Shown one piece after another: positions 1 to 64,000 of a DNA stretch of 64,000 nucleotides. Position numbers and translations under genes: made by a program. This stretch comes from Pezicula radicicola. Taxonomy: Eukaryota; Ascomycota; Leotiomycetes; Helotiales; Dermateaceae. The stretch is from positions 1,382,898-1,446,897 of the forward strand of contig PDUO01000002.1 of the NCBI GenBank assembly GCA_003008705.1, written 5' to 3'. Position 1 is the first letter of the stretch. Each line of letters begins with the position of its first letter. A model generated the notes under the pieces. It saw nothing but the letters and a program-made list of their open reading frames with translations, was not told the DNA's origin and ran no database searches.

Positions 1-760
1 ATACAACCGACAGCCGTGCCTCCCAATTGTTTCTTTGGTGTGTAGTTTTAAGAGTACTTTTCATTGTGGATTTCAACTCATGCCTACAACAAGCAACGCT
101 GACCTAGAATTTCCAGAAATCGACGACGCCGAAGATGAGAGCGGGTGGACCTTCGCTGAAGATGACTTTGATCTGATCCATTTCCGCAACATGGTCGGCG
201 CCTTTGAGGATTGGGACAGGATTTATGCAGAAACGTGGACTCATCTCAAGCCAGGGGGCTGGATTGAAGTTCTTGATTTTGACGAGCATAAGGGTCTGCT
301 ATCGCTATTCACGCCAAACTCTGAAATCAACAATTTCTTCCGTGTGATAAAAGAAGCCTCCGAGAAGTCAGGACGGCCACGGACAGTCAAACATCTAGAA
401 CCTCAAAGACTCATCGCCGCAGGATTTGATGATATCCATCTCACCGAATATGAAATTCCTTTTGGCCAATGGCACGAAGATAAAGAGAAGAAATTCCTAG
501 GCAAGTTGTGGATGACAATATGCCTGGCTGGAATGGAAGCCTTGAGCTTGAGAATTGTAACGAGGGAGATGGGCTGGGAAGCGACAGAAGTGAGGAGAAT
601 GTGTGAGTTAGTTGCGAAGGAGGTTGAGACATTTGCAAAAGACAAGGACAGAGTCAAGGGAGCCATGGTGAAGCTCAAAGTCTTGAGGGCTAAGAAGCCA
701 GAGCTGGATGGGAGCGAGGGTTTGGTTATTGATGATGATGATGATGACGACAATGAGTAG
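1..760 (+). CDS. LaeA-like SAM-dependent methyltransferase, 5' partial
   Basis: This is the 3' part of a gene cut by the window edge. Frame 1 reads SPIQP-type sequence ending in VPPNCFF up to base 37. An intron at 38-116 (GT...AG, 79 nt) follows, and the reading resumes with EIDDAEDE, giving the VPPNC-FEIDD block typical of fungal LaeA/UMTA-like class I methyltransferases. Downstream are DFDLIHFRNMVGAFEDW and the LKPGGWIEVLDFD strand, both standard in this family. The glycine-rich SAM motif I lies upstream of the window. The C-terminus is lysine-rich and ends in a run of seven aspartates encoded by GAT repeats at about 730-750. The family methylates small molecules or proteins; the substrate cannot be told from sequence. 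A related gene lies at 8581-10760, and the MFS transporter at 1833 follows on the same strand. Confidence 0.85.
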   Translation, partial: YNRQPCLPIVSLVCSFKSTFHCGFQLMPTTSNADLEFPEIDDAEDESGWTFAEDDFDLIHFRNMVGAFEDWDRIYAETWTHLKPGGWIEVLDFDEHKGLLSLFTPNSEINNFFRVIKEASEKSGRPRTVKHLEPQRLIAAGFDDIHLTEYEIPFGQWHEDKEKKFLGKLWMTICLAGMEALSLRIVTREMGWEATEVRRMCELVAKEVETFAKDKDRVKGAMVKLKVLRAKKPELDGSEGLVIDDDDDDDNE

Positions 761-1832
761 ACGACATTCCTGGGGAGTTTTATGTTTCTGAAAAAGGCAT
801 TTTGAGATTCTGACTCATGGCGTTCTGGTGGGAAAAGGAGCATAGGCTTGTGGCCAAAAATTGACTATTTCGTCGATGATGGCGCCATTTACTTTCGAGA
901 CGATATAATTATGAGTTACGAGATACCCCTACTCAAATCATGAATATATCACCTTTATTCTGCAGACCCAATGGGTCATGGCTGAGGGTTGGCACCCTTT
1001 TTAGTTGGCACTTTGGAAGTCAACATTGCATCAAGTGAATAGATGGATTGGGCACGCCTATATCTTTCATCACCGTTATATTATGGTCCATAGCACAACC
1101 AGTACTCTCCCCTCAAGTCCTCGGAAGCATCTCATTGCAAGTGCGGAGTATTACCACCTTACATTAATTTCTAAGCGACGGCAGGGCACTTGGCCGTAGT
1201 TGGCCGTCGATCGATCCTCCGCATTCTAAAGTACTGTACAACACCATGCTGGAAGCTGTAACAAGAACGAAAGCAAAGTTAGGTAATGCAAGCTGTCGCA
1301 TGCAAAAGCCTGGACTGGGCGTCAAGGGCGCTGCAGAGATGTCACAGCGAGTGAATCAACCAGGACGAGTAGTCCTCTACTTTCTTATCTGCGTGTCTAT
1401 CTCTCAGTTTCGTCGTCCCGACAAGGTTTCATCAGTCTTCCACAGATTCATTTCTTTTTGCCATCCCACTTTCCAACAGATTTCTAGCTGCGAGTTTGAC
1501 AGTTTGTCTAACATCGTGGCCTGCGGTCCTACGGCGTTGGATTTGGATTTGTGCGACTTACACTCTCGCCTGCACTGTCTAGGAGCGGAATGCCGAATGG
1601 AGATCCTTGAGATATGCCTTATCTTAGCTTTGACATCACACCATGAAAGTCACGACGAGTGAAGATATACAGATAAGGTGAATATATGGATATCCATTTT
1701 TCATAAGGTTGTACCTGTACTTGCGCTATATATTCTTCCTACGTCCATTATCTTGAAGCCAAGTCTCGTTTTCCACCCTTGAAGTTCTAAACTTACTTAG
1801 CAGTGTGCTTACGCCACTGATCTTCGACCAAC
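761..1832. other. Intergenic, methyltransferase to MFS gene
   Basis: No supported gene. A 138-codon open frame at 1246-1662 starts with ATG but shows no recognisable domain and no splice context, and it is probably chance. The last 130 bases should hold the MFS promoter; a TATATAT stretch at about 1727 is the only core-promoter-like element I see. Confidence 0.5.
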
Positions 1833-3720
1833 ATGGGCGTCCTCGATGAATCTGCCATTCCTGGCACAGTTCACCTTGTCGACTTGGAAGGCACGCTGAG
1901 AGCAAAACACGCCTCGGGCGCTCACCTTAAAGATGTAGTTCTTGTTCCTACGCCCTCGGCAGATCCAGACGATCCGTTGAATTGGTCCCCGCGTCGGAAA
2001 TGGCTCTCCACCGCTTCTCAGTCCATGTATACGCTTATGGTTGGCATTGCATCTGCTGCCATCTACAGCGTGCTCGTTCCTATCTCCGATGACACTGGCC
2101 TTAGTCTCGCAGATTTAAATGCAGGAACAGGTTATATGTTTCTCTTTTTCGGATGGGGATGTTTGTTCTGGCAACCAATAGCATTGCAGTATGGAAAACG
2201 GCCGGTATACTTGTTCAGCATGCTTGCTACGCTGGCAATCATGGTCTGGGTGCCTCACGCGACAACAAATGGTCAATGGATTGGGAGTAAAATCTTGCAG
2301 GGATTCGTCGGTGCGCCAATTGAGTCACTCTGCGAGATTTCGATTACGGACATATACTTTACACATGAGCGTGGGACGTATATGGGATTGTATGCTTTTA
2401 TGTTGGCTGGAAGCAACTTTTTGGCTCCAGTCTTTGCGGGTTTCATTAATGATGGGCAAGGTTGGCAGTGGGTCATGAATTGGTGTGCCATATTCCTAGC
2501 GATCGGTTTTGTTTTCTGCTTCTTTTGCATGGAGGAGACCAATTACGATCGTGCTCCCTTAGAGATGACCAACTCTCCTAGTGAGACTCCTGGTACAGCT
2601 ACTCCCAAAAGAGAGGCTCTCTCTACGAGCGCCAACCCCGAGAAGACAGCCACAGACTCCAACAATGATATCGACAGGGCAGCGGCAAGCGTAGAAACTT
2701 ATCATCCCAAGACCTACGTGCAAAAGCTTGCTTTGCTGGATAAAAAACGTCCTTTCCATCTCTTCCGAATGATGATCCGACCCCTGATTTTTCTTTCCTT
2801 CCCAAGTATCACCTACGCAGGATTCTCGTATGGCAGTAATTTAGTTTGTAAGTCTCAAGTCCTCGGAGTAAAAGTGCCTCTTCTAGGCTAAATTTACTCA
2901 TTGCCTCAATCATGTCTGAGTTACTCCCAATATATCTAGCACAAGTAAACTAACCCCGAGTTTTCGACGATAGGGTTCAACGTTCTGAATGGCACAGCAT
3001 CACTCATCCTCAGCGCTGCACCTTACAACTTCCCTGCATCAATGGTGGGTCTCTCATACTTCTCACCACGTAAGCAACATATTTCTTTGTTCTCATGATC
3101 TCGAAACAATGTCTCACGACTCCGGGAGCATGTCTCAAGGCTCTTACTCTTACTCTTTGGAAAAAACATAGTACTAATTTGTTGAAGTGCTGGGAGTAGC
3201 TGCTGGATCTTTCTATTCTGGTGTGATTGGCGACCGGGTGGTTATCTGGCTAGCACGGCGCAACAAAGGAGTTCTCGAATCTGAACATCGTCTCTGGCTC
3301 TTCTCTGCATCTCTTATCCTTATTCCTGGATCCCTAATTCTTTGGGGTGTTGGAGCAGCGCATCACGTCCATTGGTTCGGTTTGATCTTCGCTATGGGTG
3401 TTATCGCATGTTCGAATTCCATCGGTATCCAACTTAGTGTTAGCTACTGTATCGACAGTTATAAAGATTTGAGCGGTGAGGCTATGGTTACGGTCATCAT
3501 TATTCGGAATACCATGAGTTTTGCTATTGGATACGGGATTACGCCTTGGGTTACTGATATGGGTTATCAAAACGCTTTTATCGTGGCAGCTTTTGCTGGA
3601 TTGGCTCAGGTTTTGACCTTTTTGGCCGTGATTAGATGGGGAAAGGGCTGGATGGATTCAAGCAAGGCGAGGTATTATGGATATGTGAAGGAGTTGAATG
3701 ATTTGGGCCTAGGGCATTAG
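1833..3720 (+). CDS. MFS transporter, DHA1/Hol1-like
   Basis: A major facilitator superfamily permease of the plasma membrane type. The model joins 1833-2847, 2974-3069 and 3188-3720, both introns GT-AG, giving 547 residues, normal for a 12-helix DHA1 carrier. The hydrophilic N-terminus carries DPDDPLNWSPRRKW, the usual lead-in to helix 1 in fungal DHA1 proteins. WQPIALQYGKRPVYL is motif A between helices 2 and 3. A hydrophilic, Ser/Thr-rich central loop at about residues 235-290 separates the two six-helix halves, and the second half resumes with LVWFNVLNGTASLILSAAPY across intron 1. The start at 1833 is the first ATG in frame. The closest named relatives are Hol1-type transporters; the substrate is unknown. 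It sits between two LaeA-like methyltransferase genes and the chitin deacetylase, but no metabolic cluster core enzyme is visible. Confidence 0.9.
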
Positions 3721-5415
3721 GGTTATGTTATTCAAAGTAGAGTCGAGCTTCTTGTTAGAATAACAAAAGAATGCATAGAAAGTAAGATAGGAGCCAAGGG
3801 AGTCTGTTCGGTAGCCTTCACTTGCTTGTTATTAATACAGTAATCTGAACGCTTCACCTCTCTATTTACTTTCGAATATATACTGTATACTGGCTCTTTC
3901 TCCCTACCTCCTTCCACGGGGACAACCGATATGATTTTCTTGGGTCTCGCTTGCAGCGCTGAGGTTTGTTGCAGACTTATAACTTAACCAGAGCAAATCT
4001 GTACATCAATCCAACATACTATCATCGTCCTATAGCTCTAAAATATAGAAGGGCACTTTGAGGGTAACATCCCTTCATAAAACCTCAATATTTGTTTCAG
4101 TCGTCACACATGAGCGATTCGAGTCACATGATGTCGGAGTGAGCTACGACGAGAAAATCGAACAAAGATGAACTTGTCCACAACGCTCCGAACGCCTCCA
4201 ACGCCTCCAACGCCTCTCACCATTGTCTCCTAGGACTTTGCTTGAAATGGATAGGCCAACTCATGCGAACCAAGGACAAATATAGACGCTTCCACACACA
4301 ATAAGTTGGTGGAAAGGCCAGTAGTACGCCACGTTATCATGGAGAAGAAAATTCATACTTTGTTTTGTTTCCAAGACTCGGCAGGCTAAACCTACTTTGC
4401 TCCTAGTTGAATGAGGCGACGCTAATGATTCGAATTACAGGCACAGTGCAGAAAGGGATTCTCCAGTCAGAACGCTAGAAAGCAGTTGCCAAGTTATGAT
4501 CTACTACTATACGATCTGTCAGGTGTGGCACAGACTGAATACGATGCGAATTTCCACAGCTTATGGGTCACGGCGCGGTAACCCACAGCTTACTTCTACA
4601 GCGACGAAGTACCGGTATGTCGACAATTTCCATGAGTGAAGACGACAAGCACGATGATATTGGATATGACTTGGGCCTTTGCAAACCCAAGAGCCCCGGG
4701 AAATGGCTACAACCTCCAGGTACCAGCCAAAAGAGTTCAATATTATGCGTAGGGCGTAGTAGGGACAAGCATTGGTGATTTGGTTGACTTTCCATGCTGG
4801 TTCATGAAAATAGATCTATCTATGATTGCCGTGCTACAGTTCGCTCAGATCCGGGGTGGTACCCGTGGTACCCCCAGCTATTTAAGCCCCGACGACAACG
4901 TTACTCGCTAGCTGGCGAGTCTAAAGCAACGCCATCGGACCCATCGGATGAGCAGACGGTCAATGTAACTCCCAAGAACTTTGAAGAGAACAGGCGGTGC
5001 TTGGCTAGGACAAAACATGCCTATAAGAGCCTCTATTATGGAAGAATACACTCAGAGAATGGACACAACGGACTATCTATGCTCTTTTCGTCTAATTAGA
5101 CTGCATAAGACCTCGTGTCTATCCATAGATGTCGACGTGGTAGAGAGACCATGGAAAACCCCAAAGGTAAGTCAAGGTATACGGCTCCGTATAAGTTTCC
5201 TTTCTTTTCCTTCGGTGTTGTCTTTGCATAAACAGCCATTACAAGGCATCTCTGCCCGCTTTCAAGCCAACCACGATATACTTGTAGTCTTCTTCCTTTT
5301 TGACATTACCGCAATCCCTCTTTTACTTGCGGCACTATATACTTCTCATTGAGTATATTGGTACACCAAGGCTTCTATTTCTTTAATTACAGCTCCGCAT
5401 TTCTTTGGATTCGCC
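3721..5415. other. Intergenic, MFS gene to chitin deacetylase
   Basis: No supported gene in 1.7 kb; short open frames here lack homology and splice context. It contains a short 9-bp tandem repeat (4182-4215), the GC-rich stretch GGTACCCGTGGTACC at about 4857-4871 and a TATTTAAG at about 4878, which could belong to a promoter but is far from the next start codon. Confidence 0.45.
4182..4215 (+). repeat. 9-bp tandem repeat AACGCCTCC
   Basis: Three to four adjoining copies of AACGCCTCC, the first diverged (AACGCTCCG), in the intergenic region. No function is evident. Confidence 0.7.
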
Positions 5416-7700
5416 ATGAAGATCAACGCAGCTCTCGTTGGGGCATTGGCTACTCTTATTGTTGCTCATGGAGAGGGTGAGGCACATGTGCCAACGCTCG
5501 TGGGTGGACGAAACTTCTTGGCTAGTTTAAAGACTCGAAGTGGTATTTCGGGCGCTCAGAGACTCGGCCACGATGAAATGCATAAAAGGGAAGCTGCTCC
5601 AAAAGTCCCAGGAGGAATTGAAGGAATTATACCACGACAAAGCGACAGAAATTGCGGCCCTGGGATTGGCGTCTGTCCAACAAGCCAATGCTGCTCTCCT
5701 GCAGGATATTGTGGAAAGTTCGTACTTCCTGATCATTTTTGTCCTATGACTGATTATCTCGGGCACTGTAATGTTTCTCGAGACTTCTATACTCCCGAGA
5801 CATGCCTCGCTACTTAAATCACGTCTTAGCTCTCCTAAAACCTTCTACTAGAAGAATTGCTAACACCGAAGCCCTGGATAGCGGACCAGACTATTGTAAT
5901 GCTCCAGACTGTCAACTAGCATATGGACCAGCTTGCGATGGTAACCAGAAACCTTCAGGAGCGTCAACAGCAAGTCTGCCGAGACCACAACTTGGTCAGG
6001 TTGAACTAGGTGGAGCCGGCATATATGATTGTGTGACCCCAGGAGATGTGGCATTTACTTTTGACGATGGGCCATACAATTATACATCAGATCTTCTGGA
6101 CAAATTGCTCGCGTACAATGCCAAGGCGACGTTCTTTATTACTGGAAACAACCTAGGCAAGGGCCCAATCGACAGCACGCCGCAATGGAATAGCCTTATC
6201 AAGCGCATGGTAGCAGAAGGGCATCAAGTTGCAAGCCATACATGGTCTCACCAAAACCTGACATCTCTAGATCCAACTACATTCTCGAATCAGCTCATAT
6301 ACAACGAGATGGCTTTCAGAAATATCCTGGGATACTGGCCATCTTACATGAGGTGAGTTTGCTCTTATGTCTACTTTGTAGTTGTTGTGCTTAACACTGT
6401 TTACAGGCCACCTTACTCGGAGTGCAACAGTACCTGTGGCGCACTACTCAAAACCCTAGGATATGTGGAGACATACTTCGATTTAGATACAGAAGGTTAC
6501 CTGAACGACAGCCCAACTTTGATACAAAATTCCAAGAACATCTGGGACGCAGCTATCAATTCTTCAAACAATAAAACTGCTAGCTTTTTGGAGATCGAAC
6601 ACGATATTCACTATCAAACCGTCTACAATCTTACTGATTATATTCTTGAATTGATGTACAAGCACGGTTTCAAATCAGTGACGGTTGGAGACTGTCTTGG
6701 TGATCCTCAAAAGAACTGGTACCGCTACGGTAACGAGACTGCCGTGTTGGAGATCTCTACCGATGCGACCTGTAGCCCAAGTACCTTCACCTGTCTTGGA
6801 AGCACTTTTGGTATGTGCGTTCCGAACTAAAAGTTCCATACTCTAGGAACTTTGGAAAATTTTCTCTGTTATGGTTCTGAGACTTGCCTCGCATTTCGTC
6901 TTGAAAGAAATAGTGCTGACTGAGTTTCATAAGGCGATTGCTGCAGTTCCAATGGCTTCTGTGGAAATACCTCAGATTATTGTGGCAGTGGATGTCAATC
7001 GGGTGCGGGCTCTTGTTCAAAAGCAATTAGGTTTGTAATCAGTTCCTTCTCTTCCCACTACTTAATAACTTTGCCATTTTCCTACGTATCTTTCCTAGTT
7101 GTGAATCTAGCTTTTCGATCATGATACTTACTCATCAAATCTAGTACAGACGGAACGTGTAACAGCTTGGTCACTTGTATTGGGTCCGTTTATGGGGACT
7201 GTTGTTCAGGTAGTGGTTATTGCGGCAATGATACAGCTTATTGTGGCACGGGTTGTAACCCTCTCGGGGGAACCTGTGGTATTCAATCATCTGTCACATC
7301 TCTTACGTCTTCAACAAGTGTCACTCCTAGCTCCGGGACAACAAGCTCTTCAGCTATCAGCACGATACCCGTGACATCTAGCTTCTCATCCACGAGTTCT
7401 TCGAAAGCTAGTTCTTTACCAACAACTTCCTCCTCGACCTCGAAATCTAGCTCTTCATCAAGTTCAAAGTCATCTACGACCACAACTCCAGTTACCACGT
7501 CCGCAATGCCAAGTACAACGCCTAAGCTTGTGAAGAGCCCCTCGGGATCCTGCGGTGGCAAAACAGGCTACACGTGCGCGGGTACAATCTGGGGACAATG
7601 TTGTGGACCGAATGGAAGGTGTGGATACAATTCTGGCCTCCGGTTCTTCAACCCATTCTGCGGAGCGGGTTGCCAGAACGGATTTGGTACTTGTGCATAA
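5416..7700 (+). CDS. Secreted chitin deacetylase (CE4) with four CBM18 modules
   Basis: Five exons (5416-5717, 5882-6352, 6407-6810, 6934-7030, 7145-7700) encode 609 residues. A hydrophobic signal peptide covers residues 1 to about 20. A CBM18 chitin-binding module follows at about 79-120, rebuilt exactly across intron 1 (GYCGNGPDYCNAPDCQ). The NodB/CE4 deacetylase domain spans about 145-385, with metal and catalytic motifs TFDDGP (about 159), SHTWSH (about 219) and RPPYSECNSTC (258, rebuilt across intron 2). Two CBM18 modules follow back to back at about 388-467, then a Ser/Thr-rich linker at about 470-555 that is probably O-glycosylated, and a fourth CBM18 at the C-terminus. The enzyme removes acetyl groups from chitin or chito-oligomers, for wall remodelling or, in plant-associated fungi, to evade chitin sensing; which applies here is unknown. 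Retaining intron 3 would stop the protein at base 6830. Confidence 0.93.
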
Positions 7701-8580
7701 GGGTTTTCCGGGACGTATTAATTGAAGATGGCCTTTTAAATAATTATGTACTCTATTGTGGCTGTTTGCATCAAAAAAGAGTAAATCGGGATTCTGGCCT
7801 TTCCTTGGACATATCTAACTTAAGAATATCCAGCATATGAATAGCTTTTACATGGTACTATAATTAAAAAAAAAACGAGTATATTATAACCTCTTAACAC
7901 AGCCGCCCTCTCCAAAGTCAACAAAGGCCTAGATCCAACACCCTCCTCTCTCCACTCCAAAAACCTTCCAAACATCAAACACAGCGCTTAAAAGCCACAT
8001 CATCAAAAGAACCCAACCTGCATTCAACCCAATGCATGTATTCTCCCACCATCTCCGCATCATCTGTAGGTTCATCTGAATCAGTCCCTCCAACCCGACA
8101 ACCAAAACACTCAATTGGCTCCAGAACGCCCCTTCCTTATCTAGCTCGCCTAATTTGACATGTTGGGTGGAGAAATCCAATTTGTCGGTATCCAATCTCG
8201 AAATTCTCCATCCTTCGGTTCATCCTTTCATTATCCACTCCTTTCTCTTACGGTTTGAACGCCGTGATGGCGCGCGTTTGTCCCTTCATACTTCTGTATT
8301 CGGGTTCACCGGGTTGAGAGTTTTCCGTCGTCGTATGATGTGGTAAAGTCGTCTGTTGCGACTCAAATTTTTGGGGCGGCAAAGGTAGTGTGCGTGCGTA
8401 TATGGTTGGTGGGGGTATGCGGTCTTATAGAGTGTTCGTTCCCCTGTATGTCCCAGAATTTTCGAATTTTCGAAGTTTCGAAGTTTCGGACTTTCTGTCT
8501 AGGTACAGTATTTTGGTTGAGTATTATCAGCTTTCTGAAAATTGTATTGTAAGAAGGAAATTGCGTGATATACATTCGTA
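7701..8580. other. Intergenic with a possible minus-strand membrane-protein exon
   Basis: On the minus strand, 7929-8195 is open and reads as a plausible C-terminal exon with two hydrophobic segments (WSQLSVLVVGLEGLIQM and LNAGWVLLMMWLLSAVF). It has no ATG, an in-frame stop lies just upstream, and I could not build a convincing upstream exon. I do not recognise the family, so it is not called as a gene. The remainder to 8580 is the leader of the downstream methyltransferase. Confidence 0.3.
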
Positions 8581-10760
8581 ATGGCTGCTTTACAAGATGT
8601 AGATGCGCCTTTGGTTCCAGAGGTGAGCTATCTGTCTTGTAATGCGATGAGAACTGGTGCGAAAGTGGATAATTTATTGATTGTGTGTTGTGTGATAGGC
8701 TGATGATTGGGATGATGGAGATTCCGCACTTGGAGCTGTAAGTTGATTACATAAACTTTCCTCGTTTTGCTAGATGGCTTTATGATCAGTAGGGAGTTAA
8801 TGCGAGGATCAGGCTAGTTTGTCTACTTCTACGACAAGTATCAGTGATAGTATTAGGAGGCATCGTGAGGAGAATGGGAGAACTTATCATAAGTATAAGG
8901 AAGAGAGTGAGTTGGGTCTATGACTCTATGCTACAAAAGACTAATAGTAGTTTGTAGAGGAATATATGTTGCCCAATGATGAGGTAAGATATTGAGATAT
9001 TTCTTTTGCGTTTCCACATCTTGCTAATGAAGTCATAGGGCGAGAACGATCGTTTAGGTATGTACCTACCTATGCTACTTGTTGAATTTTAAGAGTCGAT
9101 ATTCTGATGTTTGAGTGCAGATCTCCAGCATCACCTTTTTACTATCACATTTGATGAAAAGCTCTTTCTCTGTCCAGCTGGTAAAGAGAATAAGCTTCAT
9201 CGGGTATTGGATGTTGTATGTAGAACGTTTACTTAAGGCCTGGCTCTTTAATTCCAAGTGGGTACATGGTAGACTACAGAGCTGATTTGAATAGGGAACC
9301 GGAACAGGAATTTGGGCTATTGATTTCGGTAAGTTTTACAATTCACAAGTTCGTAGAAGGGTATTCTGACAACCTTCTAGCTGATGAACATCCTGAATCA
9401 GAGGTATGTTATGTCTAATTTAATAAATGTCAAGCCTATATGATTAACTAGTATGGATGAAAGATCCTTGGTATTGATCTCAGTCCAATGTAAGTCCTCT
9501 ATAATGAAATATACAATGTTAAAACTAGGTAAGTACTAATAGACATGTTTATTAAGTCAACCGACTTTGTAAGTTTAATCCTACTAAGACCTCCCCTTAC
9601 TTCACAACAATTAACATACTCAACGCCTCCCTCCAAACCTCGTTTTCCAACTCGACGACCTAGAAGAAGCATGGAACTTCAAGTATAACTTCGATCTCGT
9701 CTATGCTCGAATGATGACGGGTTCATTTTCTGACTGGCCGAAGTTCTTTCAACAAGCTTTTGAGTAAGTCTTCCCTCCCAATTTCCCAATTTCCCAATTT
9801 CCTAATCCCAACATCCTTCCCTCTTCCGCGCTCCAAACCCTTCCACATCATTCTCATTGTCTTTCCTCCTCCCGGTAAACCTCCCTTTTTAAGAAAGACA
9901 ACAAAAATTAACATTCCCCAAAGAAACACAACACCAGGCGGATATATCGAAGCAACCGACTGCGTATACCCCATAACAACAGACGACTCCACATTCCCCG
10001 CCAACTCAGCAATCGACAAATGGAACACACTTCTCATGCAAGGATTCGCTCAGATTGGACGTCCGATTAATAGTGCGAAGAAGTATAAGGAACAGATGGA
10101 GGAGGCTGGGTGGGTTGATGTTAAGGAGATTAAATTTAAGGTTTGTTGGTTCTTTGGTCCCCCCCCCTTTTGCACCTTTGAGACTTCTTGTTTTATTTAG
10201 GATTTTGTTTAGCCTTTTTGGATTCTTTGTCTTTTAGTTTTGTTATAAAGGGATGTAGAAGGGGATGTTATGATGCTAATATCTGAGTCTTGAATAGTGG
10301 CCCATGAATCGATGGCCTAAAGATGAGAAAGCTAAGACTCTTGGTATGTTACGCTATTCTTACCCTGTTCCCACTTGCTCCCTCCTTTCTTACTGGAGCC
10401 TCCATATGATATATATATATATATATATTGGGGGTTATGCATCAAGTGTAAATCATAGCTGTGATTGACGAGCGATTAGGTATGTGGGGACAAGAGAACT
10501 TATACGGAGGAATCGAAGGCATTAGTCTAGCTATCTTTACTCGGATCTTGGGGTGGACTAAAGAGGAAGTTGAGATTTTTTTGGTTGATGTTAGGAAGGA
10601 GGTTAAGGATCATAAGATTCATGCTTATATGCCCATGTAAGTTACCTGACTTTCTCTTTCTTTCGAGATTAGTGGGTTTCTTGATATGGAAGGATGTTTT
10701 ACTGATTGCTTATGGTTTAGATTGGTGGTTTATGGACGAAAACCAGAGACGAGTACATGA
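8581..10760 (+). CDS. LaeA-like SAM-dependent methyltransferase, extremely intron-rich
   Basis: The ATG at 8581 opens a gene of about 15 exons: 8581-8622, 8699-8737, 8813-8906, 8958-8983, 9039-9057, 9121-9215, 9295-9328, 9381-9403, 9464-9489, 9557-9568, about 9615-9763, 9924-10140, 10298-10343, 10480-10636 and 10721-10760. Spliced, it reads the family order: an acidic DDWDDGDSA leader, NGRTYHKYKEE, motif I DVGTGTGIWAIDFAD, ILGIDLSP-QPT, PPNLVFQLDDLEEAW, FDLVYARMMTGSFSDW, PGGYIEATD and the C-terminal VVYGRKPETST. This matches Velvet/LaeA-like methyltransferases over their full length. The join between exons 10 and 11 is abnormal: the donor at 9569 has no AG acceptor that restores frame, and the frame carries TAA at 9612-9614. 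The gene may therefore be a recent pseudogene, use a non-AG acceptor, or contain a sequence error. Substrate unknown. Confidence 0.78.
10409..10428 (+). repeat. (AT)n microsatellite
   Basis: About ten AT dinucleotides inside the intron between the exons ending at 10343 and starting at 10480 of the methyltransferase gene. Confidence 0.85.
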
Positions 10761-10986
10761 AGTGGGCTGGTGGTCTCTTTATTAGGTCTTCTAAGGTTAT
10801 TATATGGTTTTCGGGTCTACGTTTTCAAAGTACCTAAAAGTGATTATGCAGTACTTGCTTCGAATCCATTCACTCGGCTAATATTTCAACACCGTTTTTC
10901 GCAAGGCACTCACTTTACGCTCTTAACGCGTTTATCCATTTAAAAATGAAATCAATAGCTTGTATCCCAACAAACAAAACAAACAA

Positions 10987-11082
10987 GGAGAGCTGGAGCA
11001 GTGGTAGCTCGTTCCTCTCGCACCGCAACATAATGTGGATGCCATATTGGGAAGGTCATGAGTTCGAATCTCATGTTCTCCA
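10987..11082 (+). tRNA. tRNA-like gene with a 25-nt anticodon-loop intron (anticodon reads CGC)
   Basis: A full cloverleaf can be drawn. The acceptor stem pairs GGAGAGC with GTTCTCC, with A73 at 11082. The D stem is GAGC/GCTC, the anticodon stem TTCCT/GGGAA, the variable loop GGTC, and the T arm ATGAG-TTCGAAT-CTCAT. About 25 nt sit between positions 37 and 38, the normal place for a tRNA endonuclease-type intron. The loop then reads CT-CGC-A, nominally alanine. However, the acceptor has A3-U70 rather than the G3-U70 pair that marks alanine tRNAs, and the A box matches poorly at one position. It could be a tRNA-derived pseudogene or SINE head rather than a working tRNA-Ala. A T5 tract follows at 11093. 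Confidence 0.65.
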
Positions 11083-11092
11083 CTAACATTTC

Positions 11093-11097
11093 TTTTT
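11093..11097 (+). terminator. Pol III terminator, T5
   Basis: A run of five T residues 11 bases after the tRNA-like gene, on the same strand, as expected for RNA polymerase III termination. Confidence 0.6.
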
Positions 11098-14000
11098 GGA
11101 CTTTGGAGGAGCTCTGAATTGAACTTGAGAATTTTTACTATTAAACAGCAACTGTTGATAGTCATTTTTGACCCGTCTCATTTCTTTCTTGATTGTTGTG
11201 TTTTCCCTTCCCCACTAGCGTATCTTGTTGATATCACGGTGAGGTGAATGAAGGTGGCCTCGCTACTCAGGTAAACAAGAACTATTGTTGTTAGCTAAAT
11301 TCAAAGTCCAACAACAAAACTCCCAAAAGATCTCCAAAGAGAAATTGTAAAAATAGAGCTAGCACGATTACTCTTACAGTTCGGCAGTTGTCGATTTTGT
11401 CGTTTCTGCCTACTCTGTACTGCCATACCACACACAGTCACTTGAGCAGAAGTAGCTCATCCAAACACTATCTATACTCTCTCTGTAATATATGATCGAT
11501 ACTGCAGAACTTCATGTCTTCTGGCTATCTTGCTATTATGCACTCTTCCCTGAAAAAGAAGCGAACTACTTCGAAGTTTAACATATACCCTCTAGTGCTT
11601 TATCTGTTCTCTGTTTTTAAAGGCCAGTACCATAAGCTAGCCTAGTTTAGCACTGGGAAAATATACAAGGCAACAAAAATAGTGAATTACATTCGCTCTG
11701 CACCTCGCTTATTCAAATCTCAACTCCCTTCTTAACCACCCTCCAAAAAAAAACTCCACCAAAAACTCCACCAAATGACCCCCCAAAATAGCAAAACTCT
11801 AACAAACTGGAATTAAAGCCAGCTACTAAATAAACCAGACGAAGCGAGTTTTTCTTTTTGAATGCCGAATTATTGCATGCCAACGAGCACACGACATCTC
11901 CGAAGGGGATTAATGCAATGCGTCTTATTATGCTTAGGAAGGCAGCTCGGTGGTTCTGTACAAGTTAGCTATTCTTAGTTAGTGGAAGTTGGGTAGATAC
12001 TGGAGTTTGTGTTATTGTGCCTCTACCTTCCACCCTCCTAGGGCATCCTTCTTCCTCAACTCTAATCCCATCCTCGAAGCGGGAGATAATCAATCCCTTG
12101 AACCCTCCTTCTGTCCCATTATCACATAATATCTGACCGTGAACAGAAGACAAGTATAGATAGTTTTAATTTTCCACATACTTAATCCGCTCGGAGCTGT
12201 CTTGTTACTTGAACATTTTCTTCAAGTCTTTACTCTTCCATTCTTTTATGTCTTATTATTACCGAGTTTGCCACAAAATCCGGCGTTAGGAGTTAACCCT
12301 TAAGCGAGGTATTTCAGGGGCAATACGGAAGTACTTGCGGGCATCTCTTCACATATTCTGATCGGAAAAGCATACAATGCTATGCAATAGTTGTCACAGA
12401 AAATGAGGCTCCAAGCTCGTCGTGCTGACTAAGCTTCCTGTATATATATATGCTGCTCGTTTTAGACTTCTAGAGCTTCTTCTGCTTCTTCTAAATAGAC
12501 AACGTTTCCGAACTACTTGCTGCCAAGTTCCTGTCCGCGACCATAGTCTATAGTGAAATTATAACAATGCTAATCTTGAGGAAGAGAAGAATTGCCATTC
12601 GAAAGTTTTACCTTTATCTGAGCTACCCAAGGCACCTTTTGCACTATTAGTCGCTATTACCATCTCTCTACCTCCAATATCAATCCATCAACTCAACTTC
12701 CTTACCAATAGTTAATCTTACATGTATCCAGCAAACTATAGCCGATATAAGCAACAAATAGCCCACCTTCAATAGACCACATCACTAGAGTTGTAAGTCA
12801 ACACACGAATCTCGAAACTTAACTCAATTCTAGACTTTAGGGGCTTATCACCTGTTAAGCTTTTCTAATATCAGATATACAGCACCACCAATAGACACGC
12901 TGCGACAAACCTGCCTCAGACAGTTATTGCCTTAGTTAGGCTATGTGATCATTGGACTGTGCTGATGTGCTTATGAATCGCTTAATGCATGAACAGACAA
13001 AGTAACTTATTTGAAGTAACACAACTGTAGGGTAATACCTGATTTAAAGTAACTCACTTGATTTGAGCAACCGGGTTAATTTGATTAGACTTGTTTTTGG
13101 GTAGCTCACTTGAGTGATTTACGTAGGTAGCTCAGACAATCCATGGTTCGGCAAGCGGTTCTGGTGAATAGTTAATGAAATTAAGCGCTTCGTGAACCCA
13201 TCGGCACAGGATATACCCTAAGATCACGCCCGTCATTTCAGTCTTCAAGCGGAAAGCGTCCATAAAAACGGTACCTCTCATTGTACTATTCCAGCTTCAC
13301 CTTGGAATCACAAGCAAAGTAGAGTATTTTTATGAACTTGATTTTGTACTACCAAAGCTGACTGGTTTGATCGACTCGGAATTAAATATTTGTACAAGCA
13401 ACATCTCTCTGCCCCCCCACGAGAGCACACATCCCCAGAAGCAGGATCACCGCCCTCAAGTCACTCGCTCCACACATAAGCCGTTGGCGACCAACCTATA
13501 TGCAAGTCGAAGTCGACCTGTCCCACCCCAAACTCCATCGCCCGTCGATCTCAAAATTACAACACCAAGCCAGCCAGGCATTCAGGAAAGATGCAAAGAA
13601 AATCATGCCAAATCCGCAGGTCATTCGTCCCTATGCAGAAGAATCATGCCATCGGAAAAAAAAAAAAGCAAACGTAGAACGCAACGCAAATATTCTGGGA
13701 TTGAAACCTTCAAAAGCCAGCGAGAGCTCGCTCGTAGGCCAGAATGTGCGGCGAACAAAAAGAAACGAAGAAAATTATTGACACAGCGCTTTTAGTCATT
13801 TGGACCTTTCCCGACCAATGCCGACGTGTAGGCCCAATCCCGCGAGCCCCAAAGGAAATATTGCAAGGACATAAAAGCAACCCGTCTTCCCGCGCACCAG
13901 CAACCCAAGTATGCGCAAAAAAACACTGATGACAAAGAAATCTGGTGACGGAATGTAGTCTATCGGTCGATGTGTGGTATCATGGTGAGAAAAACAGAGG

Positions 14001-14112
14001 GAACTTTTATGATGACACGTTAGAAGAGTCCCGCCGCATATGCAACATTAATCCCGCCGGTCTATGCACAGAGATTTTGATGCTCCTAAAATCACTTTTG
14101 TGTACGTCGTGC
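11098..14112. other. Gene-poor intergenic stretch
   Basis: No supported gene. Open frames at 13367-13795 and nearby are low-complexity and lack a credible start or domain. The sequence is AT-rich with many stops in all frames, contains one copy of the 18-bp-period repeat (about 13000-13130), and the last few hundred bases should be the eIF4G 3' UTR. Confidence 0.5.
13000..13130 (-). repeat. Degenerate 18-bp-period repeat, copy A
   Basis: Read on the minus strand it contains units such as TTGCTCAAATCAAGTGAG followed by TTACTTTAAATCAGG, matching the consensus TTACTCAAATCAAGTGAG seen in the other copies. Units are degenerate and spacing drifts by one or two bases. Confidence 0.6.
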
Positions 14113-17100
14113 TCACGATTCGCTCTCCTTTTCGGCCTTGCTAGAAGCTGGAGTAGCCTTGACTAGGACAGGAGATGTGTTCGTTGAGGGAGGAGAAGCT
14201 GGTGTCTCTGGCTCATTGGATAGACCAGCAAGAAGACTATTGCAATGTTAGTAATTGGGTACTAGAAAATGAGATACTCTGGTTACGTACCTGAATGCAT
14301 TCGTGGAGGTAGCTGATTCCTTCTCCTTTTGTTGAGGAGGTGTGCCAGTTCTCGATGATGCTCCTGAATCTTCACCACCACGGCTCAATGCGCCACCTGG
14401 GCCACCCATCTTGCGACCGCTGTTGCTGCGAGACGAGAACATTGAAGTAGGGCCGAACGACATATTGGTACTTGCTTGTCGGTTCGCACCGCCCTTGTTG
14501 GTAAGACGACGAAGATCATCCATCCCAACAGTGTTTTTCTGGTAATCAGGAGGTGGTTGGTTCCCATAGCTGTTCGAGAAGTTTCGTGAATCACCACGAC
14601 CCATCTGCATGCGTCCACCACCACCGCCGCCACCACCACGGGGACCACCGCGAGCGTTACTCTCGGCGGCTTTTTGTGCAGCAGCTGCTTCAGCCTGTGA
14701 CGAGTTAGTAAAAAATCTTGTTGATAGGAAAATGCTGGGCACGTACCTCAGCTCTAATCTCTTCGAGTGTCTTGGGGCCCTTATTGGCATCCTTCGACTG
14801 CCAACGCTTCTTTCGTAAATCGACTACGTCCATTAACATGAACTTCAGACGACTTGGCAATTCTGGTGTATCAATCATCGTCTGGATACGACCAAAGTAC
14901 ACATCCATCATAGGCTTGCCCTTCTCAGTACTGTCAAGATTGCCACCGATAGTTCTGAGAAGCTTTGTCAAAGATTCGATTTCAGCCTCATCGGGGATAC
15001 CCGTGTAGTCCACAAGCTTCTTGACACACTCGTGCATAATACGCTCCGTGAGCATGCTAAGCTTGTAAAGTTCACCAATGAACTGGACAAGACCAAGACC
15101 GCGTCTCTTGGCAGCTTCCGCAATGTAGTACTCATCTGAGAGCATTGCTGCTTCCTCAGTCTTCTCCTCACCACGCTCACCCTCGGGCTTCTCGCCAAGG
15201 TCCATCTTCCAGCCACGCTCGAACTCTTCTTGACAACGGTTCAGGAGGTATTTGCGGAAAAGATTACCTCCAGAGACAATGTTGCCATTCTTGTCGAGAA
15301 TGCTCTCATCCTTGATATCTGGGCTCATAGTCTCCAACATACGCTTACAGAACTTAGCATACATAGAAGCCCAGTGAGCTTCGTCAGTTGCCTTCTCAAA
15401 GGTGAGTTGAATGACTTGTCTGAGTGTACGGCCGTCAGCTTCGTCCTTGGACTGCGCCGCGATTGCAAGAATCTGATCCGCGATCTTGTCGAATTTCTCA
15501 GGTGTCATCTTGTTCAAAGCAGCCTTCACCTTTCTTTGAACCATCTCTGGCTCCATGTGACCGGTGGCACCAGGAGCAGGGCCAGCTGCACCAGTAGCTG
15601 ATTGACTGGCACCAATGCTGCGAGGCTTCCATCCACCAGCAGTAACCTGAATAGGCTTGAGCTCCATACCAGCGGTGAGAGGCATGTTCTTCGAAGCTTG
15701 AGCCTCTTGCTTCGCATTTCCTTGATAGCCTTCACGCTTGCTGCCACGTGTAGTACGGTTGCTTTGTTGACGAGGTGAATGTGGCATGCTGTTCATGGTT
15801 GAGCTCGAGGGAGTGCGGGTCATTGAGTTACCACCTGGGAATGCACCACCTGGGCGGTTGAAGGATGCCATAGGGTTGATTGCCGGTCGTGGCATAGAAC
15901 CGCTGGCCATTGCAAATCGTTCTGCTGAGGTTGTTCCTGGTGGGAGAGTCTTGCCACCTGTGACAGAAGCACCGAATGAGCCCATAGCAAAAGCGCCAGG
16001 AGCATTGTTTCTGTTTGAACCTTGTCTGGGTCCCATACCGCCCGGTGTTCTAGTTGAGCCTGAACGTGCTGATCCAGTGTCACCGTCGCCGATGAGTGCC
16101 TTGATCTGGGATTCGAATTCCATAGAGGGCTTCTCCACAAATACCTTTTGGAACTGAAGTAAGAACTCTTTGTCGTACTTGAAGCTTTTGCCCTTAGCTG
16201 CAACAGCGGAATTAAGGGCAGGATTAGGCGAGCTGATATTTGGAGGATAGAGTGATGAGTTAAGGACGGTCAAGAAGCGAGAAGACTTGAGAGATTGGAG
16301 TGCAGCACTTGGTTGAGGGGCCTCAATGGGCTTGGTATTCAAAGGTGCAAGATTGAGAGCGGCAGGCTTTCCACGTTTCTCTGACGCGCTGATCTTTGGA
16401 GGAGGTCCCATAGAGTCATCAGAAGCTGGAGTTGACGCTCCACTGTCTGTGTTGAGGGTCATGCTAGACAGCTTGGAGGCGAGAGTGCTTGGCGTAGTGG
16501 GAGCAACCTTCTCGTCATCCTTCTTCGCTTCTGGCTTATCACCACCGGCAGCCTTTGCCTCTGCTTCAGCACGCTTTCGTTCCTTCTCATCTTCGATTCG
16601 CTCCATTTCACGTTCGGCCTCACGGAGCTTGCGGTCATTCTCCGCAGCTTCCAGCTTTCTCTTCTCTGCATTTTCCTTTTCGGCGATCTCCTTCTCAGCC
16701 GCGCGTTTAGCAAGAAGTTCAGCAACCCTCTTCTCTTCAGCTGCTTCAGCTTCCTCCATCTCCCTAATCTGACGCTCCATATCTTCTTCTTCTTCAGCTT
16801 TGGCCTTCGCCTCAGCGGCCTTCTTGTCAGCTTCGGCCTGGGCTTTCGCTTCTTCAGCAGCCTTCGCCTCTGCCTTGGCCTTTTCTTCCTCTGCCTCCTT
16901 GGCCTTTGCTTCCTCTGCCTTAGCCTCTTCCTCCTTCGCTTTGGACTCGGCTGCTTTGTCGGCCTCAGCTGCCTTCTTTACTTTCTCGACCATCTCCAAT
17001 CTGATCTCCTCCTTACTCTTACCGCCAGCAGCTGGACTGTCAGTACGACTGTTCAGGGGTGTGGGTGCTTTGGGAGGTGGTGTGGGAGTGGATGCAATGA

Positions 17101-19117
17101 CCGGTGGCGTTCTTGCTTGGGAACGGGGAGCAGGAGAAGCCGGCGCCTTGATGGCATCCATGTCCAGGGTCTCACCATCTGGTCTTTTGATTTGGATTGC
17201 AGCACTTTTGCGAGTAGTTCTTGTGAAGGTAGGAGATGGGGCCGCTGGAGTAAGCTTCTGCTGCGGTGTGTGACTGGTGACTACAGAAGGTGTCATAGAA
17301 GGAGTTTGTGGGTGGCCCATGCTTGAGTTAGGTCGGTGTTCAGACATCTGAGATGAGTTCCGCGACATTGGTTGTGCTCCAGACGGTGCGTATTGTCCTG
17401 GAATATAAGCCGGTTGCTGATATGGGGGTTGAGGCGATGAAGGTTGCATGCTAGGTTGCATGTACTGCATGTTGGGATACATGTAATGATTGGGCATGGG
17501 CATTCCTCGTGGGTCAAATTGTTGGTAACCTTGGTAGCCCTGATTCTTCTGTGTTAGAAACTGTTCAAAATTACCGCTCTCAGGCGAAAGATCAATCTTA
17601 GCAAACGGAGGTGGACGTAAAGGGATATTAGGGATTGGGGGGAAAGGGGGCAAGTCAGCTTGGTCGCAAGACGGGCGACGTTCAAAACGCTGAGGTGGCA
17701 TTGCATCTCCGCGGTTCTGAGGGAACTGCATGAAATGGTCAGGCCTCAAGCGCTCCGAATGCGCCGAACTGTCTCTTGTACTTTGACCATCATAGGGGCG
17801 ACCTTCATATGCTCGCTCGAACGGCGGTGGCATATTACTGGTGTAGGTATGACCATAGAGCTCTCTTGAGCGCTCGCCGTGTGATCTCTGTTGGTCTGAG
17901 AACTGCTCATTCCTACCCTGCCATTGCTGTTTCTTCTTCTTGCCCTTATTTTTGGATTGACTGTACTGAAAGGATTTCTGAGAATGGGGATTAGTTACTT
18001 GTTGCTGCGGTTGTGCGTAGAAGCCACCATACGGCTGCTGGTGCATTGGCATGGCTGCGGGCATGTTCGGCGTTCCTGGCTGAGATATTTGCCCTGGCAT
18101 CGCTGGTGGGAGTCGGGGGCTGCTTGTAGCTTGGTGTGGTGAGTTAGGGTATTGTTGTCTTGGCTGGAAGTTGGGTGCCATGCCACCACGTCCTGTGTTG
18201 GGAGCACCTCTGTATTGTGGGCCTCCAGCAGGTGGGTAGCCTCCCATTTGCTGCCCTTGGTTGTATTGATTATTCTGGAACCCGCCACGCCCTCGACCAC
18301 CTTGAAATCCACCACGTCCTTGACCAGGGCCTTGGTTGCTGATATCACTCTGGGTGGATTGTGCGGATTCTCGTCTGAGATGTCCGGCTTGCTGATTGCC
18401 TGCTGCAACTGGGGCTACAGGTGTGGATGCTTGCCGCATGTGACGCTGTAAAACACAAGATTAGCAAATCTGCAGCGCGAGGTGAGGACTGCAGTTAAAA
18501 CTTACATCGCCATCGCCACCGAGGCTTCCAAAGGTTGGAGGAACACCGTTACCTTGTGCTGTGAGAGTCGCAGGAGGTCGGCCTCCGCTCGCAGATGGTT
18601 GAGGGATGGGAGAAGGCGACTGTGCAGGTGAAGTCACTCTTGGGTTACTGGGGATAGAAATCGGAGCAGATGTTGTCGACTGTGCGACTTGAGGTGTGCT
18701 ATGTGAAGCAGCTGGAGAATCTGCGAAGCCAAATTGAATCTTTGACCCTCCGACTGGGCCTCCATTGGAAACATAACCTGCTGGCCCATTTGCGCTTATC
18801 GTCACCGAGCTCTTCCGGCTATGATCTGAACCATTTGTTGCAGCGCTGCTGTGGGCAACAGCAGGTGCAGAAACTGCCGGTACAGCAGGTGGAATAGGTC
18901 CCTTGCCATTTACAGGCGTGGTAGAAGACGGTTTTCCATTAGACTGTACCGGCGCAGCAGCTCCGACTGCCACGGCGGGAGATGGAGTCGAGGAGCCCGT
19001 CGCGATCGATGGCGACGAGACTGCCTTCTTCGCGGTGGAGGCGTAAGAGACCGACTGGGTTGCGCTGGTGGAGTTGGAAGCCTGGCTGGGAATTGATTGT
19101 TGAGAGACAGAAGTCAT
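14113..19117 (-). CDS. Translation initiation factor eIF4G
   Basis: Four exons on the minus strand (19117-18506, 18445-14747, 14694-14291, 14236-14113) encode about 1612 residues. The N-terminal 650 residues are low-complexity, rich in Ser, Pro, Gln and RGG-like tracts, as expected for RNA-binding ends of fungal eIF4G. Residues about 683-837 are an almost uninterrupted Glu/Ala/Lys/Arg helix. KYDKEFLLQF, with its tyrosine at about residue 961, fits the YxxxxLphi eIF4E-binding motif. The MIF4G domain that docks eIF4A starts at about residue 1168 (EPEMVQRKVKAALNKMTPEK) and runs to about 1400. The C-terminus is Gly/Arg/Ser-rich with no MA3 domain, as in other fungal eIF4Gs. The protein bridges the cap-binding eIF4E, eIF4A and poly(A)-binding protein in the cytoplasm. 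Intron boundaries are all GT-AG and restore phase. Confidence 0.92.
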
Positions 19118-22100
19118 AGGGTTAACTTTTTCGAAGATGACCTCGTGAGAAAGTTTGCTGAGTTGGTTTGTATGACGTATCGAGAGGCAATGACGGTGAA
19201 GGACCCTTTGCAGAAAGGCGATCTGATATCAAATCCGAACGCAATGCAGAGGAGGATGATAGAGACCGTAGGGTGGGAGTGGAGTGGTTGAGTTCGTCTT
19301 AATGAAAAGCTTCCCTCAGTCCAAAAGAGATTGCCGTGAGGCGACCCTGGTATGAAGGAAAGTCTTCGCAGTTGAACTCGAGACGGTCGCAGCAAAGATG
19401 CGCGATATGGTCGGAGAGAGGTGTATCTAGGAACCGTTCCGCCGCGATCTGACTTCTACAGAATAGAAGAGTCGCCGGAAATGTGTGGTTTTGATGTTTT
19501 GACGTTGGTGTCAAGTTGTTTGGGATGAAGGGAAGGAAATAATTCTCACCAATATTTGCCCGGGCGAGCAGTGCACCAGTGGGCACGCTAGGTCGGGTTG
19601 GGTATAGCGGCAAGGCAAAAGATCCCAAGGCTAATAGCAACGAACGAACGAGGGTGAATTATGATTATTGATAGAACGGCATGTCAATATTATGGGCTGG
19701 GTATTAATTTGATCGACTACCGTCCAGACTTGTATTGTTTCTGTATCTTCTTCGTCGTTATCGTTATCGATTTTTTTCTTCTTTTTTTTTTTAACTTCAC
19801 CACAACACCATTCATTATTGCCTACTCCTCCTCTTGACATGGACAAAATGTTTAGTTCTACTCTTGGTGCGCGATGTGTCCTTCCCTTCGCCCTGTTCTC
19901 ACCGGCGCAAGACTACTACTTCTCAAAAAGTAAAAAAGAACCTCCTTCAAACACGGGCGCAAGGGCCCCCTGCAATGCTGGTAATTCTGCCCATCTTCAT
20001 CCGATACAACGATCTTGATCGTACAAACCGAATATATCATTCCTCTCCTTCTAATGAAAATGAACAATGAGCCTTTCGAACAAAGGTTCGCCTCAGCAGT
20101 CAGTCCTGTTTCTAGATGCCCGACGGTATGCGCTGTTTGCGAAGTAGTGGTGACGACGCCAGTAGTCCAGCACTTAATTATTACGCTTGAGAACCTTCTT
20201 GTGTCACTGCGAATCCGTACTCAGGAATTTTCCTTCCCCCCTGGTGGCTTTGATCTTTTCACGGTCTGTGGAACAAGATAGCTTGCCCCTCTGATTCACC
20301 TTAACAGGAATTACAGGGCATCACCTCGAGCGCAAAGAAAGCCCTAGGTGCAGGCTTCTCGCTCGGGTTGGGTCCCGCGAGGGCATGTTTTAGGCTCTTG
20401 TGCAAAAAGTTCAAACACTCAGAACAAATCCACGAGTCACAACGGCTTTGCGACGGGACACTAAAACAAAAGAGTCTAGTGAGGGCCCCCTTAGTACGTA
20501 TCTACGCATCTATCCGCTGGGCAGCCCACAGCCTCTTGCTAGGCTGCCTCAAGGGCGACCATGCCTCATTCTCATCAAACATCGGCAGGCAGCACTCGAG
20601 CAATCGACCAATGCAGCGGTACTAAATCTAGTACATCCAAGTCTCGTCTCAGCTCCAACAAGTTCGGAGATATTGTTTCTACGTCAGAGTTTACCAGTCA
20701 TGTCTCGAGCACTGCGCATTACAATGCAACAACCAAAAAAAAGAAGACTAGGTGCTCTGAGTCACCAGTCATTCTAAAGTGCTTGCATTCCTCCGCAGCT
20801 GCAGTGCAGGTAACTGCAAGTCGCTGCAAGTAGGTAGGTGTAGGTAGACTTCTCCGCCCTCTTTGCTGCATTAAGCAATTACCAGTACCTACGTATAGTA
20901 CGGTATGAGCCACGGAAATACGGTAATAATTAATGTTCAGTCACCAATGCGGCGCACACCCGCCCGCTGGTCGGTTCCGGTACTGGTAGGGTATGATGTA
21001 TCTCACCAACGACCAGATGGATGATGCTCATGCGGCCTGACGCGCGATTCTGCAAGCCCCAAACCTCGAACGAAAAGCCGGAGGAATGCTGCACTCACCC
21101 ATCAAATACGAACAGAACCAACAGAATGTGAGAATCAACAGACGCGCCTCAGCTGCGGAGATTCCAGAGTAATAATATAATATTATATAGTCTTCTTATC
21201 AACCACTGAGAATATCGTTTCCATCTCTGTGGCCAACGTGGCTGTTGTGCGCCAAAATGATAATCATCAATGTGAAAGGGGGTGGGTGAGATTGGCAATT
21301 CCTTCGATATTTTGTTCTCGAAGACAAGACTTGGCTCGAGCACGCTCTTCCCTGCGCCCGCACCAAACAAGGCAAAGGGGTACAGTAAGCGAGAACCTGG
21401 AATAGAAGATGACTTGCATGTGACGGGATCGTCAGTGCATCACGAGATTACTTTCGTAGATTCAACATCGGACTTAGCGGCTGTAAGAACCCAAGTCCAC
21501 TTCGGTAAGGTATCTCCATAACCTACCTACGCTACCTATCAAGTACCTTCGGTGAGATATCTATTAGTCATTGTCTACGGAGGTAGAGCTCGGGATATTG
21601 CAGCGCTCACAATGCATGCTGCTGATTCTACATACTCTTCAAACTGAGCTGAGCCAGCACTTTTCAACTATGTTATCCTTAGACAATGGCTTGGTTACTT
21701 GCCAAGGTATGCAAGTCTGATATGGTCTAGCTGCCCTTCAGTTACGCTAACGACGCTGGAGATGGCCTCCAGTTACCCTGTCAGCCGCAAACTTATCGGC
21801 ATGCAGCAACACGAAATACGTTCTACGGGTGTTACGCCGTTTGGGCTGTGATCTTTAATTCCAAGAAACGAAGTTATCGTTTTCGACAAGGCGGGAAGTT
21901 ATTAAACTACTACAATATTCTAGAGCAATGTTCTTCGCGATGAAGACCTTGAGGTCTCAGAGGGAACTAGACTTGTGTTGCAACTACAGAGGACCTTCGA
22001 AACGATCTACACTAGGTCTCGTTATGGCGGTTATCTACTGTGCCCACTTTCTCAGTAGCTTCTGACGTGTACTATGCTGAACTGGCTTATTACACAGTAA

Positions 22101-24051
22101 TCTGGGTTTAGTTTACAGCCTTACTTAAATACAGTGAGACACGAATTATGGTTAAAAGAGTAAGTGTTAGAAATCTAGAATGTAAGCGTCTATCTATCAC
22201 ATGAACATTATGAATCTATGGAATTCAATTGAGTTGAGAAGTCAAGTGACTCACCTAAATCATGTGAATTACTCAAATTCAACGAGATTCCTACATCAAG
22301 TGACTCATTCAAAGCAAGTTAGTTAGTCAAAGGAGATTCCTATATTGAGTCATTGAGAGCAAGGAAGTTACTTAAATCAAGTCAGTTCCCTAAATAAAAT
22401 AATTCTTAATCATATTTGCACATTAAAGATCTAGCGAACTTACATAACCGGCAAAAAATATCGTTTGCAGCACTGTATCTTCCGTAGCGGTACACGAAAA
22501 GCACTAAGCTAAGCGAGGAAGTGAAAGAGGAGTAGGTTAGTTACTCTTGTCAGGTTCCCATTAAACAGGCATTGTAATTACTTTGAAGTACGAACCACGT
22601 TTAAACTCTAAATGCTTATGAAAGCAAAAAAATATTTCCTACTTCAGAAATCTAGCCATATGTAAAATAGCCCTTCAACTCTAGAAAGAATGCAAAGGAG
22701 CAGAATTCAACCCTAAACCGAGTACAGTACAATCTTAACTTGTATATTTTCTTAAAGATGTCTTCTCTTTTACTACTATAGATCTAACAAAGTCCTTCTA
22801 GCCAGCGAATTCAAATGAGGACATAGGTCTAGCTATACATGAATCTAGATATCACTATGTTGACTGTTAGTTACTATACTTTCCAATTACTACCATATTT
22901 GTGGTTTCTGAAGTAGTCAGGTAATGGAGCAGTCCCGTAAGTCCTTTGTAACTAACAACACTCTGGGTTTAGTGAGTAAATATACATTGCTAGTCTTCTA
23001 CTTTACTGCTACCTATATTCCTAAGCATCAAAATTTAATAACCCTTAACAATACAGTACTCAACAGGAAGCTTATGCCCCCTTAATGTATCTTGCATAAA
23101 ACACACGGCATTCGTATAAGTAAATTAAGTAAAAGTCCTTTTAAATAACCTAAAGAGCATAAAAGCATAAAAGAAATGTGTGCTTCAACTTTTACCTCAT
23201 CTATTATCTCCCCTAAAATATTTCAAGATAGGATCCGCTAACAGGATACATGCAACTCCAGTAGTGCTTGTTTTCTCAAGGAATTACCGACGAAGTCTTC
23301 CTTCGTCACTCCTTGCCATTAACTGGCTCCTCGCTCCTCGCTCTGTTTACTCGCCATGCTTTGACCGCGATCAACTTCTATAGCAGAGAAGGCTTTGGCT
23401 GAAGTTTTAGTAGCAGCAGTAGTGTGTGTAGAGAGAAAAAGTCTGTATCTGTTTTCAATAATCGCTATTTAGAAATTCTAAGTATTGTAGTAATTGCTGC
23501 AGCAAAAGGATGAGAAGATATTAGCTTATCTTCTAGATCTATATAGTATATTTTAAAGCAATCGGTCCAAGTAAAAATTTATCTAAATTCTAAGTAAGGT
23601 AAGATTAAACTCTTCATCACAAAGTTTTATCAACTCTCCTTCTAATATAAACCTCAACCTTCTTACTCCTAAGTTTTCTTTTCTCCTAGTTTAAACCTTA
23701 AAGATATATCTACTATTTAAGTGTCCCATTTTCTAGATTTAAACTCTTGTCTCCGGGGATTTTCTCTTTTCCCCATAGCTATATCCACACAGGAAGTAGA
23801 AAGAATAAGAGAAAATCTGTCCAGGATTAAATTCTCCACATACTAAAAAGTCTAATAAACTTTTCTATACCAGTTCTAAAACACCAAGTATAACACACTA
23901 AAAAACAAGAAAACAAAAACACCACCTAATATACCATACTCACCTCCTCCCCTTCCCAATCCAACCCTACCACCCGTCCCCAACCCAACTTCATAACACC
24001 CAATAACGCCCTACCCCCCAACAAACAAATCAAAACCCATACATCTAAAAA
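19118..24051. other. Gene-poor, mostly AT-rich stretch of 4.9 kb
   Basis: The first kilobase holds the eIF4G promoter and leader. The rest shows only short frames without domains, splice context or codon bias. It contains TACCTA/TAGGTA-rich patches (about 20828-20845 and 21518-21545) and an 18-bp-period repeat (22230-22400). 21.9-23.9 kb is strongly AT-rich with stops in every frame. It could be a RIP-mutated transposon relic, but I see no recognisable transposase, terminal repeat or target-site duplication. Confidence 0.5.
22230..22400 (+). repeat. Degenerate 18-bp-period repeat, copy B
   Basis: Consecutive 18-mers can be read, including TCATTCAAAGCAAGTTAG, TTAGTCAAAGGAGATTCC and TTACTTAAATCAAGTCAG. 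They share the TTAxTCAAA-CAAGT core with the arrays at 30.9 and 33.2 kb. Confidence 0.7.
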
Positions 24052-24182
24052 GGCCTGCTGGCCCAATGGCAAGGCGCTTGACTACGAATCAAGAGATTGC
24101 AGGTAAGCATACATACGTTCTTCTAATCTTCATACACCAATATACTAATATCACCAATTAGGTTCGATCCCTGCGTAGGTCA
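24052..24182 (+). tRNA. tRNA-Arg(ACG) interrupted in the T arm by a 59-bp intron-like insert
   Basis: The joined halves 24052-24102 and 24162-24182 form a complete tRNA. The acceptor stem is GGCCTGC with GTAGGTC (two G-U pairs) and A73. The D region is TGGCCCAATGGCAAGGCG, the anticodon arm CTTGA-CTACGAA-TCAAG, and the T arm GCAGG-TTCGATC-CCTGC, fully paired only after joining. The anticodon ACG reads arginine CGN codons, and the D-arm and anticodon sequences agree with fungal tRNA-Arg(ACG). There is no insertion at the usual 37/38 site. Instead 59 bases sit between positions 52 and 53 (see the insert entry). The B box GGTTCGATCC is still continuous because the insert ends in G, so internal promotion by TFIIIC may persist. 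A T6 terminator follows. It is functional only if the insert is removed from the RNA; otherwise it is a pseudogene. Confidence 0.85.
24103..24161 (+). other. Spliceosomal-type intron inside the tRNA-Arg gene
   Basis: The insert starts GTAAGC, ends AATTAG, is 59 nt long and carries TACTAAT at 24143-24149, placing a branch adenosine at about 24148, 13 nt before the end of the insert. These are the features and size of the mRNA introns in this window. Both junctions carry AGGT (CAGGTAAG and TTAGGTTC), as expected if a proto-splice site was duplicated on insertion. Removal by the tRNA endonuclease would need a bulge-helix-bulge-like fold, which I do not see but cannot exclude. Confidence 0.75.
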
Positions 24183-24189
24183 CTTATTC

Positions 24190-24195
24190 TTTTTT
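24190..24195 (+). terminator. Pol III terminator, T6
   Basis: Six consecutive T residues eight bases after the tRNA-Arg 3' end, with a further T5 tract shortly after. Confidence 0.7.
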
Positions 24196-25347
24196 ATCTT
24201 TTTCAGCAATTGTCTACTACCTTCACTAGCTGAATTCTTTTTGGGCTTCGGTTGCATTAGCACTATAGTATGCAACAAAACAGACAAGTACTCTCAAAGG
24301 GTGCTTAAATCCTTTCCCCCGGAGGCACAGAGTACACATGGCAATTTTTTTGTACGGAGGTATGGAAGCACTGTTCTAGCCTCGCTTCCCGTCGGTTGGT
24401 TGGTTGGTAAAAAAAAAAAGTTTTTTGTATGCACGATGCACCAATGTGGATTTGAATCCACTTCTACTAAATGTGGAGTGATGAGTGTGGCACTACTTTG
24501 GTGGAATGATTTAGCTACTGTAAGTAGTGCGGAATTGGTGCCGGGAAGGTGGTAAGGTTTGGTGCACCAGTGGGTCGGATGGTGAGTGAGTCGAAAAGTT
24601 GTAAAATAAAAGTTGGGAGCCGGGTGTCGGAAAGTTAGAACGGTAGGTAGTGAGTCGGATGTAGGAAGTCAATGAAGAGTCGGAAGTAGGTATCTAAGAC
24701 TGTCTAACTACCTACATTTTTCACCTCGACTTTACTGTAAGTGGTTCATTTGGAACTTTTAAACTGTATAAGCAAGGACCACGTAAAAGGTATGTGCATT
24801 CTAATAAATCCAAATGAAGTGCTCTGCATCTCATAAACCTCATCCATCATCTTCGTCAGTTTAAGTACAGCGCTTGCTTACTACAAGCCTAATATTGATC
24901 GTTATCTTCTCAAAGACATAACAACGAACACAAATCCCACACAGCAACGCCGCCAGAATGAACTGACCCTCCTTTAATCAGGGCAACCTCCATCCATTCA
25001 ATGTAAACAATTCCAGCCGCTTGATGCAGTATTAAAAAAGACGCTCCTTCAATGCCGTTTTAAACTCACCCCATATCGATTGTAAACCTCCATTTTTAGT
25101 TTTGACAACCTTGCCCAAAGCTTGCTGCTTTTGGGAAGGGTTCCTTTTATCTTCCTTTCTCTGATCCGCTCATAAATCCCTATCCCTAGCTATTCTAACC
25201 TGGCCCGCGAAGATGACCCCCGCACTAAAAATCATGATGACTACGGACAAGCCGGCTAGTCATACGACTGTGCAACTGGAGCTTTGACTCCTGAATTAAT
25301 ATCTATTAGTAAATGTGTATTCAAGCACACTCTCGACACGACTAAGT
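24196..25347. other. Intergenic, tRNA-Arg to LON/RING gene
   Basis: No supported gene. 24560-24710 has loosely repeated GAGTCGGA/TAGGTAG words. The distal end should carry the 3' UTR of the minus-strand LON/RING gene. Confidence 0.45.
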
Positions 25348-27081
25348 TCATCCTCTGCTCTGTACTGGTGCTCTCTCGTCACAGGCGGATGTTGAAGATG
25401 AGAGGGTAACATACCATCTCTGAGCCTCGATCCTGGCGATCCACTTGGCGCATATCTTCAACCGTTCCCGGACGCTCGAAGTACTGAGTAGCTTATACTT
25501 CTCATCATCCACGATAGGAAGGATACTTGCAAACCACCAGGGGAATAGCGCAGGATCGTCCTCGGGGATGTCTCCGTACGCCTGGAAGACTCTACTGTGC
25601 AACCACGGCGCACTTTGATCTCGCATCTTCTTGACGAAACTTACACCAATGTCCATCAAAGATTGGGTGGAAATGGTCTCAAGCTCGATAAGATTTGGCA
25701 AACGAGAGCGAGCAGCATGATTTGGTGGTGTACCAAAGGCATCTTGCGCCAAGAAGTTTTGTGAGGCTGTATTTACTGTCTCTGATATCTCAAGTGCTTC
25801 TTCCGCGGCGAGACTTATGTCGTCAACTCGTTCTATTTTTCCAACTGTATATCCATCTAACGAGCCGTGCCTCACTACTCGAAATCGCGAAACACCGATG
25901 GTCTCAATGAGACTTCGACCGTCGGGCATGAGTTCCATGGAGACAATGTGAAGAAGGGTGCCATATTGATAGAAGTTGACAGGCCCTAAATCGTCTTGAG
26001 GTTCTCTATTTGGATTATGGAGCAGCATTCCAAATTTTCTGTCCCCACTTTCGATGGCTCTCCGTATCATTAGGCGGTATCTAGGTTCGAAGATGTGCAG
26101 AAAGGTTGGCATTTTAGGAAACGAGAGTGTACAAATAAACAACGGAGTATCAAGTTCTCCCATGCCATTTTGATCCTCGGCCTTGGCAGCTTCTGCTCGC
26201 TGCGCAACCTCTTCGGGACACAGTCCAGTAAGAAGTTTGGTGAGGCGGATGTTGGATGGCGCTTGTTGGGCACTAATTCCTGGAGGAATAGCCAATACTC
26301 GGCGACATATTGGACAGAGATTCGAGTGATCGAGGACCCGATGGACGCATTTCCTACAAAATGTATGCCCACAAGCCGTAGTGAGAGGATCTAAAAAGAG
26401 AGCATAACAGACTTGGCAATCCAATTCAACTCGTGTCGATTCCTTCAGATGTACCAGCACTGCAGTCTCCTTATCATCTCGGTCATTTACAGGTGGCATC
26501 TTCGTGAACGAAACCTCAGATTCGTAAGGCAACTCTCCCATCTCGGCCATGGTATACGTTGCTGCAAGTCGACCGCCTGGAAGAACTCGGCTGGGTACCT
26601 CTTCATCCCGTAAAGATGGTACGTTAGCCACAGACCACTTATCCCTCTCTTCTACCCGAAAAATAATATCAGATGCCTCGTTTGTATTCCTATAGGTCTC
26701 TATCTCCTCCCTCACCACCTCGGTGATCTTGTTGAGCGCAACATCCACACTACAGTCACCTGCCGCATGTTCTTGCCCACATTCTGGGAAGGGACATGTG
26801 AAACCCTGTAACCTGTTGGCTGTAGCCGGATATGAGATGTTCGCTCGAAGGTGTAGCTCGGGTATGCATTTTTTGCACAGAGAGTTCCCGCATGGAAGCG
26901 TGGCGGGTTCGCGGAGAGGGTATGAACATTGCGAACATTGGACTAATCTGACAATCTGCCTAGCATCTTTCGTAGCTTCGAGAGGGGCGTTCGGAGGAGG
27001 AATTTCTGAGGTTGTAGCTTCTGGGACTTTGGAGAGATTCGGACGTATTGGGAACGAGTTGTTGAATGGAAGAGAGGACAT
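25348..27081 (-). CDS. LON-domain and double RING-finger protein (LONRF-like E3 ligase)
   Basis: A single long frame from the ATG at 27081 encodes 577 residues. RING 1 starts at Cys49 (CSQCSYPLREPATLPCGNSL). RING 2 is a clean C3HC4 finger at about 221-262 (CQVCYALFLDPLTTACGHTF, ending CPICR). From about residue 311 the LON substrate-binding domain begins with PLFICTLSFPKMPTFLHIFE, followed by EPRYRLMIRRA and FGMLLHNPN. There is no AAA or protease domain, so this is the LONRF architecture, expected to act as a ubiquitin ligase with the LON fold as a protein-binding module. The partners are unknown. The last 20 residues are Ser/Thr-rich and unlike the family; a GTATGT just after IEAQRW could be a donor for a short 3' exon, so the C-terminus is uncertain. 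Confidence 0.88.
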   Translation of the reverse strand: MSSLPFNNSFPIRPNLSKVPEATTSEIPPPNAPLEATKDARQIVRLVQCSQCSYPLREPATLPCGNSLCKKCIPELHLRANISYPATANRLQGFTCPFPECGQEHAAGDCSVDVALNKITEVVREEIETYRNTNEASDIIFRVEERDKWSVANVPSLRDEEVPSRVLPGGRLAATYTMAEMGELPYESEVSFTKMPPVNDRDDKETAVLVHLKESTRVELDCQVCYALFLDPLTTACGHTFCRKCVHRVLDHSNLCPICRRVLAIPPGISAQQAPSNIRLTKLLTGLCPEEVAQRAEAAKAEDQNGMGELDTPLFICTLSFPKMPTFLHIFEPRYRLMIRRAIESGDRKFGMLLHNPNREPQDDLGPVNFYQYGTLLHIVSMELMPDGRSLIETIGVSRFRVVRHGSLDGYTVGKIERVDDISLAAEEALEISETVNTASQNFLAQDAFGTPPNHAARSRLPNLIELETISTQSLMDIGVSFVKKMRDQSAPWLHSRVFQAYGDIPEDDPALFPWWFASILPIVDDEKYKLLSTSSVRERLKICAKWIARIEAQRWYVTLSSSTSACDERAPVQSRG

Positions 27082-30000
27082 CAAAGAGGCTTCGTCGAGC
27101 GCCTGGCCGTTGGACAGACTTTTTGTGGATTTAGGTTAGGGTACAGGCGCAATGGCCGTTTAGTCTAATTGAAGTCGCCAGAGCGAAGCTTCTTCTGTGC
27201 CAGCACACACTTCTTGTTTATTTTGAGTTGTGGTTGAAGTAATGCAGTCAAAAGGAACCCGCCGTTCTAATCGTTTCGTCGATGTCGCAAAGAAGAGGTC
27301 GTGTGCGCAAGGAAACAAACAGGCAAGTCGGATTATTGCAATTACATAGAAGTGTAGGTGTGGAGGTAGAATTAACTGAATAAACAATAATAATAATAAG
27401 TAAAAGTTAGTCTACATCGGTACGTGCGGTCAATAAGAGGGCGAGAAGGGGATGCTTACCAGTGAGTTCAAGTGTGAGGATTAATCGTGTTCTAAGAACC
27501 GCCACGATGCTTTGTTCGGAGGCCGCGCCAATGTGGGGGGAGGGCCCGTGAATGGTCTGTGTGGTGGTGGGGAGGACGGTGGTACGGTCCGACAGTAGTA
27601 GGAGTACCTAGGTACGAGAGGTACAGTACCTACTCAATACAAGTAATACTTGCAATTGAAAAAAAAGGGGGGGAAGTAGAAGCAGGAGTAGTCTTGAAAG
27701 AGAGGCCGATTATGGAATAAACTCAGGATATCCTCTTTTGAATAATATACCAAACCTTTTTTAGGCTTTCATTAACAAGCCCATTTACCTACTACTACTA
27801 CTGCATATCAGATGATGCCTTGAACTGAATAGGATGGACAATTTTACTGTACCTTTCGTATACTTCTCTGCTTACAATGTTGAACATTTGAATCGGGGCT
27901 TCCGGCAAGGCGGAGCGGAGAATGGACAGCCTTGCGGTGCCTTCTTCAGAGCCCTCAGCCTGGATCCTGATCATTGGCGGTTTCTGCGATTCCAACTGAG
28001 TATGTATGAGTCCATATATATCCTGATGATCGGCGCTTGCCCTCTTTCGTCGGTTCTTTAGCCAACTACTTTCGTAGGTGTCCAAAAGGAAAATGCACTA
28101 CTAGAGGAGGCTTGCGAACGAAAGTGTCACTATGCAAGTAGAACGATCCGCTTACGGCCCCTTTTCCTCTGAAGAACCTGCTACGCCTGCTAAAGGCCTG
28201 ACACTTGATTGTCATCCTCACTATATCTCTCGACGTGCTGTAAGAAATGTGCTTTTACAAGGTCTATTTGGAACCCTTTCCTTGAGAAACATCCGGCTCA
28301 TCAATGTGCCAGACCTACAGTATGCAGCCACCCGCTCGATCCTGCCATGAAAAAAGCATCGTACCTTTCGTACGAAGTTACACGCACTCGCACTCGCTTA
28401 TTTTTCTATGGTGGTGGTTTGTGGCTTCGTAAAGCAGGCGTCATAGACTCAACTTCGCTCGCCTAATCGACGATTAGTCTCTCTTCCTTGTTTGCGCCCC
28501 TCCACCACTTACTATTTCTTCGAGCGCTACATTCCTTGGAAATTCTAGCTTCTAAGAGGTCCGCTCGGTAAACTTTTTTTTTGGCGAGCAATGTTGTTGT
28601 AGATATTTAGGTTACGTGCTTGCAAACAGGTACCGCAGTGAATCTCATCTAGACTTCAGCTACAGGAAACCGTCCCGTATAGCGTAAAGCTTCTTTGCAA
28701 GGCGTAATGGTTCTAGCTCATACAGTAGTTATAAGGGTCATGAATGTCAGGACCCGAAAGCTAATACTCACTTCAATAGGTACCTAAGTACATTTTACTG
28801 AGTAAAATCTGCTAACGGAAATAATGAGTCAACGTTGTTTAATTATGAAAAAAATCATTGCAAAAAGGGAAAATCAAGCTCATAGTCTATACTATTTCCC
28901 TTCATTTCTAGGAACAAGATCTCTATTACGACATTCTCTCTAAATACTAATCTCTCTTGATTATCAAATTAAAATTGACTCTGGGGTGTATGTAGTATGT
29001 TTGCGTTTGTGGAAGCCCTACTATCCTTATTCCACCTATGATCATAAATAGCAGGATCAAGCATATAGTCTTTGTTAACTTATACACTCAGATTCAAGTG
29101 ACCTTCCTTTGAGAACAAGTCCTCCGATATCGCAACAACCTAGATGTTTTCTCCAAATACTAACCTTATATAAATAGGTAACACAAACTTGAATGTCTAA
29201 AAATTGCTCTCATGGAAGCGTCTACGTACTCGGGTATTACTTAATTGAATATCAATTTAGACCAGCTTCTCTACACCTGGATACTGTTCACCTTAATGCA
29301 CAAGGATATTCGCAATACTAATGATATTACCATACCCATGATTTAGAAGTCAATAAATTAGCAACATGAGAAAAAAATACCCAATAAATTTTAATATTCC
29401 TCTTTTCAAGGTATATTACCTCCAAGTAACGTAATGCAATCAAAGCTGTAATCTCCGCAAAAGCAAAACTTAGTATAGAGTGACATTTTGTGTAGATGAC
29501 ATATGACTTTTCCATTTCATATCGGGTAGAATAGCCTACAAACAATTCAAATAAGCACTATAAGGCAACTTGCTATTGATAATCTGGTTGTAGACGTTTA
29601 AAATGCACTAAGTGATATCGAACAAGACTAACTAGCTTTATGCCACGTCACATATGCTTATTATAACACCATGTACCGTTCAACACAAGTCTAGAACTCT
29701 TCGATATGATATATTCTACAAGAACACTAGCAGGTGGCCACATCAGCATAAGTAAATAGCCCCAGATGATTCTGACCGTCGCTCAAAAAATAGCAACATT
29801 GGCAGTACCTAAAAGTTTTAATGCATTCCAAAGTTCCATACATACTGGGCCAAGAAGACAGCTTACAAACCACGTATCTTCTCGACCTTCAATATCTATG
29901 CTTATCTGATGTCAACATAAGCTTAATGACGGAACACACAAAGTTTTCGCTATCTTCTCATAGTTGAGTAAGCACCTAGACCGATATGTTATTAACCAAG

Positions 30001-31307
30001 GTAAAACAAGTTCGAGAATCCTCAAGTGAAACATACCTTGATAATTCAAATATACCCACCACCAACAACAAAAATCTCGCTCAAATCCAACTCCATTTCT
30101 CCTTAACTATGCTTGGTTACTATGTCAAACGGAGAGATTGTAGAGCTATGGGACTTCTATAGCCGTTATGACGCCGTACAAATACGTTCTAAGTTCCGTC
30201 GAAGTATCATCGTACTTCGACGTTTTCAGAAGGAAAAAGATATCTAAAGACACAGCCCACCTGCTCAATCCATAGGTACAGGCATCCTTCTTCCTTACGA
30301 CCCTCTTTCAAAGTTCTAGAACAATGTTCTACCACGCAACCAGAAACTTCTATCAGCCTATACAAGTTAGTAACTCACGTACAGTAATGCCAACCCTACC
30401 TACTGGGAATATACGCCTATTCCTAATACCTACACCTCTCAAACTCTTCATTATCATCCTTAGATTATATATTCAAGTAAAACCCATCTGTTTAGCTTCC
30501 TTCCACTAACTTCCCAATCCAGTTTTGCAAACCAAATCAGTCATCCAAAACAAGAAAGAGAGATTTACAAGCTTTATCTATTAGTGTATGTTGTACAAGC
30601 GCTAGGTAGGCGTAAAGTACAGTCGTATAAGAGTAATATGAGTTGATCAGCCCAAGCGAGTTGCCCTAATTCAGGTTTAAGTAAGAACCTCAGGTCAAAT
30701 AGCTTCCTCAACCTCGAGTCTTAACAAAGTCGCCTAAAACAAGTAAGTTACTCATCTACACATAACACCCGATCTTTCACCTACACCAAAACAACCATTC
30801 CTGATTCTTTGAACAAAGAAAATTCTGGGTTGTTCTTCTACCTTTTATAAACGAACGAGCTTTAGTTATTTGGGCATGATTCCTAGTCATGTAAGAGTAG
30901 AATGAGATATTTATTTCAAGTTATTTAAGAGTTAAGATAAGCCTAGTTGTCCAAATCAAGCAAAATACTCACGAGCCAAGGTAACTAAGTTACCCAAATC
31001 AAGGGAGTTATTCAAATAAGTCAATCACCCAATTAAGCCAATTACTGAAGAAAAAATCTTCCAAATTTCTAGGAAACCTTGACTAAATCTCGCTCGACGT
31101 CTGGATAGAACACAGCTACAGCCCCGCCGAGAATCTTCTACCGAGAAGTAGTAGGAATTCCTCAAGTGAATGATATCGCAATTAACTAAAACCCCATTGC
31201 GAAGGCGACACCAAAGACCATATGATGACAACCTTTCGTGACAACACCCTCAAATATATCGTGCCTCAATGCAACTACTGATGCGGTCCCTCAGACTATA
31301 CTCAGCT
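27082..31307. other. Gene-poor, AT-rich stretch of 4.2 kb
   Basis: No supported gene. Short frames at 27.8-28.5 kb lack ATG starts or domains. 27500-27680 has G-rich tracts and a TACCTAGGTAC-rich patch next to the LON/RING gene 5' side. 28.6-31.0 kb is AT-rich with dense stops and ends in an 18-bp-period repeat. It may be decayed transposon DNA, but nothing diagnostic is visible. Confidence 0.5.
30925..31050 (+). repeat. Degenerate 18-bp-period repeat, copy C
   Basis: Contains TTGTCCAAATCAAGCAAAA, TTACCCAAATCAAGGGAG, TTATTCAAATAAGTCAA and TCACCCAATTAAGCCAA in sequence, with 17-18 bp spacing. It lies 3' of the DUF7730-like gene. Confidence 0.7.
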
Positions 31308-32979
31308 TCAGTTGCCAGACTTCTTGCCCTTCGCCTGCTTCTTATCAGTGGCGGCCTTAGCTTTGGTAGCCTTAAGAGCTTCAGCCTTCACTGCTCTATC
31401 TGCAGCTTTGATATCAGCGCGTACCATTCCTCTAAGTGATCGTAGCTTCTCCAGGGTTACTTTGTATCCCTCCTCCTCATCACCTCCGTCATTGTCCTTT
31501 GTCTCCCAATCCTTTAGAAGGAGGTCCTTGCCGAAAGCTTTGGGGGTTTTACGGTAGAAGGCCATGAGTCTGCAAGAATTACAAGACTCCTTACTGTTGA
31601 GTTTACTAAGATCCTCCCAAAATTCCTGGATGTGGTTACCCTTTTGCGACGACCGATCTTCGAACCAATTAAAGACAGTTCGTTCCGAATCGCAACTGAC
31701 AAGGAACTCAACACTATCAATTCCGTCGATAGATGATGGTCTGCTTGCCTTAACATCGTCAATAACCCAGTTTAATGATCCGCCGGCGTCATATTTCGCA
31801 ATTGGACCGCTAGGTAGAGTTCCATCACTGGCTGCTTCCTTTCGAATGCCCTGGCGCGTCCGACTGGCCACAAAATTGGGCTTCTTATCTTTGGCAAGCC
31901 GTCCTTCACCGTGGATATCGAGCTTGACATTCAATTGAGCACGTCGGAAATCGCCAACAGAAAAGCATGCGTCACGTGGCTTGCTCATCTCCTCAACCAA
32001 AAGCGGCTCAACGATCTCATATTCTTTGACATTATCGGCGCCGTGCTCCTTCTCAAACGTTACTTTCAGACTCTTCAAGCCTCTGACTGCAGTCCGAAGC
32101 TGCTTGAAACCAGCAGCTTTTGGCAAAACAATATCTGAGGGTCCGTGATAACTGGATCTGATAATAAGGTGGAGATTTTCAAGACCGGAGCATGTGCCGA
32201 GAGCAGTGAATGTGTCGATTGCTAATCCCTTTGTCATGAATCCATTGTACCAAGCATACTGGAGGGAGAGGGTGATGGTGCGGATAGAAGCCAATCTGTT
32301 AGGGGTTATTGCAAGAAGATAGTTGACAGCATTCTCGTTGTTATTGTGGAAATAGCTCCAAGGCTTTACGAAGTCGAAGCGATTGATAGCGTAGAACATA
32401 TGGGTTGTGGCTACATCGACGTACATCTTGTGGCAGCTTTGGGTAATCTGAACGACAGTAAGAGGCTCTGCCGCTTCAACTTCCTTTGCTTGGCGGAATC
32501 CCACAACTTGCGATTCAGCCCATACGAACTTATTAGATCTCTTCAGGAATTGGACAGGCTTGATAGCTCCGTCAACGTAAACGGCATACTGATAGATCTT
32601 ATCGGTAACCTCCGGTGGAAGCTTCAGCAGCGGGCTGTTATAGCGGTTTATGACTGTCTAATCAGATATTAGCAGTGAGCTCAGTTACCCAATACAACTT
32701 GATAACCGAGGATGGGGGCAGAAGAAAGATTACAGAGCGCTCGGCTTGAGGATTGGTATCAGAGGCTTACCTTCGCATTAACGCGAGCGTTCGGTGCAGT
32801 TGAAGTGCCCAATAGCATCTTCAGCTTATCCGGTGTCATTCGAAGGGTGATGACCTTAGATGGAGTTCGCCCCCGACCATCATTGTCAGCAGCGCCACTC
32901 TGGTGGATGTGTTAGTAGAGAACGCGCTGAATATCCAGGGCTAACAAACCACATCTATCTTCAGCTTCTTTGAAGGCAT
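31308..32979 (-). CDS. DUF7730/F-box-like protein
   Basis: Three exons (32979-32950, 32899-32771, 32657-31308; introns of 50 and 113 nt, GT-AG) give 502 residues. The first exon is only ten codons (MPSKKLKIDV). Near residue 60 is NSPLLKLPPEVTDKIYQYAV, the LPxExxxxIYxYxx element that opens the F-box-like domain of the DUF7730 family, which is expanded in leotiomycetes. A helical and beta-strand repeat region follows (RTITLSLQYAW, LENLHLIIRSS). The C-terminus is strongly basic and rich in Ala/Lys (KAADRAVKAEALKATKAKAA, then KKQAKGKK), possibly a nuclear or nucleic-acid-binding tail. The function of the family is unknown; a role as a ubiquitin-ligase adaptor is only suggested by the F-box resemblance. 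The gene lies between two copies of the 18-bp repeat. Confidence 0.82.
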
Positions 32980-35381
32980 CTTGTCGGTTTGTGAGTTCGG
33001 GAGTTGATGGTGTGAATCTCAGATCGGGTGGGAAGAAGAGGTTGAAGAGATTGAAGAGGTTGGAGTTGTGTTGTGGAAAAGTTAAGAGAGTTCCCACGAG
33101 GCTACGAGGCTACGTAGAGAAAGAAGGCGCCTTGCGTAGCTGCCACATTTAGTCAGGGCAACCACGATAGTTGATAGTTGATAGTCGATAGTCGATAAGA
33201 TAATGAACAGTCGGATGAAAAGAACTGATTAACTCAAGACAACTTGGTAACTCAAGACAACTGGATAACTCAAACAACTGGGATAACTCAAGATAACTGA
33301 GTGCCCCAAATATGCTGGGTGATCTAAAACAAGTCAGTAACTCAAAGAAAATTGGCAACTCCCCTGAGGGACCCAAGACTTTCTTTCAGTCATACTAGGA
33401 GAGAAGCATATTGAACATACAACATACAACGTCCAACAACACGCTATGGTATATATCAACAAAGAGCAATTCTAACCTAACCCACATAAGTCAAGTCAAG
33501 TGACCTGACAAGGAATACTCTAAGTTGTTTTCCTCAGCTATTGAGCTTGTTTTGAGTAACTCAGACAGAGTGTGCCACAAGTAATGGCCTGTATGGTTAC
33601 TTGAAAGATCTGGATACATGTAGAGGCCCAGTAGGTCTTTTAAATACTTGAAGTGTCTAGCTTCAGAAAGACTCCTGAGCATTTCATATTTTGGATCTGC
33701 CGTCTAGTGTTCAAGAGAAAGTGTTGTCTACTACGACTGGATTTCTGCTTCAAAGAGCCTTCTTTGAAGTACTTATAGTATCTGATGATACAAAGTCTGA
33801 AATAGATGGAATGTTCATAATGTGTGGGTGCATACTTTAAGAAATTGCGATAAAGAGAGCAACTCTAGATGGCCTCAAAGGATAGCATCTGTCCCAGCTT
33901 TTGTGACTAAGTCTTTGATCAAGCAAGCACTGCACTTGCTGTAAAAAAACCCTGACTAGCAGAATGACAGGTGTCTTAACCAGGCGCAGGTAATATATGA
34001 GTTTTTGACAAGCGTCTATTTAACTAGTACAGTCCTCCATCCCAAAAAAAGCTCGTCAACCGAGAAACGAACGGGTAGTCTACTTACTAATCACTAGTTC
34101 TGTCATTAGTAAACAAGTGATTGACGCCATGCGTTGACTAAAAGAGATATAAACCGGCGAGATTATAAAACGTGGTTATGGATTGCTCCGTATACAAGTT
34201 GAGGTAGACATCCATCAAATTGAGGAAGCTCTCGACTTGAGAGTTCCCACATATTTCATGTCTTTCAAAGACTCTTCTACGCTAGGAACGACCAGGGAAG
34301 CACTTGCCCCAGGCAGTGCTGTTAACACTGACGGCCTATCAGTGATGGGCAGAGACACCTCATTTCCAATAGATCTTTGTCGAAAGTGCTACACTACCAG
34401 ATTAGAATCTTTGCATGCTCGATCCTAGCTGTGTCTTCAACGACAACTTCTGTGCTGATAGTGTTGACCGGGACAGCTAAGTTCCCAGAAGACCCCGGGG
34501 CTCAGCTCCAGACCAACTCCAAAGATCCTATCAATACTCCATATACATCTCCTCGTCAGCATTCTTTTGAGCTCATCTCTCGCAATGCCTACCATACGGA
34601 CTCTTTCCCGCCAGGTTGTTGCTGCACGTAATGGTTTTCGTGATTGTTTGTTGTTGAAAGAAGACCTCAAAACAAGAGCGAGGGGAAGAGTTCTTCGTCA
34701 ACAACGCCCGATATGGTATAGTACAAATTGCAGGGGACGCCGGAAGCATCCGCCCGTCAAACCTACCGTGAGTTTCATCATGTCAAGCCGTTGGAAGCTT
34801 AACCTTAACTCATCAACTTATGGAAAATAGTCAGAGTGATGAACAAAGCCGTCGGATGCCTCATTAGATCCGACATCTTTCAACTATGGCGTAGGTATTC
34901 ATACGATATAAAATCGTTCGATGGCGAACTTCAGTGCTGGATTACGGGTATAAGTTTAGTATCGGAAGTGCTCCGAAACTATATCGCCGACCGTGGCGCA
35001 AGAGTTCCTGTGATTGCACTGGTGCATATCGGAGCAGCGAAGACTTTCTCTCTTATCAGTTCTATATTTCTACCATCTACCAATCTATTGGCGGATTTGC
35101 ACGCGGGCATCTCTTATCATACCATTTCCCCTCAATTTACAATAGCCATGGGCATGGTTAGGAAGTCCTTGGAGCATCATGGTATTTTCTTTGTAGAAAG
35201 TTAATTGGATGGTGAAATACACCTGCTGCTAAAGTCTTGTCATTGAGACGACATAGTTATGGTGCCGATTAATACATAGCTGGAATACTTAATTACTCTG
35301 ATGTCCTGTTCTTCCTCCGTCTGTCTGTATACTAAACTCACAGAATAAACACCGAACTTCTTCAGTTTTTAGACTATCAAG
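32980..35381. other. Intergenic, DUF7730-like gene to allantoinase
   Basis: Holds the DUF7730-like gene promoter, the cleanest 18-bp tandem array (33230-33360) and then about 2 kb without a confident gene. From 34183 to 35204 the base composition is more balanced and several frames are partly open, including a short ATG-initiated basic frame at about 34585 followed by a GT-AG pair. None gives a recognisable domain, so this may be an eroded gene. Confidence 0.4.
33230..33360 (+). repeat. 18-bp tandem repeat array, best-preserved copy (D)
   Basis: Seven units in exact 18-bp register: TAACTCAAGACAACTTGG, TAACTCAAGACAACTGGA, TAACTCAAACAACTGGGA, TAACTCAAGATAACTGAG, two weaker units, then TAACTCAAAGAAAATTGG. 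It starts about 250 bp upstream of the DUF7730-like start codon. Confidence 0.9.
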
Positions 35382-36683
35382 ATGTCAACTCCGTACGCTC
35401 TTCCTTCAGACGCCTCTAATATCAACCCATTCGAATGGGATGAGCACTATGATTTCCCTAGAGACCTTGTATGTATTCAATTCGTCAAAGAAGAATTATT
35501 TACCCTTGTCAAGCTCATTCATTACTTATTGCTTCTCAATGATGCTTGAGTTATGTACGTCCGAGCTACTTAGAACAAATAAACTAACTCCAAGATTTAC
35601 GAACATAGGTTGGCTATGGCGAACAATCATTCAACCCCCAATGGCCCAACGGAGCAAAAATAGCAGTATCTTTCGTGATAAACTACGAAGAAGTAAACGC
35701 TCCCCACTTCCTCACCAAGATCCCAAGATCCCAACCCAACAACAAACTAACAAAGAATCCAGGGAGGCGAACACACAGTCTTAAACGGGGACATCCATTC
35801 CGAAACCCATCTCTGGGAAGCCTCAGGAGGAAACCCCAAAATCCAAGAAAGAGCAGTAAACATCGAATCAGAATACGACTACGGATCAAGATCAGGAGTA
35901 TGGCGACTCTTCCGACTCTTCAACAAATACAATTACAAATACACACTCTACGCAGTCGGAAAAGCAATTGAAGATAATCCAGCCGTTGGAATCTCTTCTA
36001 TCAAGAACGGACATGATGTAGCATCCCATGCATACCGATGGATCGATTACGCAGACATGTCACCAGAAAAAGAAAAAGCATATATCAAGAAAGAAATCGA
36101 GACGATTGATAGGATCTGTGGAACTCCACCTAAGGGATGGTATTACGGACGACTTTCAAGTCGTTCACAAGCTCTTGTTTGGGATGTTTATAAGGAGATG
36201 GGAATCCCGTTACTTTGGGATTCGGATTCTTATGCTGATGACCTACCATATTGGGTTGATGTTCCATCCGAACAAAAAGAAGCAAAGCCGGAAGGAATGT
36301 TAATGATTCCTTATTCGTACGATTGTAACGATTATAAATTCAACGTCCCGACTGGTTTTGGGTCTCCTACCGATTTTCATGATCATGTTAAGGGAGCTTT
36401 CGATACGCTATACGAAGAAGGTTGCGAGGGTTCCCCGAAAATGATGACTATTGCTCTTCACTGTCGTTGTATTGGAAAACCGGCTCGTTTCTCAGCTCTC
36501 AAGAAGATTGTGGAATACATTGCTTCGAAGGAAGGTGTTTGGGTTGCTACTCGTACTCAGATTGCTGAGCATTTTAGAGAGAAGTTTCCTTACCAGCCGG
36601 GGCATTTGGCACCTGGGATTAAGAGGACTGAAGCTCCTAGGGTGAAGAATGCTTGGCCTGCTCATAAGGATGTACCTGAGTGA
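35382..36683 (+). CDS. PuuE-type allantoinase (polysaccharide-deacetylase fold)
   Basis: Exons 35382-35468, 35609-35692 and 35763-36683 encode 363 residues. The spliced protein begins FPRDLVGYGEQSFNPQWPNG, then AVSFVINYEEGGEH, where intron 2 falls exactly between the glutamates and the double glycine. Further on are YDYGSRSGVWRLFRLF, the metal-site region ASHAYRWIDY (about residue 145), GWYYGR (about 182) and ALHCRCIGKPAR (about 289). These elements in this order are those of bacterial PuuE, the cofactor-independent allantoinase of the NodB superfamily that opens (S)-allantoin to allantoate in purine breakdown. The usual fungal allantoinase is an unrelated amidohydrolase, so this may be a second isoenzyme or act on a related cyclic amide. 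It has no signal peptide, so it is probably cytosolic. It converges on a deaminase gene 171 bp away. Confidence 0.85.
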
Positions 36684-36854
36684 AGGTCTGGAAGTGTTTT
36701 TGTATTGGGTTGACTTGAGTCTGGCAATTGTACTATTTCGTATATGGTGTTTCCTCTCTATATCTCCTCATCCGTTCAAACTATCTCAATTTTATTCATT
36801 CCATAAATCATAAAGTCATAAGCGCCCCTCGACCTCTTCTCTTCAAGTCAACCC

Positions 36855-37665
36855 TCACACCTCAACACAACTACTCCCATCCGCACTTCTCCCGCAACCG
36901 CCAGGACAAGGCTTCGTAGTATCAAACTGCCACGCAAAATACGGATCTGTCTCCTTGGTCAAAACCCCACCAATCAATAGAGTAGAATCCCCAAGTCCAG
37001 TACTCTCCTCAAAAACAGTGGTACTCGAGATATCAATCTGACTCCAACCCTGTCCGATCAAAGTTTCAATAGTAGTTCCAAATATGTATTCTTTAAAACC
37101 AGACCAACGAATGGCTGAGGCGCACATGGGGCATGATTCTGCGTTTGTGTAGAGTGAGAGCGCTGAGAATGCTGTTAGGGCCTCGGAGCCTGTTAGGTTG
37201 TAGGGTCCCGTTGCTGAAGTCAGGATTTGGGTACAGTTATTTATGGCTGCTATCTCTCCTATGAAAAGTAAAGGTATTAGCTTCTGTTTCATCTTCCATT
37301 ATCTCTCGTTTCTTGTAGACTTTATACAGTAGACTGTTTATTATCTTACCATGTAGAATTGGATTTCCCGTCAGCGTCCTGTTATTAGCACCCATGCACA
37401 CCAGTTTTCCCTTTACATCCTCTGAGGTATCTGTATGATTAATAATGACGCTTCCGAAAGCTGCAAAAGGACAAGGCGATGAGAGTTCTGCCAACGCAGC
37501 ATTGGCTTGTCGCATCCAGAATTCGCGGGTGCTGAGGGGAATCGTGTCATTTGTAAATGATGAGGTGTTGAGGATCGATTGGGTTCCATTGTAAGGCGCT
37601 TGTCCGTGTGTGAGATGGATGAGAGCTAGAAGTAACAAGCTGAGGATGGAGAGTGGATATATCAT
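36855..37665 (-). CDS. Secreted CMP/dCMP/guanine-deaminase-fold protein
   Basis: Two exons (37665-37350 and 37258-36855) with a 91-nt intron give 239 residues. I chose the ATG at 37665 because it places a classic signal peptide (MIYPLSILSLLLLALIHLTH) at the N-terminus. The zinc deaminase signature is present: HGE at residues 105-107, with the intron splitting the glycine codon, and SCPMC at about 147-151. The layout FWMRQANAALAE, PFAAFGSVII, LHGEIAAINNC, ESCPMCASAIRWSGF is closest to guanine deaminase/tRNA-adenosine-deaminase-like members. The secretion signal and several N-glycosylation sequons argue for a protein acting outside the cell, perhaps on nucleobases scavenged from the surroundings. 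A C-terminal CPGGCGR segment adds two more cysteines. The substrate is inference only. It is arranged tail-to-tail with the allantoinase gene. Confidence 0.82.
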
Positions 37666-38616
37666 CTTTGCAGCTTCTTCCGTTTCTTCTTGGATGAAGA
37701 ATATGGGATTTCTGTCTTGAGACCTTGATTTCTTTTCCATCAGAGAAAGCTCTCGTATCATGATGTTTAGCAGTCTATTTCTCCCACTCCCACCTTTGGC
37801 AGAAGAATAGAAAAGTTTGATATATGTCTCTTATTTACAGTCTTATCAATTGAAGCTGTACTGTAATAAAAACCACGCCTGTTAAGGCGACGAGTAATTG
37901 TTACCTCACAGCCTTGTGTAGCCTTGTACAGCCTTGTGGTGCTTGTCGTTTTTATTAGGTAATATTGTTAATGACAACGTTCACAGCCTGGTGAGCCTCG
38001 CTACTCTCGCTGCTCTCACTACCCAGCCCACGGCGGTGAAGAGAACCAAAGATTTCTTTCAAGGGTCTTAAAATTAGATCATACCACTGACAATTTTTAT
38101 GCAGCAAGAGCCAGAGCCCCTCCTTTTGAATTATCTCATTCTCTCGACCCCTCCTCGGCTGTAGCACCGGGATTCCGCAAGTGCGGGCAACGATAAGCAT
38201 GCCTTTCTGTCCATCTCCCCAACTTCGGATGAAACTGCTTCTCATGGTTGCTTAGCTCTTCTAAAAATGGCCAAAAATGGCTTCAAGCCCGTTCTGCACT
38301 TTCTACTATAGTAAAACCTCTGTATCCTTGAGTTAGTGCTCCGATGATAACGTTACCAATCCAATACCCTGCCATGGGAGGCCAGGATATTTCGAAGCCC
38401 ACCATGTTCCTTACAAATTCATAAGAGTGGAGGAGAGGGTGGGACCTTGGCCCAAGGTCTCTCTTGTCATCTTGCGTGTCTTCTTTCCTGCATAACTTCT
38501 TTCCCGAGGGTGTTCTTGTGCTATTTCTTGGATATCATTCTCTCTGTGTCTTGACCCGGCTTTGCTGCTCAAGTCTGGATTTCTGCTGCATATTCTTCAA
38601 CGCCTTTTGTTGCAAA
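37666..38616. other. Intergenic, shared 5' region of the deaminase and OYE genes
   Basis: Divergent promoters for the minus-strand deaminase and plus-strand OYE gene. An open frame on the minus strand at 37955-38245 has no recognisable domain. The short direct repeat CCTTGT-GTAGCCTTGTACAG lies at about 37911-37937. Confidence 0.45.
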
Positions 38617-40057
<1,441 letters not shown>

Positions 40058-40160
40058 ATATACCAACTACTCCATGTGATCTCTTCTGATCGCTATCTTT
40101 GATTTGAAATCCAGATTTTGTATAACTCTCGGCCTGATAGGTTCTCTGCCAACCAACATA

Positions 40161-42838
40161 TTATTTTGTGGCTGGCGTAGTATCGTCATTTGCCACAGCA
40201 GGTGTACCTGCTTCTACCATCTCATCGACCTCCATAGCAGACTCTATCTTCGACTGACTCTCCTCCACCGGAATTTCAGCAGCCCCGTCCACCTGTGCAA
40301 TCCTTGCTTCATCTGCAACCTCTCCAGCAAAAATGTATCTCTCAAGCTTTGCAAACGTAGCTTCAAGATCGTCGTTGACGATAACCTTATCATAAAGTTC
40401 CCCTACCCTTGAATTCTCAACCGTAGAAGCATCTGCGGAAGATAGAAAAATGTACCGGGCTGGATAGCCATTCTCCTTAATTTGCTGGGCACCCTATAGT
40501 TTTGATTAGTGACAGGCTCCAGTTAAGTCATGTCATTTTGAGAGGACCTACTTCATTTGAAACATTCATGATAGGCAATTTGCCTGATGCTACTATACCC
40601 TCTACAACTTTGCGGCTTGTCCCATAATTATCGTTATCAACACATTCGTATTCCAAGAATTCATCTCCGTCGCGTAGCACGTTAAACTCGTCTTTGGCGA
40701 CAAAATAGTAATGTTGACCATGAACCTCTCCTTTCCGAGGTAGTCGAGTTGTATGTGATACGTTCTTACTGAGAACCTTTGGATGCTTCTCGAGGAGCTT
40801 GTCAATCAAAGCGCCCTTTCCAGTCCCTGTTATCACAATCGGACGACGGTCCGTTGGAACAACGACTTCTGCGCTGTCCATGACTTCGTCATCACCATTG
40901 ATAATGGGCTCATCCACCTTGACATTGTCCTGAAAGATAATGTCAATTTTGTCGGAACGTTCAATCTTGTCGAAAGCCACGAGCTTGGACCCGCTGGCGA
41001 TACGAAGTGCCCTCCAAGATTTACTAGCCTTGGATTCAATGGCCGCATTCTTCGCATCTTCATCCCGTGCCATCTCAATGTCCATGTCATCTAGCTCAAT
41101 CTTGCTTTGGAAACTCTTGACCAAAGGTATGCGATATCTTGATGGGTCTTTCAACCTCTCGAGTCCATTTCGATTCTGACTTTCTGACAAGAATTTCAGG
41201 TCAAGTGAGCCGAGAGGATTAGGTCGCAATCGCTTGTTGGTTGTAGCCTTTTTCGCTGCCGCTTTTGCTGCGAGATAGTCTTCGGGAGTCACAGCAAGTT
41301 TTGTGATAGATGGACAATTTTCGATCTTCCAGCGCACCCAGTTCTTGTCCCTAGACAAGACTGTCTCCACCATGCGGTAAAAGAACGGCCCCTCGAGACC
41401 TTGCTTCAAATAGTCTGCAATTGAACGTTTCATTTCAGATGCCCATTTTGCCTTGATTTGAATTAGCAATGCCTCTGATTTGAGGAAACCTGAATTTACA
41501 TACGTCTTCTTCACTCAGAAGCTGATCTGCGTACATCACAGATTTATTCGGTTGCGGTGGGAGTGACGCCTTGGCAAGTTTTTCTTTCGCCTTAGCACTC
41601 ATGGAAAGGAGGAAATCTACCACAATAAGGACCTGAACTAAGATGTTTCTTCGAAATGAGAGGTCGCTGATCTATATATATATGGTTAGTCGATATGAAC
41701 GAATAAAGACCAGGGAACACCTACCTCTAGCTCAAATAGGTCTCTACTGGTGAGATACTTGGGATTGAAAGCATTGGCGAGGTCGTCATCGCCTTGGCCA
41801 CGCTTCCGTTTTATGCCTCTCTTGCTCTCATCAGAGCGACCACTATTATCGCTCTGAACTGATTTAAACATTACCATCGTAGCCTCGAGGCCCGATTTGA
41901 AATCTGTGAAATTAGCCTGGCTAAAAAGTTTCTTGGGCTGATTCAGATATTGCTGCAACGACCAGAAAATTGGATATAGCTCGTCAGGGCTCATGGGAGA
42001 CTCGGTTTTGGAGAAAGTCACGCCCTTCGTAGAGCTGATCTGGTCTTGAGCACTTGATGTGGATTTTGTTGCTGGTGTGGTCTTTGAAGTTGCCTCCGTA
42101 TCAACATCCATTTTCTCCGGATCTGATTCTTTCGGAGGCTCCTTAGGTGGAAGACTATCGAAAGTCGTGATATTCTCGGTATGGTACTCTCCGCGTAGAT
42201 TTACGGTGCTTCTCTCACCCAACGGGAAGCTCTGAAACATGAACATAAATACCCGGCCACAGAAAGCTGTGTCTTCCGCTCGCGAGAGTCGTCTCAAAAG
42301 CTCATTACAGCTTCTCAAGATGACCAAGTTCTTCTGCCCAAAATGCTTGGCCGTAATTCTCTCTCGCCGTGATTCCAGATAGTCGAAGATCTTTCGGCAA
42401 CCAGCAATGGTTTGGCTGTCCAACAACTCTTCCACCAACCAGAACAACAAAGCTGGATCGCATTGTTCATCGTCCGATAGGATGGAGATTGTATCGAGTA
42501 GATTCCAGAGCTTAACGAAAGAAGGCGAGTCGATGGTTGTAGAGGCCTATGGATCGTCAGATAGATTCCCAGGCTCGTTCTGATGTGACGCTCACCAGTA
42601 AGCCATTGAATGCGTCGCGCGTAGCAGTCTCGATGACAGCCCATTGACTACGCTTCTTCAGGTCGGGCTTTGTGTCCAACCCGAATATGGAATCAACTCG
42701 CTCGTAGGGTTCTCCAAGATCCGACTTGTTCAGCGGTGCCTCTATCCTGTTCTTGTTCTTGGCTCCCTCAGCTGTCTGCAGCATCTCTTCCAGAAGCTGC
42801 GCGAATGCATCAACCGCCTGGACCCTGGGGCCAGCCAT
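40161..42838 (-). CDS. THO complex subunit 1 (Hpr1/THOC1) fused to a guanylate-kinase-like domain
   Basis: Five exons (42838-42596, 42546-41725, 41671-41504, 41451-40552, 40493-40161) encode 821 residues. The ATG at 42838 is the first in frame. Residues 1 to about 500 match THOC1: LVILRSCNELLRRLSRAEDT, FMFMFQSFPLGERSTVNLRG, the NILVQVLIVVDFLL segment and DKNWVRWKIENCPS. THOC1 is part of the THO/TREX complex that couples transcription to mRNA export in the nucleus. From about residue 610 comes a guanylate kinase-like domain: RRPIVITGTGKGALIDKLL, VSHTTRLPRKGEVHGQHYYF, YECVDNDNYGTSRKVVEGIV and IMNVSNEGAQQIKENGYPAR, the last read across intron 4. The GMP-binding residues look conserved, but the P-loop lacks about three residues and its Ser/Thr, so catalysis is doubtful. 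An acidic tail follows. The starts of this gene and Aquarius are 316 bp apart. Confidence 0.87.
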
Positions 42839-43154
42839 GCTGGCAATCACGCGCGAAGGACCTCTCCTTCGCAAAGAGATATAGCAGACTTGAGTTGTAG
42901 TATTGTTGTACAGAAGTTCGGGTGTTTGTTTGACAAATTTCGGTGGATGGAGGTAATCATTTAGCCCCAGAACGCGAAAGCTCGATCGCAGAAGGAGATT
43001 GACAGGGATCAATTTAGCTAGCGGGGCCGGCGCTACTGTAAATTCAGGCCAGGCTGCAGGACGGGAGCTTTACGCGATTTTTGGTTTTTGCGACGGGAGC
43101 ATAACTTGTTGACGCGAACAGGTGTGAGCGACCTGCGATACACCACCAGCAACG
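42839..43154. promoter_or_regulatory. Divergent promoter between THOC1 and Aquarius
   Basis: The 316 bp between the two opposing ATG codons must contain both leaders and promoters. It is GC-balanced, with no TATA box that I can see and no other gene. The arrangement is seen; co-regulation is inferred. Confidence 0.6.
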
Positions 43155-46100
43155 ATGCCGCCCCGAACAAGAAACAAGGACGAGCCGGGTAAGGAGGTCG
43201 ATGATGCGCGACCAACTGTAGCGGATTTGCAAGGCGACAATGAATTTGCGCAACTGGCAAAGCAGCACTGGTTGAAGAGCTCCAAGAAGGCAACGAAAGT
43301 CAAAGTCAAGCCCGATGTTCTGAAAACTGATATCTGGGATGTGCTCGAGCGCGAGGATTTTGCCTTCAAGTCACTTCTCGTTCTGGAGAACTTGCAGATT
43401 CTAGAGAGGTATGGGCATCCAAATCCTTCCCAGGCTCAATTAGCTGATTGTTGCAACAGTTACCTATGGCCAGGGTATACCGAGGACTCCTCCAATTTTC
43501 ACGTTCTATTGATTGTATTAATTGCCAATGTGCGAACTCGGGAGCATCTACCGACATGGGGTAAGAAAGTTGGATTCCTACAAGAAGAGTATATACTGAT
43601 AGGAACTAGATATCTTCTCAGACAATCCATCGGAGTTCTCCAACCTGTTTCGACGAATACTTTCGATGACTCTAGACACTACACTTTCTGCTACAATCCG
43701 AACACATCTACTGTCTTTCATCATTAGCGCATTTCAATCGTTGGATAGCGGGATCGTCAGGAAGGAATGCGCCCCTCTGGTATCTATATCTTTATGGCAT
43801 AACATGTCAAGCGAGACGAAACGAGAAAAGAAGCTGGATCAGAGTGTACAATTGAGGAAAGCTTGGAGAGCTGCGGCCAAAAGATACGACGCCGCAGATG
43901 ATGCTACCAAGCCTCGACTTCGTTTTGAGCGCTCTTGGTTGTTCACTATGATCCTTGACTTTTTCAATCAGCTTTATGATGAGAAGAGCAAGTCTGGTAC
44001 GTTGGATGGCTCTGTTGGATGCATTTACGCAGAATGCTAACAACGCCCTAGAAAATATACAGTACTGTGAGCGATTTATCGAATTCTTGTCAGACCTTCA
44101 GAGCCAATTGCCAACTAGAAGATATGTCAACACACTATTGCAGGATTTGAATGCTCTTCCAGTGATCAGGATGTCTCCTGCATTCAATGATGAGGACAAT
44201 GGACTTGTCAGAGACTTATATCACCTCCTCAAGCATTATACATACTTCTCAATCGACGACCATACCGGAGTTCAGCATTCTCGTACTGTGGCATACGAAC
44301 GGCATTGTTCTGTGCTGGCTTCCTTGCAGCGTGTAGCCTTGAAGCATTTCCAGGAGAAATTGACCATTCTAGCTCTCTCGAATTATGCATCCATCGACAA
44401 GCGTTCAGAGCTTGAAGGTCATCTTGAGGCTCTTACAGATGCCGAGCTCACACAACTATGTGAGCTGCTTGATATTCGTACCTCTTATCCAGCATCTACC
44501 AAAGTTGTAACCGATCGCCAATTTCTAACCGAAGTTTTGCTGTCGGCACATGAAAAGCGCAAGACCTTCCAGGAGACTGCTCGGGAACTCAGTATATTAC
44601 CCACTGAAATCACCCTCTTCGAGCCTACTTTACTAAGAAATGACAATTATAACGGATCACGCCCACTCGCTATTCCTAAATTGAACTTGCAATATCTAAC
44701 AGTTGGGGATTTCCTATGGAGATCCTTCATACTGCACCGTTGTGAATCGTTCTATGAAATAAGAAAAGATGTCGAAGATACAATCAGGCGTCTACGGCCA
44801 TCGATCAGTCGATCAGGCGAAACTGCTTTCCAGGGCTTTTCCAAGATGGCTTTGCCGATATCTAAACCATCGTAAGTCCTTCTGTTATATATTGGAGGGC
44901 CGTACTAACATAGATCAGCATCTTAGAAGCAGTGCCACCTCTTGTTGGTGATGATAAGCCGGCGATGATTAAGGCAGAAATCACTTTAGACGTCAGCCGT
45001 CTCTCAGAGAATATCCGCCGAGAATGGGATTCTTTACGACCTGACGATGTCATCTTCCTGTTGGCAATACAGGCTCCGGATGGAACTAAATCGATCACAA
45101 ATGGTGCCGCAACACCTTCTGATGCAAGAAAAGTGGGTCTTAATTACCTACGAGCAGCCGAAGTCACCCAAGTGCTGGACGACAAAGGACGCTCGTTGAG
45201 GGAACAAAATGGGGTTGTGAATGGTCGCGGACCTCGCGTACGTCGACTTCAAGTCAAACTTGATGCAGCTATGTTTAAGGAGGATATGGAAAGGGCATCG
45301 AATGGCAAGCCAGATATTTACGAAAACATGAATGTGGTACTTCGGAGGAAGGGCAGGGAGAACAATTTCAAGCCGGTCTTGGAGTCCATAAGAAGTCTAA
45401 CATTATCCGACATTCCTCTTGCTTCTTGGCTTCATGAGGTTTTCTTGGGCTATGGTGATCCGGCAGGAGCTACTTATACTCATTTATCAAATGAGCTCAA
45501 GAAGGTTGACTACCGAGACACATTCCTCAACTGGCAGCACCTCATTGAGAGCTTGCCTGGCAAGGCGATAGAGCCGAGCGATGATGTGACTGGAAGCTTT
45601 GGACCACCCTATGTCCTGCATACAGTGGCGAAACCAGCTGAACCAGCTCCAGCAAAGCCATCGAAGAAACGACGACGCGGTGCTGAGCCAGCGGTTCAGA
45701 TTCAACCGCAAGCTATCCAGGTATCTTCGTATAAGCCTCCAAGCACCGGCCCTTACCCGATGGACGCCCCGAAGTTGAACCATATTCGCTTCACACCGGC
45801 TCAAGTTGATGCAATTATCTCTGGGACACAACCCGGACTCACTGTCATCGTCGGTCCTCCAGGAACTGGAAAGACTGATGTGGCAACTCAAATCATCAAC
45901 AATCTGTACCACAATTTCCCGCAGCAGCGTACTCTCTTGATTGCACACAGCAATCAGGCTCTCAACCAGCTCTTTCAGAAAATCGTGGCTTTGGATATTG
46001 ATGAACGTCACCTTCTCCGACTAGGTCATGGCGAGGAAGAGTTAGACACAGACGCAAACTTCAGCAAGCACGGCAGAGTAGAATCATTCCTTGAAAATCG

Positions 46101-47707
46101 TGATGGTTATCTGAGAGAAGTGGACCGCTTGGCTGCGAATTTTGGAGCTCCAGGTGCCCACGGTAGTTCCGCAGAGACAGCTGGGTACTTCAATTCCGTT
46201 TACGTCGAACCTTCCTGGACAAGATTTCAGGAGATCGCTAAATCATCCGACTCTACACCAGAAACCATCCTCGATGCATTTCCGTTCCATAATTACTTCT
46301 CCAACGCTCCTCAGCCACTTTTCCCTCCTGATTCAGACAAGGAGGCAATATTGGACATCGCATATGGTTGCTATCATCATGTCTCTAAGATATTCACTGA
46401 ACTTGCAGATGTTCGGCCATTCGAAATCCTACGACGTGATCGAGACAAAGCGAATTACCTCCTCACAAATGAAGCCCGCATCATAGCCATGACATCTACG
46501 CATGCTGCTATGAGACGGAAAGAGATCTCATCTCTAGGTTTCCATTACGACAATGTTATAATGGAAGAAGCAGCACAGATTACAGAAATTGAGAACTTCA
46601 TTCCTCTTGCATTGCAGAATCCCAAGAATAGAGAGATTCCCCTACAACGCGTTGTCCTTTGCGGAGATCATTTCCAAAACTCACCTGTCATTCAAAATCT
46701 CGCATTCCGTCAGTATGCCAACCTCGAACAGTCCCTTTTTTCTCGTCTTGTCCGTCTCGGTGTCCCAACAATCAACCTTGACCAGCAAGGGCGCGCTCGT
46801 CCTTCTATAGCTTCTCTCTACCAATGGCGATATCAAAATCTGGGGAACTTACCTCTGGTTCAGACCGCCCCCGAATTCCAAACCGCGAATGCTGGCTTCA
46901 AATATGATTACCAGTTCATACAAGTGCCGGATTACAAGGGCAAAGGGGAGTCGGAGCCAACGCCTCACTTCATCCAGAATCTTGGAGAAGCAGAATATGC
47001 TGTGGCCATATTTCAGTATATGCGTCTTCTTGGGTACCCAGCTTCCAAGATAAGTATATTAACCACTTATGCTGGACAACGTGCTCTGATCAAGGATGTT
47101 CTCAATCATCGCTGCTCAAAAAACCCTCTTTTTGGTTTACCCAAGATCGTCGCGACAGTAGACAAATACCAAGGCGAGCAAAATGACTGTATGTCTTTCC
47201 CTCATTGCAACTCGCTCCATAGCTAATAATTTTCCAGATGTAATCCTCTCGTTAACACGCACATCCCACGTTGGCTACCTCCGTGATGTTCGGCGTCTGA
47301 CTGTAGCACTCTCTCGTGCTCGCCTGGGTCTCTACATCCTCGGTCGCCGCGAGGTCTTTGAATCTTGTGTCGAGCTCCGACAAGCATTCGACATCATTCT
47401 GCAGCGTCCAGATAAGCTGATGCTTGTTACAGGGGAGCTGTTTCCTTCGACCCGTATCCTAGAGGACGAGGTAGGTAAGACTGTACCAGGTGAAACCGTT
47501 ATGGAGGGTGTAGAGCATCTGGGCCAGTATGTTTTTGAGATGACGAATGCGAAGGTACAGCAGTTGAGAGCAGAGAGGGGCTTGCCTGAAGCAGATATTA
47601 CAGTGGCAACTGAGGAACCGATGCAAGGCGAGCTCGATGAGATACCAGAGGTGGTTGATGAGGAAGAAGAAGATATGAGAGACGCTTATGACCCGCTAGA
47701 TGCTTAA
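43155..47707 (+). CDS. Aquarius/IBP160 intron-binding spliceosomal helicase (Cwf11-like)
   Basis: Five exons (43155-43560, 43610-43996, 44052-44871, 44919-47188, 47238-47707) with introns of 47-55 nt encode 1450 residues, close to the human protein (about 1480). The N-terminal armadillo-like half begins with PTVADLQGDNEFAQLAKQHW. The SF1 helicase core has Walker A GPPGTGKTDVATQ (about residue 849), the Walker B equivalent MEEAAQITEIENF (about 1085), LCGDHFQNSPVIQN, QQGRARPSIASLYQWRY and, from the last exon, the motif VI region VALSRARLGLYILGRR (about 1318). Aquarius binds the intron upstream of the branch site in the spliceosome and links splicing to exon-junction-complex deposition. The C-terminus is acidic. 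Head-to-head with THOC1, so two mRNA biogenesis factors share one intergenic region. Confidence 0.94.
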
Positions 47708-48674
47708 GAGTTTGGTCATGGTATTGGCGTTTTGTAGGAATTATAGGCCTGGTTGGCTGTAGAAAAAAGGCTACAAGTTTGTAAAAGATTGATATCCATC
47801 TTGTTCTTAGTTTCCTCACTATGGGTTGCTCTTCGTCCATAATAAGTGCTTCGAGTAGGTGAAAGGTGAAAAGATTTGGCGCAAAATGCTCAAAATCGAC
47901 CGACAAAGTTATACTCCTGCTTGTTTGTAGTGCGAGTTAAGAACCTGAAGACTAGGTAAATAGCGAGGGCTACACTACAATGGATGACATAATAGAGGTC
48001 ACACAAAACACTTACAAGTAAAGCAGATAGTCCCTGCAAGTCGCAACCTTTAGTCGATTATAAACACGTTTAAGACAAAGGAGTTTGCTAGATATAAAGA
48101 AAGGGCTTGGCACGTTTTATATACGTATGTCCAGTAGTAGGGTCAGATGCATATAGGAGCTATCCACAGGAAGGATAAGGTATGTGTGCTTATTCATAAG
48201 GCGTGTCGCAGGAGTTCTGTAAGTTGCCTATATTATAGTAAGGTTTCGTTGACATACAGCTTTACGGAAGTTAAACAACATACAAAGGATACCTATACAC
48301 TGTCTACAATCTTTCTATCAGTAGCTTGGGTACTAATGTCTACTCTGGTTAGACTTGGACTCCTTATGAGTTAGGGCTATTTTACTGTTCAAGTAGGGAA
48401 CAATGCATGGTTTTCAAGGGAAGAGGGCTTTTCTATTGTCTAATTCCCGTTTTGAGATTATCCCTGTCGTAGCAGCCATTTTCCTGATCAGCGCCTTAAA
48501 AATCCACTTTAACCTGAATCACCAAATGGTATTTTCCTCAAAGAACGCCATATTTACTCCAGAGCTACACAAGGCTCTTACTTTTCCCCCAAAAATTTCG
48601 CTGAAAGCTTGTTCAACTTTGTCCGTCGTCGCCGCCTACCAAGCTGCAGCTAATTCTCAAACCTCCAAGAATCA
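47708..48674. other. Intergenic, Aquarius to second DUF7730-like gene
   Basis: No supported gene; only short frames without domains at 48147-48374 and 48403-48678. The first 200 bases are probably the Aquarius 3' UTR. Confidence 0.5.
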
Positions 48675-49935
48675 CTAAGTAGCCGAGTTATTCCCAACTA
48701 GTCTCTTCTGTAAGTCGTCCCTCAGAACACTGTACGGTTCGCTTGGATTAGGCCCTTGTGGAATAGGTACAACAGCTACTGTTCCGCCCCATCTAAGCAA
48801 TCCAAAGAGAATCTCAAAAGATTTCAGGCTTAGGTTGCCAATAGCCTTCCATTCCTTAAACTTTCCAACACCTTCATAAATACAAGTCGGAATAAAGTCT
48901 GACCTGGGACTCTCCACTCCACCTACCGGGTGCATACGATAGTAGGTATTGCTCCGAATCTGTGTAGTAAAGGTGATCTGCAGATGTTGCAGCCCCTGAC
49001 ATTCTGCAAGAACAGTGAATGCTTTTGACAGCGGGCTTTTAGGGTTGCTGCTTGTGAGGTGATATTGGAGATGAAGAGAGCGAATGGCGTCTTTATGTGC
49101 AGGGTTGATATGAGGAAGGTACTTGAGCAACTCTTGCTGGTTACTGAAGTAAAACTGTTTGGTTTTGTAAAGCAGTGCGCCTCCAACGACGTCAACGTAA
49201 ATCTGGCGGGAGACGAGTGAGAGTGCGAAAATATCTCGAGAGCCATACTGAACCATGGAGCATTGGAAGCGGTTGCCAATTTTCTTCGGTTTGACATCAT
49301 GGTCTTTGAAAATGCTATGGATCACATACTCCCAGATTATCATGCGTTGCTCAATAGGGAGTCGAAGAAGGCCGCAAGTCTGTGGAACAATCCCGAGTGA
49401 CCATTCGAGTGACTGCAACGTCAGTATGTTATTCTTACACTGTAAAACAGTAGCCAACGCTAGTAACACACTTTGCTTGAGATACGCGAAATGACTTGAT
49501 CTTTGGAAGGTACCAGGAGGCTACCACTCCTTAAGCTCGACTTGAACATGATCAGGGTTATACTGAGATTGCCGAGTAATTTGAGAACTCCGGAACCCCT
49601 ACATCACCAAGTTGATTCGAGCAACTCAAAACTCTGTGTCCAGCGCATAATGGATGCTCTTCTTGTCGAAGTTATCATCACCGTCGTAGTGAGAACTTAC
49701 ATGTATGCCGTGTTCAAGGGATACTGCTTCATAATTCTTCTTTACTTTGCCATATTTCTTTCTCTTGACATTTTCGACCTATAGATTCTTAGTTCATGGA
49801 AGTTAAGGTTAGCTGGAATAGACTTACATCAAAGGCATGGAACCTACGCAGGGTGGTGATAGGACGAGTCTTGTTCTTCCTCTTCTTTGTTGGCGTCGAG
49901 TCGACCTTGCGGCTCTTGGACTTTTTGGTGGCCAT
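48675..49935 (-). CDS. DUF7730-like protein, possibly disrupted by an amber codon
   Basis: The main block (49408 down to 48675) reads CGLLRLPIEQRMIIWEYVIH, then SLVSRQIYVDVVGGALLYKT and GLQHLQITF, the same plan as the DUF7730-like gene at 31.3-33.0 kb. A credible 5' end lies upstream: the ATG at 49935 (MATKKSKSRKVDSTPTKKRK, basic and NLS-like), exon 49935-49828, exon 49778-49701 and a third exon starting at 49598, all with GT-AG introns in phase. That third exon stays in frame with the main block except for one TAG at 49523-49521. Either the gene is a pseudogene with one nonsense mutation, or a further intron removes the stop. A GTAAGA donor with a TACTGAC branch site and a CACAG acceptor in 49381-49440 shows that extra splicing is possible. 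Function unknown. Confidence 0.6.
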
Positions 49936-50422
49936 GATGGGATCGTAAAGTGGATGTTGAGCGTACAAAGGAGGTACGCCTTTTTATATTCTAGAAATGG
50001 TTGCCTAAACACACTAAACCGTAAACTAGAGCTTACATAAGCGAGAAATTGTTAGAGTTAGTGTAGATAGGCAGTTGCCTGGGTATCTTATTCGTTAGTG
50101 GCCTTGGTAGCTGGCTTCTAATATCTTTCATTCTGTAGATAGCACCTAGGGGTCAACCGTATGAAATTCCGAGAAATTGCCAGAATGAGCAAATTTGCCT
50201 ACCTACCTAAGCTACTTGGCTTCTTCTATGAAATTCATCTTGATCTTTGCATAACTGCTTAGGCACGGAGTACAGTACTTGTATATGCTTGTAAATTCGC
50301 TACCTACCTAGGTATATCTATTGCAGCGCCTTATGATCCGGTCGCCAAACTCCATCGCTAAAAGGCAGTATGAATGAAATCAGGAACGATACGCTTCCCC
50401 AAGGCTGATTCCGGAACCTTCG
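49936..50422. other. Intergenic, second DUF7730-like gene to Rad26
   Basis: Promoter side of the DUF7730-like gene and 3' side of Rad26. It contains two TACCTA-rich patches (about 50198-50215 and 50299-50320), otherwise nothing recognised. Confidence 0.5.
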
Positions 50423-53400
50423 TTACTTGAACTCCTCTCTTAGGACCCATCGTCCTCTCATTCTACTGTTACCCTTCTCAAGCTTCGCGATCTCGCCCAG
50501 CATATGCTTAAATTCAGCCGTCTGCTGTGCGGTCTTGCACATTCGATCGAAATGGTTAACAAGGGCCTGACTTGGGACAGAACCACCTTGCGCCTTAATA
50601 AAATCTCTAATCAGTTTCATAAAATCTTTTCCTCTCGGTGCTCGCTCAGTGGAAGCTGGAGTTCCTGATCTGGAGCTACTAGCACTTCCAGCATTTGAAA
50701 TGCCTTGTCTATTGGCTAGACCTGCGAGAATACCAGCAGAGCTAGGTCCACCACCGCGTCTGGTGTTCACAGGTCTTCCGGCTGAACCAAATTCGCCGGT
50801 CCAAGTGACGGTGCCTGCTTCTATGCTCCTCGCAGCCTCTCCAGCTTTGCGGAGCTCAGATGCTGCCTCTGCAGCCACTTTCTTGGCTTCACGCTCGAGC
50901 ATTCCACGATCTGCCGCGATCACTTTCTTCCCGTTTATGATTTGATCGTGCTCCAGTGCACTATGAACTCCAGAGCGCGCAAAGATACCTTCCATTAATC
51001 GAGCCTCATCCGTCGTTGGCTTCTCCTCATCCGAATCGCCCTGGAAAGCTTCAACGCTTGCCACACCGTTGAGGTTACGCAATTGGTTATCAGCATCTCC
51101 TTGACCAGTCTCTGCCTGTTTGGAATTGCTGCCTTGCAACTTTGCGGCATCGCTTTCGAGAAGAGGGACGTGTACTGAATTACCGTTCATTGGCCCTTTG
51201 ATGGCTTTGGGGTCCACAGGCTGCAGCGAGCTGTTGGAATAAACTTCTGTACCTTTGAACATTTCACCGGTCTCGGTTGTTCCATCATCAGTGCCACCAA
51301 GCGTAAAGAGATCATACAGGTCCTTCATTTGAAATGTTTGACGCTGCTTCGGATCCTTTAGAATCTTATTAGTCAAGAATTGTTTGAAAATCTGTCGATG
51401 ATAGATCTTCTCTTCAATCGTTCCAGCTGTCATTAGGCGGTAAATCGTGACTTCTTTTTTCTGGCCCAAGCGCCAAGCACGCTCTCGGGCTTGAACATCT
51501 GTTGACGGATTCCAGTCTGGGTCGAAGATGATAACTCTGTTAGCTCCTGTGAGATTTACACCAAGGCCTCCTACTTTGGTGGTAAGCAGGAAGACATGAA
51601 GATCGGGCTCATTGTTAAAACGGTCTACCAAGCTCTGTCTGTCTTTGATGTTCGTACCACCATCCATCCGGAGATAGTTGAAGCCGTCAAGCCCCTTGAT
51701 GAAGTCTTCAATAATGTTGAGCATTTGTACGCCCTGACTGAACAACAAAGTCTTGTGGCCATATCCTTTCCACATCTCCAGAAGTGCCTTGACAACTTGC
51801 ATCTTTCCTGACTTGTTTGGGTTTCCCCATTTATACCCAGGTTTGCCTTTCAATCGTGGATCGAGAAGATCTGGATGATTACAGATTTTGCGCAAGATGT
51901 CAATGCCATATAGTGATTGACGTGTGTGATTCAATATTGAAGTCATATCATCTGAAGCAAGGAAAAGCTCGTATGCGTCACATTGAGGCTTCGTAAGCTT
52001 GCAGAAGAGTACTTGCTCGCTTTTCTTGGGTAAATCTGCGGCGACATCAACTTTCAGGCGCTGCAAAAGATATGGACTAATTGCTGCTTTCAGAGTTTCC
52101 GCGCACTTGGTGGCCGTCATGACTTGTAAGTTCGTTGCATTCGCGTATCCACCGAGCCTGATTGGTACCTCAAACGCTTGTCGAAAGTTTACCAAAGTAC
52201 CAAGCCGCATTGGGAAAACGAAATCAAACAATGACCAGAGCTCGATGAGATTGTTCTGCATTGGAGTTCCTGAAAGGATAACGCGGTTATGAGTACGCAA
52301 TTCCTTGCAGTAGATTGTGATTGCAGTGTTGGGATTCCGAATTTTGTGTCCTTCATCCAATACGGAATAGGCCCAGTCCACTGGAATCAAAACATCGCTG
52401 TAGGTCTGTAGACCGGCATACGTTGTTACCAATACATGTCCATGCTTCACAACGCGATCAACAATCTTCTTAGCAGCTTTCGAAGATTTTGCAGGCTTTC
52501 GCTCTTTGCGGCCATAAATTTCTTCTTCGTCATCCAAGTTGTCTTCGTTACGAACATTGAGCATGCCACTACCAGAGCTATGTAGGATTGAAACCCGCAA
52601 CGGCGGCCACCACCGGTGAAATTCGTTGACCCACTGTCGAAGAACTGTAGCCGGGGCTACAACGATAATGGGCTTGGTGAGCTTTTTGCTGTAATGAAGG
52701 GCGGCCAGAAATGAGATAATCTGAATAGTTTTGCCCAAGCCCATTTCATCACCAATAATACCGCCAACCTGCTGATTGTAAAGTTCTCCCAGCCATTGTA
52801 CACCGGTTTTTTGATAGTCAAATAACGCAGGGTATATATCTCCCGGGAGCTTGATATCATTGTCGAATTGGTGATCTGGCTCGTCTGGACAAGGCTTGAA
52901 CCATTCTTCATCGCCATCCTGATCATTTGCGGATTGGTCGTCCCCATTCGAAACAACTTCCTTATCTTTCCTCCGATTTCTGGCTGAGCTTCTCTTTTCA
53001 ACCCAGGTCCGCAACCTGGACTGATACATTTGCTCGTTTCCATCATCAATACCGGTCAGGTCAACCTTCTCCTCTGCTTTGGCTTTCCCAGAAGTTCGTT
53101 TCTTCGCAGTCTTTGCAGTCATGAGTTCGTCTTCTTCATCCTCGTCACCTTCCCCGTCGTCGAAAGACGTAAATTCAGCATCAGAGGCCGCTGGCGTGAA
53201 AGCATCTTCATTTAGTGCAGCAGCCGATGATTTTGGTGGTCGAGAAAGATATGAAGTCGAAATAGTATCGAGTTTTCTCTTCTTACGAGGACGAAGATTG
53301 AACTCACTGTCGGGTGTGGTGATGCCACTAGAGGTATCATCTGCAAATCCTGGCAGTCGGAGGTTTTGGTGAGATCTTGGTTCAGCATCTGACACAACGA

Positions 53401-54106
53401 GTGGTTGTTCGTCATCTGCCTCCTCTTCAGCATCCATAAGCACCTCTGTAAGATCCCCATTCAGTCCTTCAGGCCCTCTTTCAGGCATCCGGGAAAAGGG
53501 TGTGATCTTTCCTGTCCGAATAAGGAACTCTCGTTGACTCTCGTTCGGCATCCTCTTGTTACCTCCAGCATCATCTGCCTGTCCGCCATCCCTCACACCA
53601 TCGTTTTGATGTCTCTCATCTATGCGCTGTTGTATATCGACCTTATCCTTTTGTAAACCTACAATCTCGGCCTCGAGCCGTTGAATTTCTGTCACACATC
53701 TTCCTCGCATCAAAGGGTTGTTTGCCAGTGTGTGGAGCCGTCTTTGCTGAAGACGAATTTGATTCTCCAGCTTTGTAATATTACTGTCAACCTTCTCTAT
53801 GCGCTTCTGGTCCCGCTCGTCCTCTTGCTCAATCATCACCAAATTCGCTTGGTGTGTAATATCTCTCTCGAGGTCGTCTTGGTCTCGAACATTTTCCGTC
53901 AGGCCTTTTAGAGCGGTTGCCTCGTCCGCAGGTAGCACATATGTGCTCTCAACCTCCTCCGCATCTTCGACAGCTTCATCCGCGACGACAGCGGCAGCTT
54001 CTGCAATTGTATCGGTAGTCTCGCTATGAAGTTTCGCAGTGCTTTCTGTCGGGGGTGAAAGGGTATTGGCCTCGGAGGCTGGCTTACGTTCACTGAAAGA
54101 CGCCAT
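50423..54106 (-). CDS. Transcription-coupled repair ATPase Rad26/CSB (ERCC6), SNF2 family
   Basis: A single intronless frame; I start at the ATG at 54106 (MASFSERKPASEA), giving 1227 residues. The N-terminal 300 residues are charged and include a coiled-coil-like segment (QDDLERDITHQANLVMIEQE) similar to the autoinhibitory region of Rad26/CSB, then basic RPRKKRKLDT. The SNF2 ATPase core has GIIGDEMGLGKTIQIISF (Walker A about residue 456), SVLDEGHKIRNPNTAIT (DEGH box about 582), LSGTPMQNNLIELWSLFDFV, TTKVGGLGVNLTGANRVIIF and QARERAWRLGQKKEVTIYRL (motif VI about 872). The order and spacing fit the Rad26/CSB subfamily rather than Rad54 or Swr1. It remodels stalled RNA polymerase II at DNA lesions in the nucleus. 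The C-terminus ends in a conserved acidic and basic tail (RMRGRWVLREEFK). No introns in 3.7 kb, unlike its neighbours. Confidence 0.93.
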   Translation of the reverse strand: MASFSERKPASEANTLSPPTESTAKLHSETTDTIAEAAAVVADEAVEDAEEVESTYVLPADEATALKGLTENVRDQDDLERDITHQANLVMIEQEDERDQKRIEKVDSNITKLENQIRLQQRRLHTLANNPLMRGRCVTEIQRLEAEIVGLQKDKVDIQQRIDERHQNDGVRDGGQADDAGGNKRMPNESQREFLIRTGKITPFSRMPERGPEGLNGDLTEVLMDAEEEADDEQPLVVSDAEPRSHQNLRLPGFADDTSSGITTPDSEFNLRPRKKRKLDTISTSYLSRPPKSSAAALNEDAFTPAASDAEFTSFDDGEGDEDEEDELMTAKTAKKRTSGKAKAEEKVDLTGIDDGNEQMYQSRLRTWVEKRSSARNRRKDKEVVSNGDDQSANDQDGDEEWFKPCPDEPDHQFDNDIKLPGDIYPALFDYQKTGVQWLGELYNQQVGGIIGDEMGLGKTIQIISFLAALHYSKKLTKPIIVVAPATVLRQWVNEFHRWWPPLRVSILHSSGSGMLNVRNEDNLDDEEEIYGRKERKPAKSSKAAKKIVDRVVKHGHVLVTTYAGLQTYSDVLIPVDWAYSVLDEGHKIRNPNTAITIYCKELRTHNRVILSGTPMQNNLIELWSLFDFVFPMRLGTLVNFRQAFEVPIRLGGYANATNLQVMTATKCAETLKAAISPYLLQRLKVDVAADLPKKSEQVLFCKLTKPQCDAYELFLASDDMTSILNHTRQSLYGIDILRKICNHPDLLDPRLKGKPGYKWGNPNKSGKMQVVKALLEMWKGYGHKTLLFSQGVQMLNIIEDFIKGLDGFNYLRMDGGTNIKDRQSLVDRFNNEPDLHVFLLTTKVGGLGVNLTGANRVIIFDPDWNPSTDVQARERAWRLGQKKEVTIYRLMTAGTIEEKIYHRQIFKQFLTNKILKDPKQRQTFQMKDLYDLFTLGGTDDGTTETGEMFKGTEVYSNSSLQPVDPKAIKGPMNGNSVHVPLLESDAAKLQGSNSKQAETGQGDADNQLRNLNGVASVEAFQGDSDEEKPTTDEARLMEGIFARSGVHSALEHDQIINGKKVIAADRGMLEREAKKVAAEAASELRKAGEAARSIEAGTVTWTGEFGSAGRPVNTRRGGGPSSAGILAGLANRQGISNAGSASSSRSGTPASTERAPRGKDFMKLIRDFIKAQGGSVPSQALVNHFDRMCKTAQQTAEFKHMLGEIAKLEKGNSRMRGRWVLREEFK

Positions 54107-56031
54107 GTCCACCGCTGGAAGTGAAAGAGAGGAATAGAAGATGAAAGTTCATCTGTGTGTTGCTATGTGAAGAGAATGACAGAGCCTCGCGATGGGAGCC
54201 TAAATAACCTTTTCGGTAAGTGGCAAAGGTGAAAAGTTGAGGAAAGAGTGACCAGACAAGACGAAACGACGTAGACTAAGTGTGATACTTCAGCCTGGAA
54301 GGGGGGAGAGAGAAAACGACGGAAAATTGTGACAGTGATGTTCAAGACCTGTGGTTGGAAAGGCGAGTGTATCTTCAAAAGCCTCATCACTTTGATGATG
54401 AATAATACAGCCTTGTCACGTGTTAAATGCAAGGCTGGACTACCAAACTACCAGGATGGAAGGGACCGGGGTGTTCTGGGAAGTTTTCGCTGCCCCAAGA
54501 CCTTGTTACAGTTCAGACTTCCCGGCTATGGTCATACCAAACAGATGAGTCGTGACTTTTATCCTGGATCACGGCTTCAAAACTAAGACGACGAGCCGGA
54601 CCTACGGTTTAAAGAATGGAATCCACCCAAGTTTGTCAATTGATCCTTCAAGTTAATCTTAATTTTGGATCTCTCCTTGATATGCAGGACGATCTACATC
54701 ATAGGTAGTGTGTAGCGACCAGGTTGTTGGTACGAAGTATGTGTTACAACTCATGGTCTTAATTAAATCAAGTGTCAAGGATCTTACGAAATACAGTAGG
54801 GCCTCCCGAACCCAGTAACAAAGTCGTACAATATCCCTGCCCAAAGAGTGATCCTTCCTACAATAATAATAGAGAAATACTTAAAAGTCGTATTGCACCA
54901 TCACAAGTGAAATTACAAAGCTGTGAAAGCACTGAGCAGCCTTCTTATTAAGTTATACCGTAGCAACCTATAGGAAGCAAATGAGAGAAGGTCTGTCGTG
55001 GAATTTTGGATACGACAAATAATCTCAGCCAGAACTCTAGAATGTGCAAAGGCAATAAAATACTTTAATTTCAAAACAAGCTGAAAGCAACCTCATGTAC
55101 GAAGGTATTCGTCGGTTACCACCTTAAGTAATTCACACGTGACCTCTAATGTCTGAAATAGGTACTGTACATAGTGACGAATGTTGGCGCTTGAGACGGC
55201 GTGTATAAAGAAAGTTGAAAACGGCAAACAAAAGAAAAGAAAACCCAAATTCGTGGTCTGGGTGCTCGGAATCGGGTTTATGGGGAGGATTTGAGCTTTG
55301 AAGACCAAGAAAGGATTTCCTTATCTCTGACTCTGGATGTTTCCTTGAAACCAAGTTGCACATTATTCGCATTCATTTTTGTCGTTTGTAGGGCGACCAG
55401 TAAATGAATTGCGAGGGTCTACTTATCCCAGAGATTAGGCCTTTCCACCCACTCAGCATCCACCTACAACAGGCTGCTCGCTGCCCAAAGATGAAGCGGT
55501 CAAGTTAGGCCAGACTGACATGACTTGGTAAAGTTGGTGTACCGGACGGTGCCACGATAGACAGCAGATCGTGTGCTCTGCAGAATAAAATAGAGCGCAG
55601 TCTATCAAGAATGTATCATAAAGTGGAGAGGGACCTAATGAAAGAATCGTCCTTGCGATTTTTAAGAACTGAAGTGTCATCGCATGCTTTTTTTACATGC
55701 GCCCAGCCTGAAGACGCTAGGCCCAATCCAGCTGCTCATACTTCGACCTGACTTCACCTTCGCGGCAAACTTGACGACGACGACACCTCTGTGACAATGC
55801 ATCGTTGAGACGCCAACTCCTTCTTTTCGGGCTGTATCTTGCCCTTTCAACAGCCCTTCCTTCCAATACACGCGTTTGCCTGTTGTTTGCTGGCCACGGC
55901 CGATTCTTTGAGCTGCGACCTGTTTTGTCCCTCGTAAACTTACCCTAGCTCTGCGAACACAGCCCGACCAGGCTGATAGCTACCTACTCCTCAGACACCA
56001 ACTCACCTCTGCCGCCTCTCATCCAGACACC
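54107..56031. other. Intergenic, divergent 5' regions of Rad26 and Yak1
   Basis: No supported gene in 1.9 kb. The flanks should hold the two promoters. The 200 bases before 56032 are pyrimidine-rich, as is common in fungal leaders. Frames at 54.2-55.7 kb lack domains. Confidence 0.5.
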
Positions 56032-58921
56032 ATGGATCAATGGCAGTCTTATTCTGACTCTGCAGGTTCGTCGCGCAGGTACAACGGTAACGCTCCACCG
56101 AATCAGTCGCAGATGTCGCGAGATTACAATGGGAATGGCCAAGCCCAGCCACCAGCAGGATTCACATATGAGCAATATCAGGGAGGAGTAAGCTCACATT
56201 CACAATCCATGGGAGCGTCACCGACTGCTACTCCGCAAGTGAGGGACGGAAACGGCGACGTCAGCATGCAAGATGCTGGAGATCCGTATAGTGGCATGAA
56301 ATATCCTATGCGACCTCACCACCAACAGCATCTTTCGGGCGGCCGGGTTGCGTCGCATCATACTTCTCAAGAACCGTCTGCAGCAGCGCAGCGTTATTCT
56401 CCCATGGATACCTTATCACCTTCATCCCCATATGGTGCCCCGCCTCAGGTGCAGGGTCAATATGGCTCTCAGCGCCAGTCTCCTACTCGATCAGGTGTAT
56501 ATTCCTCTCCAAACTCTTACTACACGAATCGACAAGCACCTCAGCAGTTACCTCCGATCACACCTTTTGCGTCTACCAGCGAAGGCTACCCCGCTTCGGC
56601 CACACAGCAGTTAAATGCTGTTTTTGGAAATGATCCCAAATCTCCCCGCAGACCCCCTCCACAACCTGCTGGACCGCCAGGCAGAGGGCCTGTTCCGGAA
56701 TTCACGAAAATAAGATCTATGGCAGATCTACAGCCGAAAGTGAATGCCCAGCCAGCATTCAGACGGGCAAATCCCGAAGGAGGATTTATAAGCGTAAGAA
56801 TACACTTGAATAGGATGTACAAATGCTAACCACCTATTGTGCAGCCCCTCCAAGCTCTTACAAGCCACCTTCCATCTACATACCGAATATGCAATCCAAG
56901 TTTCAAATACGAATCCTCAAGAAATCCCCGCAGGGTTCTCACAAAGCCTAGCAAGGGCGTCAAGAATGACGGATTTGATAATGAGGATAGTGATTATATA
57001 CTCTATGTGAATGACATTCTCGGTTCTGAGGAGACTGGTCACAAGTATGTCTCGAGGTTAACGCGTCTGCAATCTCTATGATGGTGAATGCTAACATAGT
57101 ATTCAGAAATCGATATTTAATTCTCGATGTTCTTGGACAAGGAACATTTGGCCAGGTTGTGAAATGCCAAAATTTGAAGACACAAGAAGTTGTTGCTGTG
57201 AAGGTCGTCAAGAACAGAACTGCATACTTCAACCAGAGTATGATGGAGGTTTCTGTTCTCGATTTGGTGAGCGATCTCTTTCTGTAGTCCTGAAAGTCTA
57301 CTGATCAAATCCAGCTCAACACAAAACTCGATAAAAATGACGATCATCACCTGCTCCGTTTAAAGGACACTTTTATCCACCGGCAGCATCTGTGTTTGGT
57401 ATTTGAGTTGCTGAGCGTTAACCTTTACGAACTGATCAAACAGAACCAATTCCGGGGATTAAGTACCACTCTGGTGCGGGTATTCGCGCAACAGCTCCTA
57501 AATGGTCTGAGCTTGCTCAACAAGGCACGGTTGATACATTGTGATCTGAAACCCGAGAATATCTTGCTCAAGAATCTTGAGAGCCCGATTATCAAGATTA
57601 TTGATTTCGGTTCCGCCTGCGACGAACGGCAAACAGTATATACCTACATTCAGTCCCGATTTTATAGATCCCCTGAAGTCCTTCTTGGCCTTCCATACTC
57701 ATCAGCAATCGACATGTGGTCGTTAGGATGTATAGTGGTAGAGCTATTTTTAGGTCTACCCCTGTTTCCAGGCTCTTCCGAATATAATCAGGTGTCAAGG
57801 ATAGTAGAGATGCTTGGAAATCCACCAAATTGGATGCTGGAGATGGGCAAACAATCTGGAGAGTTCTTTGAGAAGAGACATGATGAATTTGGACGGAGAA
57901 CATATCATCTCAAAAGTATGGAGCAGTATTCTCGCGAACATGGCACGAAGGAGCAGCCAAGCAAGAAATACTTTCAAGCCACCCAGCTCCCCGATATCAT
58001 TCGATCATACTCAATGCCAAGGAAGAACATGAAGCAGAGTGAGATAGATCGAGGTAAGTTCAACACTCTAGTAGATATTTCCCGTGACTAAACAAATTTC
58101 CAGAAATGAACAACCGGGTGGCTTTTATTGATTTCGTGCGCGGTCTACTGAATATCAATCCTTTGGAGCGTTGGTCTCCACAACAGGCAAAGCTGCACCC
58201 TTTTATCACACAACAAAAGTTTACCGGGTCTTTTGTGCCTCCAATGAATCTCAAGTCTAGCTCCATCAACCGATCTCCAGCTCCTGGTACACAGCAACAG
58301 CAGCAGGCAGAAGCACTAAGCAAGCAAAGAGCGCAGGCCGCCACAGCGCAAGCTCAATCAGCCTCGCAGACTCCTTACGTACCGTTGGGGCAGTATCCAC
58401 AAGGACCTCCGCCTCAACAGACACCAATCTACAATACCACCAACATGTACTCTCCGAACGCAAATCACCAAGGCGCTCCTCCCCCGTATCCGTCCCAGCA
58501 GCAGCCAAGCGCTTACGGTCAAATGGGTATGATGCAGCAGCCACCAGCACAGATGCCACCAGCGCAGTATGGCGGTCCTCCCCAACAACCACAACAGAGT
58601 CTCTATGCCCAAGCCACCATGCGGTCAGGGCGTCAAAGGGCTTCTACGATGGAAATCCAGCAAGGTGGCATTCCTCCTGCTATCCAGAGGGTGGCTAGTC
58701 ATCTCGATCCTAGTCAGCCGATCCGCCTTCAACCCAGTCCAGCATACCACCCTCCGCCACCCGATGGAGCTCCTGATGGGAACCCCGGTAGTGCGCGGAG
58801 GAGAGGTAGCAGAGCAGCTCAAGGCGGACAAGCAGGGGCGAGGAACAATCGTGATTTCATCCGCAACCTTGAAGATCGCACACTCGAAGAGGGGTTCATG
58901 GGACAGAGTCAATGGCATTGA
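56032..58921 (+). CDS. DYRK-family protein kinase Yak1
   Basis: Five exons (56032-56793, 56845-57044, 57107-57266, 57315-58053, 58104-58921) with introns of 48-62 nt encode 892 residues. The N-terminal 250 residues are Ser/Pro/Gln/Tyr-rich and disordered. Before the kinase is the DYRK-type N-terminal region (DSDYILYVNDILGSEE). The kinase domain runs about 325-655: Gly loop LGQGTFGQVVKC, catalytic lysine in VAVKVVKN, catalytic loop HCDLKPENILL (about 448), DFGSACDE (about 470) and the DYRK autophosphorylation site YTYIQSRFYRSPEV (about 482). The C-terminus is Gln/Pro-rich with RRRGSRAA. Yak1 is a growth-restraining kinase opposed by PKA and TOR signalling, active in stress and development in the cytoplasm and nucleus. 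RRxS-type sequences in the tail could be PKA sites, which is inference. Confidence 0.94.
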
Positions 58922-60159
58922 GTGCTACTAAATTCGGCTTCTGGAGTAGGGAAGGCCACCACTGCATCGACCTTGGGTTTCAACATATGCTAAGCTGCCA
59001 TTTACAACCGTACCATCTTCGCATAGCAGTTTCGAATTTGGGAAGTCATAACTTGGTTTTGCTTTTGCGGCAACGTTTTGGGCATAAGCCGGTGGGAGGT
59101 AGTGGTCGTCGTGGGCGAACATGGTAAATCATAAATGGGTTTTACGGCCAAGTCTGGGGAGGACAGGGGGTGGGATGGTTTTGGTTGCATTTCGTCATAT
59201 GAGGGAGACGGTTTTTCTCTTAGGGAAGGAAACGACAAAGTTCCGAATGCGCCTTGAGATTGCGCTTGGGGACTTCCGAGCCGTGGCTCATGATGTAGTT
59301 TACAGATATCGCACGGGAAATGGATGAGCGATAGGCTTACAATCAACATTTCGAAAGGCATCCATATTGTGCCCAAAGCGAAGAGCTGAATTCGCAAATT
59401 CCACGTATAAATTCACCACTCTCTCCTTAAATCAGCACAGGATAAGTAAGCACGTCTAGCAAATGATGAATTTGATAACTACTGAGCTAGAGGTAACATA
59501 AATTCAAAGTTTTTGCTATTGTTGAATTACCCTTAACCGCCTCGCTTAGGTTGTACCTTTTCCCTCACAGCACCACTCTTTAGACCGTTCAGTCCAAATC
59601 CTCTTGTTTCCTCATGGCTTCATACTGAGAGCACACTTTTTGCTCAACATAATTCACCTGTTATTTGACCTTCCACATGAAAGAAGTTGATAGCTAAAAA
59701 GTCTTAGCACTACTACTAGGTAGCTTAATTATAAATAGCAAAAGCCTTTCACTAGCTTGACTATCGTAAAGTATCATTGAAAAATCAGTGGGGTTACACG
59801 ACATATGACAATCATGTGTTATGTTTTTCCTTTGTATTCCACTCCTAGAAAGTAGATTTGAGTTGTAATGGGCCTTATAGACTTTTAGACTTTTCGTCTG
59901 TGATGTCAAGACTAGGTGAACTTCTATGTATAGAATGTTCTGTTGTTTTGTTTAATAGTATGAGTTCCATATTATGTAGTTCCTACGATATGATATGATC
60001 CATTCGCCATCATACAAAGATTCATAGCATCAAGTGACTTACAATTCTTTCTACTTCCGGGTGTAGTGATCGAGGTACCTTCAACTCACTCCTCAGCAGA
60101 TCGCACCGCCTGCCGTTATATCTAACTAGTGAGTATATAGAGACACCAACAAACAAAAT
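58922..60159. other. Intergenic, Yak1 to small membrane protein
   Basis: Yak1 3' UTR followed by AT-rich sequence. Short frames at 59.0-59.4 kb have no domain or splice context. Nothing else recognised. Confidence 0.5.
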
Positions 60160-60600
60160 ATGTCTCCCATTCAACAAGAGCAACAATATTTCCCAAATAT
60201 AGCCAATCTAGAAGAACGCACACGAACGCACCTCAATTCACACGTTCCATCACTATCCATAATCTCCCTATCGACATCAACAACAAACCAACTCGTCGCA
60301 TTCCTCTTCATCGTTTTCGCAGTCTGGGTACTCAGAGTTGGTCTGAAAAAAGGTATTGTGTATTGGAATTGTAGATTTCGAAAGCGGACGAGCAGGAAGC
60401 AAAAGGAATGGTGGGGAAGGACGGGGACGTATCATAGATACGAAGCTGTGAAGGGGAAGCGGAATGATGCGGGTTCTCGGACGAGGCTTTCTAGGGGAGT
60501 GACGGGTCTGGATGCAGGTTTTCCAAGGGAGAACAGGGAGGTAGGATGGAGGAAGGATGATGGGAGGTTTGAGCAATTTGGTCCTTGTGCTATTGTATAG
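60160..60600 (+). CDS. Hypothetical small single-pass membrane protein
   Basis: An intronless frame of 146 residues with an A-rich ATG context (ACAAAATATG). Residues about 44-62 form one hydrophobic helix (QLVAFLFIVFAVWVLRVGL), followed directly by a positively charged segment (KRTSRKQKEWWGR), which predicts a cytosolic C-terminus. A hydrophilic tail rich in Arg and Gly ends FEQFGPCAIV. I do not recognise the family. Such short one-helix proteins are common in Pezizomycotina genomes; the ATG, the length and the orderly hydropathy favour a real gene, but no homology can be named. Confidence 0.55.
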   Translation: MSPIQQEQQYFPNIANLEERTRTHLNSHVPSLSIISLSTSTTNQLVAFLFIVFAVWVLRVGLKKGIVYWNCRFRKRTSRKQKEWWGRTGTYHRYEAVKGKRNDAGSRTRLSRGVTGLDAGFPRENREVGWRKDDGRFEQFGPCAIV

Positions 60601-61620
60601 GAAGTCAAGTAGTTTTGAGTGTTTGATGTACCATTAATGCGTTATTAATGGATATTCAATTTACAATGAGAGAATGATACTTGCACTTAGTGTGGTATTC
60701 CAATTCCGAATAGCACCTCTGACCAGCACCACAACTGTTAGGAGGTCAGCAAATCATTGGGTTTGAAATTGGACTTGCCCGCACTGGTAGGTGGATCAGC
60801 GAGTTTCAAATTAGCTCAGTAGCAATGGCGTTCTTCCTTCTATACCCTTCCACAAGTTCTATTTTCCTACATAGTTGCCTTACATGAGCAGATAGGTCGA
60901 AGGTACTGCTCGTTGCTGACTTAGGGATCATCTGATATGCAGTGTAATGCGCAATGATAACGCGCATTTCCCATTTCAATTCTGTGTGAATGGAAAGACT
61001 TTCCACATGGAGAACAGCCGCCTTGTATTATAGGTACGTTCGTATTGACAAGCAAAGTGGGTATTTTTGGACTTCTTGATATTTTCTACTTGTACAGGGT
61101 AGGAACGTAAAAACGATACAGCTTGAACCGAGGATTCGAAGCAGCTAAAGACACGCTTGACACGCGTCCTCTTTGATTTCTGTGGATTTTGAATCGGAGC
61201 TCTTTATATAATTGTTCGGAAGTGACGAAAGAAGCCCATTTCCAATCTTGATGGCCCAGAAGAATAAACATTGTATGAGAGTACTCCGGGACCGAATTGC
61301 TAGGTTTGTTTTGTGCCTTCGACATAATATCATCGGTATGTACGACGGCCACGCCCGTTGTTTCGATTAATCATTGAATCACTGTATAGACCGCGTCCCT
61401 TATCAAAGCTGTTATCTTCGCGCTCATCTGTATCCATACGATCGTCAAACCCACTAGACAATAGATCAGCATATGCTCAATGTCATCAAAGTGTGTAGCA
61501 AAAGAGACTAAAGAAACCAAAACTAGCAGTTTCAGGAAGAACTGAGAGTATAATACAGTCATAACATGAAACACCAGTGGATATAAGAAGATTTGGGGCC
61601 AAAAAAAGACAAAGAATCGG
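60601..61620. other. Intergenic, small membrane protein to RRM gene
   Basis: No supported gene. On the minus strand 61371-61640 is open, hydrophobic and begins with an ATG overlapping the last codons of the RRM gene, but it most likely lies in that gene's 3' UTR by chance. Confidence 0.45.
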
Positions 61621-62769
61621 TTAGCCATACAATGATCCATCCATAACCTCGTCCCTCGGATATTCGCCTCTGCGTTCTCTGCTGCGATCTCTCAGTGCAT
61701 ATCTGTCAGAGTTTCCATATCGAGTATCTGATCGAGTATCGTCTGATCGATCAGATGCAACACCTGCTCGTGGGCCGAGGGGTGTACCAGAGCGTGGTGC
61801 CGATTGTACGGGTGCAGGTTGAGCTGTTGTAATCTTGGCACTAGGCGGAAGACCTCCGACTTTGTGATAAACTTTTAGAAGGTGGCCATCGGCCTGGAGG
61901 ATAAAACTGCGTCAGACTACGACATCTGTGTGCATTGTCTTCGGAAAACTTACGTTCTGGTTGTTGAAGGTATCCACTACATTATCAGCTCCTTCCTTTG
62001 TCTCAAATATGATCTCTGCAATAACAGTAGGTCTCTCAGCGATGAGATGACAACTCAAAGCAATTCCTCCAACAGGCGTCATTGCGCTCTCAATGTCTGC
62101 AGCTGTAGTTCCAAAGGCAAAGTTCTTAGCCATTACAACGTAAGGTCCAGCTAGTCCGCGAATTGATATTCCGGCTGATGGCTTTGGACTGCTAACAATA
62201 TTGAACTGGCTATTCAGGGCTGGCGATGAGCTTGAGGTATTGAGAGCGTTGTAAATTCGGTCGTTGCGACTAGCTTTCGAAGCCCTGGCGCCATTTGGTG
62301 GAAGTTTCGTACGAGAGGCAGACGGATTGTTCAGCGTGTGAAGATCGTGGGTCCATTCAGCATCAACATTTCCAGCAGCTGGCTTAGTATTCGGTCTGCT
62401 TTGTTGCTTCTGCACTGCCTTGGGTGTGTTCGCGGTAGTGCGCTGCATAAGATCGTCAGCCGCGCATCCTCAATACTAGAGCGCACGTCTGCCAAATTAC
62501 CTTTTGCACACCAATTCTGCTGGCAAGAGATGGTCCTGTACCAGGTTTGCGATTTGCTATTCCGGCTCCAGGTGCGCTCGACCTGCGTCCTCTTCCATTG
62601 CCAAAAATCTCCTTAGCCAGAGCTTCGTTTTTGCGGCGCTGTCGATCTGTACAAAAACGGATCAGTAAAACGCTATGAGATAGAAGATATGCAGTACACT
62701 GGTACGATTTCTTTCCTTACCTTGATTGATGATGGCGTCGAACTCAACGGCAGTCTTGCCAGGCGCCAT
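61621..62769 (-). CDS. RRM-domain protein, candidate Aly/REF/Yra1-type mRNA export adaptor
   Basis: Four exons (62769-62721, 62646-62501, 62442-61954, 61893-61621), introns of 58-74 nt, encode 318 residues. The N-terminus (VEFDAIINQDRQRRKNEA) resembles the UAP56/Sub2-binding motif of Aly/Yra1 (consensus about LDDIIKxNRxxR). An Arg/Gly/Pro-rich basic linker follows. One RRM spans about 165-240 (YVVMAKNFAFGTTAADIESA, then IAEIIFETKEGADNVVDTFN and DGHLLKVYHK across the last intron). The tail has repeated SDRSDDTRSDTRYGNSDRY-type sequence and ends DEVMDGSLYG, which could be a second short C-terminal motif as in Yra1. Export adaptors hand mRNA to Mex67 in the nucleus. The RRM is seen; the adaptor assignment is inference. 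It could be another small RRM protein. Confidence 0.78.
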
Positions 62770-64000
62770 GGCTAAATCTGAATTGTTAGTTGACTGGTAG
62801 ATTAGTAGCCGGGGTCTCTCAATATGGTTCTCCCTGCTCTGAGTGCAAAGAATAGTCGGTCTGTCTGCAGTGCAGCTGCGCCAGAGTGTTGTGAGATCTT
62901 TGACAGTTAGGTACGTTAAGATGGATCCTGGGGTGATAGAGTGAGTGTCTGGCTTGGTTGAGAGGAGGCAGCGCGCAACCTTCGCGTGTATGCTCTGTAA
63001 TGCCCTCCAAATATTTATTTAAGTAGCGGTAAACCGCGGCAAACTAGGCTCTATGATTGGCCTAGATGTCTTCAGATGGTCCAAATCTGAAAACTCACCC
63101 GACATTTATGTGATAAAGTTCTTCCGTTCCGGGTTTATTCGATGACAACGTATGGATGACAAGATTTTTTTTACGGCTTTAGAACTATATCAATATGAGA
63201 TATAGCCTTATTTCAAATGATTCTTTGTAAAGTAATCTTAACGGTATCTTGCTTACTTTGAGAAAATCACTTAATTTGATTTTAACCTACTACATATTTG
63301 ATTTAGTAATTTGGGTAACCCTCTCGAGTTTGATAATCTACTTGATTTTAGGTACCGGTATCTCAGTTAATTACTAGAATAGCTCACTTATTTGAGTAAA
63401 CTATCTCTTATATGTCAATATAGCTTTAATCAGAATTGTTACTGTAAGACGAGGGCGAACTAACTATTCTTTCTTTCCCTGCAAGCCCCTCTCGGCCCCT
63501 TTCCTTTAGCGACCAGTATTAGCTAAGAGCCCTCGTAGATCAACTTAAGTATCTCACCCAGCCCTACCTTCGCAAGCAAACCTTCCAGGAGAAACTTAGG
63601 ATCGTACAATAACAGCGGTGAAATGGACAATAATACAAAACAAACAGAAGACCTAGACGCGAATTACTATATATTGTTATTGAGCGTAAGGCACTTTAAT
63701 GTAGTGAGTCTTGTTCTACTTACTCTACTCTTCATATAATCTAGAAATGTTTTATATTTTTAAGGTACTTTGCCGGGCATGGAGGAGAGGAGTTTATGGC
63801 GACAGTATTAGCATCACAACTTCTAAAGGTTATTGATCTACGTACCATCGGATGGTTTAGCGAGCACTTTTGGAAATATGCCAGTTAACAATTCGGTGTC
63901 CACTCGCGTTCTTCAAAACCTTTGAATAAGAAGTATTTCTATAAAAATACCACAGTTATCGGTTCTACGCTGCTGTGTGAAATCGGAGTTTTGCTCCTAA
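62770..64000. other. Intergenic to window end
   Basis: Holds the RRM gene promoter, then AT-rich sequence with an 18-bp-period repeat at 63240-63415. No gene recognised up to the window edge. Confidence 0.5.
63240..63415 (-). repeat. Degenerate 18-bp-period repeat, copy E
   Basis: On the minus strand it reads units such as GGTTACCCAAATTACTAAA and TTTACTCAAATAAGTGAG, matching the consensus of the arrays at 22, 31 and 33 kb. Degenerate, with drifting spacing. Confidence 0.6.

Follow-up and report, generated by a model that had tools for sequence, protein, structure and literature searches.

The window, which is the whole 64,000-nucleotide stretch of Pezicula radicicola DNA that was analyzed, contains a tRNA-Arg(ACG) gene at positions 24052-24182 of the forward strand. 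The gene consists of a 51-nt exon 1, a 59-nt insert, and a 21-nt exon 2 (Table 1). It was missed by both ARAGORN and Rfam (gathering score), neither of which gave a match in the window; once the insert is taken out, ARAGORN reports tRNA-Arg(acg). The coordinates, the two exon halves, and the insert with its GTAAG start, TACTAAT element, and terminal AG are all as given in the preliminary description of this locus. That description also held that a complete cloverleaf forms only if the insert is taken out. The T stem of the joined product has 5/5 pairs, but the word "only" is slightly too strong because the unjoined T stem already has 4/5 pairs, the last intron bases mimicking the T-stem strand. 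The junction can slide by up to two bases either way without changing the product.

Table 1. Features of the split tRNA-Arg(ACG) gene and its surroundings, in window coordinates
Feature	Positions	Strand	Basis or remark
CAACAAA, resembling a start-site element, 33 nt upstream of the mature 5' end	24019..24025	+	motif enrichment near unsplit tRNA genes; resembles the yeast Pol III start consensus
Exon 1, tRNA positions 1-52	24052..24102	+	anticodon ACG at 24084-24086; no 37/38 intron
A box TGGCCCAATGG, intact	24059..24069	+	sequence; box consensus
Spliceosomal-type intron, 59 nt, between tRNA positions 52 and 53	24103..24161	+	splice signals and empty-site paralogues
5' splice site GTAAGC	24103..24108	+	intron tabulation
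Branch site TACTAAT, whose branch A (24148) lies 13 nt from the intron end	24143..24149	+	intron tabulation
3' splice site TTAG	24158..24161	+	intron tabulation
B box GGTTCGATCCC, regenerated by the last intron G	24161..24171	+	sequence; box consensus
Exon 2, tRNA positions 53-73	24162..24182	+	ARAGORN on joined exons, and paralogues
T6 run resembling a Pol III terminator, beginning 8 nt past the tRNA	24190..24195	+	downstream T-run scan

The search for uninterrupted copies that had been proposed with the preliminary description was carried out on one 61-Mb assembly of 152 contigs, and found five tRNA-Arg(ACG) genes elsewhere, each of which matches the joined window exons at 72/72 positions. 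These insert-free paralogues confirm the boundaries of the insert and place it at 52/53, away from the 37/38 site, as had been stated. All five carry a 37/38 intron, which the window gene lacks. For one protein-coding gene of the window the best protein match is from Phlyctema vagabunda (73% identity), and further named matches come from Helotiales. A chance match was rejected as an explanation of the insert on the grounds of its mRNA-like intron grammar and the exact empty-site paralogues.

Split tRNA genes across the assembly

At least 18 tRNA genes, representing 10 isoacceptors, carry a spliceosomal-type insert, and there is one weak case in addition (tRNA-Gln(TTG), see below). The inserts interrupt the tRNA at seven positions, 4/5, 9/10, 10/11, 47/48, 49/50, 51/52, and 52/53, none of which is the 37/38 site, and 14 of the 18 genes contain a 37/38 intron as well. 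Five of the genes were found by the Rfam tRNA model, which uses no splice-signal criterion: two tRNA-Val(TAC) genes (C113 and C3), split at 47/48 and both with a 37/38 intron; tRNA-Thr(TGT) on C98, split in the acceptor stem at 4/5; tRNA-Lys(TTT) on C1, split at 9/10; and tRNA-Arg(TCT) on C62, split at 10/11. The last three were matched by the model from about the D arm on. A second tRNA-Lys(TTT) gene, on C63, is of the same type as the C1 copy, and on C89 a gene for tRNA-Arg(TCG) is interrupted at 52/53 by an insert of its own and lacks a 37/38 intron.

The remaining genes came from a search with a pattern consisting of a 5' splice site, AG, and a B box. Six tRNA-Asp(GTC) genes and one tRNA-Glu(CTC) gene are split at 51/52 and two tRNA-Ser(TGA) genes at 49/50; tRNA-Leu(AAG) on C114, split at 9/10, was recognized by inspection, as was the weak Gln(TTG) case; 24 of the 35 rows of this search were followed up. 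These ten pattern-found genes (Arg(ACG) excepted) were partly selected on their GTANG and AG signals. Three pattern searches, this one being the second in the list, gave 26, 35, and 23 matches versus 25, 51, and 10 for a reversed-pattern control; since the counts are not above the control in two of the three, the weight rests on the tRNA context of the matches. Recurrence of the inserts in 17 genes besides that of the window, five of them found without a splice-signal criterion, is more than chance would give. The spectrum of split positions is biased because the searches favor inserts near the A or B box, and the roughly 120 tRNA-like loci seen are a hand count rather than a census. Queries built from consensus tRNAs found five initiator-Met genes and one Ala gene; isotypes such as His, Trp, Tyr, Cys, and Gly(GCC) lie outside the survey.

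A further tRNA gene, called Gly(TCC) with an Ile-like body, lies on the reverse strand of C109 (672923-673077, L087). Its anticodon loop is interrupted by 82 nt that include a long inverted repeat, AAGTCGTTCTGA...TCAGAACGACTT.

The inserts share one grammar. All 18 begin with GTANG, end with AG, and contain a YTRAY branch site whose branch A lies 10-16 nt from the intron end; the 17 tabulated introns are 50-60 nt long, and that of the Leu gene is 57 nt with its branch A at 14. Twelve mRNA introns predicted de novo within the window, required to have GTRNG, a branch site, and an open frame on either side, are 47-75 nt long, two of which, with odd branch distances of 42 and 52, may be false. In a wider mRNA set drawn from the window and other loci (14 of 34 branch-site candidates had GTRNG) the length is 47-67 nt and the branch A lies at 9-18, the branch site and GTRNG having served as filters; these introns use GTAAGT, GTACGT, GTATGC, and similar 5' splice sites. 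A set of 42 introns assembled without a branch filter, 16 of which had CTRAY, was dropped. The size of the window insert thus agrees, as the preliminary description had it, with that of mRNA introns: 59 nt versus 47-67 nt in the filtered set. T runs of four or more are absent from all 18 tRNA introns and present in 6 of 27 mRNA introns (one-sided Fisher p 0.036), a weak contrast given this p value and the relatedness of the six Asp copies.

Beyond the splice signals the introns have little in common. Comparisons between introns at different sites (n=134) gave a mean score of 8.9, with three at 15.5-17.0, versus a mean of 8.2 and a top of 14.0 for shuffled sequences, and clear likeness is seen only among same-site copies of the same family. 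As the introns share grammar and not sequence, they do not look like introners, and an introner origin is not supported.

Transcription signals and U6 snRNA genes

A run of 5-10 Ts starts no more than 23 nt after the tRNA in all 17 split genes tested, a count taken without a random background. A CAACAAA-like motif (one mismatch or none) occurs between -45 and -8 in 40 of 51 unsplit tRNA genes versus 416 of 5000 random window positions. Nine of 17 split genes have the motif in this interval and 14 of 17 have it within 60 nt; among the six split Asp copies, five carry it solely at -48 to -58. None was found upstream of Asp C79, Ser C81, or Arg(TCT), for the last of which 42 nt of leader were searched. 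Judged by eye, the intron either leaves the A and B boxes untouched or restores most of their lost bases through its terminal AG. The exception is the first T of the A box, which is not restored in both Lys genes, Leu, and Arg(TCT), the four genes split at 9/10 or 10/11. In these four and in Thr, split at 4/5, the distance between start element and A box exceeds the normal one by 50-57 nt, which speaks against Pol III.

U6 snRNA is a Pol III transcript. A gene on the reverse strand of C3 (394362-394523, L146), which by its fungal U6 sequence we take to be the usual U6, contains two mRNA-type inserts of 63 and 53 nt, at CATTTG/GTCAATTTG and AGCATG/GCCCCTGC. The two inserts, which would be removed by splicing, suggest that this fungus tolerates introns in a Pol III transcript. 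A second U6-like gene (C146:17702-17803, L145) is divergent and uninterrupted at both of these sites; it is preceded by a TATAAA-like element and followed by a T8 run, and outscores the split gene in the search.

The displaced A box in five genes, together with the fact that spliceosomal splicing normally acts on Pol II transcripts, would fit a scheme in which the spliceosome does remove the inserts, and the tRNA parts are exons of a non-coding pre-RNA made by Pol II. Such an origin of the transcripts is unlikely. T runs close behind every split gene tested, start-like motifs in front of most, and A and B boxes that are kept or largely rebuilt speak against it, as do the absence of T runs of four or more from the introns and the presence of the same kind of inserts in one U6 gene.

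Exon conservation and decayed copies

ARAGORN detected a tRNA in the joined exons of all 18 genes, with the expected isotype in 17 (Glu was called Ser), and never called the right tRNA with the insert left in. Removal of shifted segments also gave some tRNA in 58 of 127 cases, so that tRNA detection alone proves little. Comparison with related genes gives a second view of the exons. For 13 of the 18 genes an empty-site paralogue matches the joined exons across the junction; the five Val, Lys, and Leu genes lack one. Seventeen genes, all but Leu, can be compared with a paralogue or a sister copy, and their exons show no change save for one base in one Asp copy and the 6:67 pair in Thr. The latter is the sole difference between tRNA-Thr(UGU) and its intact paralogue and is compensatory, A-T having become T-A. 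The joined exons of Arg(TCG) on C89 match one TCG paralogue at 72/72 positions and another at 71/72.

Within the Val pair and the Lys pair the exons are identical apart from the 37/38 intron. Their spliceosomal introns align at 39/53 (Val) and 32/51 (Lys) positions, with the splice signals kept. The Val flanks (55/80 and 59/85) are about as alike as unrelated flanks (51/92 to 59/81), and the Lys flank stretches are too short to judge. The Ser introns (44/53) and Asp introns (45/51) are still alike between copies, which marks these genes as younger duplicates whose exon identity may partly reflect young duplication.

Decayed tRNA copies also occur in the assembly. One of Lys type has exons 1 and 2 joined, with no intron (C82:142433, L148), another of Lys type keeps a branch site and AG (C2:1589670, L149), and a third is of Asp type (C131:349834, L153).

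The split genes themselves might be dead copies that gained an mRNA-type intron and were tolerated as pseudogenes beside intact ones. Intact paralogues do exist for 7 of the 10 isoacceptors, and there is an unrelated intact Lys(TTT) gene (L034). The weak case, tRNA-Gln(TTG) at C71:329060-329270 (L164), is possibly a decaying split gene: it has a GT-AG insert at 52/53, no clear branch site, and no T run of four in the approximately 40 nt seen downstream. Several intact Arg(ACG) genes were part of what the preliminary description named as pointing to a pseudogene, and with five such copies in the genome the window gene taken alone could likewise be a young dead copy. Loss of function is nonetheless improbable for the set, since the exons are intact in the 17 comparable genes, the decayed copies look different, the Thr change is compensatory, and the Val and Lys pairs retain their splice signals in introns that have otherwise diverged. 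Furthermore, both Val(UAC) genes that were found are split. The preliminary description had left a choice between a transcript spliced by the spliceosome and a copy killed by intron gain. The sequence pattern across the genome supports the first, and the second fits poorly with exons that have been kept; the killed-copy reading of the window gene is disfavored because of this pattern and not by the window gene alone.

With one Val gene as the query, a DNA search at E up to 10 gave the two split tRNA-Val(UAC) copies and no others. An exact 25-mer of Val(UAC) had 0 matches in two contig collections, which is uninformative since these are viral and prokaryotic. Uninterrupted genes exist for Asp, Glu, and Ser (at least one each), in addition to the unrelated Lys(TTT) gene, and dependence on the spliceosome is therefore argued only for Val(UAC).

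The Asp loci (L129, L130, L134, L135, L138, L141, and L152) comprise the six split genes and one uninterrupted gene, which have a conserved, longer leader in common. The leaders contain a small hairpin whose stem has changed on both sides, from AAGTG/CACTT to AAGTA/TACTT. A second, uninterrupted tRNA-Asp 3' half lies about 60-200 nt downstream in four of the six split loci (L129, L130, L135, and L141), and the other two have a short or decayed remnant of it. The uninterrupted gene, on C76, has a leader that matches that of C131 at 76/81 positions, a body, including the 37/38 intron, that matches that of C98 at 95/95, and a trailer that begins more like the downstream partial 3' halves. Given this composition, recombination with a downstream 3' half explains the gene as well as a precise intron loss through spliced RNA does, and the latter was not adopted.

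Removal of the introns and relation to known systems

Removal by the tRNA endonuclease (TSEN) would be a different route to the same product. Non-canonical introns of TSEN type are described for C. merolae and nucleomorphs in the available part of PMC4090602, and many of the nucleomorph ones are without a defined bulge-helix-bulge (BHB) according to that of PMC3978253. If the junction is slid by one base, with the same product, a central helix of 4/4 pairs is possible in both Arg inserts at 52/53; this helix is accompanied by only 2/4 outer pairs and in C89 depends on G-T pairs. The BHB check suggested in the preliminary description was made on 4 of the 18 inserts and gave no clear motif. At the GT-AG register the central/outer/inner pairs, out of four each, number 0/2/1, 2/2/2, 2/1/0, and 2/1/1 in the two Arg and the two Val inserts, no better than shuffled sequences; this leans against TSEN, in a test of little power since seven ordinary 37/38 introns also score 0-2/4 centrally (with 4/4 outer pairs). 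The GT, branch, and AG signals are not required by TSEN, and the yeast enzyme cuts strictly at 37/38 in the account given in the accessible text of PMC4033280. An origin of the inserts as TSEN substrates is accordingly very unlikely. Permanent retention of the insert, in a working tRNA with a giant variable region, is scarcely credible: the unjoined T stem has 5/5 pairs in Val and Ser and 4/5 in Asp, Glu, and the window gene, whereas it has only 2/5 in C89, and the inserts at 4/5, 9/10, and 10/11 and the splice signals would be left unexplained.

The window gene is thus very probably a functional nuclear tRNA-Arg(ACG) gene whose T arm is split by a U2-type spliceosomal intron, and one of at least 18 such genes. 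The claim of the preliminary description that a nuclear tRNA gene carries a spliceosomal-type intron is upheld by the intron grammar, the exact empty sites, the 18 genes split at seven positions, and the two U6 inserts. By sequence, the phenomenon is also larger than was reported there, in that such introns occur in tRNA genes genome-wide. The DNA itself shows the intron grammar, the exact empty sites in 13 genes, the conservation of the exons, and the recurrence, and from these we infer transcription and splicing as follows. Pol III would transcribe the split genes using the internal A and B boxes, the upstream start element, and the T-run terminator. The spliceosome would recognize GTANG, YTRAY, and AG, remove the 50-60 nt intron, and join the tRNA parts. 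In the 14 genes carrying both kinds of intron, the tRNA endonuclease would separately remove the one at 37/38.

Several known systems resemble this one in part. Rogers et al. (cited in PMC11782384) reportedly described in 1993 an mRNA-type intron in fungal nuclear 18S rDNA, which is likewise a spliceosomal-type intron in a fungal structural RNA gene, but in an rRNA and not a tRNA. Canonical 37/38 introns also interrupt nuclear tRNA genes and differ in site, signals, and machinery; nuclear tRNA introns are presented as endonuclease-processed in those parts of the review literature that were available. The fungal U6 snRNA and U3 snoRNA genes encode small structured non-coding RNAs and have spliceosomal introns in some copies and not in others, though they are not tRNA genes; as of 2017, in the available text of PMC5832005, no small structured RNAs other than U3 and U6 were known to contain introns often. 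The ectopic introns of C. merolae, nucleomorphs, and archaea split tRNA genes outside 37/38, sometimes along with a 37/38 intron. In the portions of PMC4090602 and PMC3978253 at hand, the latter of which covers BHB-mediated tRNA gene disruption, these are attributed to splicing endonucleases and BHB-like motifs, whereas the inserts described here have GT, branch, and AG signals like those of the host mRNA introns. Insertions in the D or T arm of eukaryotic tRNA genes are treated in the same portion of PMC4090602 as supposed pseudogenes, nucleomorphs and C. merolae excepted. Fungal introner-like elements offer a precedent for recurrent spliceosomal intron gain in one genome (PMC4457414, in its available part), but they are near-identical introns at many sites, unlike the tRNA introns, which have hardly more than the splice signals in common. 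Among open-licence PMC papers, none could be recognized from title and abstract as reporting spliceosomal introns in tRNA genes, and the accessible part of PMC6461891 holds nothing on them. Because ARAGORN and Rfam both missed the window gene, such genes may be overlooked elsewhere.

We lean, with less assurance, toward a wider proposal in which the spliceosome would be an obligatory tRNA-processing machine in this lineage. Pol III pre-tRNAs would contain introns just before the A or B box, the spliceosome and TSEN would act on the same molecule, and the supply of at least tRNA-Val(UAC) would be wholly dependent on spliceosomal splicing. If true, the machine that splices mRNA also helps to make tRNAs, and two RNA-processing pathways that are usually treated apart become joined. 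The split genes would then be cases of intron gain under strict structural constraint and a clean system in which to ask if Pol II is needed by the spliceosome, and the supply for translation would be tied to the capacity of the spliceosome.
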